From positions 1 through 36,406 of the IMG/VR virus record IMGVR_UViG_3300034375_010508: a stretch of 36,406 nt of DNA. One strand, 5' to 3'. The notes under the pieces are model-generated. The model searched no databases, was not told where the DNA came from, and saw only the letters and a program-made list of their open reading frames with translations. The number at the start of each line of letters is the position of its first letter. The first letter of the stretch is position 1. Of this stretch, positions 1 to 36,406 are shown one piece after another. Position numbers and translations under genes: made by a program. Source of the stretch: a virus.

Positions 1-117
1 CCATTGAGGGAAGAGAATAAGGAGTTGAAAGCTAGGCTTTCTGCGCTTGAATCGCAGCTAGAAGCTCTTTCTAAGCCAAAAAAGCGGGGAAGGAGAAAGA
101 AGGCTGATGAGTCTACT
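1..117. repeat. Terminal direct repeat, left copy (circular closure)
   Basis: The first 117 bases are identical to 36290-36406, and the reading frame of the gene at 35801 continues through the repeat without a break. This is what a circular or circularly permuted genome looks like when assembled as a linear contig. A genuine short terminal repeat cannot be excluded from sequence alone. Confidence 0.95.
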
Positions 118-144
118 GAGCAACAGGAAACACCATCCGAATGA
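1..144 (+). CDS. C-terminal end of the origin-spanning coiled-coil protein
   Basis: This is the 3' end of the gene that starts at 35801; it only appears when the two window ends are joined. Position 1 is the first base of a codon in that frame, which runs to a TGA at 142-144. The segment encodes a heptad-like stretch (EENKELKARLSALESQLEAL), a very basic patch (KPKKRGRRKKAD) and a short polar tail. The complete protein is about 210 aa. Its last codons overlap the start of the HNH gene at 107 by 38 bases in another frame. See the entry at 35801 for the rest. Confidence 0.85.
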   Translation, partial: PLREENKELKARLSALESQLEALSKPKKRGRRKKADESTEQQETPSE

Positions 145-613
145 TATAGTCCGATTTAATAAGTCGTTCGAAATAAATCCTGAAACGCATTGCTGGGAGT
201 GGCTGGGCCATGTCGGCAAGCGAGATGGATATTGCCAGATGAGAATAAATGGCAAGATGCGAGGCGCTCACAAAGTATCTTACTTGCTATACAAGGAAGA
301 TACCATACCGGAGGGCTTACTTGTTTGTCATAAGTGCGACAATCGAAAGTGCGTGAATCCCGATCATCTCTTTCTGGGCACATACAAAGATAACATGCAA
401 GACGCTGTCCGAAAGGGCAGGATGAGTTGGAGGGGGAAGGAGAGGCCAGAACTTCGAAGGGGGGAGGCCCACCCCTCCAGTAAATTATCCAAGAAGGAAG
501 TGTTGGAAATTCGCTCTTCAAGCGAGATGGGGAAAGATTTAGCTGTCAAGTACGGCGTTTCCACTAACACAATATCAAGAATTAAGAGTAAGAAAATTTG
601 GAGGCATGTATAG
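107..613 (+). CDS. HNH homing endonuclease with C-terminal helix-turn-helix
   Basis: A 168-aa protein of the free-standing phage HNH type. Residues about 24-100 carry the core: CWEWLGHVGKRDGYCQM, the metal-site region LLVCHKCDNRKCVNPDHLFLG with paired CxxC-like cysteines and the terminal His, then the N-containing helix (GTYKDNMQDAVRKGR). The C-terminal part (VLEIRSSSEMGKDLAVKYGV followed by STNTISRIKSKKIW) is a helix-turn-helix for DNA recognition. Such enzymes nick or cut a specific site and promote their own spread. It sits between the coiled-coil gene and the adaptor gene, overlapping the former by 38 bases and the latter by one base, so it looks inserted into a compact virion operon. No intron signals are evident around it. 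Confidence 0.88.
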   Translation: MSLLSNRKHHPNDIVRFNKSFEINPETHCWEWLGHVGKRDGYCQMRINGKMRGAHKVSYLLYKEDTIPEGLLVCHKCDNRKCVNPDHLFLGTYKDNMQDAVRKGRMSWRGKERPELRRGEAHPSSKLSKKEVLEIRSSSEMGKDLAVKYGVSTNTISRIKSKKIWRHV

Positions 614-1482
614 TGTCTTTACTCTCTACAATTCAAGCAGTAACGAGAGAGCTGGGGATTCCTGAGCCAGCCTCTGTTGTAGGAAATACAGATAAAATAG
701 CAAAGCAAATGCTTGCTCTGGCTCTTAGAGTCGGAGATGAGATTGTTCAGCGTTATACTTGGCCACAGCTGCACAGAACGGCAACAATTACCCTTGCAGC
801 TTCCACTGATTCTTATGCTCTGCCTGCTGATTTTGACAGGCATATAAATAGAACGCATTGGGATAGGACAAATACCTGGGAGCTTGAAGGGCCGATCTCA
901 CCTCAAGAGTGGCGTTGGAGAAAAGAGGGGATTGTTTCAACTTCTCCTCGGCGAAGATACAGAGTCAAAGGGGCTACAAGTACACAATTCTTTGTAGATC
1001 CTACCCCTGGAAGTGGTGAAGATGGCGAAATCCTTGTCTTTGAGTATATATCAAAAAGCTGGATTAGACCTGTTCTCTGGGAGTCAGGCGAAGAGTTTGG
1101 GGCAGGCTCTTATTGCTTTTATGAAGGCAATTACTACAAGACAACTTCTGGAGGGACAGCCGGCGCAACTCCACCGACTCACACAACAGGCTCAGCCTCA
1201 GATGATACTGTAACGTGGACTTATCAAGATATTGCTTATGACTCCTTTCTTGCTGATACAGATACCAGCTTAATTGATGAGAAAGTGCTTTCTTTGGGCA
1301 TTCAAGCAGCTTTTATGTACCAGAAGGGATTTCAGTACCAGAGGACAGAGCAGAAGTTTGAAGAGCTACTGAAGAGACAGGCTACAGCTTTGAAAGGGGC
1401 TCCTACTTTAAGACTCTCTTCCAGGAGAAATCCCATGTTTTTAACTCCAGCGAGTATTCCAGACACTATCACAACTAGCTAA
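613..1482 (+). CDS. Head-tail adaptor protein (SU10 adaptor-like)
   Basis: The chosen GTG start at 613 lies 8 bases after GGAGG and overlaps the HNH stop by one base; a TTG at 598 is possible but has no ribosome site. The 289-aa product begins MSLLSTIQAVTRELGIPEPA and contains ALPADFDRHINRTHWDRT and LEGPISPQEWRWRK, patterns I associate with the adaptor family of SU10-like short-tailed phages. In that family the protein forms a dodecameric ring below the portal and carries the tail nozzle. A later Gly/Thr-rich stretch (residues about 170-205) may be an inserted beta domain. Its position upstream of the nozzle-like gene supports the call. Confidence 0.8.
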   Translation: MSLLSTIQAVTRELGIPEPASVVGNTDKIAKQMLALALRVGDEIVQRYTWPQLHRTATITLAASTDSYALPADFDRHINRTHWDRTNTWELEGPISPQEWRWRKEGIVSTSPRRRYRVKGATSTQFFVDPTPGSGEDGEILVFEYISKSWIRPVLWESGEEFGAGSYCFYEGNYYKTTSGGTAGATPPTHTTGSASDDTVTWTYQDIAYDSFLADTDTSLIDEKVLSLGIQAAFMYQKGFQYQRTEQKFEELLKRQATALKGAPTLRLSSRRNPMFLTPASIPDTITTS

Positions 1483-1490
1483 GAGGAAAG

Positions 1491-2684
1491 ATGCAAGCAC
1501 AGCAAGCCACAGAGATTCAAAATGGATATTATTGGGATGGCTATCAGTGGAAGCCTGTACCTGTAGAGCAAGAGCAGCCTACAGATGCCGATCAGTATAC
1601 AGCGGCAATCGGTGCGCCTGTTGGCACTATCGGGGGCTTGTATGCAGGCAATAAGATTGCAGGGGCTTTAATGGGCTCAGGTGGGCCGGGCGCTATCAGT
1701 AATATTTCAACTTCAATGGGGCCAGTAGAGGCAATTCCTGGAGGTGGTGAGGCTCTTTCTACTCCAGAGATTTTAGCAGCTACAAGGGTTCCAGCAGGCG
1801 CAGGAGAGGCAGCGAATTTTGGGCTGGGCAGTGCAGGAATAAATGCAGCAGCGCCCTATGTGGCAGCTCCAGCAGCAGCATATACAGGCTATAAGACAGC
1901 CACAGGCGCAAAGAAAATGTTTGATGGAGAAGAGTTTGATACAGGGGAAAAGCTTGCTTATGCCCTTCCTACTTTTGGCGCTTCTCTTTTCTTTTCTCCA
2001 AAAGATTTATGGGGCTCAGGGAAGGGTGAAGAGCAGCAAAAGCGAGATGCTTTAAGAGATCATCTTTTAGAGGCTGGATTTGCCTTTAAGGATGAGGGCG
2101 ACAAATACCATAAAGTTAGGCTTGCAGATGGCTCAAGCTTTAATATCGGAAGAGATATCGGAGAGGGGCAAGGAGTAATTGGCCCAGAGGGAAGAGAGCT
2201 TAACTGGTTTGATCTTAATTGGCAGGAGCCTGGAGACATCAAAGATGAAGGCTCACAGACTCAGATGGTTGGAAGGCTTAATCCCTTAGCTGCAATCTTA
2301 GCTGGAGGAGACGATCAATTAACAAATCAACTTACAGGCTATCTGCAAAACGCTGCTACTTCTAATGAGCAGGGCCAGGAGAACATTCAGAGCTTTTATG
2401 ACCAGGCAGGGCTCTCAGAGAGAGATCAAGCAATCAACCTGATAAATGAGCTTAAAGCTTCTGGAGCAATTGATGATTGGGAGCAGGTTGCCTATCACAA
2501 TGCAATCAATATGCAGTTTGGAGATGATGGCTCAGGCTCTTATGACTACTCAAAGCTAGGTGGAGATCCTTCAGCAGCACATCAATCAGCTTATGATCTT
2601 CATTTTGGGAATAAGTCAGCTGAACAGATTAAGAAAGAAGAGGAAGAAAAGAAAAACTCAGGCGAGAATTATTATTTAGAGTAG
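1491..2684 (+). CDS. Putative internal virion or tail-associated protein
   Basis: A 397-aa protein with an ATG start 3-8 bases after AAGAGGAAAG. I do not recognise a family. The N-terminus has an aromatic motif (YYWDGYQWKPV), followed by a Gly/Ala-rich hydrophobic segment with small-residue spacing (GGLYAGNKIAGALMGSGG, residues about 48-65) and a second Ala/Gly-rich segment near residue 120. These resemble the glycine-zipper membrane segments of phage ejection proteins. The C-terminal half is acidic and Gln/Asn-rich and ends in a charged Lys/Glu tail. Its position between the adaptor and nozzle genes suggests a virion component, perhaps ejected with the DNA. That role is inferred from context. 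Confidence 0.6.
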   Translation: MQAQQATEIQNGYYWDGYQWKPVPVEQEQPTDADQYTAAIGAPVGTIGGLYAGNKIAGALMGSGGPGAISNISTSMGPVEAIPGGGEALSTPEILAATRVPAGAGEAANFGLGSAGINAAAPYVAAPAAAYTGYKTATGAKKMFDGEEFDTGEKLAYALPTFGASLFFSPKDLWGSGKGEEQQKRDALRDHLLEAGFAFKDEGDKYHKVRLADGSSFNIGRDIGEGQGVIGPEGRELNWFDLNWQEPGDIKDEGSQTQMVGRLNPLAAILAGGDDQLTNQLTGYLQNAATSNEQGQENIQSFYDQAGLSERDQAINLINELKASGAIDDWEQVAYHNAINMQFGDDGSGSYDYSKLGGDPSAAHQSAYDLHFGNKSAEQIKKEEEEKKNSGENYYLE

Positions 2685-2687
2685 GCC

Positions 2688-4220
2688 ATGCACCCGGAGA
2701 TAATGCAGCAAAGAAGTACGATTGCAAGCGTTCCTGCTCCTATAGGTGGCTGGAATGCAAGAGATCCCTTCGAGCTTATGCCTGAAACTGATGCTGTAGA
2801 GCTTCAAAATCTGTTCCCTGATTCCGTCGATCTAAAGCTCCGATCTGGCTTCCGTGAGCATGCAGATGGAATGGGATCAGGGATTGTTAAAACTCTCTTT
2901 GAGCTAGTTGGTCAGACAGGCACTAGAAAGCTCATAGCCTGCACAAACAGCAAGATTTATGATGCTACCACTTTTAACTCTAATGCCTCAGATATTACCG
3001 GCACAACTACACCGACAGATGATCAGTGGCAGTATGTAATTTATAAAGGCACAGCTATCCTTGTAAATGGCTCAGATCAGCCTCAGCAGATATCCTCCGC
3101 AGCCTCAGTATCAGATGCAGCATACACAGGCGTTACAGATGATGCAGATTTTATTGATGTCACTGTTTATCGAGATAGGCTCTATTTTGTAGAAAAAGAC
3201 ACTTCAAGCTTCTGGTATACAAACAGCGCCAATAACCTCACAGGAGCTACCACGGAGTTTGATTTAGGGCGAATCTTTAAAAATGGCGGCTATCTTCTCT
3301 GGATAGCAAACTGGACAAGAGAAAGCGGTTCAGGAGCCGATGATCTCTTAGTTTGCTGCTCTAATATGGGCGAAATTGTAATTTACACAGGGGCAAATCC
3401 TGGGGATTCCAGTTGGAGCCTAGTATCAAGATTTGAGATTCCTATTCCTCTTGGTATTCGCTCGAAGTTTAATGTCGGGGGCGATCTTGTAGTTATCACA
3501 GAGCAAGGGGTGATTCCCCTTTCAACAGTCTTAAATGCTGGGGCTGTAGCCTCTTATGCAGCGTACACAGATAAGATTCAGCGTGCTTTTTCTTCAGTGG
3601 CGAAATACGCAGGCAGCAATGCAGGGTGGGAGGGTCTGGTTTATCCCAGAGGGCGTTTTATTATTATAAATGTGCCAGTAAATGCAGGGGCTACATATGA
3701 GCAATATGTGATGAATAGCCTTACAGGAGCCTGGTGCAAGTTTACCGGGCAAACAGCATATACATGGGCAAGATATGACTCAGGGCTTTATTTTGGCGGT
3801 ATTGATGGAAAAGTGTATCAGGCAGACTACGGCACAGATGATGCTGGGCAGGCAATTCAAGCAAGGATGAGGCAGGCTTATTCTTATTTAGGCCAGCGAG
3901 GAAGGCAAAAGAGGATTCTTATGGGCGCTCCTCTTATCAATGCCTCAGATACCATAACTTTTAGCTATGATGTGGATATGGATTTTGAGCGCACATCTTT
4001 TGGCGCTCCAGTAACTATCACAGGGAGCTCGGGAACAGCATGGGACTCAGCAACATGGGATGTGAGCAGCTGGGGCAATGCTAATGTGAAAAATGATGAG
4101 TGGTACAACTTATGCGGATTAGGAAGCGCCGTAAGTGTAAAGCTCTCAGCAAATATTACAGGGGTTGATTTTACTTTAAATGCCAACAGGATAATTTTTG
4201 AGGCTGGGGGATACCTGTAA
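2688..4220 (+). CDS. Tail nozzle / DNA-stabilisation protein, beta-propeller type
   Basis: A 510-aa protein whose N-terminus (IASVPAPIGGWNARDPFELM and AVELQNLFPDSVDLKLRSGF) is typical of the gp10/nozzle-like tail proteins of short-tailed phages. It has many short beta repeats such as LIACTNSKIYDAT, DRLYFVEKDTSSFWYTN and LLVCCSNMGEIVIYTG, consistent with a propeller fold. In SU10-like virions this component closes the tail tube below the adaptor and retains packaged DNA. The first ATG at 2688 follows the upstream stop after only three bases. An alternative ATG at 2703 has a better GGAG ribosome site and would remove five residues. The gene order supports the call. Confidence 0.8.
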   Translation: MHPEIMQQRSTIASVPAPIGGWNARDPFELMPETDAVELQNLFPDSVDLKLRSGFREHADGMGSGIVKTLFELVGQTGTRKLIACTNSKIYDATTFNSNASDITGTTTPTDDQWQYVIYKGTAILVNGSDQPQQISSAASVSDAAYTGVTDDADFIDVTVYRDRLYFVEKDTSSFWYTNSANNLTGATTEFDLGRIFKNGGYLLWIANWTRESGSGADDLLVCCSNMGEIVIYTGANPGDSSWSLVSRFEIPIPLGIRSKFNVGGDLVVITEQGVIPLSTVLNAGAVASYAAYTDKIQRAFSSVAKYAGSNAGWEGLVYPRGRFIIINVPVNAGATYEQYVMNSLTGAWCKFTGQTAYTWARYDSGLYFGGIDGKVYQADYGTDDAGQAIQARMRQAYSYLGQRGRQKRILMGAPLINASDTITFSYDVDMDFERTSFGAPVTITGSSGTAWDSATWDVSSWGNANVKNDEWYNLCGLGSAVSVKLSANITGVDFTLNANRIIFEAGGYL

Positions 4221-4257
4221 AGAGACAAAATATAGGGAAACTTGCGAGAATAGGAAC

Positions 4258-5406
4258 ATGGCAGAAAGACTTACAAAACGGCAAAGACGGCGCTTTAATA
4301 ATATCCGAGAAGAGCAGGGCAAGGGCGCTGCTAGAAAGTTTCGGCGTAAAAAGCTGGGGCTTACTCCTCGCTCAAAAAGGCCTGGCAATAAGGGCAAGCT
4401 TGGCCCAAATACTAATGCACCAAATCTTCCAAGAAGGCCCACAGCAAAAGGCAAAAAGCTAACAAGGCCAGCTGGAATTATAAACACTCAGCAGCAGTTT
4501 AATGAGTGGAACGCTCAGCAGCAGCACATGCTAAACAGGCCAAATGAGCGAAACCCTTATGGGGAGCTAAAGTACACAGTAGATCCAGAGACAGGGCAGC
4601 TCATTAGAGAAACAAACCTTTCAGCTCCACAGCAAGAGATGCTTGAGCAAAGGCAAAATATTGACAAAGGCTTAGGGCAAGGCGTTCAAAATATGATGGG
4701 CCAAATGGGTCAATCATTTAACTTTAATAATCCATATAATCCTCAAGCAATGAGTGGATGGGAAGGAAGGCAGAAGCTTACCGATGAGCAGTTTGGAAGG
4801 CAGAAAACTTTGCTTGATGACAGATTTAAGCAAGAGCGGGATCAGTTAACTCAAAGCCTTGCAGATAGAGGAATCCCAGAAGGCAGCGAGTTATACAACC
4901 AAGAGCTCATGCAATTTGATAGGCGTAAAAATGACGCTTACGATCAGGCATACACCACAGCTTCACAATTTGGAGGGCAAGAGCAGGTCAATCAATTCAA
5001 TATGGGAATGACTGGCCAGCAGAATGCTTTCAATAATCAGTACCAGACATGGCAGAGCCCATATCAGGCAGCAGGCTCAATGCTTGGTATGCAGCAGGGA
5101 ATCATCAATCCACAGTTTCAGAATATGGCTCAAGTGAATATGCCAAATACTGATGTAACAGGAGTAGGAACAGCTTTTGGGGGATTCCAGAATAATATTG
5201 ATACAGCAAATATTGCTGCTAATGCTTCGATGCATAATGCAGGGTTAGCAGCACAGAATAGAGGTGGAAGCTCGGGCTTTTCACCAACACCACTTGCTCC
5301 ACCACCGGCGCAGCAGCAGGGCTCTCCTAGTCCCTGGCCAGGTGTAGTTGGGGCAATCGGAAGTGGGCTTGCCACAGGGATAGGCGCTGGGCTTTTAGGG
5401 AGTTAG
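4258..5406 (+). CDS. Gln/Asn-rich virion protein with basic N-terminus
   Basis: A 382-aa protein. ATG 4258 with upstream AGGAAC is preferred; an in-frame TTG at 4198 lies inside the nozzle gene and would add an unlikely N-terminus. Residues 1-60 are strongly basic (TKRQRRRFNNIREEQGKGAA, KFRRKK), suggesting contact with DNA. The middle has a conserved-looking helical segment (QERDQLTQSLADRGIPEGSE and LMQFDRRKNDAYDQAYTTA), then a Gln/Asn/Met-rich region. The C-terminus is Pro-rich and ends in a glycine-zipper-like hydrophobic segment (VVGAIGSGLATGIGAGLLGS). I have seen such LADRGIP segments in uncharacterised podophage virion proteins. An internal or ejection protein is the best guess. Confidence 0.6.
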   Translation: MAERLTKRQRRRFNNIREEQGKGAARKFRRKKLGLTPRSKRPGNKGKLGPNTNAPNLPRRPTAKGKKLTRPAGIINTQQQFNEWNAQQQHMLNRPNERNPYGELKYTVDPETGQLIRETNLSAPQQEMLEQRQNIDKGLGQGVQNMMGQMGQSFNFNNPYNPQAMSGWEGRQKLTDEQFGRQKTLLDDRFKQERDQLTQSLADRGIPEGSELYNQELMQFDRRKNDAYDQAYTTASQFGGQEQVNQFNMGMTGQQNAFNNQYQTWQSPYQAAGSMLGMQQGIINPQFQNMAQVNMPNTDVTGVGTAFGGFQNNIDTANIAANASMHNAGLAAQNRGGSSGFSPTPLAPPPAQQQGSPSPWPGVVGAIGSGLATGIGAGLLGS

Positions 5407-5408
5407 AA

Positions 5409-6773
5409 GTGGATTTAGCGGAAATACTAGCTGGAAAGCAGCAGGAAATGGTGCAGAGCAATCCCTTTTATATTGGGGGCGCTAATGTCTTGCAAGGAAG
5501 CACGAATATTGATCCTTATAAGTTCAATGATCCCTGGGCCGGTGTAGCTGCTCAAATCGGGACAGCTCTTCTGGGCTCAGCTGCTACTGCTTACGGGAAG
5601 AGGCAGGGTGAGCAGGAATACAAAGATTTTATGATTCCTATTCAGCAGGCTTTTAGAAGCCCTGATCCTACCAGTTATTTGAAGGGCCAGGATGGTGAAT
5701 ATGGAGATATTATAAATGTTCTGCTGGCTCAGGATAGAGACAGGCAGATGCAAAGCCAGAGCATGATGCAAGACTTAGCTGGGAAGGCAATTCAAGAATA
5801 CGTGAAGAATCCAAATCCTCGAAGTGCCGAGCTTGTTAAAGTTTTAGCAGAGAAGGGCGGGATGTCTCTTGATGGCTTTGGCGTTGAATCTGGGCAATCT
5901 CAGCTTACTCCTGTGGGTGATTTTGCAAGACCTGTGCAGGGGATGAATCAGGTAAGGCTTCCTGATGGAGTAAATAGGCCGGTATCAGTAAGAGACAAGG
6001 TAATGCAAACAGCTCAGATTTTGCAAGACCAGAACCCAGGACTAACACCCAATGCTGCTATTGACTCAGCTGAGAAACTTCATAAAGCAGAGCTTGAGGC
6101 TTTAGCTGGAACAAACAAAAAGGCAGAAGCAGCAAGAGAATACGCAAATAGCGTCATGGGATTGGCTGATACTGCTGATATGTATGTTAAGCAAGCCGGT
6201 GATACGGGTGGTGTCGGCGGTTATGGCTCTGGGCTACAAAACAAGCTCACAGCTCTAGCAGGGCTTTTCTCTCCAAGTCAGGCAAACAAGCTAACAGCAA
6301 CACAGCAGCTTGATAGTTTAAGGGCAGATGTAATTGCTAAGATGAGGCCAAAGGGCGTCGGTGCTATGTCAGATGCAGAGATGAGGGCTTATCTTTCTGC
6401 TGGGCCATCAAGCATCAATGAGCCAGGAGTTAATCAAGAGATTATCGATAAACTCAGAACTGTTGGGCAATACGAAAAGGAATATGCTGATTTTCTTGAT
6501 TGGCACAGAATGACATTTCAGAGCATGGATGGGGCTGATGCTGCCTGGCAGGCTTACAAGTCGCAAAATCCACCTATTTTGTTTGACGAACAAACAGGCA
6601 AGGGAAGCTGGAATACTGAAAGAGTGCCCTGGACTCAGTTTTTTAATTCAGACAGCTTTGGGCCATCTCAAACAATTGCACCAAAAATGGATTTTCAAAG
6701 GGAAAGCTCTGGAGGGCTAAGCCCAGAAGAGCAAGCAGAACTAGCACAGCTAGAAGCAATGAGGCCGAGATAA
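5409..6773 (+). CDS. Putative internal virion / ejection protein
   Basis: A 454-aa protein starting at GTG 5409, two bases after the previous stop. It has an N-terminal Ala/Gly hydrophobic stretch (AGVAAQIGTALLGSAATAYG, residues about 43-62), then a long mostly helical body with AEALAG-type helices and a segment KMRPKGVGAMSDAEMRAYLS that I associate with phage internal proteins. No enzymatic motif is visible. It overlaps the transglycosylase gene by one base (TAATG), so the two are translationally coupled and probably function together in DNA delivery. The ejection role is inferred from position and composition. Confidence 0.6.
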   Translation: MDLAEILAGKQQEMVQSNPFYIGGANVLQGSTNIDPYKFNDPWAGVAAQIGTALLGSAATAYGKRQGEQEYKDFMIPIQQAFRSPDPTSYLKGQDGEYGDIINVLLAQDRDRQMQSQSMMQDLAGKAIQEYVKNPNPRSAELVKVLAEKGGMSLDGFGVESGQSQLTPVGDFARPVQGMNQVRLPDGVNRPVSVRDKVMQTAQILQDQNPGLTPNAAIDSAEKLHKAELEALAGTNKKAEAAREYANSVMGLADTADMYVKQAGDTGGVGGYGSGLQNKLTALAGLFSPSQANKLTATQQLDSLRADVIAKMRPKGVGAMSDAEMRAYLSAGPSSINEPGVNQEIIDKLRTVGQYEKEYADFLDWHRMTFQSMDGADAAWQAYKSQNPPILFDEQTGKGSWNTERVPWTQFFNSDSFGPSQTIAPKMDFQRESSGGLSPEEQAELAQLEAMRPR

Positions 6774-8830
6774 TGTCTGATTGGAATGCGCAGAAAGAGG
6801 CAAGATATCAGCAGTTAAAAGCAAAAGCTGGGGGCGTATCTTCTCAGCCTGCTATTACAGATTCATTACTTGATGCAGTTAAATGGCAAGAAAGTAGGGG
6901 CAATCCTAATGCTGTATCTCCAGCAGGAGCTCAAGGCGCTTATCAATTTATGCCAGCAACAGCTCAGGAAGTAAGGCAACAGCTGGGGCTTTCTGGGCCT
7001 TATGATCCAACAGATGTGGCTCAGCAAAGGCAGATGGCTCAGCATTATTTAGGGCAGCAGCTTAATCAATTTGGCTCTCCAGAGCTTGCTCTTGCTGCAT
7101 ATAACGCAGGGCCAGGAAGAGTGCAGCAGGCTTTGAAGAAAGCTGGGGAGGGGGCAGGCTGGGAAGAGGTTTCAAGATACCTTCCAAGAGAAACTCAGAA
7201 ATATGTTCCCTCTGTGCTTAAAAAAAAAGGCAGTACGACAGCAGCAGCAAATCCAGCACAGGGATGGGACGAACAGAAGGAGGCAAGATACAGAGAGCTT
7301 CTATCAAAAGCCCAGGGTGGTGGAGCAGACTCCTCAGAAAGCTCTGGCACTAAAGCAGCTGGAAAGCCCGTTAAAAACTCAAAGAGAGCTCAGAGAAGTG
7401 GACTTAGTATGCTTCTTGCTGGTGATTTTTCTGGCTATATGGACAAGGTGCGCTCTCCAGAGGCCCAGCAGTACAAAAACAAGGGCATGAAAGATGTGCC
7501 TGAGATGCGACAGATTACAGGGCAGATTGGTAATATAGCAGATGTGGCCACTAGGGGTTATGCAGATGAGCTTGCAGGAGCTCTTTTAGGTGATGAGGCC
7601 AGAGATTTAGCAAGAGCCACAACTTCAGAATACAGACAAGAAAATCCTGCTTCTGCTGCTATTCAGGGGCTAATTGCAGCAAGCCTAAGCAATCCTTTTA
7701 AATCAGCAGGCACAGTGAAGCAGGCAGCTCTCAGGGGGCTTACAGAGGGTGGCTTGTATGGCTTTGGAGCTGGTGAGGGGGGTCTTGAAAATAGAGCAGT
7801 GGGCGCTGCTATGGGCGGTGCTTTTGGCGCAGGAATGGGCGCAGGTGCTCAAGCTCTTGGCAACAGATGGCAAGGCTCAAAGCTACAAGACAAGCTTACA
7901 AGCAAAGCTAGGGGGCTTGAGAAAAAAGCTATTGGGCTTTCTGTCCCAAAGGAGAAAAAAATTCAAAGATGGTCTGGCAAGGCTTTGAAAGCCAATCAGC
8001 CATCAAAAGTTGATTCTGCGCTTGATACGCTCAGAGATACAAAATACAGCAAAGTTTTTAAGGGCAAGGGTGCTGCTTCTCCTGCCAAGCTTTCTCAAAA
8101 CATGGATGATGCTCTCACTAAAAACTCCAATGAAGTGGCAAAGCTTTTCGACAAAGCAACAAAGGGAAGCGGAAGAAATATCAAGCCTGATTTTAAGATT
8201 GCAAAGCGATTCGCTAAGAGCCAGAGCGGTACAGGTGAAGTTGATAATCTGTTGAGCAAGATATCAAAAATTGAAACAGAGCTTGAAAATGGAAAGAGCG
8301 TAAAGGGGCTGCTTGAGTTAAAGCGTAAAATTGGAAAAATGGGCTTTGAGAGTAATCCCAAAATGGCATCTCAGCTTAAAAGACAGATGTATGCAGACAT
8401 TGATAATACAATCAAAAAAGAGCTGAGCAGGCTTATCAAGGCAGGACAGTTGCCAAAAGATGCAATAAAAGATTGGGCAAAGCTTAACAAAGAAACTTCT
8501 GCGATTATGACTATAAAAGAGTCAGTAGAGGACATGCTTTTTAAGGAAAGCCAGAAAGGATTAGCTGATATCTTAAAGCCTATGATTAGAACATCAGGAG
8601 GCTATGGAACGCTTATGGGTGGTGCTTTTCTTGCTGATGAGTACGGGCTGGGGGCAAGCATACCATTGGCAGCTGCTCTTGCTACAAGGCCGGGGAGTAG
8701 AATGGGCAGAGCAACACTTGCAAGAAAGTCTCAATCACTTTATCCGCAGGCTGGTAAGTTTATCCAGTCAGCGAGTAATCCATTAATAAGGGCTATTTTA
8801 GGACAGGCAACAGAAGGATTAAAGGAGTAA
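6773..8830 (+). CDS. Internal virion protein with lytic transglycosylase (SLT) domain
   Basis: A 685-aa protein. Residues about 28-140 form a lysozyme-fold lytic transglycosylase: catalytic Glu40 in WQESRGNPNAVSPAG, then GAYQFMPATA and ALAAYNAGPGRVQQAL. This enzyme cleaves glycan strands of peptidoglycan, opening the wall during DNA entry. The rest is a long helical body with Gly/Ala-rich putative membrane segments (residues about 335-360 and 610-640), typical of ejected proteins. A short motif beginning with Trp is duplicated, once before the SLT domain (W4, QKEARY) and once after it (W165, QKEARY). The gene ends three bases before the fibre gene. Confidence 0.88.
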   Translation: MSDWNAQKEARYQQLKAKAGGVSSQPAITDSLLDAVKWQESRGNPNAVSPAGAQGAYQFMPATAQEVRQQLGLSGPYDPTDVAQQRQMAQHYLGQQLNQFGSPELALAAYNAGPGRVQQALKKAGEGAGWEEVSRYLPRETQKYVPSVLKKKGSTTAAANPAQGWDEQKEARYRELLSKAQGGGADSSESSGTKAAGKPVKNSKRAQRSGLSMLLAGDFSGYMDKVRSPEAQQYKNKGMKDVPEMRQITGQIGNIADVATRGYADELAGALLGDEARDLARATTSEYRQENPASAAIQGLIAASLSNPFKSAGTVKQAALRGLTEGGLYGFGAGEGGLENRAVGAAMGGAFGAGMGAGAQALGNRWQGSKLQDKLTSKARGLEKKAIGLSVPKEKKIQRWSGKALKANQPSKVDSALDTLRDTKYSKVFKGKGAASPAKLSQNMDDALTKNSNEVAKLFDKATKGSGRNIKPDFKIAKRFAKSQSGTGEVDNLLSKISKIETELENGKSVKGLLELKRKIGKMGFESNPKMASQLKRQMYADIDNTIKKELSRLIKAGQLPKDAIKDWAKLNKETSAIMTIKESVEDMLFKESQKGLADILKPMIRTSGGYGTLMGGAFLADEYGLGASIPLAAALATRPGSRMGRATLARKSQSLYPQAGKFIQSASNPLIRAILGQATEGLKE

Positions 8831-8833
8831 ATC

Positions 8834-9691
8834 ATGGGCTGGTCAGGTGGAACATTTACAAGGTCAAACGGTACATTTTCAGGAGCTACCGTTTGGGCTC
8901 AAGATAGAGATGCTGGAACATTAATCACAGCAAGCAATCACGATACACACGATGAGGATTTAGCAGATGGCATTGATGCCTGCCTTACAAAAGATGGCAC
9001 AAATAGCCCTTCTGCTCACCTTCAGTGGGTTAATAATAATCATTGGGGAGGCACTTCAGGCGGATCTGGTACTGCCCACACTGTCACTTTGTCACCAGCT
9101 CCCACAACTTACTATGCCGGAATGGAAATCAAGTTTATTCCTGGTACAGAGAATGGATCGGGGGGAACTACTCTAAATGTAAACTCACTAGGGGCAAAGG
9201 CAATCAAAACAGCTCAAGGTGAGGATTTGCAGCAGTTTGAAATGATTGCAAGCCAAGTGGCTCATGTTATTTATGATGGAACTAATTTCGTTTTAGTTAA
9301 TCCTACACCAACGAGAATAAACTGGACTCCTACATATTCAGGCAGTGGCTCACTTACAACAAGCTCTGAAAGCACTCGATTTGCTTGGTATTCAAGATTT
9401 GGGCAGATAGTTTATTTTTCTGTTAGTGCGACAATGACGACAGGGGGCACTGCTAGTACATATATTCAAGTCACTCCTCCGATTACCCCACTTGCCGGGT
9501 ATAGTACAACTAATCTCGGAGTGGGATCTGCTCGCTCAAGAAACAGCACTTCAGGATTACATAAAACAGCAGCCTGTGTAATTGAAGATTCGAATGGGAT
9601 TAAGGTAACAGCAGATTCCGACTCTACCGATTGGAGCACAGGGATCACAGCGTCTTTCTATGCCCAGGGCTGGTATTACAGTGTAGATTAA
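8834..9691 (+). CDS. Tail fibre / receptor-binding protein
   Basis: A 285-aa protein with ATG 8834 after AAGGAGTAAATC. The N-terminus (FTRSNGTFSGATVWAQDRDA, then ITASNHDTHDEDLADGIDAC) is the typical virion-attachment region of short tail fibres and tailspikes. It is followed by a beta-rich middle (GGTTLNVNSLGAKAIKTAQG; VAHVIYDGTNFVLVNP) and a C-terminal domain rich in Ser/Thr/Tyr that would bind the host surface. No endosialidase or peptidase S74 motif is present. It sits between the transglycosylase and endolysin genes. The host-range role is inferred. Confidence 0.78.
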   Translation: MGWSGGTFTRSNGTFSGATVWAQDRDAGTLITASNHDTHDEDLADGIDACLTKDGTNSPSAHLQWVNNNHWGGTSGGSGTAHTVTLSPAPTTYYAGMEIKFIPGTENGSGGTTLNVNSLGAKAIKTAQGEDLQQFEMIASQVAHVIYDGTNFVLVNPTPTRINWTPTYSGSGSLTTSSESTRFAWYSRFGQIVYFSVSATMTTGGTASTYIQVTPPITPLAGYSTTNLGVGSARSRNSTSGLHKTAACVIEDSNGIKVTADSDSTDWSTGITASFYAQGWYYSVD

Positions 9692-9692
9692 A

Positions 9693-10091
9693 ATGAAATG
9701 GCGCTGGCCTGATTTTGCACCTCATGAAGTGCTTTCTCCTGATGGGATGGAGCAGCATAAAAGGGGCAATCTCATGGTGCAGCCATCTGCTATGGATTCC
9801 CTTCAAAGTTTTAGACAAAAGCTTCGTTTTCCCATTCTTATTAATTTTGCTCATCTTAAAAGAAGAGGCTACAGGTCGCCGCAGGAAAACATGGCGATAG
9901 GTGGGGCAATGTTTTCCAGACATGTGCAGGGGATTGCCTTTGATATTACTTGCCAGGATCTTACTACAGAAGAGCTATTTCATGCAGCGATACAACATGG
10001 CTTTGGTGGTGTAGGATTATACAGAGAACAGAATTTTGTTCATGTGGATACAAGAGCAAAAGGAGTTGAGCCGATTACCTGGATTAAATGA
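9693..10091 (+). CDS. Endolysin, peptidase M15-like
   Basis: A 132-aa protein with the zinc peptidase signature of the M15_3 group: RGYRSPQENMAIGGAMFSRH with HxxGxAxD (His77, Asp84), and FVHVDTR with His117. These would be the zinc ligands and catalytic region of an enzyme that cuts peptide crosslinks of peptidoglycan. The usual SGYRS turn is replaced by a longer NFAHLKRRGYRS stretch. There is no signal peptide, so export needs a holin. It follows the fibre gene after one base and overlaps the next small gene by ATGA, forming a lysis cassette with the two following genes. Confidence 0.85.
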   Translation: MKWRWPDFAPHEVLSPDGMEQHKRGNLMVQPSAMDSLQSFRQKLRFPILINFAHLKRRGYRSPQENMAIGGAMFSRHVQGIAFDITCQDLTTEELFHAAIQHGFGGVGLYREQNFVHVDTRAKGVEPITWIK

Positions 10092-10186
10092 GAAGAGATG
10101 AACTAGAACCAGATCCGAGAGTAGGGCTAATCCCTCTGGGCTGGTTTTTCAGGTGGCTCTATCGAGTAATAAAAAGGAGATTATGA
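10088..10186 (+). CDS. 32-aa small membrane-active protein in the lysis cassette
   Basis: A short reading frame with ATG overlapping the endolysin stop (ATGA) and TGA overlapping the next gene's ATG (ATGA at 10183). This double coupling is good evidence of translation. The product starts with a charged segment (MRRDELEPDPRVG) and ends with an amphipathic aromatic/basic segment (LIPLGWFFRWLYRVIKRRL). I do not recognise it. Its place between endolysin and holin suggests a lysis regulator, pinholin-like or antiholin-like peptide, by inference only. Confidence 0.65.
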   Translation: MRRDELEPDPRVGLIPLGWFFRWLYRVIKRRL

Positions 10187-10425
10187 TGCTAGGCTGGTTT
10201 CACAAAATTCTTGATGGTCTTAAAGGCGCTGCTGCTGTTCGGTTTATTGCACCACTTATCAAGTCTCTTACTCCCTGGATTGTTACAGCCTGTGTGTATA
10301 TCGGCGTAGATCCAGAGCTTGCAAATACCTTTGCTGAAAGTGCCGTTGCAGTGGCTATTGTTGCCATAGCTTTTGTTATTGATCTGGCCCTTACTTTTGC
10401 CAGAACTAAGACACAGCTTAAATAA
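10183..10425 (+). CDS. Holin, two-transmembrane
   Basis: An 80-aa protein with ATG 10183 (or the adjacent ATG 10186) 4-6 bases after AAGGAGA. It has two hydrophobic helices, IAPLIKSLTPWIVTACVYIG and SAVAVAIVAIAFVIDLALTF, separated by a short polar loop (VDPELANTFAE), with a positively charged C-terminus (ARTKTQLK). Size, topology and position straight after an M15 endolysin are those of class II-like holins that open the inner membrane for endolysin release. Sequence family is not recognised, so the assignment rests on topology and context. Confidence 0.75.
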   Translation: MMLGWFHKILDGLKGAAAVRFIAPLIKSLTPWIVTACVYIGVDPELANTFAESAVAVAIVAIAFVIDLALTFARTKTQLK

Positions 10426-10558
10426 AGTTAAAGTACCACATTAAATCGCTGTTTTACTGTATAAAGTGAAATACAAATAAACCTCAATTTGTATATCCTT
10501 TTGTACGAGTAACTTCATCAAATAGAGCGAATGATCGCTTTAATGATGGAGAATAATC
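10426..10558 (+). promoter_or_regulatory. Intergenic region with possible promoter and small hairpin
   Basis: This AT-rich gap contains TGTATAAAG (10458-10466), a good -10-like element, though no clear -35. It also has a 5-bp hairpin AGCGA-ATGA-TCGCT at 10526-10539 and a GGAG ribosome site before ATG 10559. It probably drives the lipoprotein and following small genes. No strong terminator is seen after the holin. Confidence 0.35.
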
Positions 10559-10843
10559 ATGCAAAAGAAAATCAAGGCTCTTGTAGCCATATCGCTAATC
10601 ACTTCACAAACAGCTTGTAGCTCGCTTGTAGGAGAGAACCTGTTTACCGGGGAGGAAGAGGGGCGTTTCCTGCTCTCAGCGGATGCAGCAGGCATCCGGG
10701 CTTTCTCAGACGGTCTAAATGGGCTTGTGACTACAGGGAAGGCGAGTCCAGATACCAAAGACGCTTACTGGCAAAGGCGTGAATCAGGCGACAGGGTGAG
10801 GGCTTTAAAATGGCAATTTAGGGCAGGAGGCAAAAGTGAGTGA
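10559..10843 (+). CDS. Phage lipoprotein
   Basis: A 94-aa protein with a lipoprotein signal peptide: basic n-region MQKKIK, hydrophobic ALVAISLI and a lipobox ending at Cys20 (SQTAC). The mature part contains LLSADAAGIRAFSDGLNGLV and KASPDTKDAYWQRRESGD. It is expected to be exported and lipid-anchored. Family function is unknown to me. Position after the holin allows an outer-membrane spanin-like or surface-exclusion role, but it lacks the Pro-rich Rz1 look. RBS GGAG precedes ATG 10559. Confidence 0.7.
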   Translation: MQKKIKALVAISLITSQTACSSLVGENLFTGEEEGRFLLSADAAGIRAFSDGLNGLVTTGKASPDTKDAYWQRRESGDRVRALKWQFRAGGKSE

Positions 10844-10898
10844 AATTTATTTAATTGCGCTTATCGGTTTTTTCGTTGGTTTATTCTTAGGGAGCTAA
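10836..10898 (+). CDS. 20-aa single-helix membrane peptide
   Basis: GTG 10836 lies 5 bases after a perfect AGGAGG and overlaps the end of the lipoprotein gene. The peptide MSEIYLIALIGFFVGLFLGS is essentially one transmembrane helix with small residues on one face. The excellent ribosome site and tight packing between genes support expression. Function is unknown; candidates are a lysis regulator or host-membrane modulator. Confidence 0.5.
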   Translation: MSEIYLIALIGFFVGLFLGS

Positions 10899-10900
10899 TC

Positions 10901-11008
10901 ATGACTATTAATCCAATATTATTCACTCTTCTTTGTATGCTTGCAGGGGTAGGCTTATTTGCTTGCCTTATGTTCCAGGGCTTCTTTCCTGGGCTTGTGC
11001 CAGCTTAA
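10901..11008 (+). CDS. 35-aa membrane peptide
   Basis: ATG 10901 follows TAGGGAGC, two bases after the stop of the preceding 20-aa frame. The product is almost wholly hydrophobic (MTINPILFTLLCMLAGVGLF, then ACLMFQGFFPGLVPA), compatible with one or two short membrane helices. It ends four bases into the convergent minus-strand HTH gene. No homologue recognised. Confidence 0.5.
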   Translation: MTINPILFTLLCMLAGVGLFACLMFQGFFPGLVPA

Positions 11009-11235
11009 TCCTTTGGGGCTGGGAGTTCATCAGCGAGTTCCTGAATGAACTCCTTGAAGGCTCTTGGCCCCATTTTCTTCTGCTTAGCCAGATACAGCAG
11101 ATAGCGCAGAAATCGCCTGTGAGTGACATTTGGGCGCTCGTAGGCTTGCAGGCTCCCTATAGTGCCATCAATTGCCTCTACAGCCTCCCTATAGGTAATC
11201 TCAAGCTCTTCTCTGACTTCCTTTAACACGCTCAT
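11005..11235 (-). CDS. Small HTH regulator, candidate repressor
   Basis: A 76-aa protein, one of only two supported minus-strand genes. Residues about 10-35 (EELEITYREAVEAIDGTIGS, then LQAYERP) fit an XRE/Cro-like helix-turn-helix, with a YREA second helix and a TIGSLQAYE recognition helix. A GTG six bases after GAAGG is an alternative start seven bases inside. It diverges from the early operon at 11399 across a control region with a perfect palindrome. With a tyrosine recombinase downstream, this layout resembles a lysogeny switch. It is shorter than CI-type repressors and lacks a peptidase-like domain, so it could instead be Cro-like. Confidence 0.62.
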   Translation of the reverse strand: MSVLKEVREELEITYREAVEAIDGTIGSLQAYERPNVTHRRFLRYLLYLAKQKKMGPRAFKEFIQELADELPAPKD

Positions 11236-11398
11236 CCTTCAAGAATAATTCAGTATTTTTACATATACTAGCTACAAATGCGCTTTAAGTCTCTTTTAGT
11301 ATAAAGAAAAATAAAAAAAAGTACAAAAAAGAATAAATCTTTATTGAATTATCGGCCATCATCATGTATTGTATATTATACAAGATGAGGAGAACGAA
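11236..11398. promoter_or_regulatory. Divergent control region between HTH gene and early operon
   Basis: An AT-rich 163-bp region between divergent genes. It contains an inverted pair AGTAT...ATACT (11252-11269), TTAGTATAAAG (a -10-like site near 11307-11317), the palindrome AATAAA-TC-TTTATT (11332-11345) and the 15-bp perfect palindrome at 11369-11383. These are candidate operators and promoters for the switch between the minus-strand regulator and the plus-strand early genes. Confidence 0.5.
11369..11383. promoter_or_regulatory. 15-bp perfect palindrome, candidate operator
   Basis: TTGTATATTATACAA is a perfect inverted repeat around a central T, located 16 bases before the ATG of the first early gene. 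It also contains a TATATT -10-like hexamer, so a bound repressor would block RNA polymerase. The most likely ligand is the HTH protein encoded at 11005-11235 (inference). Confidence 0.5.
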
Positions 11399-11677
11399 AT
11401 GGAACTAAATCAAGAAAAAATGAATGCCCTTTTAGGGCTCATGCAGTTTGTTGATCAGAGGCTTGAGGATGCTCAGGAGGAGCATTTCTCTCAGGATTCG
11501 ATTCTTGAGCCTGATGAAATTTTTGAGCTGGAAGCCTTCTTTAAGGTTGATGAGCTTTTCTTTGATGGAGAGTTCAAGAAAGCAGCCAAGAAAGCTTTTG
11601 GCCCAAAAGAGGAGCCTGAGTTTGATTGGGACAGCGAGAGAAAGAGCAGAAGAGATATCGAAGAGGGGAGGGGATAA
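11399..11677 (+). CDS. Acidic early protein of unknown function
   Basis: A 92-aa protein; ATG 11399 follows GAGGAGAACGAA. It is strongly acidic and probably helical (LMQFVDQRLEDAQEEHF, ELEAFFKVDELFFDGEF), with a basic/acidic C-terminus (DWDSERKSRRDIEEGRG). It is the first gene of the operon opposite the HTH regulator and overlaps the next start (TAATG). Acidic early proteins of phages often bind host factors, but nothing here identifies a target. Confidence 0.6.
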   Translation: MELNQEKMNALLGLMQFVDQRLEDAQEEHFSQDSILEPDEIFELEAFFKVDELFFDGEFKKAAKKAFGPKEEPEFDWDSERKSRRDIEEGRG

Positions 11678-11865
11678 TGGAATTGTTTACACTGATAAAA
11701 ATCAAAGAGTTTGTAGAGCAAAGAATCCATGCAAATTGCGTTGTTTATTATCCAGAGCCAGATTTTGATTCTGAAGTAAATGGAGAGCTTTGGAAGATTC
11801 GAGCATTTTTAGCCACAGAAATTGAGAAAGCAGAGAAGGAGCTAGATCATGCAGCAACTTTATAA
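11676..11865 (+). CDS. Small early protein of unknown function
   Basis: A 62-aa protein starting at ATG 11676, overlapping the upstream stop, after GAGGGGAGGGGAT. It contains a mixed helix MELFTLIKIKEFVEQRIHAN, a Tyr/Pro turn (VVYYPEPDFDSE) and an acidic-basic C-terminal helix (FLATEIEKAEKELDHAATL). No family recognised. The coupled arrangement with both neighbours indicates an early operon. Confidence 0.5.
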
Positions 11866-11950
11866 GGAAGGATTTATTGATGGCTTCATAATAGCGCTTG
11901 GCATTTGCTGGGTTTTTGTTGAGCTTATGTTTTACGTGAAAGGAGTTTGA
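11849..11950 (+). CDS. 33-aa membrane peptide
   Basis: ATG 11849 lies about 8 bases after AAGGAG and overlaps the preceding gene by 17 bases; TGA at 11948-11950 is one base before the next ATG. The product MQQLYKEGFIDGFIIALGIC continues into WVFVELMFYVKGV, one transmembrane helix with a G-F-I-D-G-F start. Its stop region supplies the ribosome site of the next gene (AAAGGAG). No function recognised. Confidence 0.5.
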   Translation: MQQLYKEGFIDGFIIALGICWVFVELMFYVKGV

Positions 11951-11951
11951 A

Positions 11952-12230
11952 ATGAAATCAGCAAGTGAACTGCTTTTTGAGGCTTTAGGGACTAAGGCGC
12001 TAAAGAAGCTGGATGAGCTAGAAAAAAAGAAACCTATAGAGCTGGATGATATTGAGGATCTGGAAGTGGATGGGGTGGACACTAAAGATTACCCAGATTT
12101 TTGTGATGCTTTCTTTTGTCATGCAATCTGGAAAGAGACAGGGGAAGAGCTAACAGATGATGAGCTTCAAACGCTCGCAGAAGAGTATCCTGAGCTGCTG
12201 AGCGAGATGGCTTTTGAGAAGTATATTTGA
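11952..12230 (+). CDS. Acidic early protein of unknown function
   Basis: A 92-aa acidic protein with ATG 11952 after AAAGGAGTTTGAA. It has a helical Lys/Leu-rich start (SELLFEALGTKALKKLDELE), a run of Asp/Glu (ELDDIEDLEVDGVDTKDYPD) and a C-terminal region with two Cys and EELTDDELQTLAEEYPELL. No domain recognised; its place among small coupled genes suggests an early host-interaction role. Confidence 0.55.
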   Translation: MKSASELLFEALGTKALKKLDELEKKKPIELDDIEDLEVDGVDTKDYPDFCDAFFCHAIWKETGEELTDDELQTLAEEYPELLSEMAFEKYI

Positions 12231-12240
12231 GGAAAGAGAG

Positions 12241-12450
12241 ATGAAGGAAAGTTTAATTAGAGCAAGGAGCGTATCGATTATTGCCGCCGCAATTATTGCC
12301 CAAAGAAAGGACGTGCTGATGATGAATAAACCAGCGACGCCGCATGGCTCATGGAGCTTGGATGATGAGGATGTAATAGCTGAGCTGGCTCGGTCTCTCT
12401 ACGATGCTATAGAGCTTGAAGTGATAGATGGGTGGGATAATGAAGATTGA
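12241..12450 (+). CDS. Small early protein of unknown function
   Basis: A 69-aa protein; ATG 12241 after GAGGAAAGAGAG is preferred over an upstream in-frame start inside the previous gene. It has a short Ala/Ile-rich hydrophobic segment (SIIAAAIIAQ) that may be buried or membrane-associated, then an acidic C-terminus (SWSLDDEDVIAELARSLYDA). It overlaps the start of the annealing-protein gene by 11 bases. Confidence 0.5.
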   Translation: MKESLIRARSVSIIAAAIIAQRKDVLMMNKPATPHGSWSLDDEDVIAELARSLYDAIELEVIDGWDNED

Positions 12451-12964
12451 ACTATTAAAGAAACCTTTCAGGGAAGATGAGATTGAGTGGAGAATTGGGC
12501 GCTCTGGCATGACAGGCTCAGGCAAGCCTTGGGCTATGTGCCTTGCTTATGTCACCAGCAGAGCAATCATGGATAGGCTTGATGATGTCTGTGGCCCTGC
12601 TAACTGGAAAGATGAGTATTTCCCTATGGAAATTGCTGGGGCTGGTGGAGATGTCGTCTCAGGGATCAAATGCAGGCTTTCTATCTACCTTGAGGAGCCC
12701 TATGGCTGGGTGGCTAAAGAAGATGGGGCTCAATGCACCAATATTGAGAGCTTTAAAGGTGGGCTTTCTGACTCTCTTAAAAGAGCAGCTGTAAAGTGGG
12801 GGATAGGGCGCTATCTCTACAATCTGGAAGAGGGCTGGGCAACAATCTCAGAACACAGAACAGATAAAGCTCAAAAAGTTAAAATAGAGGGTAAGTGGTT
12901 TTTCTGGACTCCACCAGCTCTTCCTACCTGGGCCATTTCAGATGATGATCTTTTTCAAGAATAG
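12440..12964 (+). CDS. Single-strand annealing protein, Rad52/DdrA-like
   Basis: A 174-aa protein starting at ATG 12440. It shows the Rad52/22 (DdrA-type) signature: a first part with AYVTSRAIMDRLDDVCGPAN, then WKDEY, a central beta region, and the hallmark helix GGLSDSLKRAAVKWGIGRYL. Such proteins form rings that anneal complementary single strands, used in phage recombination and repair. It stands next to the tyrosine recombinase and in the same transcriptional direction as SSB and the DUF1064 nuclease, which together would form the recombination set. No phage exonuclease of the Exo/RecE type is visible nearby. Confidence 0.88.
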   Translation: MKIELLKKPFREDEIEWRIGRSGMTGSGKPWAMCLAYVTSRAIMDRLDDVCGPANWKDEYFPMEIAGAGGDVVSGIKCRLSIYLEEPYGWVAKEDGAQCTNIESFKGGLSDSLKRAAVKWGIGRYLYNLEEGWATISEHRTDKAQKVKIEGKWFFWTPPALPTWAISDDDLFQE

Positions 12965-12976
12965 GAGAAACCTTTC

Positions 12977-13900
12977 ATGACTCCCATCAATCAAAACGCT
13001 GGTGGGGAAGTCATGCCAGAGGATGTATTCAGGGCTTTCATAGCAGGCAAGCCGGCGAACACTCAAAGAGCTTACAGGCAGCATCTTGCCAAGATTGCAG
13101 CATTTTTGGATATAGAATTTGAATCAAAAGAATATTTTGAAGCTTTGATTCAGTTTTCGCCTGCAAGGGCTATGCTGTACTTTGACTGGCTCTGTAATCA
13201 AGGCTTAAAGGGCCAGACGGTTAATCAGTACATCAGAACAGCGAGGCAATTCTTTGAATATCTTCGAGATGTCGGGCTAATTGATAGAAACCCCATAGGC
13301 AAGCATTTAAAAGCCTCAAAAGAGCCAGTATCTCAAGCAAAGCTTATATCTGACAGGCTTGTGCATCAGATGCTAGATCTTCCAGGCCGAGATGAAAAGG
13401 GGCTTTCTCAAAGGGCTATGCTTGCGCTGCTCTTCTATTCAGGGCTTAGAATCTCTGAAATCGTTCGCCTGAAATGGTCTCAGGTCAATTGGTCTGACTC
13501 GTATCTTGAGGGCGTAATCACAAAAGGAAGTAAAAAGAGGGATGTTCTACTGCATCAAATCCCGTTTAAGGCGCTTAAAAGGCTCTCTAAGAAGAGATTT
13601 CAAGTAGCCTATACTGGGAGTCATTTCATATTCAAATCAACGTACAGCGGAAAGCACGTTAGCTACAAGACAGCATATAGGTTTATTAAGAGAGTCTTTT
13701 CTGAAGTTGGGCTTGAGGATGGGTATTCTCCTCATTCTGGCAGGGCCACAGCTATTACAAATCTTTTGGATCAGGGCTTCTCTCACAGGGAGGTAATGGC
13801 TTTCTCTGGGCATGAATCTGTGCAGATGGTGGAGAGATACGACCGAAAAAGAAAAACTCTTGAATCTCCAGCAGCCTCTCTTGCGTATAATAAAAAATAA
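12977..13900 (+). CDS. Tyrosine recombinase / integrase
   Basis: A 307-aa XerC/D-type enzyme. The N-terminal half is a SAM-like core-binding domain (NTQRAYRQHLAKIAAFLD; PARAMLYFDWL). The catalytic domain has Arg158 (SGLRISEIVRLKW), the His253-x-x-Arg256 motif (HSGRATAITN), His279 (SGHES) and the nucleophile Tyr288 (ERYDRKRK), with family-typical spacing. It could integrate the phage into the host chromosome or resolve multimers. ATG 12977 follows AGGAGA by 9 bases. The presence of a regulator at 11005 favours integrase. No classical attP is evident directly beside it; see the tRNA fragment at 19110. Confidence 0.92.
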   Translation: MTPINQNAGGEVMPEDVFRAFIAGKPANTQRAYRQHLAKIAAFLDIEFESKEYFEALIQFSPARAMLYFDWLCNQGLKGQTVNQYIRTARQFFEYLRDVGLIDRNPIGKHLKASKEPVSQAKLISDRLVHQMLDLPGRDEKGLSQRAMLALLFYSGLRISEIVRLKWSQVNWSDSYLEGVITKGSKKRDVLLHQIPFKALKRLSKKRFQVAYTGSHFIFKSTYSGKHVSYKTAYRFIKRVFSEVGLEDGYSPHSGRATAITNLLDQGFSHREVMAFSGHESVQMVERYDRKRKTLESPAASLAYNKK

Positions 13901-13902
13901 AA

Positions 13903-13934
13903 AAAGGGCCTTGCTTTAGCAAACAAGACCCTTT
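13903..13934. terminator. Hairpin terminator after the recombinase gene
   Basis: Stem AAAGGG-C-CTTG pairs with CAAG-A-CCCTTT around a 10-base loop, one mismatch. It lies three bases after the recombinase stop. On the + strand the following T-run is weak, whereas on the minus strand the hairpin is followed by a long T-rich tract (complement of 13880-13903), so it may act in both directions. Confidence 0.55.
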
Positions 13935-14051
13935 AAAGTTCAATCAATCGAGGTGTTAAGATCCTTATAGCAGTGGGCTTTTTATTACTCAATAATTGCC
14001 CGATAAGTGTTATTAACTCCCTTAATTTGTTCAATAATTAATGAGGGGTTC
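13935..14051. promoter_or_regulatory. AT-rich leader before the replication initiator
   Basis: A gene-free AT-rich stretch with two copies of TCAATAATT (about 13988 and 14029). Promoter elements are not clear enough to place. It separates the integration genes from the replication operon and is a likely promoter/operator region or integration site candidate. Confidence 0.3.
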
Positions 14052-14750
14052 ATGTCAGAAAATTCATTTTGGGTACTCATTCCATCATCATTATACCAGC
14101 TAGAGCTTGAGGCAAGAGACAGAGAGCTTTATGGCGTTCTGCTCGGCGCTTCTGCTAAGCATGGCTTTTGCTGGATGAGCAATGAGACGCTTGCTGAGAG
14201 AACAAAAACAAGCGTTGGAAGCGTAAAGCGCAGCATTGCCAAACTTGCTAAGCAGCATGTCATCAGGCTTAAAACTCAAAAAGATGGGATGCGCTGGGAT
14301 AGGCAGATTTATTGCCTGCTTGCGAAGGATCAAGATGATCTCTCGAAGGATCAAGATGATCTCTCCGAAGGATCAAAACAGGCCCCTACGAAGGATCAAG
14401 ATGATCCCATAGTAATAAATATAAATAATAAACTAGAGAAAGAAACCCCCCCACCCTCCACACCGCCAGAAAAAATTAAAAAACCGGGAAAGAAATATCC
14501 TCGAATCCTTCTCTCAGATGAGGAAAAGGGAAAGCTCATAACTCGATATGAGGAAGAGGGCTTATCCATTGAAGATGGCTTAGAGCGATTTGATGGCTGG
14601 GCTGAGGATAATCCTGGCAAGTTCAAAAAGAAGAAATCTCACTACAGGTGCTTGCTCGGCTGGGTGCTTGATGCCTGTATTGAAGCCGAAAAGAGAAGGC
14701 TGGATCTTGAACGCTCCAGAACTTATCTCGCTAATGCAGGGAGGCGCTAA
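14052..14750 (+). CDS. Replication initiator, winged-helix (lambda O-like role)
   Basis: A 232-aa protein; ATG 14052 after GAGGGG is preferred to an upstream in-frame start at 14007. The N-terminal ~95 residues form a winged-helix domain (RDRELYGVLLGASAKHGFCW, SNETLAERTKTSVGSVKRSI, HVIRLK) like phage replication initiators. A linker with KDQDD repeats and a Pro-rich stretch follows, then a C-terminal helical domain (SIEDGLERFDGWAEDNPG; HYRCLLGWVLDACIEAEKRR). The DNA encoding the linker contains four iterons and an AT-rich tract, so the protein probably binds its own gene and recruits host helicase. The neighbour encoding SSB supports a replication operon. Confidence 0.8.
   Translation: MSENSFWVLIPSSLYQLELEARDRELYGVLLGASAKHGFCWMSNETLAERTKTSVGSVKRSIAKLAKQHVIRLKTQKDGMRWDRQIYCLLAKDQDDLSKDQDDLSEGSKQAPTKDQDDPIVININNKLEKETPPPSTPPEKIKKPGKKYPRILLSDEEKGKLITRYEEEGLSIEDGLERFDGWAEDNPGKFKKKKSHYRCLLGWVLDACIEAEKRRLDLERSRTYLANAGRR
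14323..14406. repeat. Iterons of the putative replication origin
   Basis: Copies of the 18-bp unit CGAAGGATCAAGATGATC start at 14323, 14344 and 14389, and a partial copy (first 11 bases conserved) starts at 14366. Start-to-start spacings are 21, 22 and 23 bp, close to two helical turns. Each full unit contains the inverted repeat GATCA-AGA-TGATC. The partial third copy is out of frame relative to the other three, which suggests selection on the DNA rather than only the peptide. This matches lambda ori, where iterons lie inside gene O. Confidence 0.75.
14407..14440. other. AT-rich unwinding tract beside the iterons
   Basis: Directly after the last iteron the coding sequence becomes almost pure A/T (AGTAATAAATATAAATAATA, from 14411), as expected of a duplex-unwinding element of an iteron origin. 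It is still translated, giving an Ile/Asn-rich linker. Confidence 0.6.
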
Positions 14751-15064
14751 TGTTTCCCAAAAGCTTGCAGGATACAATTTCTCATTTACTCCACACTCAA
14801 AGCCGTCTTCGAGATGATGACAGAAGGCTAACAGCAACAGTCTGGGCTCAAGTCATTAAGAAAATCGGAATCAATCCCAGAAAGATGACCGGCTTGGAAT
14901 TTCTTACTCTCTACGCTGAAGGGGAGATGCCACATGCAGAGAGCATAAGACGCACAAGGCAGAAGCTACAAGAGAAACACCCAAACCTTCGAGGCCAGCG
15001 ATATGAGGAAAGGCAGCAAAAGCTTGAGCCTGAAGTAAGAGAAGTTATGAGGGCATGGAAATGA
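14750..15064 (+). CDS. Replication-operon protein of unknown function
   Basis: A 104-aa protein whose ATG overlaps the initiator stop (TAATG), with AGGGAGGCG upstream. It is basic and helical: SRLRDDDRRLTATVWAQVIK, LEFLTLYAEGEMPHAESIRR and TRQKLQEKHPNLRGQRYEER. The same arrangement, a small basic protein with a TRQKLQEKHP motif after the initiator, is familiar from other phages, but its activity is unknown to me. A helicase-loader or initiator partner role is possible by position. Confidence 0.6.
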   Translation: MFPKSLQDTISHLLHTQSRLRDDDRRLTATVWAQVIKKIGINPRKMTGLEFLTLYAEGEMPHAESIRRTRQKLQEKHPNLRGQRYEERQQKLEPEVREVMRAWK

Positions 15065-15369
15065 ATCTAAAAGAAAGCGCATATCTCGACACTGTTTTGC
15101 CGGAGCATCAAAAAATCTCTGAAGCTCCAGATCATGAACCGCACATGGAAAGCGAGGAAGCAAGGACGCTCTGGCTCTTAGAAGAAAAAAATAAACTCTA
15201 CAAAGCAATTGATGCAGCTGGGAATGTAATTCTTATGCAGAATCCTCTTTGCTGGAAAATAGAAATCAGGGATGGGCTCCAGTATGCAATTAGGCCAAAG
15301 CCGAGAATTGTGATGAAAGCAGATTTTTCGAGCAGTAAAAAAAATAAAAACAGGGGAGATATATTCTGA
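15061..15369 (+). CDS. Hypothetical protein
   Basis: A 102-aa protein. ATG 15061 overlaps the previous stop (ATGA); ATG 15055 is too close to its GAGGG site. The N-terminus is acidic (LPEHQKISEAPDHEPHMES), the middle has a helix (EEARTLWLLEEKNKLYKAID) and a short beta region (WKIEIRDGLQYAIRPKPRIV), and the tail is Lys/Ser-rich. No recognised family. It overlaps the SSB start (TGATG), so it belongs to the replication operon. Confidence 0.5.
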   Translation: MNLKESAYLDTVLPEHQKISEAPDHEPHMESEEARTLWLLEEKNKLYKAIDAAGNVILMQNPLCWKIEIRDGLQYAIRPKPRIVMKADFSSSKKNKNRGDIF

Positions 15370-15746
15370 TGATTAATAAAGTAACGCTACTTGGACATGC
15401 TGGAAAAGATGCAGAAGCAAAGCAGGGAAAGACGGGGGCTTTTGCCGTGTTCTCTTTAGCCACCGGGACAAAAGAGAAAACTCAATGGCATAATGTGATT
15501 GTAACAGGGCAGCAGGCAGCTATGGCGCTTGATATGATCAAAAAAGGCTCTCTTGTCTATCTTGAAGGTGTGATCTCTTACACCAAGCAAGAAGATAAGC
15601 ATTTCACTAATATCTTTTCCAATTTCTTCAGAGTTCTAAACAAGGGGGCAAGCAGTGGCCAAGAAAGCAAGCAGGCACAAGCAAAAGAGGCTGATAGTTC
15701 GGGAAATAGCCAGGGAGGATTTGAAGATGACGACATCCCCTTTTAG
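15369..15746 (+). CDS. ssb: Single-stranded DNA-binding protein
   Basis: A 125-aa SSB. The OB fold is visible from the start: INKVTLLGHAGKDAEAKQGK, VFSLATGTKEKTQWHNVIVT and KKGSLVYLEGVISY. A flexible Gln/Ser/Gly linker leads to the acidic tip ending DDDIPF, the standard docking site for host replication and repair proteins. It coats single-stranded DNA during replication and recombination. The intact acidic tip suggests cooperation with host enzymes, in keeping with the absence of a phage polymerase. It overlaps its neighbours on both sides. Confidence 0.93.
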   Translation: MINKVTLLGHAGKDAEAKQGKTGAFAVFSLATGTKEKTQWHNVIVTGQQAAMALDMIKKGSLVYLEGVISYTKQEDKHFTNIFSNFFRVLNKGASSGQESKQAQAKEADSSGNSQGGFEDDDIPF

Positions 15747-16008
15747 TGACCTAGAAAAGCTTGAAGCCATTATGCTGGGGCAGGCTGAAAGGCTTGCTGA
15801 GGCAGAAGATAGAATTGAAGTTCTCGAAGAGTTGTTAGTGAGAAAAGGTGAAGCCATCAAACAGCTAGAAGATGCCTTTACAAAAGTAAGTGTTTTTTTT
15901 GCAGACATAATATCTGGGGAGGTAGTGATTCAAGTAAGTGCAGATGATGGTGTATTCGATGAAGCCCTTGAAGAGTTGTTAGTTCAAGGAAAGGACAAAC
16001 TCAATTGA
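15727..16008 (+). CDS. Coiled-coil hypothetical protein
   Basis: A 93-aa protein starting at ATG 15727, eight bases after an AGGAGG located within the SSB gene. Much of it is predicted helical coiled coil (LEKLEAIMLGQAERLAEAED, RIEVLEELLVRKGEAIKQLE), with an acidic C-terminal half. No domain recognised. It overlaps SSB by 20 bases and the DUF1064 gene by 4. Confidence 0.55.
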   Translation: MTTSPFSDLEKLEAIMLGQAERLAEAEDRIEVLEELLVRKGEAIKQLEDAFTKVSVFFADIISGEVVIQVSADDGVFDEALEELLVQGKDKLN

Positions 16009-16328
16009 CTAAATATAAGGCAAAACCAACATGGGTGGATGGAATCAGATTTGCATCAAAAGCGGAGAGCGAGAGATATCAATTTCTAAAGATTCTCCTG
16101 AACACAGGGGAGATAATGAAGCTGGGACTACAGCCGAAATTTCCTCTGTACAGCAAAAGCGGAGAGAAGATTGGAAACTATATAGCCGACTTCATCTACG
16201 AAACACCAGAAGGAAAAACGGTGGTAGAGGACGTAAAAGGCGTAGCAACTCCAATGTATCGCTGGAAAAAAAAGCACTTTCTAGCGGATTACAAGGAGCT
16301 ACATTTTGCAGAAATAAAGTGCAAATAG
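16005..16328 (+). CDS. DUF1064 family nuclease-like protein
   Basis: A 107-aa protein from a TTG start overlapping the previous stop (TTGA), with AAGGAAAGG upstream. It has the DUF1064 pattern: YKAKPTWVDGIRFASKAESE, LGLQPKFPLYSKSGEKIGNY, IADFIYETPEGKTVVEDVKG and a final TPMYRWKKK. The E...D...EDVKG arrangement is that of a PD-(D/E)XK nuclease, and members are thought to be phage Holliday-junction or repair nucleases. Its place after SSB and the annealing protein fits a recombination role. The reaction itself is inferred. Confidence 0.8.
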   Translation: MTKYKAKPTWVDGIRFASKAESERYQFLKILLNTGEIMKLGLQPKFPLYSKSGEKIGNYIADFIYETPEGKTVVEDVKGVATPMYRWKKKHFLADYKELHFAEIKCK

Positions 16329-16642
16329 TTGACGATGAAGAATATGAAAACCTTTTGCCAGAAAAGCAGATGATCTCTGCAATCATTCAGAGAGCTTTAA
16401 CAGATGCCACAGCTCCGAGTGAGCATTTGGATGTGAAATATCACCACAAAAAAGATGCACTTTACTGGCTTTTTGATGATGGCCGGGCAGCTCATGCGCC
16501 TTGGGGCTTTAAGTGGTGCGCTTTTATGCTGCTTGATGAGGGCTATGAAAGTTTTGTGGAAAAGACGAGAGCAAAGGCAATGGAGTATTCTGATCGGGAT
16601 ACAAGAAATATTCTTGCTCAACTAAGTTTACCGATTGTGTGA
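16319..16642 (+). CDS. Hypothetical protein
   Basis: A 107-aa protein most likely starting at GTG 16319, overlapping the DUF1064 gene by 10 bases; the frame is open further upstream but that part shadows DUF1064. It contains LPEKQMISAIIQRALTDATA, EHLDVKYHHKKDALYWLFDD and PWGFKWCAFMLLDEGYESFV. No family recognised. The ribosome site is weak, so translational coupling is probable. Confidence 0.5.
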   Translation: MQIVDDEEYENLLPEKQMISAIIQRALTDATAPSEHLDVKYHHKKDALYWLFDDGRAAHAPWGFKWCAFMLLDEGYESFVEKTRAKAMEYSDRDTRNILAQLSLPIV

Positions 16643-16661
16643 AACACTGAAGGAGAAAAAC

Positions 16662-17036
16662 ATGAAAAAGGTAATTGTTGCAGCACTTGTTGCTGGTTTT
16701 ATTGTCGGTTGTGGATCTGATGGTGATAGTGATGCTCAAGGAAGTGTGAGCGTTAATGGAGATGGCAATGAGGTTTTTGTTGTCGATGGCCAGTTCGATG
16801 ACTGCTCAGGTAATTTCTTCAGATTCATAACTCACAGAGATAGCTTTTCACAAGAGTTTTCTGTTTGCGCTGACGGCCCTGGGGATCAGGATTGTGAGGA
16901 TTGTTTTGATGATGAGTATCTTCAAGCAAATGGATATTTGAGCAATGAGGGGTGCGTTGAGGAGAGAGTTCTCAGGGGTGAATGTGGCTCAGAGCAGCTA
17001 ATTGCTCAAGCTCAGGCTGCTGCTGAATCTGAATAA
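16662..17036 (+). CDS. Cys-rich lipoprotein
   Basis: A 124-aa protein; ATG 16662 follows GGAGAAAAAC. A clear lipoprotein signal (MKKVIVAALVAGFIVGC) places the lipidated cysteine at residue 17, followed by the acidic GSDGDSDAQGSVSVNGDG. The mature part has six further cysteines in acidic surroundings (DDCSG, VCADG, QDCEDCFDDE, EGCVEE, GECGSE), suggesting disulfides outside the cytoplasm. Function unknown; a surface-exclusion or lysogenic-conversion role is possible. A promoter follows its stop, so it may end a transcription unit. Confidence 0.65.
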   Translation: MKKVIVAALVAGFIVGCGSDGDSDAQGSVSVNGDGNEVFVVDGQFDDCSGNFFRFITHRDSFSQEFSVCADGPGDQDCEDCFDDEYLQANGYLSNEGCVEERVLRGECGSEQLIAQAQAAAESE

Positions 17037-17041
17037 AAACA

Positions 17042-17070
17042 TTGACATCTTGTATAATAAAGAATACAGT
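17042..17070 (+). promoter_or_regulatory. Sigma-70-like promoter
   Basis: A perfect TTGACA (17042-17047) is followed after 17 bp by TACAGT (17065-17070). An overlapping TGTATAAT (17051-17058) is an alternative -10. It precedes ATG 17094 and its AAAGGGGGC ribosome site, so it probably drives the accessory genes from 17094 onwards. Confidence 0.6.
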
Positions 17071-17093
17071 GAATCATACTGAAAGGGGGCTTT

Positions 17094-17885
17094 ATGTCTT
17101 GGCAAATAATCAACGGCAAAATCGGAGAGTACACCGGAGTGACTTACACACTACCACTAGGCTTTTATTGTGAGAGTTACTTTCCTGAGCAGGATTTAGA
17201 CTACATGCTTTCAGTTATTGATGCTGGTGGTGATATGGGTATGAACCTTGTCTATCTCCGCATCGGTGACGATGACGCCACAAGGCGCTTAGTTGAAAGA
17301 GCAGTCTCCTACGGCATGAAGATAGGTGTGGAACCTAATGGTCCAACAGATGAGCGAGCCATTGAGATAGTAGGCAAAGAGAACGTAGCTTTTATCTTGA
17401 ATCAGGATGACCAGGAAAACAAAACTCTCATTGAGTGTGAGACTCGCTACAACGACCTCAAACAAGCTTTCCCTGACATCCCTATTTACTCTACTGGCTA
17501 CAAGCTTGATGCTGCCTCACAGGAAAAGAGAGCCTTTGCAGACATATCAGCACAGCAGGCATACCACACAGGGCAGGCTCCTGATGTAACAGCTTTCTGC
17601 TTTGAGAAGTACACAGAGGCAACAGGAATAGCACCAGTAAACTTCGCAAATCCTCAATGCTACATCGGCTATGAGAACACACCACCAACAAAAAAACAGA
17701 TCGTGGAGTTTGGTTTGACTGCTCTTCTCCGGTGCAAGGGCTTGCTCTGGTACTCATTTTATTACTGGGACCACAAGACCAACACACGAACAATCGACAT
17801 CTTGAATGAACCCGAGTGGCTGGATAGTGTGAGGATTGTTACTAAGTTTGCAAGAGATAATGAAGCTTTGTTTTTGGGGGAGTGA
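17094..17885 (+). CDS. TIM-barrel-like protein, possibly glycoside hydrolase-related
   Basis: A 263-aa protein with a regular strand-helix pattern: GMNLVYLRIGDDDATRRLVE, AVSYGMKIGVEPNGPTDERA, VAFILNQDDQENKT, IPIYSTGYKLD and LLWYSFYYWD. This alternation and the position of acidic residues at strand ends resemble glycosidase (beta/alpha)8 barrels, but I cannot name the family. Candidate catalytic residues are the Glu in GVEPN and the Asp/Glu pair in NQDDQE. There is no signal peptide, so it acts in the cytoplasm or on the virion. It follows a good promoter and is overlapped by a small membrane-peptide gene. Confidence 0.55.
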   Translation: MSWQIINGKIGEYTGVTYTLPLGFYCESYFPEQDLDYMLSVIDAGGDMGMNLVYLRIGDDDATRRLVERAVSYGMKIGVEPNGPTDERAIEIVGKENVAFILNQDDQENKTLIECETRYNDLKQAFPDIPIYSTGYKLDAASQEKRAFADISAQQAYHTGQAPDVTAFCFEKYTEATGIAPVNFANPQCYIGYENTPPTKKQIVEFGLTALLRCKGLLWYSFYYWDHKTNTRTIDILNEPEWLDSVRIVTKFARDNEALFLGE

Positions 17886-17992
17886 TGTACTGTCTTGAAC
17901 TGATAATTTTTGTAGGTGTGATGTCGTTTCTCTTCGGATTTATGATTGGCATTCGAATAGAAACCGAGAACAAGGAGAAAGATGATGAGTGA
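17885..17992 (+). CDS. 35-aa membrane protein
   Basis: ATG 17885 overlaps the previous stop (TGATG) and TGA lies inside the start of the next gene. The product is one helix with charged tail: MYCLELIIFVGVMSFLFGFM then IGIRIETENKEKDDE. The coupling on both sides supports expression. No family recognised. Confidence 0.55.
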   Translation: MYCLELIIFVGVMSFLFGFMIGIRIETENKEKDDE

Positions 17993-18188
17993 CTACAAAG
18001 CGATGTACCACAACCTGCAGAAGCTCTTTCACTTCCAACAAGAAGATAATCAGAAGCTTCGCAAGGCTCTGGAGACATTGAAGTGTCTGGCAGAAGACTC
18101 GCTTGACATTGAGAAATCATACAACCTAACAGCAACAGATGTGCTGGCATTGGTAGAGCTGGAACTAAAGGAGAAAGATGATGAGTGA
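17982..18188 (+). CDS. Small helical protein
   Basis: A 68-aa protein with ATG 17982 (or 17985) after AAGGAGAAAG. It is largely helical (NLQKLFHFQQEDNQKLRKAL; LKCLAEDSLDIEKSY) with an acidic tail LELKEKDDE. The junction sequence at its start (17972-17992) recurs exactly at its end (18168-18188). No function recognised. Confidence 0.5.
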   Translation: MMSDYKAMYHNLQKLFHFQQEDNQKLRKALETLKCLAEDSLDIEKSYNLTATDVLALVELELKEKDDE

Positions 18189-18426
18189 GGGAGAGAAGGA
18201 AATAGCTAAACTACAAAAAGCGGACATAACTTATGATGAGTATGAACATGAACTTTCTTTGGAGCTTTGGGAAGGGAATAGAAAAGTGACGTTAATAGCA
18301 AAGCCAGAGTGCGCAATGAAAGTTTCAGGCTCTTCGATACATAATGACATAAAAGAAGTTGAGATTGACGCAAGGAAAGATTTAGTAGATGTGCTTCGCT
18401 GGCTTTATGGCGGAGAGAAAAATTAA
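18178..18426 (+). CDS. Hypothetical protein
   Basis: An 82-aa protein with ATG 18178 or 18181 after AAGGAGAAAG. It appears beta-rich (LSLELWEGNRKVTLIAKPEC, then SGSSIHNDIKEVEIDARKDL) and ends VDVLRWLYGGEKN. No family recognised. It overlaps the preceding gene by 11 bases. Confidence 0.5.
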   Translation: MMSEGEKEIAKLQKADITYDEYEHELSLELWEGNRKVTLIAKPECAMKVSGSSIHNDIKEVEIDARKDLVDVLRWLYGGEKN

Positions 18427-18438
18427 GGAGGGCGAGTG

Positions 18439-18636
18439 ATGGGAGAGAAGGAAAAGCGGTTTGCTGATGCAATAATAGAAATAGAAAAAGAACGTCATGC
18501 GAACATGTTTGATGAGAGAGTAACGCAGTCTGATACTATTAGTAATATCGAAAATATTATTGGTCAGGTAGTCGACGAAGCGATTGATTACGAGAATCTT
18601 AATTCTCAATTAGTAGGAAGGGATAATAAGGATTGA
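18439..18636 (+). CDS. Hypothetical helical protein
   Basis: A 65-aa charged protein. ATG 18439 lies seven bases after AAGGAGGG; the adjacent GTG 18436 is also possible. It is helical (ADAIIEIEKERHANMFDERV; ISNIENIIGQVVDEAIDYEN). No recognised domain; part of the small-gene operon. Confidence 0.45.
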   Translation: MGEKEKRFADAIIEIEKERHANMFDERVTQSDTISNIENIIGQVVDEAIDYENLNSQLVGRDNKD

Positions 18637-18637
18637 T

Positions 18638-18838
18638 ATGGATGAGCTAGAGCAACAATACGAAACGCACATGAGAAACTGTAATCGCTATTTGGATATG
18701 ATGAGAAGAAGCGTCGAGAAGTATGGAGAAAATGCGGTAGCAGATTCAATCTCTGAAAAACTAAGGAGAGAAGAAGAAAAGTTAAACGAGGTCACAGAGG
18801 AGATTCATAGGCAAGTAGATTTAATTAGTAAACCCTAG
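18638..18838 (+). CDS. Hypothetical coiled-coil protein
   Basis: A 66-aa protein starting one base after the previous stop, with AAGGATTG as ribosome site. It is almost entirely charged helix (ELEQQYETHMRNCNRYLDMM; EKLRREEEKLNEVTEEIHRQ), likely a coiled coil. No function recognised. Confidence 0.45.
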   Translation: MDELEQQYETHMRNCNRYLDMMRRSVEKYGENAVADSISEKLRREEEKLNEVTEEIHRQVDLISKP

Positions 18839-18877
18839 ATTACGAGTACAGGGAATCTAGTAAAGAAAAGGAGTGAG

Positions 18878-19105
18878 ATGAGCAACTGGATTAAATGCAG
18901 CGAGAGATTGCCAGACTTGAATAGTGATCTAATTTTATTCTATGGAAGATTAGCGTCGGCCAAAAGCCGTGAGTTTGTTGTTTCAGGCTACTATGAAATT
19001 GATGGAATCTTTCGAGATATTGAATCTTCTGAATATGACAATGTAACCCACTGGCAGCCACTTCCAGAACCGCCAGAGGATGAGGACAGGAAGGAAGGTG
19101 AATGA
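18878..19105 (+). CDS. DUF551 domain protein
   Basis: A 75-aa protein with the DUF551 layout: N-terminal WIKCSERLPDLNSDLILFYG and C-terminal VTHWQPLPEPPEDED. DUF551 proteins are common small phage proteins of unknown function, found in early or accessory regions. ATG 18878 follows AAAGGAGTGAG. It ends four bases before the tRNA fragment. Confidence 0.8.
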   Translation: MSNWIKCSERLPDLNSDLILFYGRLASAKSREFVVSGYYEIDGIFRDIESSEYDNVTHWQPLPEPPEDEDRKEGE

Positions 19106-19109
19106 CTGA

Positions 19110-19156
19110 TGGCAAGTAGTTCAATTGGTAGAACGCTTCACTGTTAATGAAGTTGC
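19110..19156 (+). pseudogene. 5' half of a tRNA-Asn(GUU): acceptor strand, D-arm, anticodon arm
   Basis: TGGCAAG-TA is followed by a 4-bp D-arm (GTTC-AATTGGTA-GAAC), then a perfect anticodon arm CTTCA-CTGTTAA-TGAAG with anticodon GTT. The D-arm and anticodon loop closely resemble bacterial tRNA-Asn. No T-arm follows; the sequence runs into the next tRNA. It could be a remnant, an attachment-site fragment matching a host tRNA gene, or a transcribed decoy. Confidence 0.6.
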
Positions 19157-19159
19157 TTT

Positions 19160-19233
19160 TGAGGGGAGCCGAACAGGGCGGACGGGCTGGTTTGTTAAAC
19201 CAGATATGGTGGGTTCGATTCCCACCCCCTCAG
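19160..19233 (+). tRNA. tRNA-Asn (anticodon GUU)
   Basis: A complete cloverleaf of 74 nt. The acceptor TGAGGGG pairs with CCCCTCA. The D-arm is CCG/CGG with an 11-base loop, the anticodon arm is CTGGT-TTGTTAA-ACCAG, and there is a 5-base variable region. The T-arm is GTGGG-TTCGATT-CCCAC, with discriminator G. CCA is not encoded. Its D-arm differs from the upstream fragment, so it is not a simple recent duplication. Confidence 0.85.
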
Positions 19234-19246
19234 TTTTGGAGATATT

Positions 19247-19633
19247 ATGGTTAAATGCCCACTAAAGCTGAAGCTCAAAGACTTGCGTTATAAGTATGGC
19301 GAATCTGCTAAGGAGTATTTTAGGGAGCATTACAAGTGCGAGTCTTGTGGAGAGGATAGACTTGCAGTTCTTACGCTACACCACACAAAAGGCAAGAAAG
19401 TAGAAGAGTATCAAACTCTTTGTTTTAATTGCCACATGCTCATACATTCTAAGACGCCAGAGCATACGGCTGAAATGAGCATAAGAAAGGACACTAAGAG
19501 GACGTTAAAGAGTGAGGCTATAAGAGTTAGAAACATTAAGATTAAGCAGATGGTAGACGATGGGATTTCTTACAGGAAAATAGGCGAGGTATTTGGGATT
19601 AGTCATACTATGGTTTTTCACATAGTAAAATAA
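19247..19633 (+). CDS. HNH endonuclease with HTH tail
   Basis: A 128-aa protein. Residues about 28-68 contain a zinc-ribbon HNH: YKCESCGEDRLAVLTLHHTK, then EYQTLCFNCHMLIHSK, with two CxxC pairs, the HH pair and the final CHMLIH. The C-terminal segment (VDDGISYRKIGEVFGISHTM) is a helix-turn-helix. It is a free-standing phage HNH endonuclease, starting 14 bases after the tRNA. Its linkage to the tRNA pair suggests tRNA acquisition or rearrangement by homing events, by inference. Confidence 0.82.
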   Translation: MVKCPLKLKLKDLRYKYGESAKEYFREHYKCESCGEDRLAVLTLHHTKGKKVEEYQTLCFNCHMLIHSKTPEHTAEMSIRKDTKRTLKSEAIRVRNIKIKQMVDDGISYRKIGEVFGISHTMVFHIVK

Positions 19634-19670
19634 GCCCTGCCTTGCCAGTTTTCTTTCAACACACAAGACA

Positions 19671-19700
19671 GCTAGTATAATATAATGTACAATAGAGCCC
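19671..19700 (+). promoter_or_regulatory. Promoter-like element abutting the GH5 start
   Basis: AGTATAATATAATGTACAAT contains two overlapping -10 hexamers (TATAAT at 19676-19681 and 19681-19686). The ATG at 19701 is only about 15 bases from the second, and no ribosome site intervenes (AGAGCCC). The transcript would be nearly leaderless. The sequence just before ATG resembles that before ATG 31429. Confidence 0.5.
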
Positions 19701-20570
19701 ATGATTAAGGGCTTTAATATCTCCACATGGCATCATCCAGGCACAGCAAAAGCATGGATAAAAGAAGCATCCCAGATGGGTGCAAACACAATAAGATATC
19801 AGATCACACCTTCAAATCTTCTTGTCTTACAGCACAGGCAAAGCTATCTCGATTTCATAAATGAAAGCATTGATGACCTTTTAGAAATCATAAACTACTC
19901 AGAAGCAAACAGAATCCCTGTTAAATATATAATTGATCTCCATGCTCCATTTAGAGGCTTAAACGAAAAAGGCCAGCACTATTGCCTCACAGACCGAGAA
20001 ACTAGAAAGCTCTGGAGAGAGGATCTAAGGCTCTTAGCTGACGTATTTGAGCCCTTTGACTCAGTAAAGGCTTTAGAGTTCATAAATGAGCCCCACACCT
20101 TCTCCAATAAAAGATGGGCAAGGCAAGCAAAAGTGGAGGTATCAAGAATCCGCAAATACTGGAAAAAGCAAATAGTTGTTCCCTGCCACAACATAGGCCC
20201 AAAAGAGATTGAGGACTTAGAGCCACTGAGACGCAAAAAGATTCTTTACACTGCCCACATGTACTCACCTTTTGAGATAACTCATGCAGGAATATACAAA
20301 CCAATAGACCTTCCCTTCCCAGCTCTTAAGCTAAAGAAAAGACTCTCAGAGCTTCTTGCCTGGAAGCAAAAGCACAGAAAGCCCCTCTTTGTTGGAGAGT
20401 TTGGATGCGTGGATCTGGCAGGGGCAGACATGCAGAGACGCTATATCTCAAGATGCGCTAAAATCTTTAACAGGAACAGAATAGGATGGTGCCTTTATCC
20501 CTGGAAGGATAGGCACATATGGAATTATGAAAGCTCTGGAGTTATCAAAGAAATCAAAAAGTATTTCTAG
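19701..20570 (+). CDS. Glycoside hydrolase family 5-like enzyme
   Basis: A 289-aa (beta/alpha)8 enzyme with GH5 landmarks in order. These are the strand-2 Arg (MGANTIRYQITP), strand-3 IIDLHAPFRG, the acid/base Glu130 in LEFINEPH, the H-x-Y motif at His186/Tyr188 (AHMYSP) and the nucleophile Glu233 in LFVGEFGC. GH5 enzymes cleave beta-linked glycans by a retaining mechanism. The substrate cannot be told from sequence. There is no signal peptide or virion-attachment region, so it would act inside the cell or after lysis. It has its own promoter-like element and lies in the accessory region, away from the tail genes. Confidence 0.85.
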   Translation: MIKGFNISTWHHPGTAKAWIKEASQMGANTIRYQITPSNLLVLQHRQSYLDFINESIDDLLEIINYSEANRIPVKYIIDLHAPFRGLNEKGQHYCLTDRETRKLWREDLRLLADVFEPFDSVKALEFINEPHTFSNKRWARQAKVEVSRIRKYWKKQIVVPCHNIGPKEIEDLEPLRRKKILYTAHMYSPFEITHAGIYKPIDLPFPALKLKKRLSELLAWKQKHRKPLFVGEFGCVDLAGADMQRRYISRCAKIFNRNRIGWCLYPWKDRHIWNYESSGVIKEIKKYF

Positions 20571-20654
20571 GAGGAAATTTCTCTCTTTCTCAACTCTGCT
20601 CATAGCACCAAAGCCCACAAGAGAAGTTCTGCATCTTCGATACTGGAGAAAGCT

Positions 20655-21011
20655 ATGAGTAGCCCCCTCTTTGATAGACTTCCACCAGATAGAAATCCTC
20701 TGACAAACACAAACATAGAAAGGCCCAAAGCATTAGCGGATCTCATGCGCTGCTTCTCATCTGGCTTTAATTTGGGGCGCTTAGGCTACACAGCAAAAAC
20801 AGCTCTCTCAGTATGTCAGCACTTCGAGGATGATGTGGGCTGTGATGAGTGGGCTATCTGGGCAAAAGCTGGATACATATACGGCAGAAGCCAAAAAGAT
20901 GACGGCTCTCCCAGATTCTCAACAAATGAAGCCATTGAGGACTGGATAAAATACAGGGAAACCGGGCAAAGTGAACACAAGCAAATCCTCAACGAAAGAT
21001 TTGAAGTCTGA
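20655..21011 (+). CDS. Hypothetical protein
   Basis: A 118-aa protein; ATG 20655 after GGAGAAAGCT. It contains PKALADLMRCFSSGFNLGRL, DVGCDEWAIWAKAGYIYGRS and a terminal EDWIKYRETGQSEHKQIL. No family recognised. It overlaps the next gene by 41 bases. The 84 bases before it hold no gene I can support. Confidence 0.5.
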   Translation: MSSPLFDRLPPDRNPLTNTNIERPKALADLMRCFSSGFNLGRLGYTAKTALSVCQHFEDDVGCDEWAIWAKAGYIYGRSQKDDGSPRFSTNEAIEDWIKYRETGQSEHKQILNERFEV

Positions 21012-21270
21012 TTACGGAATAGGAATCCCCTGGCTCTGGCAACTCCCTGCAACTCATCCCTTTCATGAGTCAGCTCTCTGGCATGATAATCAATATGATA
21101 AAATGCTTGCAGGCCAGCAAGATAAGACTCTAATAGAAATAGACAGGCAAATGCTCAGCTATTTCCTTGAAGATGCGGGAGATTCTCTCTTCTACAAAGT
21201 TCAAGCTTATGCCTTCTTTGCCATAGCCCATGCCTGGGGCTTAATCAGATGGAAGGGCAAGAAATACTAA
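20971..21270 (+). CDS. Hypothetical protein with an HDxxYD motif, possibly phospholipase A2-like
   Basis: A 99-aa protein from GTG 20971. It has GIPWLWQLPATHPFHESALW followed by HDNQYDKMLAG, then IDRQMLSYFLEDAGDSLFYK and an aromatic C-terminal helix (AYAFFAIAHAWGLIRW). The HDxxYD pattern plus a later Asp-containing helix resembles PLA2-like phage proteins, but it lacks the calcium loop I would expect. A DUF1353-like phage protein is an alternative. The start is uncertain because the first 15 codons overlap the previous gene. Confidence 0.45.
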   Translation: MNTSKSSTKDLKSDYGIGIPWLWQLPATHPFHESALWHDNQYDKMLAGQQDKTLIEIDRQMLSYFLEDAGDSLFYKVQAYAFFAIAHAWGLIRWKGKKY

Positions 21271-21327
21271 GCAAAAGCGAGACAGCAAGCCCTTTTATTT
21301 CCTAAAATACACACAAGGAAATAGGGA

Positions 21328-21459
21328 ATGGCTAGGCTGATGCTCTTACTTGCTGTTTTGTTTGCTGTATCTTGCATACAAACTGCCCGGAAAAAGCATA
21401 CTCCATCTCTCTCTCCAATGCCGATTAAGATCCAGCGAATCGAGCGTGTAAGTCTTTAG
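21328..21459 (+). CDS. 43-aa lipoprotein, Rz1-like
   Basis: ATG 21328 follows AAGGAAATAGGGA. The peptide MARLMLLLAVLFAVSC has a lipobox with Cys16, then a short basic, Pro/Ser-containing tail (IQTARKKHTPSLSPMPIKIQ, RIERVSL). Length and composition resemble outer-membrane spanins (Rz1). No Rz-type partner overlaps it, and the holin is 11 kb away, so the spanin call is tentative. Confidence 0.55.
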   Translation: MARLMLLLAVLFAVSCIQTARKKHTPSLSPMPIKIQRIERVSL

Positions 21460-21514
21460 CCTGCCATCCCCTTTATTTTCAGTCACTTAGCAAAAGGGTA
21501 CAGGCTATAAAAAA

Positions 21515-22708
21515 ATGGAAGTATTTCAGCAAGATATATCAAAGCTAAAGCCCTATGAGTTCAATAATAGATCTCATCCAGAGGAACAAGTTGAGAGGAT
21601 AGCTCACTCAATAAAAGAGTTTGGATTCAATCAGCCTTTAGTGGTGGATGTTCAAGATAATATCATTGTGGGGCATGGAAGATTCCTGGCAGCAAAAAAG
21701 CTCGGGCTCTCTCACGTTCCTTGCTTGATGATTGATGAGCTCACAGATGAGCAGATAAGAGCCTACAGAATTATTGATAATAAACTCCAGAATGATAGCT
21801 CATGGCTGCTCAACAATCTTGAGCTTGAACTTGGATGGCTTGAGGATAATGACTTTGATTTAGAGAAATACGGCCTCGATGACTTACAGGATCTCTTTCC
21901 TGAAGATGAGCCAGAAGTTGAAGAGGATGATTTTGAAGCTCAGGAAGATGAGAGTGAGCCATATATCAAGCTTGGAGATATGATTGAGCTTGGTAGGCAT
22001 CGGGTGTTGTGTGGTGATAGCTGCACAGATTGGTTTGAAGATATTGAGCCTGTTTTGATGGTAACAGATCCGCCTTATGGTGTTGAGTATTCAGCAGATT
22101 GGCGTGATGAGCTTCTGAATGAATCTAATAGAAGCATCGGAAAAGTTTCAAATGATGAGCGAGTAGATTGGACTGAGGTTTATAAAGCTGTAAATGCTCA
22201 AGTTGCCTATGTCTGGCATGACGGGCGAAACGCAGCAGAACTTTCAAAGAATTTACAAGATTCAGGCTATGAACTTGTGTCACAGATAATATGGGCCAAG
22301 CCTATGTTTGCCATAAGTCGAGGTGACTACCATTGGCAGCATGAGCCTTGTTGGTATGCTGTCAAGAAAGGCAAGAATCATAACTGGCAAGGCAGCAGGA
22401 GCGAATCAACTCTTTGGAAGATAGAAAGAGGCTGTAAAGACAAAACAGGCCACAGCACAGAAAAGCCTTTAGAGTGCATGGCAAAGCCAATAAAGAACAA
22501 CACAAAGCAGGGCGATATAGTTGCAGATCCATTTCTCGGCTCAGGCACAACACTGATAGCCTGTGAGCAGCTAAACCGAACATGCTACGGAATAGAATTA
22601 GAGCCTAAATACTGTCAAGTCATAATCGAGAGATACAAGAAGCACTGTGAGGATAAGAAAAAGCCTTTTGAGTGCAAAATAAATGGTGAGGCTTTCGATG
22701 GCGCATAA
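21515..22708 (+). CDS. ParB-domain DNA methyltransferase (beta class)
   Basis: A 397-aa fusion. Residues 1-100 are a ParB/sulfiredoxin-like nuclease domain (LKPYEFNNRSHPEEQVERIA; VGHGRFLAAKKLG). After an acidic linker comes a methyltransferase with motif IV (VTDPPYGVEYS) before motif I (VADPFLGSGTTLIACEQ), the order of beta-class adenine-N6 or cytosine-N4 enzymes. It would methylate phage DNA, for example to evade restriction or mark DNA for packaging. The site is unknown; GATC is worth testing because the iterons contain it. The ATG follows GGCTATAAAAAA with no ribosome site. It overlaps the small terminase region. Confidence 0.88.
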   Translation: MEVFQQDISKLKPYEFNNRSHPEEQVERIAHSIKEFGFNQPLVVDVQDNIIVGHGRFLAAKKLGLSHVPCLMIDELTDEQIRAYRIIDNKLQNDSSWLLNNLELELGWLEDNDFDLEKYGLDDLQDLFPEDEPEVEEDDFEAQEDESEPYIKLGDMIELGRHRVLCGDSCTDWFEDIEPVLMVTDPPYGVEYSADWRDELLNESNRSIGKVSNDERVDWTEVYKAVNAQVAYVWHDGRNAAELSKNLQDSGYELVSQIIWAKPMFAISRGDYHWQHEPCWYAVKKGKNHNWQGSRSESTLWKIERGCKDKTGHSTEKPLECMAKPIKNNTKQGDIVADPFLGSGTTLIACEQLNRTCYGIELEPKYCQVIIERYKKHCEDKKKPFECKINGEAFDGA

Positions 22709-23093
22709 ACCAGATGACAAGCTAAGAGCCTGGGTGAGAAAGAGAGTGCTGCTAGGTACTCCCTTTGAGGAAATAGCCAAAGGCATAGGGATAAACTTCA
22801 GAACGCTTAAAAAGCACTATGAAGAAGAGCTAAAGTTTGCTGATGAGGCAAATGCTAATGTCAAAGGAATGCTTTACAAGCAGTGCATGGATGGGAACAC
22901 AGCAGCCATCATATTTTGGTGCAAGACCAAGCTGGGCATGAAAGAGACAGAAAGGAGAGAGCTTACAGGGGCAGATGGGAAAGCATTAAACCTTAACCCT
23001 GTAGCACTACCACCATCAATCTCAAGAGAGGAATGGCTTAAAACCTATGCTCAGGGAATACCAGAGGAAGAGGGAGAAGATAATGGCTCATAA
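22698..23093 (+). CDS. Small terminase subunit-like DNA-binding protein
   Basis: A 131-aa protein; ATG 22698 after GGTGAGG is preferred over ATG 22683. The N-terminal helix-turn-helix (GTPFEEIAKGIGINFRTLKK) and the segment GNTAAIIFWCKTKLGMKETE are typical of small terminase-like proteins of podophages. TerS recognises the packaging site and regulates TerL. It lies directly upstream of TerL, with one small gene between, and its C-terminus (GIPEEEGEDNGS) is acidic. Confidence 0.75.
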   Translation: MAHKPDDKLRAWVRKRVLLGTPFEEIAKGIGINFRTLKKHYEEELKFADEANANVKGMLYKQCMDGNTAAIIFWCKTKLGMKETERRELTGADGKALNLNPVALPPSISREEWLKTYAQGIPEEEGEDNGS

Positions 23094-23337
23094 AGCAATA
23101 GAACCTGAGACACAGGAAGAGGCTCATATTGACTATCAAGAACACCAGAGGCGACATGAAGAGCTTAAAAAGTTGCTGCTTGGCGTAAAGCGTGAAGAGC
23201 TGAGCAGGGAAATAATAAAGATGATTCTTGGGCTCTGTCTTGGGATAGCAGGCTTTTCTCTCTTGTTTGGTTTCGCTGATTGGAGGGTTGCTCTTGGTAT
23301 ATTCCTTGCCATTTGGGGCAATAATTACAGAGGATGA
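23083..23337 (+). CDS. 84-aa membrane protein between terminase genes
   Basis: ATG 23083 after AGAGGGAGAAGATA, overlapping the TerS stop. A charged N-terminal half (HIDYQEHQRRHEELKKLL, KREELSREII) is followed by two hydrophobic helices (MILGLCLGIAGFSLLFGF; WRVALGIFLAIWG). It ends overlapping the TerL start by ATGA. The topology could suit an i-spanin- or holin-like role, but the location within the packaging genes is unusual. Function unknown. Confidence 0.55.
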   Translation: MAHKAIEPETQEEAHIDYQEHQRRHEELKKLLLGVKREELSREIIKMILGLCLGIAGFSLLFGFADWRVALGIFLAIWGNNYRG

Positions 23338-25634
23338 GTCACATCTGGGCTCCACAGCCAGGGCCACAGCTTGCAGCAATAGAAGCCAAGTGGATAAATG
23401 AGCTTTTCTACGGTGGCGCTAGAGGTGGTGGCAAATCTGATTACCTCTTAGGCGATTATCTTCAAGATGTTTTTAAGTACAAAGAGAAGTGGCGTGGGCT
23501 TCTTGTTCGTCAATCCTACCCAGAGCTAGAAGAGCTAATTGCTCGCTCGCATGATCTTTATCCACCAACAGGGGCGGTCTGGGGAGAGCAAAAGAAAACC
23601 TGGACATGGCCTAATGGTGCTTTTATGCGGATGCGTTCAATAGAGAATGCAAGAGATGCTAAGAAATTGCAGGGGCATCAGTATTGCGTAGCAGTCGGCA
23701 CCCCCATATTAATGGCAGACGGCTCAGCAAAGGCTATCGAGGAAATAGTAGCAGGGGAGTATGTTCAGACCCTAGAAGGCGCTAAGCCAGTTATAGCTTC
23801 AATAGCTCCATATGAGGCTGAGTGTGTAAGGGTGAGCAATGCGAAGGGCGAGCAAATCAATCCTTTCTGGCATCCGATTTTAACCGTCGAGGGTTGGCAG
23901 TCGTACGCATCTCTTCTGGATAACGATTCCACAAAGTCTGAAGAGGGATTTCAAGAATGCGGCAAGCATCCTTCCTTGAGTGTTTCCGCAAGACTTTTAG
24001 AACGTGATCAGCAGTTGGGTATTGCCGATATTCGTGCCGCCAAGAAATCTTGTGATGCTTACAGCAGCTGTGGATTGTTTGATGAGAGCATTTCAATCGT
24101 CGAGAGGCTTCTTTCAAACTTATTTTGGGATTGCTTGCACATTTATAAACAAGCTGCACAAAATCATTATCATAAATCTTGGCCGACTCTCTTTGGTGTT
24201 TCACCATATGCTCTTGCTGGTTCTGTACCAGCTCAAGGTTCTCAATGTCATTATTCTGCTTATTGCCATCTCTATGATGCACAACTTCCTCTGGGAGTAA
24301 GAACCTACCAAGAGAAATCTCAAGGAAAAGGCGGTGCTGTAGCACCATCCCTCTTTTGTTACATGATGGATGCTCTGGGCAATATTCCATCAAATAGCCA
24401 TCAGATCGAAGAACAACATGAGTATCACCATCCTTATACCGGAGAGGTGAGGAGAGCGAGCGAGGGTAGTATTTACGACTCATTTGAAATGGCCCCTTGT
24501 GGCGTTAATCTAGTGGCGGACATACAGGTAAAAGATGCTAATCATTATATTACCGCAAATACAGGCATTGTAAACAAAAACTCATGGATTGGCTGGGATG
24601 AGCTACCTCAGTGGCCTGATGATAGAGCCTACAGGATGCTATTTGCCTGTAATCGTTCTGCAAAGGGAGTGCCAGAGAAGAGAATCAGAGCAAGTGGAAA
24701 CCCTGGAGGCGTGGGGCATCATTGGGTGAAAAACAGATTCATTGACGCAAATCCTTTAGGCTTTCAGATACAAAAAGAGCAGCTAAGAAACGGAATCTGG
24801 GAAAGGCTCTTTATTCCTGCAAAAGTCTGGGACAACAAGATACTGCTCAAAAACGATCCAGATTACATTCAAGCCCTGGAAATGGTTGGCTCTCCTGAGC
24901 TTGTCAGAGCATGGCTTGAAGGCGATTGGAACGTAATTACAGGGGCGTATTTCCCTGAGTTCTCAACAGATAGACATATTATCAAGCCCTTTGAGATTCC
25001 CCCTCACTGGTTCAGAGTGTTCTCTCATGACTGGGGCTCAGCTTCTCCATTTGCCTCTATCTGGGGCGCTGTATCAGATGGAGACTGCAACATACCAGCA
25101 GGGGCACTAGTCATATACAGAGAGCTCTATGGCGCATCAGGGCCAAATCAGGGGCTAAAGATGCAGAACAAAGACATTGCAGCCATGACTCTCTCAAAAG
25201 AGGCTAAGAATGAGAAAATATCTCTTCGAGTAGCTGATCCAGCATGCTTTCACCAGGATGGAGGCCCATCAATAGCTGAAGATTATAGAAAAGAGGGCTT
25301 AACAGTAAGAGCAGCAGACAATAAGCGAGTCCCTGGATGGCAGCAGATAAGGGGGAGGCTTATAGGGCAAGATGACAGGCCCATGATCTATTTCTTCGAC
25401 ACTTGCAAGGATTTAATCAGAACTTTACCAGCTCTCCAGCATGATGAGCGAAAGCCTGAAGATGTGGACACAGAGGGAGACGACCACTTAGCTGATGCGT
25501 TAAGATATATGGCGATGAGTCGGCCATATATGAGGCCAAAACCTGTTGAGGAAAAGCCAAGATACCTTAACAAGATGACCATCAATGAGCTTTGGGCAAA
25601 TAAGGGCAGCAGAAGAAAACCAGGCAGGATTTAG
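23334..25634 (+). CDS. terL: Large terminase subunit (TerL) interrupted by an in-frame intein
   Basis: A 766-aa precursor. Walker A GGARGGGKS is at 27-35. The Walker B strand reads IGWDELPQW with Asp422-Glu423. The nuclease domain shows FSHDWGSASPF, VADPACF and GDDHLADALRYMAMS. Residues 118-416 are an intein, so the spliced ATPase-nuclease is 467 aa, normal for the family. The extein junction is LQGHQY then SWIGWDE, immediately before Walker B, so splicing is needed for packaging. The protein cuts concatemeric DNA and pumps it into the prohead. ATG 23334 overlaps the preceding stop (ATGA), and the portal gene starts directly after the stop. Confidence 0.95.
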   Translation: MSHIWAPQPGPQLAAIEAKWINELFYGGARGGGKSDYLLGDYLQDVFKYKEKWRGLLVRQSYPELEELIARSHDLYPPTGAVWGEQKKTWTWPNGAFMRMRSIENARDAKKLQGHQYCVAVGTPILMADGSAKAIEEIVAGEYVQTLEGAKPVIASIAPYEAECVRVSNAKGEQINPFWHPILTVEGWQSYASLLDNDSTKSEEGFQECGKHPSLSVSARLLERDQQLGIADIRAAKKSCDAYSSCGLFDESISIVERLLSNLFWDCLHIYKQAAQNHYHKSWPTLFGVSPYALAGSVPAQGSQCHYSAYCHLYDAQLPLGVRTYQEKSQGKGGAVAPSLFCYMMDALGNIPSNSHQIEEQHEYHHPYTGEVRRASEGSIYDSFEMAPCGVNLVADIQVKDANHYITANTGIVNKNSWIGWDELPQWPDDRAYRMLFACNRSAKGVPEKRIRASGNPGGVGHHWVKNRFIDANPLGFQIQKEQLRNGIWERLFIPAKVWDNKILLKNDPDYIQALEMVGSPELVRAWLEGDWNVITGAYFPEFSTDRHIIKPFEIPPHWFRVFSHDWGSASPFASIWGAVSDGDCNIPAGALVIYRELYGASGPNQGLKMQNKDIAAMTLSKEAKNEKISLRVADPACFHQDGGPSIAEDYRKEGLTVRAADNKRVPGWQQIRGRLIGQDDRPMIYFFDTCKDLIRTLPALQHDERKPEDVDTEGDDHLADALRYMAMSRPYMRPKPVEEKPRYLNKMTINELWANKGSRRKPGRI
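23685..24581 (+). other. Intein in TerL (Hint splicing domain split by an antisense HEG)
   Basis: 299 residues, TerL 118-416. Block A begins CVAVGTPILMADGSAKAIEE with Cys118. Block B contains INPFWHPILTVEGW with His180. The C-terminal blocks read VADIQVKDANHYITANTG then IVNKN, and Ser417 is the +1 residue. The penultimate position is Lys rather than the usual His. Between the Hint halves the sense-strand peptide is rich in Cys, His, Tyr and Ser and looks unlike any LAGLIDADG or HNH endonuclease. The HNH endonuclease is encoded there on the other strand. Splicing is inferred from motifs and from the otherwise interrupted Walker B. Confidence 0.9.
23857..24483 (-). CDS. HNH homing endonuclease on the antisense strand of the intein
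   Basis: A 208-aa protein with ATG at 24483 and an AAGGGG site 9 bases before it. Residues about 22-95 form an HNH_3-type core: THVVLRSDGYLMEY, LQHRLFLEISLGRFLLPEEV, VVHHRDGNKQNNDIENLELV and QNQQEHMVKHQ. Two C-terminal HTH-like units (SLKEASRRLKCSHQTIHSCC; KDACRILEIPLQTLWN) would bind DNA. It lies wholly inside the intein, from the codon of TerL residue 175 to residue 384, leaving about 32 Hint residues at the C-side. The likely target is intein-less terL. Relative phase: codon position 1 faces codon position 1, so sense wobble bases face antisense second positions. Confidence 0.88.
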   Translation of the reverse strand: MSRKYYPRSLSSPLRYKDGDTHVVLRSDGYLMEYCPEHPSCNKRGMVLQHRLFLEISLGRFLLPEEVVHHRDGNKQNNDIENLELVQNQQEHMVKHQRESAKIYDNDFVQLVYKCASNPKISLKEASRRLKCSHQTIHSCCKHHKISWRHEYRQYPTADHVLKVLRKHSRKDACRILEIPLQTLWNRYPEEMRTTANPRRLKSDARKD

Positions 25635-27779
25635 ATGGAACAAGATGACGGTGCAGTAGAGCAGCTATCAGAGGAAGAAAAAAAAGATGATGGCATTGTT
25701 CGAGTCTGGCTTGATAGAATCAAGATGGCCAGAAAAGAGGCTTCCTCATGGCGTGAAAGATGCCGAAAAATCAAAAAGAAATATAAGGATGAAGATTCTG
25801 ATGATAGTGCATACAAGCGCTCAGCAAGGATAAATGTTCTCTGGAGCAATGTTCAAACGCTTCAGCCAGCTCTTTATTCCAGAACACCAAAGCCTGAAGT
25901 GCGCAGGCGCTTTATGGATAAAGACCCAATAGGGAAGGCAGCAGCAGAGGTGCTTGAAAGAGCTACAGAGTTTGCTCTTGATGCCTATGATTTTGATTCT
26001 GTAATGAGAAGAGTCAGAGATGATTATCTGCTCTGTGGAATGGGCGTTGCTCGGGGCTTCTATAAGCCTGTAATTGAGAAGTCTGTTCAAGAGATAGAGG
26101 ATGAATATGGGGATATCTCCTATGAAGAGAGTGAAGAGGTTACTTATGAAGAGGTAACTTGTGGATACGTTCATCCTGATGATTTTAATTGGAGCCCAGC
26201 TCGTACCTGGGGGGAAGTGACATGGGTTAGCTTTGACTCTTATATGAGCAGAGATGAGCTAATTGATCGCTTTGGTGAGGAGATCGGCAGAGATATTGAG
26301 CTTGATTACACTCCCAGCAATATAGACAAAGAGACAGCAGACAGGCCTAAGGGTGAATATTTCAAAAAAGCAAGAGTCACTGAAATCTGGGATAAAGAGA
26401 CTCGTAAAGTTTATTGGGTGGCTGCTGGTTACCCTTATGGCCCACTTGATACGCAAGATGATCCGCTAGGGCTTACAGATTTCTTTCCCTGCCCAAAGCC
26501 ATTATTTGCCACACAAACCAATGATACTCTTATCCCTGTTCCTGATTATGCGCTTTACCAGGATCAGGCAAGAGAGCTTGATGAGATTACAGGCAGGATT
26601 GATTGCTTAGTTAAGGGCTTGAGGCTTGCAGGGGTATACGACGCATCATGCGAGGGGCTTCAAAGGCTTGTTGAGGAATCAGCAGAAAATGAGCTCATTC
26701 CTATTGAGAATTGGCCACAGTACGCCAAAGAAGGGGGGATGCAGGGCACGATTCAATTCCTTCCTATAGGCGAGGCAGCACAGGTGCTTCAGGTGCTGTA
26801 TGACGCAAGAGACAGGGCTAAGGCTGATTTGTATGAAGTAACTGGAATGAGTGACATTATTCGGGGCGCTTCAAATCCAAATGAGACAGCTACAGCTCAG
26901 CAGATTAAGGGGCAATTTGCCACTTTAAGACTTTCAGATAAGCAAGCAGAAGTTCAAAGATTTGCCAGGGATTTAATAGCAATCAAGGCAGAAATCATTG
27001 CAGAGCAATTCTCTGAAGAGACTCTAATGCTCATGGCAGGCACAGACATGCTTGCTCAGACTGATCAGGGGGTAGTGGTAAACTTTGAGCAAGTGGTGGA
27101 GCTTCTTCGCTCAGATGTCATGAGGGCTTTTAGAGTTGATATTGAGACTGATTCGACGATTGCCATTGATGAGCAGATGGAGAAGCAGGCAGCTACTGAA
27201 TACCTAGCATCTGTCGGGCAGTTCATGAATCAGGGCTTTCCAATAGCACAGCAATTCCCTCAGATGGCAAATTTCATGATGGAGGCAATTTCTTCAGTAT
27301 CAAGGCGCTTTAATTTTGGCAGAAGCTTAGAGGCTTCACTTGATCAGGGGCTAGAAGCTATCAAGCAGCAGGCAATGATGATGCTCCAGCAGCAACAGCA
27401 GGCAGCTAATCAGCCACCACCACCAGATCCGAAGATGGTCAAAGTGCAGCAAGAGGGGCAGGCAGCTCAGGCCAAGATGCAGATGGATATGCAGATAAAG
27501 CAATCTGAAATGCAGATGAAGATGCAGGAGAAGCAGGCTGAAATGGCTCTCAAGCAGCAGGAGATGTTGGGGCAATTACAGCTTCAGGCTGATAAGATTC
27601 AGAAGGAAATGCAGCTCAAAGCAGCTGAGCTTGCAAGAAAAGGTGATCTGGATACAGCAGCTGATCTAGGAGTTCCATTTATTCCTACTCAGGACAAAGT
27701 AACAGAAGTTGAGTTTTATGATGATCCTGTAACTGGCACAAGAAAAGCCAGAGCAGTAACAAGCAGACAGGCGCAGTAA
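25635..27779 (+). CDS. Portal protein
   Basis: A 714-aa protein directly after TerL. It resembles large podophage (SU10/P22-size) portals: RINVLWSNVQTLQPALYSRT and PKPEVRRRF near the N-terminus, ERATEFALDAYDFDSVMRRV, DDYLLCGMGVARGFYKP, the clip/stem region YEVTGMSDIIRGASNPNETA, and TAQQIKGQFATLRLSDKQAE. The portal forms the dodecameric DNA gate for packaging and ejection. The C-terminal ~120 residues are Gln/Met-rich coiled coil (residues about 575-670), which may form a barrel inside the head. Confidence 0.92.
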   Translation: MEQDDGAVEQLSEEEKKDDGIVRVWLDRIKMARKEASSWRERCRKIKKKYKDEDSDDSAYKRSARINVLWSNVQTLQPALYSRTPKPEVRRRFMDKDPIGKAAAEVLERATEFALDAYDFDSVMRRVRDDYLLCGMGVARGFYKPVIEKSVQEIEDEYGDISYEESEEVTYEEVTCGYVHPDDFNWSPARTWGEVTWVSFDSYMSRDELIDRFGEEIGRDIELDYTPSNIDKETADRPKGEYFKKARVTEIWDKETRKVYWVAAGYPYGPLDTQDDPLGLTDFFPCPKPLFATQTNDTLIPVPDYALYQDQARELDEITGRIDCLVKGLRLAGVYDASCEGLQRLVEESAENELIPIENWPQYAKEGGMQGTIQFLPIGEAAQVLQVLYDARDRAKADLYEVTGMSDIIRGASNPNETATAQQIKGQFATLRLSDKQAEVQRFARDLIAIKAEIIAEQFSEETLMLMAGTDMLAQTDQGVVVNFEQVVELLRSDVMRAFRVDIETDSTIAIDEQMEKQAATEYLASVGQFMNQGFPIAQQFPQMANFMMEAISSVSRRFNFGRSLEASLDQGLEAIKQQAMMMLQQQQQAANQPPPPDPKMVKVQQEGQAAQAKMQMDMQIKQSEMQMKMQEKQAEMALKQQEMLGQLQLQADKIQKEMQLKAAELARKGDLDTAADLGVPFIPTQDKVTEVEFYDDPVTGTRKARAVTSRQAQ

Positions 27780-27780
27780 A

Positions 27781-28209
27781 ATGGCAATTACAGTATCAAA
27801 CCAAAACACCTCCTGGGACGCTGACACCAATGCTGATTACGATGTCACCACAGGGGCAGGCAATGTTGATGCAGGCACTCAGCGAGTAGTTATTGCTTCT
27901 GATCAGGCTGAGGTGAGTGTAGCTCAAACGCTACCGACAACCATTAACTCTGGATTAAAGAGTGTAACTACAGCAGGAATAGCAGAGACTCTCGTTGCCT
28001 CATCAACTCCCTGTAAGAAAGTTATACTACTTGCAGACCCAAGTAATACCACAAGTCAGATTTACTATGGAGCTTCAGATGTGGATAGCACCACAGGAAT
28101 GATAGTTTATTCAGCACAAAAAGAAGTGATTGAGATTGATGATGCACAAAAGATTTATGTGGATGTTGGCACTAATGGTGACAGCATCCGTTACATTATA
28201 CTTACCTAG
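27781..28209 (+). CDS. Putative virion protein with beta structure
   Basis: A 142-aa protein starting one base after the portal stop. It contains DAGTQRVVIASDQAEVSVAQ, a motif I associate with small structural proteins beside tail or baseplate genes, then KKVILLADPSNTTSQIYYGA and EVIEIDDAQKIYVDVGTNGD. It appears all-beta and may be a decoration or fibre-attachment protein. Its last 71 bases overlap the start of the fibre gene in another frame. Confidence 0.6.
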   Translation: MAITVSNQNTSWDADTNADYDVTTGAGNVDAGTQRVVIASDQAEVSVAQTLPTTINSGLKSVTTAGIAETLVASSTPCKKVILLADPSNTTSQIYYGASDVDSTTGMIVYSAQKEVIEIDDAQKIYVDVGTNGDSIRYIILT

Positions 28210-29644
28210 CGCAGAAGCTCAGAATCCACCCCTGAAAATTTCAGACGAGGGGAGTTTGCAGGGCTTGCCAGTATTTGAGCTTGATTGTTCAGGCACCGGG
28301 ATCTCGTGCTCTCATTCTGGAATCACTGGAACGATAGCAGTAGACAAGGCCGATTTTTCTAATGACGGCGATACGGCGGGAGCTAACCGCACTTTAGGCA
28401 ATAATGACAATTTTGATCTTGGTCTTGAAACTGGCGGAATAACTCGCTTGCACGTAGAAGGCGACGGGGTTGGGGCTAGTGCTGGCAATGTTGGGATTGG
28501 TACAACTAATCCATCTGCTCAACTGCACACCGTATCAACTACAGAACAGCTAAGACTGGGTTACGACGGCTCTAATTATTCAAGTTTTACGGTTGAAAAT
28601 GATGGTGATTTATCAATCAAGCAAGGAGCAAGTAATTTCAACTTGAGATTTGAGCAATACGCAATAAGATTTAAACATGGATCTGTCCAGCTTGCCGCAT
28701 TTACATCAAACGAGGTTTTGATGAATCCAAACGGTACAGATAAGGATTTTAGAGTCAAAACTCAACCTTCGAGCAATTCACTTTTTGTCGAAGGAAGTAC
28801 CGGGAATGTCGGGATTGGGACAGATAGTCCATCTGCCTTATTACATGTTGCAGGTGATATCTTTACCGACCAATATGCAAACAACGCAGAAAACACTCTA
28901 CTCGGGATTGAAGCAATGGGCGCAGGGAACAACACCGCAGGGCGGACGGTAGCGATTGGTTTTCAAGCACTCAAAGACAACACAACTGGCGAAAATAATA
29001 GTGCAGTGGGTTGGAGAGCTCTGCAAAAAAACACTACAGGATTTGATAACACGGCTATCGGGCGGGATGCCTTGTTTTTCAACGTCTCAGGTGCCCGCAA
29101 CATGGCACTCGGGTCAAATGCTTTATATTACACTCAATCAGGATTTGATAATGTCGGAATGGGAGCGTATTCGCTATATAATAATACCAGCGGAGTTGAC
29201 AACGTTGCTGTTGGAACTCGGGCGCTCGATCAGCAAATTGTTGCTAATCACAACATTGGGATTGGCCGTTTGGCGGGCAGGGTGAACGGTGGCGGGGCTT
29301 TGATGGGATCTAGCAACGTTTTCATTGGTGATAAAGTGCAAGCTAGTGGAACTTCAGTTACAAACGAAATAGTTATCGGAGCAACTGCAATAGGAAACGG
29401 AAGCAACTCGGTTACTCTTGGAAATAATTCAATCTCAAAAACTGTCTTACGGGGCAATGTCGGGATTGGCACGACATCACCAACATCTAAACTTGAAGTT
29501 GCTGGTGATGTAAAAATCGATAACGGAGCAACAAGCTGCCTGATGATCCGTGACACTGACGATGCAGGTTGGACTGAATGCTTTGCGCTTGATGGTGTGA
29601 TGAGCTGCACGGTTGACGCTGATGGGGTTTGTGATGGTGCATAA
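28139..29644 (+). CDS. YadA-like fibre with an apparent signal peptide
   Basis: About 500 aa. ATG 28139 or 28142 gives MHKRFMWMLALMVTASVTLY then LPSAEAQ, a textbook signal peptide with an AEA cleavage site, overprinted on the 3' end of the previous gene; the ribosome site is weak. Then follow fibre-type beta modules: three copies of GNVGIG (near 28488, 28803, 29456), and a YadA-head-like series of roughly 14-residue repeats (about 28905-29235; e.g. NNSAVGWRALQKNTTG, NTAIGRDALFFNVSG). The C-terminus has four cysteines (SCLMIRDTDDAGWTEC; SCTVDADGVC), suggesting disulfides outside the cytoplasm. No S74 chaperone is present. It could be a virion fibre or a secreted, surface-located protein. Confidence 0.7.
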   Translation: MMHKRFMWMLALMVTASVTLYLPSAEAQNPPLKISDEGSLQGLPVFELDCSGTGISCSHSGITGTIAVDKADFSNDGDTAGANRTLGNNDNFDLGLETGGITRLHVEGDGVGASAGNVGIGTTNPSAQLHTVSTTEQLRLGYDGSNYSSFTVENDGDLSIKQGASNFNLRFEQYAIRFKHGSVQLAAFTSNEVLMNPNGTDKDFRVKTQPSSNSLFVEGSTGNVGIGTDSPSALLHVAGDIFTDQYANNAENTLLGIEAMGAGNNTAGRTVAIGFQALKDNTTGENNSAVGWRALQKNTTGFDNTAIGRDALFFNVSGARNMALGSNALYYTQSGFDNVGMGAYSLYNNTSGVDNVAVGTRALDQQIVANHNIGIGRLAGRVNGGGALMGSSNVFIGDKVQASGTSVTNEIVIGATAIGNGSNSVTLGNNSISKTVLRGNVGIGTTSPTSKLEVAGDVKIDNGATSCLMIRDTDDAGWTECFALDGVMSCTVDADGVCDGA

Positions 29645-29657
29645 TAGGAGAAGAAAA

Positions 29658-30074
29658 ATGAAAAAGTTGTTTGTGCTGATTTTGCTTTTTTTTGCAATTG
29701 ATATTGCAGCGCAAGAAGTCCAGCCAGAGGAAGTTGAAGAGGTTACTATTGCGGTCGAGTACAAAGCCCCAAAGAATCTCATCAAAGGCGCAGCGGAGCA
29801 ACTTGGCTGGACCGGTTATATTGAGGAATTAGAAGAATTCGTTGTCGGATTTGAAGCAGATGGAGTCACAGAGATTTTAGAGAATAGACTTGTCAAAAAA
29901 GAGCAGACCTATATTGAGTTTATGGAAAAATACGTCCAAACGCAGATCCTTCGTTTGGTAAATCGGCCTTATTCAGAAATTGCAGAAAAAGACATGAGGG
30001 CTCAGCTCATGGCAGTAAAGCAAAAAATAAGTGAAGAAAATGCGCAGCGCTTGAAAATTGTTGTGAGTGAATAG
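29658..30074 (+). CDS. Secreted protein with signal peptide (paralogue of 30295 gene)
   Basis: A 138-aa protein; ATG 29658 after AGGAGAAGAAAA. Signal peptide MKKLFVLILLFFAIDIAAQE. The mature part has LIKGAAEQLGWTGYIEELEE, ITEILENRLVKKEQTYIEFM-like helices and a final helical region (MRAQLMAVKQKISEENAQRL). The order GW-turn, acidic strand, Leu-Thr-Lys-Lys helix and long tail helix matches the product at 30295-30621, suggesting paralogues. Cytoplasmic phage proteins of this general layout occur near tail genes, but export signals are unusual. Confidence 0.6.
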   Translation: MKKLFVLILLFFAIDIAAQEVQPEEVEEVTIAVEYKAPKNLIKGAAEQLGWTGYIEELEEFVVGFEADGVTEILENRLVKKEQTYIEFMEKYVQTQILRLVNRPYSEIAEKDMRAQLMAVKQKISEENAQRLKIVVSE

Positions 30075-30079
30075 TTTTG

Positions 30080-30298
30080 ATGGGTGAATACTTTTTTAAT
30101 GTATTGGTTTCAGTTGATCAGTTGATCAATGCATTAACCGCCGGAAATCCAGACGAGACTATTTCCTCACGGACATGGCGAGAGCGGCCAAATTCAAACA
30201 TGAGAAAGGTTATCGATTTTTTGTTTTCTTGGCATGAAAAAGATCACTGCAGAAAAAGTTATGAAAGAGAATTAGCACGACAAAGGGCCTTCCAATGA
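30080..30298 (+). CDS. Small phage protein of the DETISSR type
   Basis: A 72-aa protein; ATG 30080 preferred to TTG 30077. It carries MGEYFFNVLVSVDQLINALT and GNPDETISSRTWRERP, a pattern I recognise from small proteins found near tail or lysis genes of many phages and prophages, with no known function. The C-terminus is basic and contains His/Cys (WHEKDHCRKSYERE). It overlaps the next gene by ATGA. Confidence 0.65.
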   Translation: MGEYFFNVLVSVDQLINALTAGNPDETISSRTWRERPNSNMRKVIDFLFSWHEKDHCRKSYERELARQRAFQ

Positions 30299-30621
30299 AG
30301 AGAAAAAACCTAAAAGCATTAGTTTTTATATTATTATCAAGTTCAGCTATTTTTGCTGAAGACTTAAAGGTGGAGATACCAGAGGGGCAAGAAAAAAGAG
30401 TTATCGAGGGACTTGCAAAACGGCACGGGTGGAAACCTTTTGTGCAAAATGAGCAAGGCGAAATCTTGCCAAACTCGCTTACTAAAAAAGATTTTGCAAA
30501 CGAAGTACTAAAAAGTTTTGTTTTGCAATCGGTGGCTGATTATGAAGGTGAATTGGCTGCTAAGGCTGCGAAACAAAGAGCTTTCAATTTAGCAGCAAAA
30601 GAAATTTTTTCTGATGAGTAG
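30295..30621 (+). CDS. Secreted protein with signal peptide
   Basis: A 108-aa protein with signal peptide MKRKNLKALVFILLSSSAIF and likely cleavage after IFA. The mature part reads VEIPEGQEKRVIEGLAKRHG, then WKPFVQNEQGEILPNSLTKK and an Ala/Lys-rich helix. It parallels the 29658 product (GW motif, short strand, LTKK helix, long C-terminal helix), so the two are probably distant paralogues. Its cytoplasmic relatives usually lack a signal peptide. Coupled to both neighbours. Confidence 0.6.
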   Translation: MKRKNLKALVFILLSSSAIFAEDLKVEIPEGQEKRVIEGLAKRHGWKPFVQNEQGEILPNSLTKKDFANEVLKSFVLQSVADYEGELAAKAAKQRAFNLAAKEIFSDE

Positions 30622-30894
30622 ATGATGGATGTGCCGGTCTCAACTTTAAAAGATTTTGTAAGCTTGGGGCTAGTTCTGGGCACTTGCGTTTGGAGCGTTG
30701 CAAAGATTCGTGGGACGATTGAAACCGTAAAGATGACGGCGGAGTCAACCGCTAAACTTTTGGGAAAAGACATCCAGCATCTAACTTTAGCAATTGCCGA
30801 ATTTAAGCAAGAAATTATCAATTTAAAAAAGGATGCTTTGGATTTAGACAGGCGCTTGCAGCGCTTGGAGATTGAGAAAGGTGTAGAACAGTGA
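30622..30894 (+). CDS. Membrane-anchored coiled-coil protein (XhlA- or spanin-like)
   Basis: A 90-aa protein starting right after the previous stop (ATG 30622 or 30625). One N-terminal hydrophobic helix (FVSLGLVLGTCVWSVAKI) is followed by a long heptad-rich helix (LTLAIAEFKQEIINLKKDAL, DLDRRLQRLEIEK). This layout fits haemolysin XhlA-like or i-spanin-like phage membrane proteins. Its function here is inferred from topology only. Confidence 0.55.
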   Translation: MMDVPVSTLKDFVSLGLVLGTCVWSVAKIRGTIETVKMTAESTAKLLGKDIQHLTLAIAEFKQEIINLKKDALDLDRRLQRLEIEKGVEQ

Positions 30895-31388
30895 GCTTGC
30901 TATTACTCCTAAGAGGAGCAAAGGATACAGGCGCAGGCGCTGTAGTTACCCCACAGCCATCAAAAGGGGGAGTTTACTACAAAGGCATCCTTTCAAACAT
31001 TTGGCCACTTGAAGCTTTTCAGCAAAATAAGAAGAAAGCCAAAAAAGTAAGAAAGCTTGCCGAGCAAGTTGTGGAGGCTCCAAAAGAGACTCAGCCTGTA
31101 ATCATAAAGGCTATTGAAGCAAATCCAGAGCTCTTCTTGGCATTAGATCCTGAGCTTTTAAAAGAGATTCCAGATGATACAGCAAATATTCTGGAGCTCA
31201 TCGAGGCATTAAATCAGCTTATTGAGATAAGGGCTGAAGAGGTAAGGCAGGAGCTTTATAAGGAGGCCCAGAGAGAGGCTTTTAGGCGCTATATCTTACA
31301 GCAAGCCCTTCTTGAAGCAGAGAGAAAAGCCCAGATTCAGAGGCAAGATGAGGAGCTTCTTTTGCTTCTTTTGCATGAACTGAACTGA
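30891..31388 (+). CDS. Hypothetical structural-region protein
   Basis: A 165-aa protein from GTG 30891 overlapping the preceding stop. It begins MSLLLLLRGAKDTGAGAVVT, a start often seen in small phage structural-region proteins, followed by ANPELFLALDPELLKEIPDD and long charged helices ending in a Leu-rich tail (EELLLLLLHELN). No enzymatic motif. It closes the cassette before the scaffold operon. Confidence 0.55.
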   Translation: MSLLLLLRGAKDTGAGAVVTPQPSKGGVYYKGILSNIWPLEAFQQNKKKAKKVRKLAEQVVEAPKETQPVIIKAIEANPELFLALDPELLKEIPDDTANILELIEALNQLIEIRAEEVRQELYKEAQREAFRRYILQQALLEAERKAQIQRQDEELLLLLLHELN

Positions 31389-31410
31389 AGCGAGACGGCG
31401 GCTCTCCTTA

Positions 31411-31428
31411 TGCTGTAAAATACAGCCC
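31411..31428 (+). promoter_or_regulatory. Promoter-like element directly before ATG 31429
   Basis: GCTGTAAAATACAGCCC contains an inverted repeat GCTGT/ACAGC around TAAAAT, a -10-like hexamer 8 bases before the ATG. There is no ribosome site, so a leaderless transcript is plausible. The bases ACAGCCCATGA match the block before ATG 19701 (AGAGCCCATGA) closely. Confidence 0.4.
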
Positions 31429-31704
31429 ATGAAGAAAAAATTTAACTATGAGTTAAACATTCTCTTTATCGGCAGGACGATAAGAGAGCAGGGATTTGCC
31501 ATTGATGAGGCAGTGGATCATGGAAATAATCTTTTTGTAAGGATTTGCAGCCCGAAGGCTCCAGATGAGTCCCTGGGAGTTGTCTCTATCCCAAAAAGCG
31601 TATTTGAGCTTGATGAGCTATCAGCCAGAAGAGAAATCAAGCAAATCATTAAGGATACATGCAAGAAATCAATTACCTATCTCAAGACAGGGACTCATGG
31701 CTAG
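31429..31704 (+). CDS. Hypothetical protein
   Basis: A 91-aa protein with a mixed alpha/beta pattern (NILFIGRTIREQGFAIDEAV; LFVRICSPKAPDESLGVVSI) and a C-terminal helix (REIKQIIKDTCKKSITYL). No family recognised. It starts immediately after a promoter-like element without a ribosome site, and overlaps the following gene by 8 bases. Confidence 0.5.
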   Translation: MKKKFNYELNILFIGRTIREQGFAIDEAVDHGNNLFVRICSPKAPDESLGVVSIPKSVFELDELSARREIKQIIKDTCKKSITYLKTGTHG

Positions 31705-32011
31705 GAAAGTTTATATATTTGATAAAGAAACTCAGAAGATGGTGGATGTGGAAGAGTACAGGCCCAGATCCAGAGATTCTTTTCATTCCGTTATTGAAGA
31801 TACCATGGAGCCAGCAATTCATCCTTGCACAGGAGAGATGATTGATAGCAAGCGAAAATTTCGCAAAATCACAAGGGAGCATGGCTGTGAAGAGGTAGGA
31901 AATGAGCGTCTTGATTACTACAAAGGCGCTAACATGCCAGATCCAAAGATTGAAAGAGAGAGAAGAGTGGAAGCTATTAACCGGGCTTTTGAGGAAGCCA
32001 AATGGAAGTAG
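31697..32011 (+). CDS. Hypothetical protein upstream of the scaffold gene
   Basis: A 104-aa protein; ATG 31697. It contains SVIEDTMEPAIHPCTGEMID and SKRKFRKITREHGCEEVGNE, a pattern I have seen in small proteins preceding scaffold and capsid genes of SU10-like phages, including His/Cys residues that might bind metal. The C-terminus is a charged helix. Function unknown. Confidence 0.6.
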   Translation: MARKVYIFDKETQKMVDVEEYRPRSRDSFHSVIEDTMEPAIHPCTGEMIDSKRKFRKITREHGCEEVGNERLDYYKGANMPDPKIERERRVEAINRAFEEAKWK

Positions 32012-33099
32012 AGGAAACTGAAGAGATAGAAGAGTTTGCAGAAGAAATTGAGGAAGATGCTGAAGAGGTAGAAGAAGAAGGAAGCCTAAGAGACAGCATC
32101 GAGGCTGCTTATGATGAGGCGATAGATGAGCCTGAAGAGGAGCAAGAAGCAGCAGAAACAGATTTTCCAGAGGAAGGGAGTGAAACCCCAGAGCAGCCTG
32201 AAGAGGTCGCCGGGGCTATTGAATTTCCTTCATATTGGGATGCCGAGACGAAAGAGCAGATGGCTAAGATGCCAACTGAGTTCCAGAAATGGGCTACTCA
32301 GTTCAGCAAATCCCAGCAAGACTCTTTCCATCGGACTAAAAGACAACTCTCTGAGGAAGTTCAGAGGGTACAAAGAAACTTTGGTGATTTGGTAGAAACC
32401 ATAAAGCCCTATGAGGAATCAATCAGGGCAGCAGGAGAGACACCACACCAGAGAATCGGGCAACTGCTAGAACTTGATCGTTCTCTCTTTGAAGGCTCAA
32501 AAGAGACCGCTAGACAAACAATACTGCAGCTATGCCAAGACGCAGAAGTAACGCCTCAAGAGCTTTTCGGAGGTTATGGTGGGCAGTACCAAAACGGTGC
32601 AGCTTACTCAGATCCAAAAGTTCAGGAGTTACAGGCAGAAGTGCAGCAGCTAAGGCAGCAAGCACAGCAGCAGAGTGAATACGTTAAGCAGCAACAGCAG
32701 CGAGAGCAGCAGGCCCAGATTGAGCAGATAAATGGCACAATCCAAGCCTTTGCCTCTGAGACAGATGAGAATGGAAGCCCATTGCGGCCTTTCTTTGAAG
32801 ATGTCCAAGAGCAGCTTGTTCCGTTAGTTGCAGGCATAAAGAATGCAAATCCTGAGATGCCCCATGTGGAAGTGCTGGCGCAGGCTTATGATATTGCAGT
32901 TTCACGAAATCCTGATGTGCAAGCAAAATTGCAAGCTAAGGCTCAAAAAGATGAGCAGCTAAGAAAGGCAAGAGAGGCAAAAGCGAAAGCCTCAAAAGCA
33001 AGAAAAGCAGGCTCATCAGTTAAGGGATCTCCTGGCTCACTGAAACCTAAAACTCCTGACTCTATTCGAGATGCGCTTGAGGCAGCATTTGGTGAATAA
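32002..33099 (+). CDS. Scaffolding protein
   Basis: A 365-aa protein with a very acidic N-terminus (residues 1-75, nearly all Glu/Asp/Ala), a middle segment EFPSYWDAETKEQMAKMPTE with a long charged helix, a Gln-rich coiled coil (residues about 205-255) and a Lys/Ala-rich basic C-terminus (KAREAKAKASKARKAGSSVK). Acidic start, coiled coil and basic end directly before the capsid gene are typical of scaffolds that guide prohead assembly and then leave the head. Confidence 0.8.
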   Translation: MEVEETEEIEEFAEEIEEDAEEVEEEGSLRDSIEAAYDEAIDEPEEEQEAAETDFPEEGSETPEQPEEVAGAIEFPSYWDAETKEQMAKMPTEFQKWATQFSKSQQDSFHRTKRQLSEEVQRVQRNFGDLVETIKPYEESIRAAGETPHQRIGQLLELDRSLFEGSKETARQTILQLCQDAEVTPQELFGGYGGQYQNGAAYSDPKVQELQAEVQQLRQQAQQQSEYVKQQQQREQQAQIEQINGTIQAFASETDENGSPLRPFFEDVQEQLVPLVAGIKNANPEMPHVEVLAQAYDIAVSRNPDVQAKLQAKAQKDEQLRKAREAKAKASKARKAGSSVKGSPGSLKPKTPDSIRDALEAAFGE

Positions 33100-33114
33100 A
33101 TTAAGGAGTAAAAA

Positions 33115-34074
33115 ATGGCAAGTCCAAATTACAGCGACATCGTTTCGACGACGTTGCGCCACAGGACTCCAAAGCTTGTTGATAACGTCACTGCAAACAA
33201 TGCTCTTCTCGCTCGATTAAAGAGCCGAGGAAAGTTGCGTCTTGTTGGTGGTGGTCAAGAGATTGTGGAGCCTTTGGCTTATCAAGAAAACCAGACATAC
33301 AAGAGATACTCAGGGTATGAAACCCTTGATATTTCTCCGTCTGATGTAATCACAGCAGCAAAATATGATTGGAAGCAGGTGGCAGTAGCTGTTACAGCCT
33401 CTGGTCTTGAATTGCTGCAAAACTCAGGGAAAGAGCAAATCATTGATCTTCTGGAAGGAAGGATTGAGGTTGCTGAAAACACCCTGATGAACAAGATGAG
33501 TGAAGATATTTACTCTGATGGTACAGCTACCAATCAGATTAATGGCCTTCAAGCTCTTGTAGCAGATACAAACACCAACGAAGTGGGCGGTATTGATGGA
33601 AATACTTGGTCTTTCTGGCGTAACTACGTTCGGGAAGCAGCAGGGACGCTTTCAGCTTCTACTGTTCAGGGAGAATTCAATGATGTGTATGTAAACATCA
33701 CTCGGGGTGCTGATCATCCTGATCTGATTGTTTGTGATAACAACATCTTCAAATTTTACCTTGCTTCACTTCAGGACATTCAGCGTATTCAAGATCCGAA
33801 TCTCGGACAGCTTGGATTCCAGACTCTGAAGTTCATGCAGGCTGATGTGGTGCTTGATGGAGGTTATGGTGGGTCAGCTCCAGCTACTCATGCTTACTTC
33901 CTCAATACTAAGTATCTGCGCTTTACTTCTCACAGAGATAGAAACTTTGTTCCTATCGGTGATGAGCGTGAGCCAGTTAACCAGGACGCAATGATCAAGT
34001 TGATCGGATGGGCAGGAAACCTTTGCTGCTCTAACCGATTCTTGCAGGGCGTTCTTAAAGACGCTTCGGCTTAA
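33115..34074 (+). CDS. Major capsid protein
   Basis: A 319-aa protein with a strong ribosome site (AAGGAGTAAAAA) before ATG 33115. It reads as an HK97-fold capsid protein of the podophage type: SDIVSTTLRHRTPKLVDNVT, NALLARLKSRGKLRLVGGGQ, E-loop-like region around residues 55-75, the spine helix (EQIIDLLEGRIEVAENTLMN) and IKLIGWAGNLCCSNRFLQG at the end. It forms the icosahedral shell. Codon choice here appears more optimal than in neighbours, in line with high expression. Confidence 0.88.
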   Translation: MASPNYSDIVSTTLRHRTPKLVDNVTANNALLARLKSRGKLRLVGGGQEIVEPLAYQENQTYKRYSGYETLDISPSDVITAAKYDWKQVAVAVTASGLELLQNSGKEQIIDLLEGRIEVAENTLMNKMSEDIYSDGTATNQINGLQALVADTNTNEVGGIDGNTWSFWRNYVREAAGTLSASTVQGEFNDVYVNITRGADHPDLIVCDNNIFKFYLASLQDIQRIQDPNLGQLGFQTLKFMQADVVLDGGYGGSAPATHAYFLNTKYLRFTSHRDRNFVPIGDEREPVNQDAMIKLIGWAGNLCCSNRFLQGVLKDASA

Positions 34075-34090
34075 TTAGAGGGAGGATAAA

Positions 34091-34576
34091 ATGGCAGAAC
34101 ATTTCGTTACACCCTCAGCAGGGATTGACCTTGATGCAACAAGCACAACTAAAGAGTTTGCTCTTGGTGCTATTGTAACCGGCACAGATAGCTCAGGAAG
34201 CTATGCAGCTGAGTACAAGTACGTAAAGGCAAGCGCAGCAATCGCTCAGTACGCTGTTGTCAAAATTGACGACGACGGAACAGCAGCAGAGCTAGACACT
34301 ACTACTTCAGGCGTAGAGCCTACAGCAGTGGGTGTTGCTCAGGTTGCTTTTGCTCAAGATGAGTATGGTTGGGTTGTTGTTTCAGGAAATGGAACAGTTC
34401 AAGCGATTAGTGGAGGATCAGCAGCAGCGGATGTTGCAATTTACACCACCACTACCGCTGGGCATGTTGATGACGTTTCCAGTAACTCAGATAAGATTCT
34501 GGGTCTGAAACTCACTTCAGCAGAGTCAGGTGGTGTGGCTACGTTTTACGCAGCTACTCGCATGACAACTAACTAA
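34091..34576 (+). CDS. Head decoration / structural protein
   Basis: A 161-aa protein with GAGGGAGGATAAA before ATG 34091. It is Ala/Thr/Gly-rich and beta-rich (IDLDATSTTKEFALGAIVTG; AIAQYAVVKIDDDGTAAELD; EYGWVVVSGNGTVQAISGGS). That composition and its position after the capsid gene fit phage decoration proteins which stabilise the shell. A strong terminator lies 10 bases after its stop. Confidence 0.75.
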   Translation: MAEHFVTPSAGIDLDATSTTKEFALGAIVTGTDSSGSYAAEYKYVKASAAIAQYAVVKIDDDGTAAELDTTTSGVEPTAVGVAQVAFAQDEYGWVVVSGNGTVQAISGGSAAADVAIYTTTTAGHVDDVSSNSDKILGLKLTSAESGGVATFYAATRMTTN

Positions 34577-34585
34577 AAGTAGTTT

Positions 34586-34625
34586 GGGGGGTGGGGCGCT
34601 CGTACAGGCTCCATCTCCCTTTTTT
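34586..34625 (+). terminator. Rho-independent terminator after capsid and decoration genes
   Basis: GGGGGGTGGGG (34586-34596) pairs over 11 bp, with three G-U pairs, with CTCCATCTCCC (34609-34619). The loop is 12 bases and six T follow (34620-34625). It would end or attenuate the capsid transcript before the glycosyltransferase gene. Confidence 0.85.
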
Positions 34626-34636
34626 GAAGCCAGAAC

Positions 34637-35254
34637 ATGCAAGAGCTACTTGAAGATCAAGATGTAATCCTCTTTGGGGGCTCTGAGCGGTATACCCTCC
34701 CCAATATTCACGGCGCTTTCGTTGTTAGAATCAATAATCATCATCTCTGGCAAGAAGATCCAAAGAGATGCCCTGGGGGGTATAAGTACACAGACTGCGT
34801 TTATCATGGCGCTGGAATAGGTGGCTTGCAGGCTATGTTTATGAACAGGCCACCAACAAATTTAAGGCTTCTCTGTCAAAATGCTGGAGGGGCTTACAGA
34901 GACTCAATGAGGGCATGGGCAAAGCTTAAAGGCATTGAGTATTTTGCTTATGGAAACCTTGATGCACCCCGGCACAAGATAGGCTTAGATCCAGCAGTAT
35001 ATGAGGACACTTTTAAGCCTCTTACAGATGTCTGCTCTCATCCATTTACAGGCGTTCTAGCAGCTTTTCACCTTTTACAATTTCCCATTAAGAGCTTGTA
35101 CCTTTCAGGATTCAGTTTTTATTCAGGAAGAGATGATACAATAAAAAATGGGAAAAGAGGTGAGCATGACATTGAGCAAAACAAGCAGGCAATGAGGAAT
35201 GTACTTGATGATGAAAGAGCAAAGCCAGATGCAATCTTACTCGAAAACTTATGA
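34637..35254 (+). CDS. Glycosyltransferase-like protein
   Basis: A 205-aa protein. It has an N-terminal Rossmann-like start (QDVILFGGSERYTL; GAFVVRINNHHLW) and a conserved-looking C-terminal block IKSLYLSGFSFYSG followed by GEHDIEQNKQAMRN. This layout resembles sialyltransferase-like or DUF115-like glycosyltransferases sometimes found in phage structural operons. The donor and acceptor are unknown. Its position just after the capsid terminator, and coupling to a methyltransferase, suggests modification of virion protein or host glycan, by inference. Confidence 0.6.
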   Translation: MQELLEDQDVILFGGSERYTLPNIHGAFVVRINNHHLWQEDPKRCPGGYKYTDCVYHGAGIGGLQAMFMNRPPTNLRLLCQNAGGAYRDSMRAWAKLKGIEYFAYGNLDAPRHKIGLDPAVYEDTFKPLTDVCSHPFTGVLAAFHLLQFPIKSLYLSGFSFYSGRDDTIKNGKRGEHDIEQNKQAMRNVLDDERAKPDAILLENL

Positions 35255-35834
35255 TGAGCTTTACAGCTTAGGATACCACTCAGATCCTGATTACTCTCAT
35301 TCTTATGGGGTAATTGAGCTTATGTTTCGGGAGCTTGAGTTTGATACTGTGCTTGATGTTGGAGCTTCTGTAGGGGCAGCAGTTTCAGCGATAAATGCAA
35401 GAGGAAAGCAGGCTTTAGGGCTTGAAGCTTCTCTTGTTGCAGTAAATAAGGCAAAGCAGATTGATCCTTTAAAGAGGCCAGTTCTCTGGGGAAAGGCTAC
35501 AAAACTGCCATTTCCTTCTAAAGATTTTGACATAGTTATGAGCACAGATGTTTTTGAGCATTTGAAGCCTGAAGATGTAGAGCAGGCAATTGCTGAATGT
35601 CAGAGAGTAGCTAGAAAGTACATAGTCATGAAAATAGCATCTCTTCCCGAGCAAGCAGGCTGGGGCAAAAAGGTAGGAGTTGACGATCTCCATCTTACTC
35701 AGCAGCCAATATTTTGGTGGAAAGATAAGTTTTTGAGGATGGGTGATGAGATAGTTTTTGAGAATAAAGATTCGTTTGTAATTAAACTGAGGAAAGAAGA
35801 ATGCACTTACACAACACCAGAAACATTGAGTTAG
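35211..35834 (+). CDS. SAM-dependent methyltransferase (class I)
   Basis: About 207 aa from ATG 35211; ATG 35229 is an alternative start. Motif I is TVLDVGASVGAAV; the acidic loop after strand 2 is ALGLEAS; motif IV region DFDIVMSTDVFEHL resembles small-molecule or glycan methyltransferases (Methyltransf_11 type). It overlaps the glycosyltransferase gene by 44 bases, so the two are co-expressed and may act in sequence on one glycan. DNA-methyltransferase motifs are absent. Confidence 0.8.
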   Translation: MKEQSQMQSYSKTYDELYSLGYHSDPDYSHSYGVIELMFRELEFDTVLDVGASVGAAVSAINARGKQALGLEASLVAVNKAKQIDPLKRPVLWGKATKLPFPSKDFDIVMSTDVFEHLKPEDVEQAIAECQRVARKYIVMKIASLPEQAGWGKKVGVDDLHLTQQPIFWWKDKFLRMGDEIVFENKDSFVIKLRKEECTYTTPETLS

Positions 35835-36406
35835 AAGATCCATCTGTTATGGAATATGGAGGGGTTTCAGCTGTAAAGAAAAAGGCAGCCAATCATGTCC
35901 GTTTTTATAGGGATGCTAAGCAAGACAGGGCAGCCTCTGAGAAAGAAGGAAGGCCCATCTATAAAGATGTTGAGATGGTTGAAATCTTCGCTCAGGGGGG
36001 AAATACGACCGTTAAAAAGGAAGTAACTGATGAGCTCAGGGAGCGTTATTCTGTGCAATATGAGGCATGGAAAAAGGGGCAGGAGCAGGCTGTTGAGGGC
36101 TTACCTCTTGAGAAATGGCCTCATAAGCTTATGACTCCAGCTATGATTTATAATCTCAAGCACTATCGAGTTTATTCTGTGGAGCAGCTTGCAGATTTAA
36201 CAGATGGGACGATACAGAAGATTGGCCCTGGTGGTATGATGCTAAGGCAAGATGCTCAAGAATATCTTGAAAACGCCTCTGGCATTGAGCCATTGAGGGA
36301 AGAGAATAAGGAGTTGAAAGCTAGGCTTTCTGCGCTTGAATCGCAGCTAGAAGCTCTTTCTAAGCCAAAAAAGCGGGGAAGGAGAAAGAAGGCTGATGAG
36401 TCTACT
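35801..36406 (+). CDS. Coiled-coil virion-region protein, continues at 1-144
   Basis: ATG 35801 after GAGGAAAGAAGA, overlapping the methyltransferase gene. 202 codons lie here and eight further codons plus TGA follow after the circle closes (to position 144), giving about 210 aa. It contains MEYGGVSAVKKKAANHVRFY, EVTDELRERYSVQYEAWKKG, a helix-hairpin-like HYRVYSVEQLADLTDGTIQK with IGPGGMML, then a coiled coil and a basic tail. This kind of protein, with a Gly-Pro-Gly turn and C-terminal coiled coil, occurs between capsid and adaptor genes of short-tailed phages. Its function is unknown. Confidence 0.85.
   Translation, partial: MHLHNTRNIELEDPSVMEYGGVSAVKKKAANHVRFYRDAKQDRAASEKEGRPIYKDVEMVEIFAQGGNTTVKKEVTDELRERYSVQYEAWKKGQEQAVEGLPLEKWPHKLMTPAMIYNLKHYRVYSVEQLADLTDGTIQKIGPGGMMLRQDAQEYLENASGIEPLREENKELKARLSALESQLEALSKPKKRGRRKKADEST
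36290..36406. repeat. Terminal direct repeat, right copy (circular closure)
   Basis: Exact copy of 1-117. Removing one copy leaves a unique genome of about 36,289 bp. The repeat lies inside the 3' coding part of the coiled-coil gene starting at 35801. Confidence 0.95.

Follow-up and report, generated by a model that had tools for sequence, protein, structure and literature searches.

Few phage origins have been mapped so far. Previous studies placed lambdoid origins midway through gene O, where the lambda O protein binds the iterons and an A/T tract is opened, and showed that iteron mutants fail to replicate (PMC7466680). In plasmid pSK41 the origin consists of four Rep boxes located centrally in rep, which code for a dispensable linker, and in plasmid pPR9 the N-terminus of Rep is a pfam13730 domain and the rep region replicates autonomously (PMC5703833). 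At Vibrio oriII, RctB needs fully methylated GATC iterons (PMC2865523).

Here, we analyzed a virus record of 36,406 bp (the window, meaning this whole stretch of DNA) and found a replication initiator gene that contains an array of repeats and an A/T-rich tract (Table 1). Judging from the sequence and from known origins, array and tract very probably form a phage replication origin on the lambda plan, with the initiator binding its own linker-coding DNA. The origin appears to be of an ordinary kind, well supported by comparison, and the part worth following is the comparative rule that connects the initiator with the arms of its iterons.

In the AlphaFold model the protein is laid out as an N-terminal winged helix (HTH_36), a disordered linker (residues 94-154 predicted disordered) and a helical C-terminal part, the C-terminal third being helical with low-to-moderate model confidence. 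The Pfam scan, at E up to 0.05, found HTH_36 (PF13730, 29.3 bits, cut-off 25) and no RepA_N domain, and the PHROG matches were the replication initiation families phrog_428, 270, 678, 391 and 345, among which 678, 391, 345 and 270 are the families of lambda O (phrog_391, 678, 345) and P22 gp18 (phrog_345, 678, 270). The N-terminal domains of plasmid initiators 4pql, 4pt7 and 5kbj were among the best PDB structural matches of the winged helix. A weak PHROG match to phrog_13246 (replisome-organizer, E 2.4e-4) covered residues 110-215, and the C-terminal region may act as a helicase or primase contact.

Table 1. Features of the initiator gene and of the putative origin inside it (positions are those of the window).
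Feature	Positions	Strand	Remarks
Initiator gene	14052..14750	+	ATG start, 232 aa; PF13730, PHROG initiation families, AlphaFold model
Winged-helix DNA-binding domain, residues 12-88	14085..14315	+	AlphaFold model, pLDDT mostly 75-93
Recognition helix, residues 55-67 (VGSVKRSIAKLAK)	14214..14252	+	AlphaFold model and alignment of relatives
Iteron 1, GGAT-CAAGATG-ATCT	14327..14341	+	
Iteron 2, GGAT-CAAGATG-ATCT	14348..14362	+	
Iteron 3, other frame, degenerate right arm, GGAT-CAAAACA-GGCC	14370..14384	+	copy originally called partial
Iteron 4, GGAT-CAAGATG-ATCC, perfect outer dyad	14393..14407	+	
A/T-rich tract, probable unwinding element	14410..14443	+	85% A+T over 34 bp
C-terminal helical region, residues 156-229	14517..14738	+	resembles phage replisome-organizer family

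The anatomy of the array can be read directly. The 18-mer CGAAGGATCAAGATGATC was present in exact copies at 14323, 14344 and 14389 and a partial copy, CGAAGGATCAA, at 14366, which agreed with the original prediction of three full and one partial copies, and no further copy of CGAAGGATCAAGATGATC was present in the window at up to 3 mismatches (0.03 expected by shuffling). The start-to-start spacings were 21, 22 and 23 bp, the partial copy lying 22 bp after the second copy and 23 bp before the last; the near-21-bp phasing proposed for the linker-coding part of the winged-helix initiator was thus confirmed, as was the placement of the partial copy in a different reading frame. The array covers codons 91-119 of 232 and falls in the disordered linker that follows the winged helix. 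On closer reading of the sequence, the natural repeat unit is a dyad of 15 bp, GGAT-CAAGATG-ATCY. The copy described as partial is an iteron of full length whose right arm is degenerate, GGAT-CAAAACA-GGCC; its presence in another frame stood, and its description as partial did not. Shuffling placed a piece of the iteron as long as 11 bases in the 27-base spacer only 4 times in 100,000, so the out-of-frame copy argues for preservation at the DNA level.

In register with lambda, the iteron takes the 15-bp form N4-CARAWYG-N4'. The annotated lambda iterons read CCCT-CAAAACG-AGGG, CCCC-TAAAACG-AGGG, CCCT-CAAATTG-GGGG and CCCT-CAAAACA-GGGG in this register, with window iteron 3 comparable to lambda iteron 4, and since the partial copy is a full-length dyad in the lambda register the window has four iterons, as in lambda. 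In lambda an 80% A+T stretch starts 3 bp downstream of the iterons. The A/T tract predicted 3' of the window array was found as well, with an A+T content equalled at 0.11% of window positions. GC skew, which had been put forward as a check on the origin, was uninformative, being positive almost throughout the window with no switch at the array.

Relatives were sought in several ways. A protein search with the initiator in annotated phages and viral contigs gave only the near-identical contig L002, which starts 3' of the array, and no close relative of the window initiator with its array was found in these two collections. The start of the phage contig L002 (1-300) falls inside a C-rich tract directly 3' of the A/T tract and may reflect an assembly break. 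The neighbour gene, used as bait, gave one relative of the annealing protein and no initiator recognised there, and a single 14-bp iteron pattern gave only chance matches in viral contigs. A scan for a period-21 GATC pattern gave mostly low complexity, yet it yielded the first true relatives (L208, L213 and L228); matches from the genome-contig scan were set aside, being mostly DHDDHD-type repeats.

We then scanned viral contigs for two nearby GATCA-NNN-TGATC dyads, followed by open-frame analysis, and obtained numerous winged-helix initiators of phages whose linkers carry GGATCAAAATGATCC-type repeats, read in two or three frames. In contig L276 the five copies switch back and forth between two frames, and all three frames are used in L306, L261 and L253; the same repeat DNA encodes unrelated peptides such as DQNDP, IKMIP and GSKRS. 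When contig-derived initiators were grouped at 70% identity into 30 clusters, the arrays occupied more than one reading frame in 26, 48 of 62 spacings were not divisible by 3, and A+T content in the 60 bp 3' of the array exceeded that of the flanking coding DNA in 27 (P 2.6e-5). Because the loci from the dyad scan had been selected for GATC, a second set was taken by protein similarity only: 14 named-phage initiators similar to the L276 protein, with repeats sought de novo, to which lambda and P22 were added (16 in all, chosen without regard to the motif). Most of the 16 had linker dyads in one register, N4-CARAWYG-N4', and the named-phage arrays mostly comprised 2-5 dyads, usually 22-24 bp apart and in mixed frames, for example GTAT-CAAAATG-ATAC in Staphylococcus phage Sebago, TGGT-CAAAATG-ACCA in Bacillus phage BhaS-171, AGGG-CAAATTG-CCCT in Erwinia phage PEp14 and AGGT-CAAAATG-ACCT in Providencia phage PSTCR8lys. 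Among the initiators surveyed, no clear array of this form was seen in Pseudomonas phage AF, Stenotrophomonas phage Suso and three plasmid-borne initiators. Conservation at the DNA level was thus observed among relatives, and the mixed frames in 26 of 30 arrays, seen in the comparison with related phages that had been proposed as a check, support the view that the iterons are preserved as DNA rather than as the KDQDD peptide; this part of the original prediction is upheld by the mixed-frame relatives, not by the in-frame copies.

When characterizing the winged helices, we observed covariation between the recognition helix and the iteron arms, which ties the initiator protein to the repeats. 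Staphylococcus phages Sebago and 96 have an identical domain up to the recognition helix, followed by LITIKRTIYS in Sebago and ERTIKRTFGS in phage 96, and their arms are GTAT and GGGA, respectively. After alignment of the initiators' winged helices, we defined X as the residue before T/S in S-x-X-[TS]-[IVLT]-[KR]-R. Mutual information with the arm was highest at X among 40 alignment columns (z 7.4; next 4.2), with shared ancestry within clusters only partly controlled in these covariation statistics, and the arm was predicted in 29/32 cases by X, with a grouping of X widened after the data had been seen, and in 17/32 by the nearest neighbour over the rest of the domain. From these sequences we consider it reasonably probable that the three arm bases beside the fixed core CARAWYG follow from a single residue, X, where the initiator's recognition helix starts, and the assignment that we moderately favour would be P/G/A/V/I for GAT, D for GGG, S (also A/T) for GGT, K/R for GGA and I/M for TAT.

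As a hold-out, the predicted residue for each arm was written down before viral contigs were scanned for GGG, GGT and GGA arms. Of 18 clusters, 12 matched exactly, against a permutation mean of 5.3 (P 7e-5), in a set that leaves out three ORFs judged post hoc not to be winged-helix (12/21 with them) and that is not perfectly clean, as a few of its entries (Hafnia yong2, Erwinia PEp14, L462 and L463) had been part of the discovery set; these fall into larger clusters. The misses were mainly A or T in place of S for GGT, plus two R. Moreover, the plasmid initiator of Limosilactobacillus pMSJK0025, fetched without regard to arms, had X = P and GGAT arms, as predicted. The window combines Gly56 (codon 14217-14219), which the AlphaFold model puts at the N-terminal end of the recognition helix, at the position that covaries with the arms in relatives, with GAT arms; it belongs to the discovery set and is therefore consistent with the rule, not independent of it. 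ACC arms, outside the stated rule, were seen in Geobacillus and Levilactobacillus phage-plasmid initiators (L709:701-1471, L710:701-1447). We found no earlier description of a helix-arm rule in the literature searched, which left out most subscription journals, and the rule may be new.

The repeat could also be a feature of the peptide, namely acidic KDQDD repeats of the linker, or have arisen by neutral tandem duplication, with the DNA similarity as a by-product, which would agree with three copies in one frame, a linker predicted to be disordered and an array GATC number that is not unusual under synonymous shuffling: at least 7 GATCs arose in 10% of synonymous codon shuffles, because the initiator gene uses GAT almost exclusively for Asp. 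GATC enrichment was rejected on this result as proof of DNA selection, and with the codon-shuffle control negative the three in-frame copies alone do not show DNA-level selection. However, the third copy is out of frame, and the relatives, which read the same DNA into unrelated peptides and have mixed-frame arrays in 26 of 30 clusters, already largely refute this peptide or duplication reading, which we regard as extremely improbable. Repression of the own gene is common among initiators and binding sites by themselves are no proof of initiation, so the iterons might be mainly an operator for autorepression or copy control, with the origin elsewhere; yet the array starts over 270 bp 3' of the start codon, inside the gene and not at the promoter, an A/T tract follows it, the window has no other copy at the mismatch level searched, and in lambda and pSK41 this layout has been proven to be an origin (PMC7466680, PMC5703833). 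We judge a mainly regulatory role very improbable.

The paired GATCs present in three of the window iterons had been suggested to link replication to adenine methylation by the host or by the phage methyltransferase. Seven of the window's 117 GATCs fall in 14328-14406; in the whole window GATC is under-represented (117 vs 144 expected, sd 10). Paired sites that make binding depend on host Dam or on the phage enzyme, as for RctB at Vibrio oriII, where fully methylated iterons are needed (PMC2865523), would fit these pairs and the gene at 21515-22708, which encodes a fusion of a ParB N-terminal domain with an N6/N4 DNA methyltransferase (phrog_498) and whose PHROG and Pfam matches indicate no Dam-type specificity. 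However, related initiators keep the core (CAAAWTG) beside arms such as GTAT, GGGA, AGGG, AGGT and CCCT that form no paired GATC, and arm type goes with the helix residue, which accounts for GATC without methylation. The window GATC is simply the arm GAT plus the core C, and the pairing is one arm type rather than a family feature, because the outer arms vary among relatives. The methylation link was thus not supported as a conserved feature, and a methylation-gated origin is improbable; we keep some room for a methylation effect in the window since RctB at oriII shows that methylation-dependent iteron binding exists, though no result obtained for the window indicates such an effect.

To return to the proposed lambda-type origin, the most likely course, by analogy with lambda (PMC7466680) and pSK41 (PMC5703833), is that the initiator binds the DNA coding for its own linker and opens the tract at 14410-14443. 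The winged-helix N-terminal domain would bind the four dyad iterons in the DNA for its own flexible linker, the assembled initiator complex would bend and strain the DNA, the adjacent A/T tract would be opened, and the C-terminal region would bring in the host replicative helicase or primase; we infer from the known systems that binding in the window phage, unwinding, helicase loading and the start of replication take place at the array and its A/T tract, for which the helix-arm covariation gives indirect support. No recognisable helicase, helicase loader or primase gene lies beside the initiator among the ORFs tested, and the two 104-aa ORFs that follow it matched no Pfam or PHROG family. The first of these was considered as a Sebago-type helicase loader and rejected, having no similarity.

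Elsewhere in the window, a tyrosine recombinase gene (12977-13900) is flanked by a Rad52/Erf-like annealing gene and by the initiator gene, a position that is unusual for a phage integrase, and a glycosyl hydrolase family 5 (cellulase) gene is located at 19701-20570 (PF00150, E 3.7e-23). The large terminase gene (23334-25634, 766 aa) has Hint/Hom_end-like matches at about residues 118-198, with the terminase profile match split across them, and the insertion is probably an intein that includes a homing endonuclease part.

With iterons of a fixed form within the initiator gene, origins can be located from sequence alone, and this form was seen in phages of Bacillota and Pseudomonadota hosts and in phage-plasmids. 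If the rule is causal, origin specificity and compatibility could be deduced from sequence for many phages and phage-plasmids, and the Gly56-GAT pair of the window would be one instance. The helix-arm covariation predicts, in a testable way, the origins on which a given initiator acts. It bears on incompatibility, the recombination of replication modules and origin-targeting antagonists that mimic initiator specificity, as ICP1 Odn does in targeting the PLE origin (PMC8263062).

Among known systems, Vibrio cholerae oriII with RctB resembles the window in having iterons that contain GATC, whereas RctB sites are 11/12-mers outside such a gene architecture and GATC is not conserved among relatives of the window initiator. 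The RepA_N plasmid initiators (pSK41 Rep; 4pql, 4pt7, 5kbj) and the hybrid pPR9 Rep share with it an origin (putative in the window) central in the initiator gene, an N-terminal winged helix and a linker, dispensable in the plasmids (PMC5703833); the fold is similar, but the window protein does not match the RepA_N Pfam family. The N-terminus of pPR9 Rep is pfam13730, as in the window, a likeness drawn from the published description (PMC5703833), and by this analogy pPR9 is the closest functional test in the literature for a window-type initiator. The PF13730 (HTH_36) phage initiators (Staphylococcus phages Sebago and 96, Limosilactobacillus pMSJK0025, uncultured L213, L276 and L306) also have the winged helix and linker iterons with the core CAAAATG, and the GGAT arm is common to the window, pMSJK0025, L276 and L213; other PF13730 phages differ in their arms and C-terminal regions, and the Staphylococcus phages encode a helicase loader and DnaB next door. 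Compared with lambda, the window has arms GGAT and not CCCT, very low sequence identity, a recognition-helix motif of the SVKR type, unlike lambda's, and no lambda P-like gene recognised beside the initiator. The lambda-type architecture itself was borne out: like the origins of lambda (in gene O) and P22 (in gene 18), the window has dyad iterons of the form N4-CARAWYG-N4' in linker-coding DNA, 20-24 bp apart and in mixed frames, four in number in both lambda and the window, with an A/T tract immediately 3' and an initiator of O-like profile families.

Follow-up and report, generated by a model that had tools for sequence, protein, structure and literature searches.

Can an intein keep its homing endonuclease on the DNA strand opposite to the one that encodes the intein itself? 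In canonical mobile inteins, such as PI-SceI, the endonuclease is encoded in frame within the intein polypeptide and usually belongs to the LAGLIDADG type. The window analysed here, a 36,406-nucleotide stretch of viral DNA corresponding to positions 1 to 36,406 of the IMG/VR record IMGVR_UViG_3300034375_010508, contains a gene of the terminase large subunit (TerL) that is interrupted by an intein, and the intein contains an HNH gene on its other strand. From sequence comparisons and structure predictions, the insertion is very probably a mobile class-1-like intein with a separate HNH homing endonuclease gene overprinted on the opposite strand of its inter-domain linker.

Organization of the TerL gene and its intein

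The TerL precursor is encoded on the plus strand at positions 23334..25634 by a 766-residue open reading frame interrupted by the intein. It matches terminase large subunit families of PHROG with E-values down to 1.4e-29, and tblastn matches were found in 628 phage records. The intein occupies positions 23685..24581 of the plus strand (897 bp, 299 residues, TerL residues 118–416). It begins with Cys1, ends with Asn299 and is followed by a serine at position +1 (CVAVGTPILMADG...DANHYITANTGIVNKN|S). The insertion point is immediately upstream of the TerL Walker B motif (SWIGWDE). An alignment of TerL genes with and without the intein, proposed in an earlier note on this DNA, includes an intein-free relative (L007, 53% identical) that aligns to both exteins. 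The boundaries of the intein are exact, because the exteins abut with zero gap in this relative.

The N-terminal half of the Hint domain (23685..23918, plus strand, intein residues 1–78) contains blocks A and B, and the codon of the block B histidine, TerL His180, is located at 23871-23873. The C-terminal half (24402..24581, plus strand, residues 240–299) contains a YxHPY motif, block F (NHYIT) and block G (VNKN|S). Both halves are conserved in the alignment of inteins. The linker between them (23925..24401, plus strand, residues 81–239) shows little conservation in the alignment, is predicted to be largely disordered and has no family match. The matches of the sense intein to Hom_end_hint and Vint are weak. 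The splicing motifs are mostly present, and the +1 residue is serine, threonine or cysteine in all relatives. Block B keeps its histidine and has proline in place of threonine; the penultimate histidine of block G is replaced by lysine in the window, and by arginine, cysteine, threonine or alanine in some relatives. Splicing may be slow or conditional, because of the proline in block B and the lysine at the penultimate position. The sense motif YxHPYTxExR (window 24402-24460) has invariant Y, H and Y and a nearly invariant R across 14 aligned inteins. It is positioned opposite a conserved motif of the HNH frame, RYKDG/YRGGYT; its conservation could come from either strand.

HNH gene on the opposite strand of the intein

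The intein polypeptide of the window does not include an endonuclease, unlike that of a canonical intein, and the HNH protein is encoded on the other strand. The predicted homing endonuclease gene is located at positions 23857..24483 of the minus strand (627 bp, 208 residues, ATG start), where it lies entirely within the intein and overlaps the codon of His180 at its 3' end. A Shine-Dalgarno-like AAGGGG (24493..24498, minus strand) precedes the ATG by 9 nt. The protein matches Pfam HNH_3 (E=5.6e-11) and HNH families of PHROG (down to E=1.8e-20). The HNH_3 catalytic core identified by the Pfam match (24208..24336, minus strand, protein residues 50–92) contains invariant residues H, H, N, N and H, and the catalytic HH...N...H residues are invariant among 15 aligned antisense HNH proteins. 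Two predicted HTH-like DNA-binding units (23935..24141, minus strand, residues about 115–146 and 161–183) are helical in the AlphaFold2 model; their Pfam matches are sub-threshold in the window protein and above threshold in the homologues from L072 and L084. The best match of the antisense protein among solved structures, both by profile (E=0.01, remote) and by fold, is the homing endonuclease I-HmuI (PDB 1u3e). In the overlap, the first position of each antisense codon is opposite the first position of a sense codon, and the second antisense position is opposite a sense wobble base. The earlier note, made from the letters alone, had described the 627-bp frame with its ATG and AAGGGG site, its containment in the 897-bp intein, the overlap with the His180 codon, the two HTH-like units and the phase of the overlap; our computations agree with it on each of these features and on all coordinates.

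A conserved arrangement in a family of uncultivated phages

The earlier note had also called for a search for inteins with antisense HNH frames. Relatives were sought in IMG/VR by an HNH profile search and by a DNA-pattern search independent of HNH, and 17 further lineages were found. The intein with an antisense HNH gene is a conserved arrangement of 18 lineages in a family of uncultivated phages (the window, L069, L070/L071, L072, L073, L074, L075, L078, L079, L080(=L042), L081(=L043), L082, L083, L084, L091, L097, L159 and L161). The pattern blind to HNH, which encodes K-N-[ST/C-type +1]-x-I-G-F-D-E, identified 12 contigs. Two of them were spurious, and the ten others were all TerL inteins with an antisense HNH, including two new lineages, which argues against ascertainment bias from the HNH-based search. 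When the sense N-terminal half of the intein was used as a query, it retrieved two further TerL inteins at this insertion site, both with an antisense HNH.

The insertion site is constant across the 18 lineages (Y/F/M|C...N|S/T/C, immediately before the Walker B sequence IGFDE), and the phase of the overlap, antisense position 1 against sense position 1, is identical at every locus for which it was computed. In all 18 lineages the insertion is open in frame and ends with asparagine followed by serine, threonine or cysteine, and it begins with cysteine wherever the contig includes its start. The TerL exteins are 22–70% identical among the 13 lineages in which they are complete; therefore, the family is not one virus sampled repeatedly. 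The three IMG/VR copies of the window element are identical over the intein. Three queries of a named phage collection returned no close member, and all members of the antisense type are metagenomic contigs. Scans of bacterial and archaeal genomes yielded no members, and plasmids yielded weak Hint matches only.

The intein of L074 (L074:2843-3802) has an atypical C-terminus, ...NHYITQFDSRQERSGITPGPVSAN|T, where the family has ...GLVNKN|S/T/C. The reverse-complement open reading frame 429-4322 of L070 encodes a TerL that apparently contains three inteins, one of which is the intein with the antisense HNH. The first is located at the Walker A loop, does not begin with cysteine and contains an in-frame endonuclease-like region; the third is near the C terminus of TerL.

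Possible joint transfer of intein and endonuclease

The HNH tree and the Hint tree have a common main split (support 98 and 96), with the exception of the position of L084, and identities between the HNH proteins are correlated with those between the Hint domains (Mantel rho 0.47, P=0.001, with shared ancestry ignored). The two parts have been inherited together. The TerL of L072 groups with those of L075 and L091 (99), in conflict with its HNH, which groups with those of the window and L070 (96). The tree pattern, calculated with a Hint set that includes some codons overlapping HNH, agrees with movement of the entire unit from one terL gene to another. The distribution of the unit is sporadic, as that of a homing endonuclease would be: intein-free terL relatives are common, and the trees conflict in L072. 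This is indirect evidence of homing.

In L086 and L087, the frame of TerL and its intein is open and the HNH catalytic centre is lost. The loss, by internal deletion, is found in the HNH-strand open reading frame 2887-3579 of L086 and in L087, and it apparently represents a decaying endonuclease. Such a state is as expected of a homing endonuclease that decays after fixation while splicing stays essential.

HNH proteins that aid terminases are known, and HNH genes commonly adjoin terL. The antisense HNH might accordingly be a functional packaging-associated nuclease similar to HK97 gp74, lodged by chance beside its partner TerL, and not a homing enzyme. In phages PAE1, CL2 and Shemara, relatives of the HNH group at a second TerL site, described below, are indeed freestanding genes next to terL. 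All close relatives of the antisense HNH that were found, however, sit inside the intein; the nearest structure is that of a homing endonuclease, and the HTH units are as in homing enzymes. Furthermore, many related phages lack this HNH, and that of L086 and L087 has lost its catalytic centre. We consider a packaging role improbable.

Selection on both strands

The coding constraint on the two strands was estimated from codon shuffles. When the codons of each HNH gene were shuffled synonymously, 4.5–15 stops were expected on average in the TerL frame. None was observed at any locus, and the probability of zero stops was <=0.0018 at each. The freestanding HNH genes of phages PAE1, CL2 and Shemara, used as controls, contain 6–8 stops in that phase, as their own shuffles predict. 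In the converse shuffle, with the sense protein fixed, 2.4–8.8 antisense stops were expected; the probability of zero was <=0.001 in 16 of the 17 loci and 0.05 in the truncated L082. Differences between HNH genes amount to 0.48, 0.39 and 0.64 at codon positions 1, 2 and 3 of the HNH frame, an order that is normal for a coding frame, and the most variable position lies opposite sense position 2. Among the 14 scored substitutions in the overlap between the closely related L070 and L071, 11 are silent in HNH and replace a residue in the sense protein, against 29% expected (binomial P=2e-4), and a single one is silent in the sense frame. Both strands are under coding constraint. The HNH sequence is conserved, and the sense strand over the linker is conserved for openness, not for sequence, because the shuffles, the invariant residues, the codon-position differences and the substitutions in L070/L071 all point this way. 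The view of the earlier note that the sense linker is a by-product of the antisense gene is supported by the codon-position variability, the classes of substitution in L070/L071 and the low AlphaFold2 confidence of the linker.

Long antisense open reading frames do occur by chance in coding DNA, and L086 and L087 have a gutted HNH with an intact sense frame. The antisense frame could therefore be taken for a relic or a chance product, with the sense linker as the product under selection. This reading is very improbable and already contradicted: the catalytic residues are invariant, the antisense frame is open beyond what the sense-synonymous shuffles allow in all loci except L082, and the linker is unconserved and predicted to be disordered, with almost no sense-silent changes in L070/L071. 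A chance antisense frame is ruled out by the homologues, the shuffle tests in both frames and the freestanding HNH controls. The earlier note had held that the frame would be due to chance if its product had no protein homologues, or if it were broken in relatives with a conserved sense frame. Homologues exist in the 17 further lineages, and both frames are intact in every other lineage except L086/L087.

Predicted structures of the two proteins

AlphaFold2 predicts the sense intein with confidence at residues 1–78 (pLDDT about 86–97) and 240–299 (pLDDT 80–96), and the segments 81–93 and 109–239 have pLDDT values below 50. In a Foldseek search, the intein model resembles structures of the Mtu RecA mini-intein and other inteins, with TM-scores normalized by target length of up to 0.74. 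The model of the antisense HNH has a mean pLDDT of 84, with disorder at residues 1–19 and a weakly predicted C-terminal tail. Its ordered part (residues about 20–195) lies opposite intein residues about 73–248. In these models, the fold of each protein opposes a disordered segment of the other, because the codons for which both strands encode ordered residues number only about 15.

It is exceedingly improbable that the insertion is not an intein but a group I intron, although antisense endonuclease genes are documented in such introns (PMC9548176): there is no Rfam match in the region of the window, and in five relatives Rfam finds a tRNA but no intron; the insertion is open in frame in 18 lineages with a Cys start where visible and an end of Asn plus Ser/Thr/Cys, and it is predicted to fold as a Hint domain.

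Candidate expression signals and proposed homing mechanism

Candidate expression signals of the antisense gene are found in the codons of the C-terminal splicing motifs. The ATG of the HNH gene is exactly 98 nt from the C-terminal end of the intein in seven loci (the window, L069, L070, L071, L072, L073 and L078). The Shine-Dalgarno-like signal before the ATG, summed over 16 loci, scores 73 against 57.5 +/- 4.7 under synonymous recoding (maximum 70 in 1,000), with shared ancestry ignored; in the window alone it is not significant against synonymous recoding. The antisense strand of the block F and G codons (HYI and VN) resembles a sigma70 promoter. In the window, a weak promoter-like site (24544..24574, minus strand) lies within these codons, with the -10 element TATAAT at 24544-24549 and the -35-like TTTACA at 24569-24574, at a spacing of 19. 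The corresponding sequence in L075 and L091 is TTGACA-16-TATAAT, with an extended -10. The promoter score of the 16 loci is 176 against 154.2 +/- 4.5 (maximum 168 in 2,000), again with shared ancestry ignored, and the scan of the window alone finds no more than chance. That codon choice in the splicing motifs favours an antisense promoter and Shine-Dalgarno site is a strong lead. It is a lead and not a demonstration, because shared ancestry is ignored and the window shows nothing remarkable in either test.

A mechanism can be proposed for the mobile intein with its overprinted endonuclease gene. The plus strand would be translated into the TerL precursor, in which an unstructured linker of about 160 residues joins the two Hint halves, and the Hint domain would then splice itself out and join the TerL exteins. 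The I-HmuI-like HNH protein would be made from the minus strand, with a promoter and ribosome-binding site probably hidden in the codons of the C-terminal splicing motifs. This protein would cleave terL genes that lack the intein, immediately ahead of the Walker B motif, and recombinational repair of the cut gene would copy in the whole unit.

Comparison with known systems

The window element shares with canonical mobile inteins the Hint domain, the position of the endonuclease between the two halves and the presumed homing. It differs from them in its in-frame linker, which lacks features, and in having the endonuclease as a separate protein encoded on the opposite strand. Split inteins ('fractured genes') have a free-standing endonuclease gene between the intein halves, and their host gene is broken in two. 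The endonuclease is likewise a separate polypeptide between intein halves here, but the host gene is one continuous frame that runs through the endonuclease gene. I-HmuI, to which the sequence similarity is remote, is the product of a sense-strand gene within a group I intron.

Mycobacteriophage TerL inteins are in-frame and located in the ATPase domain, and insertion in a conserved active-site motif is common to them and the window element (PMC5050341). ShiLan has a same-strand, out-of-frame HNH insertion in a phage methylase, without an intein (PMC11855218). In both cases HNH is overprinted on an insertion that is open in the host frame and whose host-frame product is largely disordered; the ShiLan HNH has the orientation of its host gene and is not accompanied by a splicing domain, whereas the window element is antisense and lies in a recognisable intein with a predicted Hint fold. 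Nuclear rDNA group I introns with antisense homing endonuclease genes include Didymium Dir.S956-2 and Dsq.L2066 (PMC9548176). There, too, the endonuclease gene of a self-splicing mobile element is opposite to the strand of the host gene. These elements, however, are ribozymes located in rRNA genes, where the sense strand need not code for protein, while both strands must do so in the window. The earlier note knew of no characterised example of the architecture, and no intein with an antisense endonuclease gene was found in the open-access literature, a scope largely outside subscription journals and preprints. The rDNA introns and the out-of-frame HNH of ShiLan qualify this statement. The parts are known, and we found no earlier report of their genetic arrangement in inteins.

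Overprinting at a second TerL site

Two contigs (L022:6440-7018 and L030:3908-4483) are empty at the first site and have an intein at a C-terminal site of TerL; there, an HNH_3 gene runs out of frame on the strand that encodes the intein. A profile search for this second site found about 28 more contigs (among L100-L137). Most of these HNH genes use the +2 frame, and two of the tested ones use +1. Taken over the set of 25 loci, the openness of the host frame is significant (summed log10 P0 about -28.6), but it is not so at each locus. HNH of this group is also located inside the annotated TerL of three named phages: Tetrasphaera phage TJE1, Acinetobacter phage Highwayman and Rhodobacteraceae phage LS06-2018-MD07. 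HNH overprinting on intein linkers is therefore not confined to one family. In the records of these three phages (L150:1020-3206, L151:888-3170 and L152:1125-3173, respectively), the out-of-frame HNH in the intein-like insert is unannotated. Salmonella phage Shemara has a freestanding HNH related to the second-site group beside terL, on the opposite strand (L149:2486-3076).

A broader proposal, for and against which we see the balance as even, is that inteins would have an unreported mode of carrying an endonuclease, overprinted in another frame of the linker, and that this mode would have arisen more than once, antisense at one TerL site and on the same strand, in two frames, at another. In the antisense type, the codons of the C-terminal splicing motifs would double as promoter and ribosome-binding site, and the endonuclease would therefore be expressed independently of the late terminase gene.

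The standard picture is altered in that the endonuclease of an intein need not be a domain of the intein polypeptide, and its expression could be uncoupled from that of the host gene. The family provides natural replicates of long overlapping genes in antisense orientation with selection on both strands, and it offers a clean test of how selection splits codon positions between two strands. Annotated intein 'linkers' should be re-read in all six frames, as should inteins classified as mini or endonuclease-free.

The genome of the window phage also encodes an integrase (12977-13900), a protein with a Glycosyl hydrolase family 5 (cellulase) domain (19701-20570, E=3.7e-23) and, just upstream of the terminase genes, a ParB_N domain fused to an N6/N4 DNA methylase (21515-22708).
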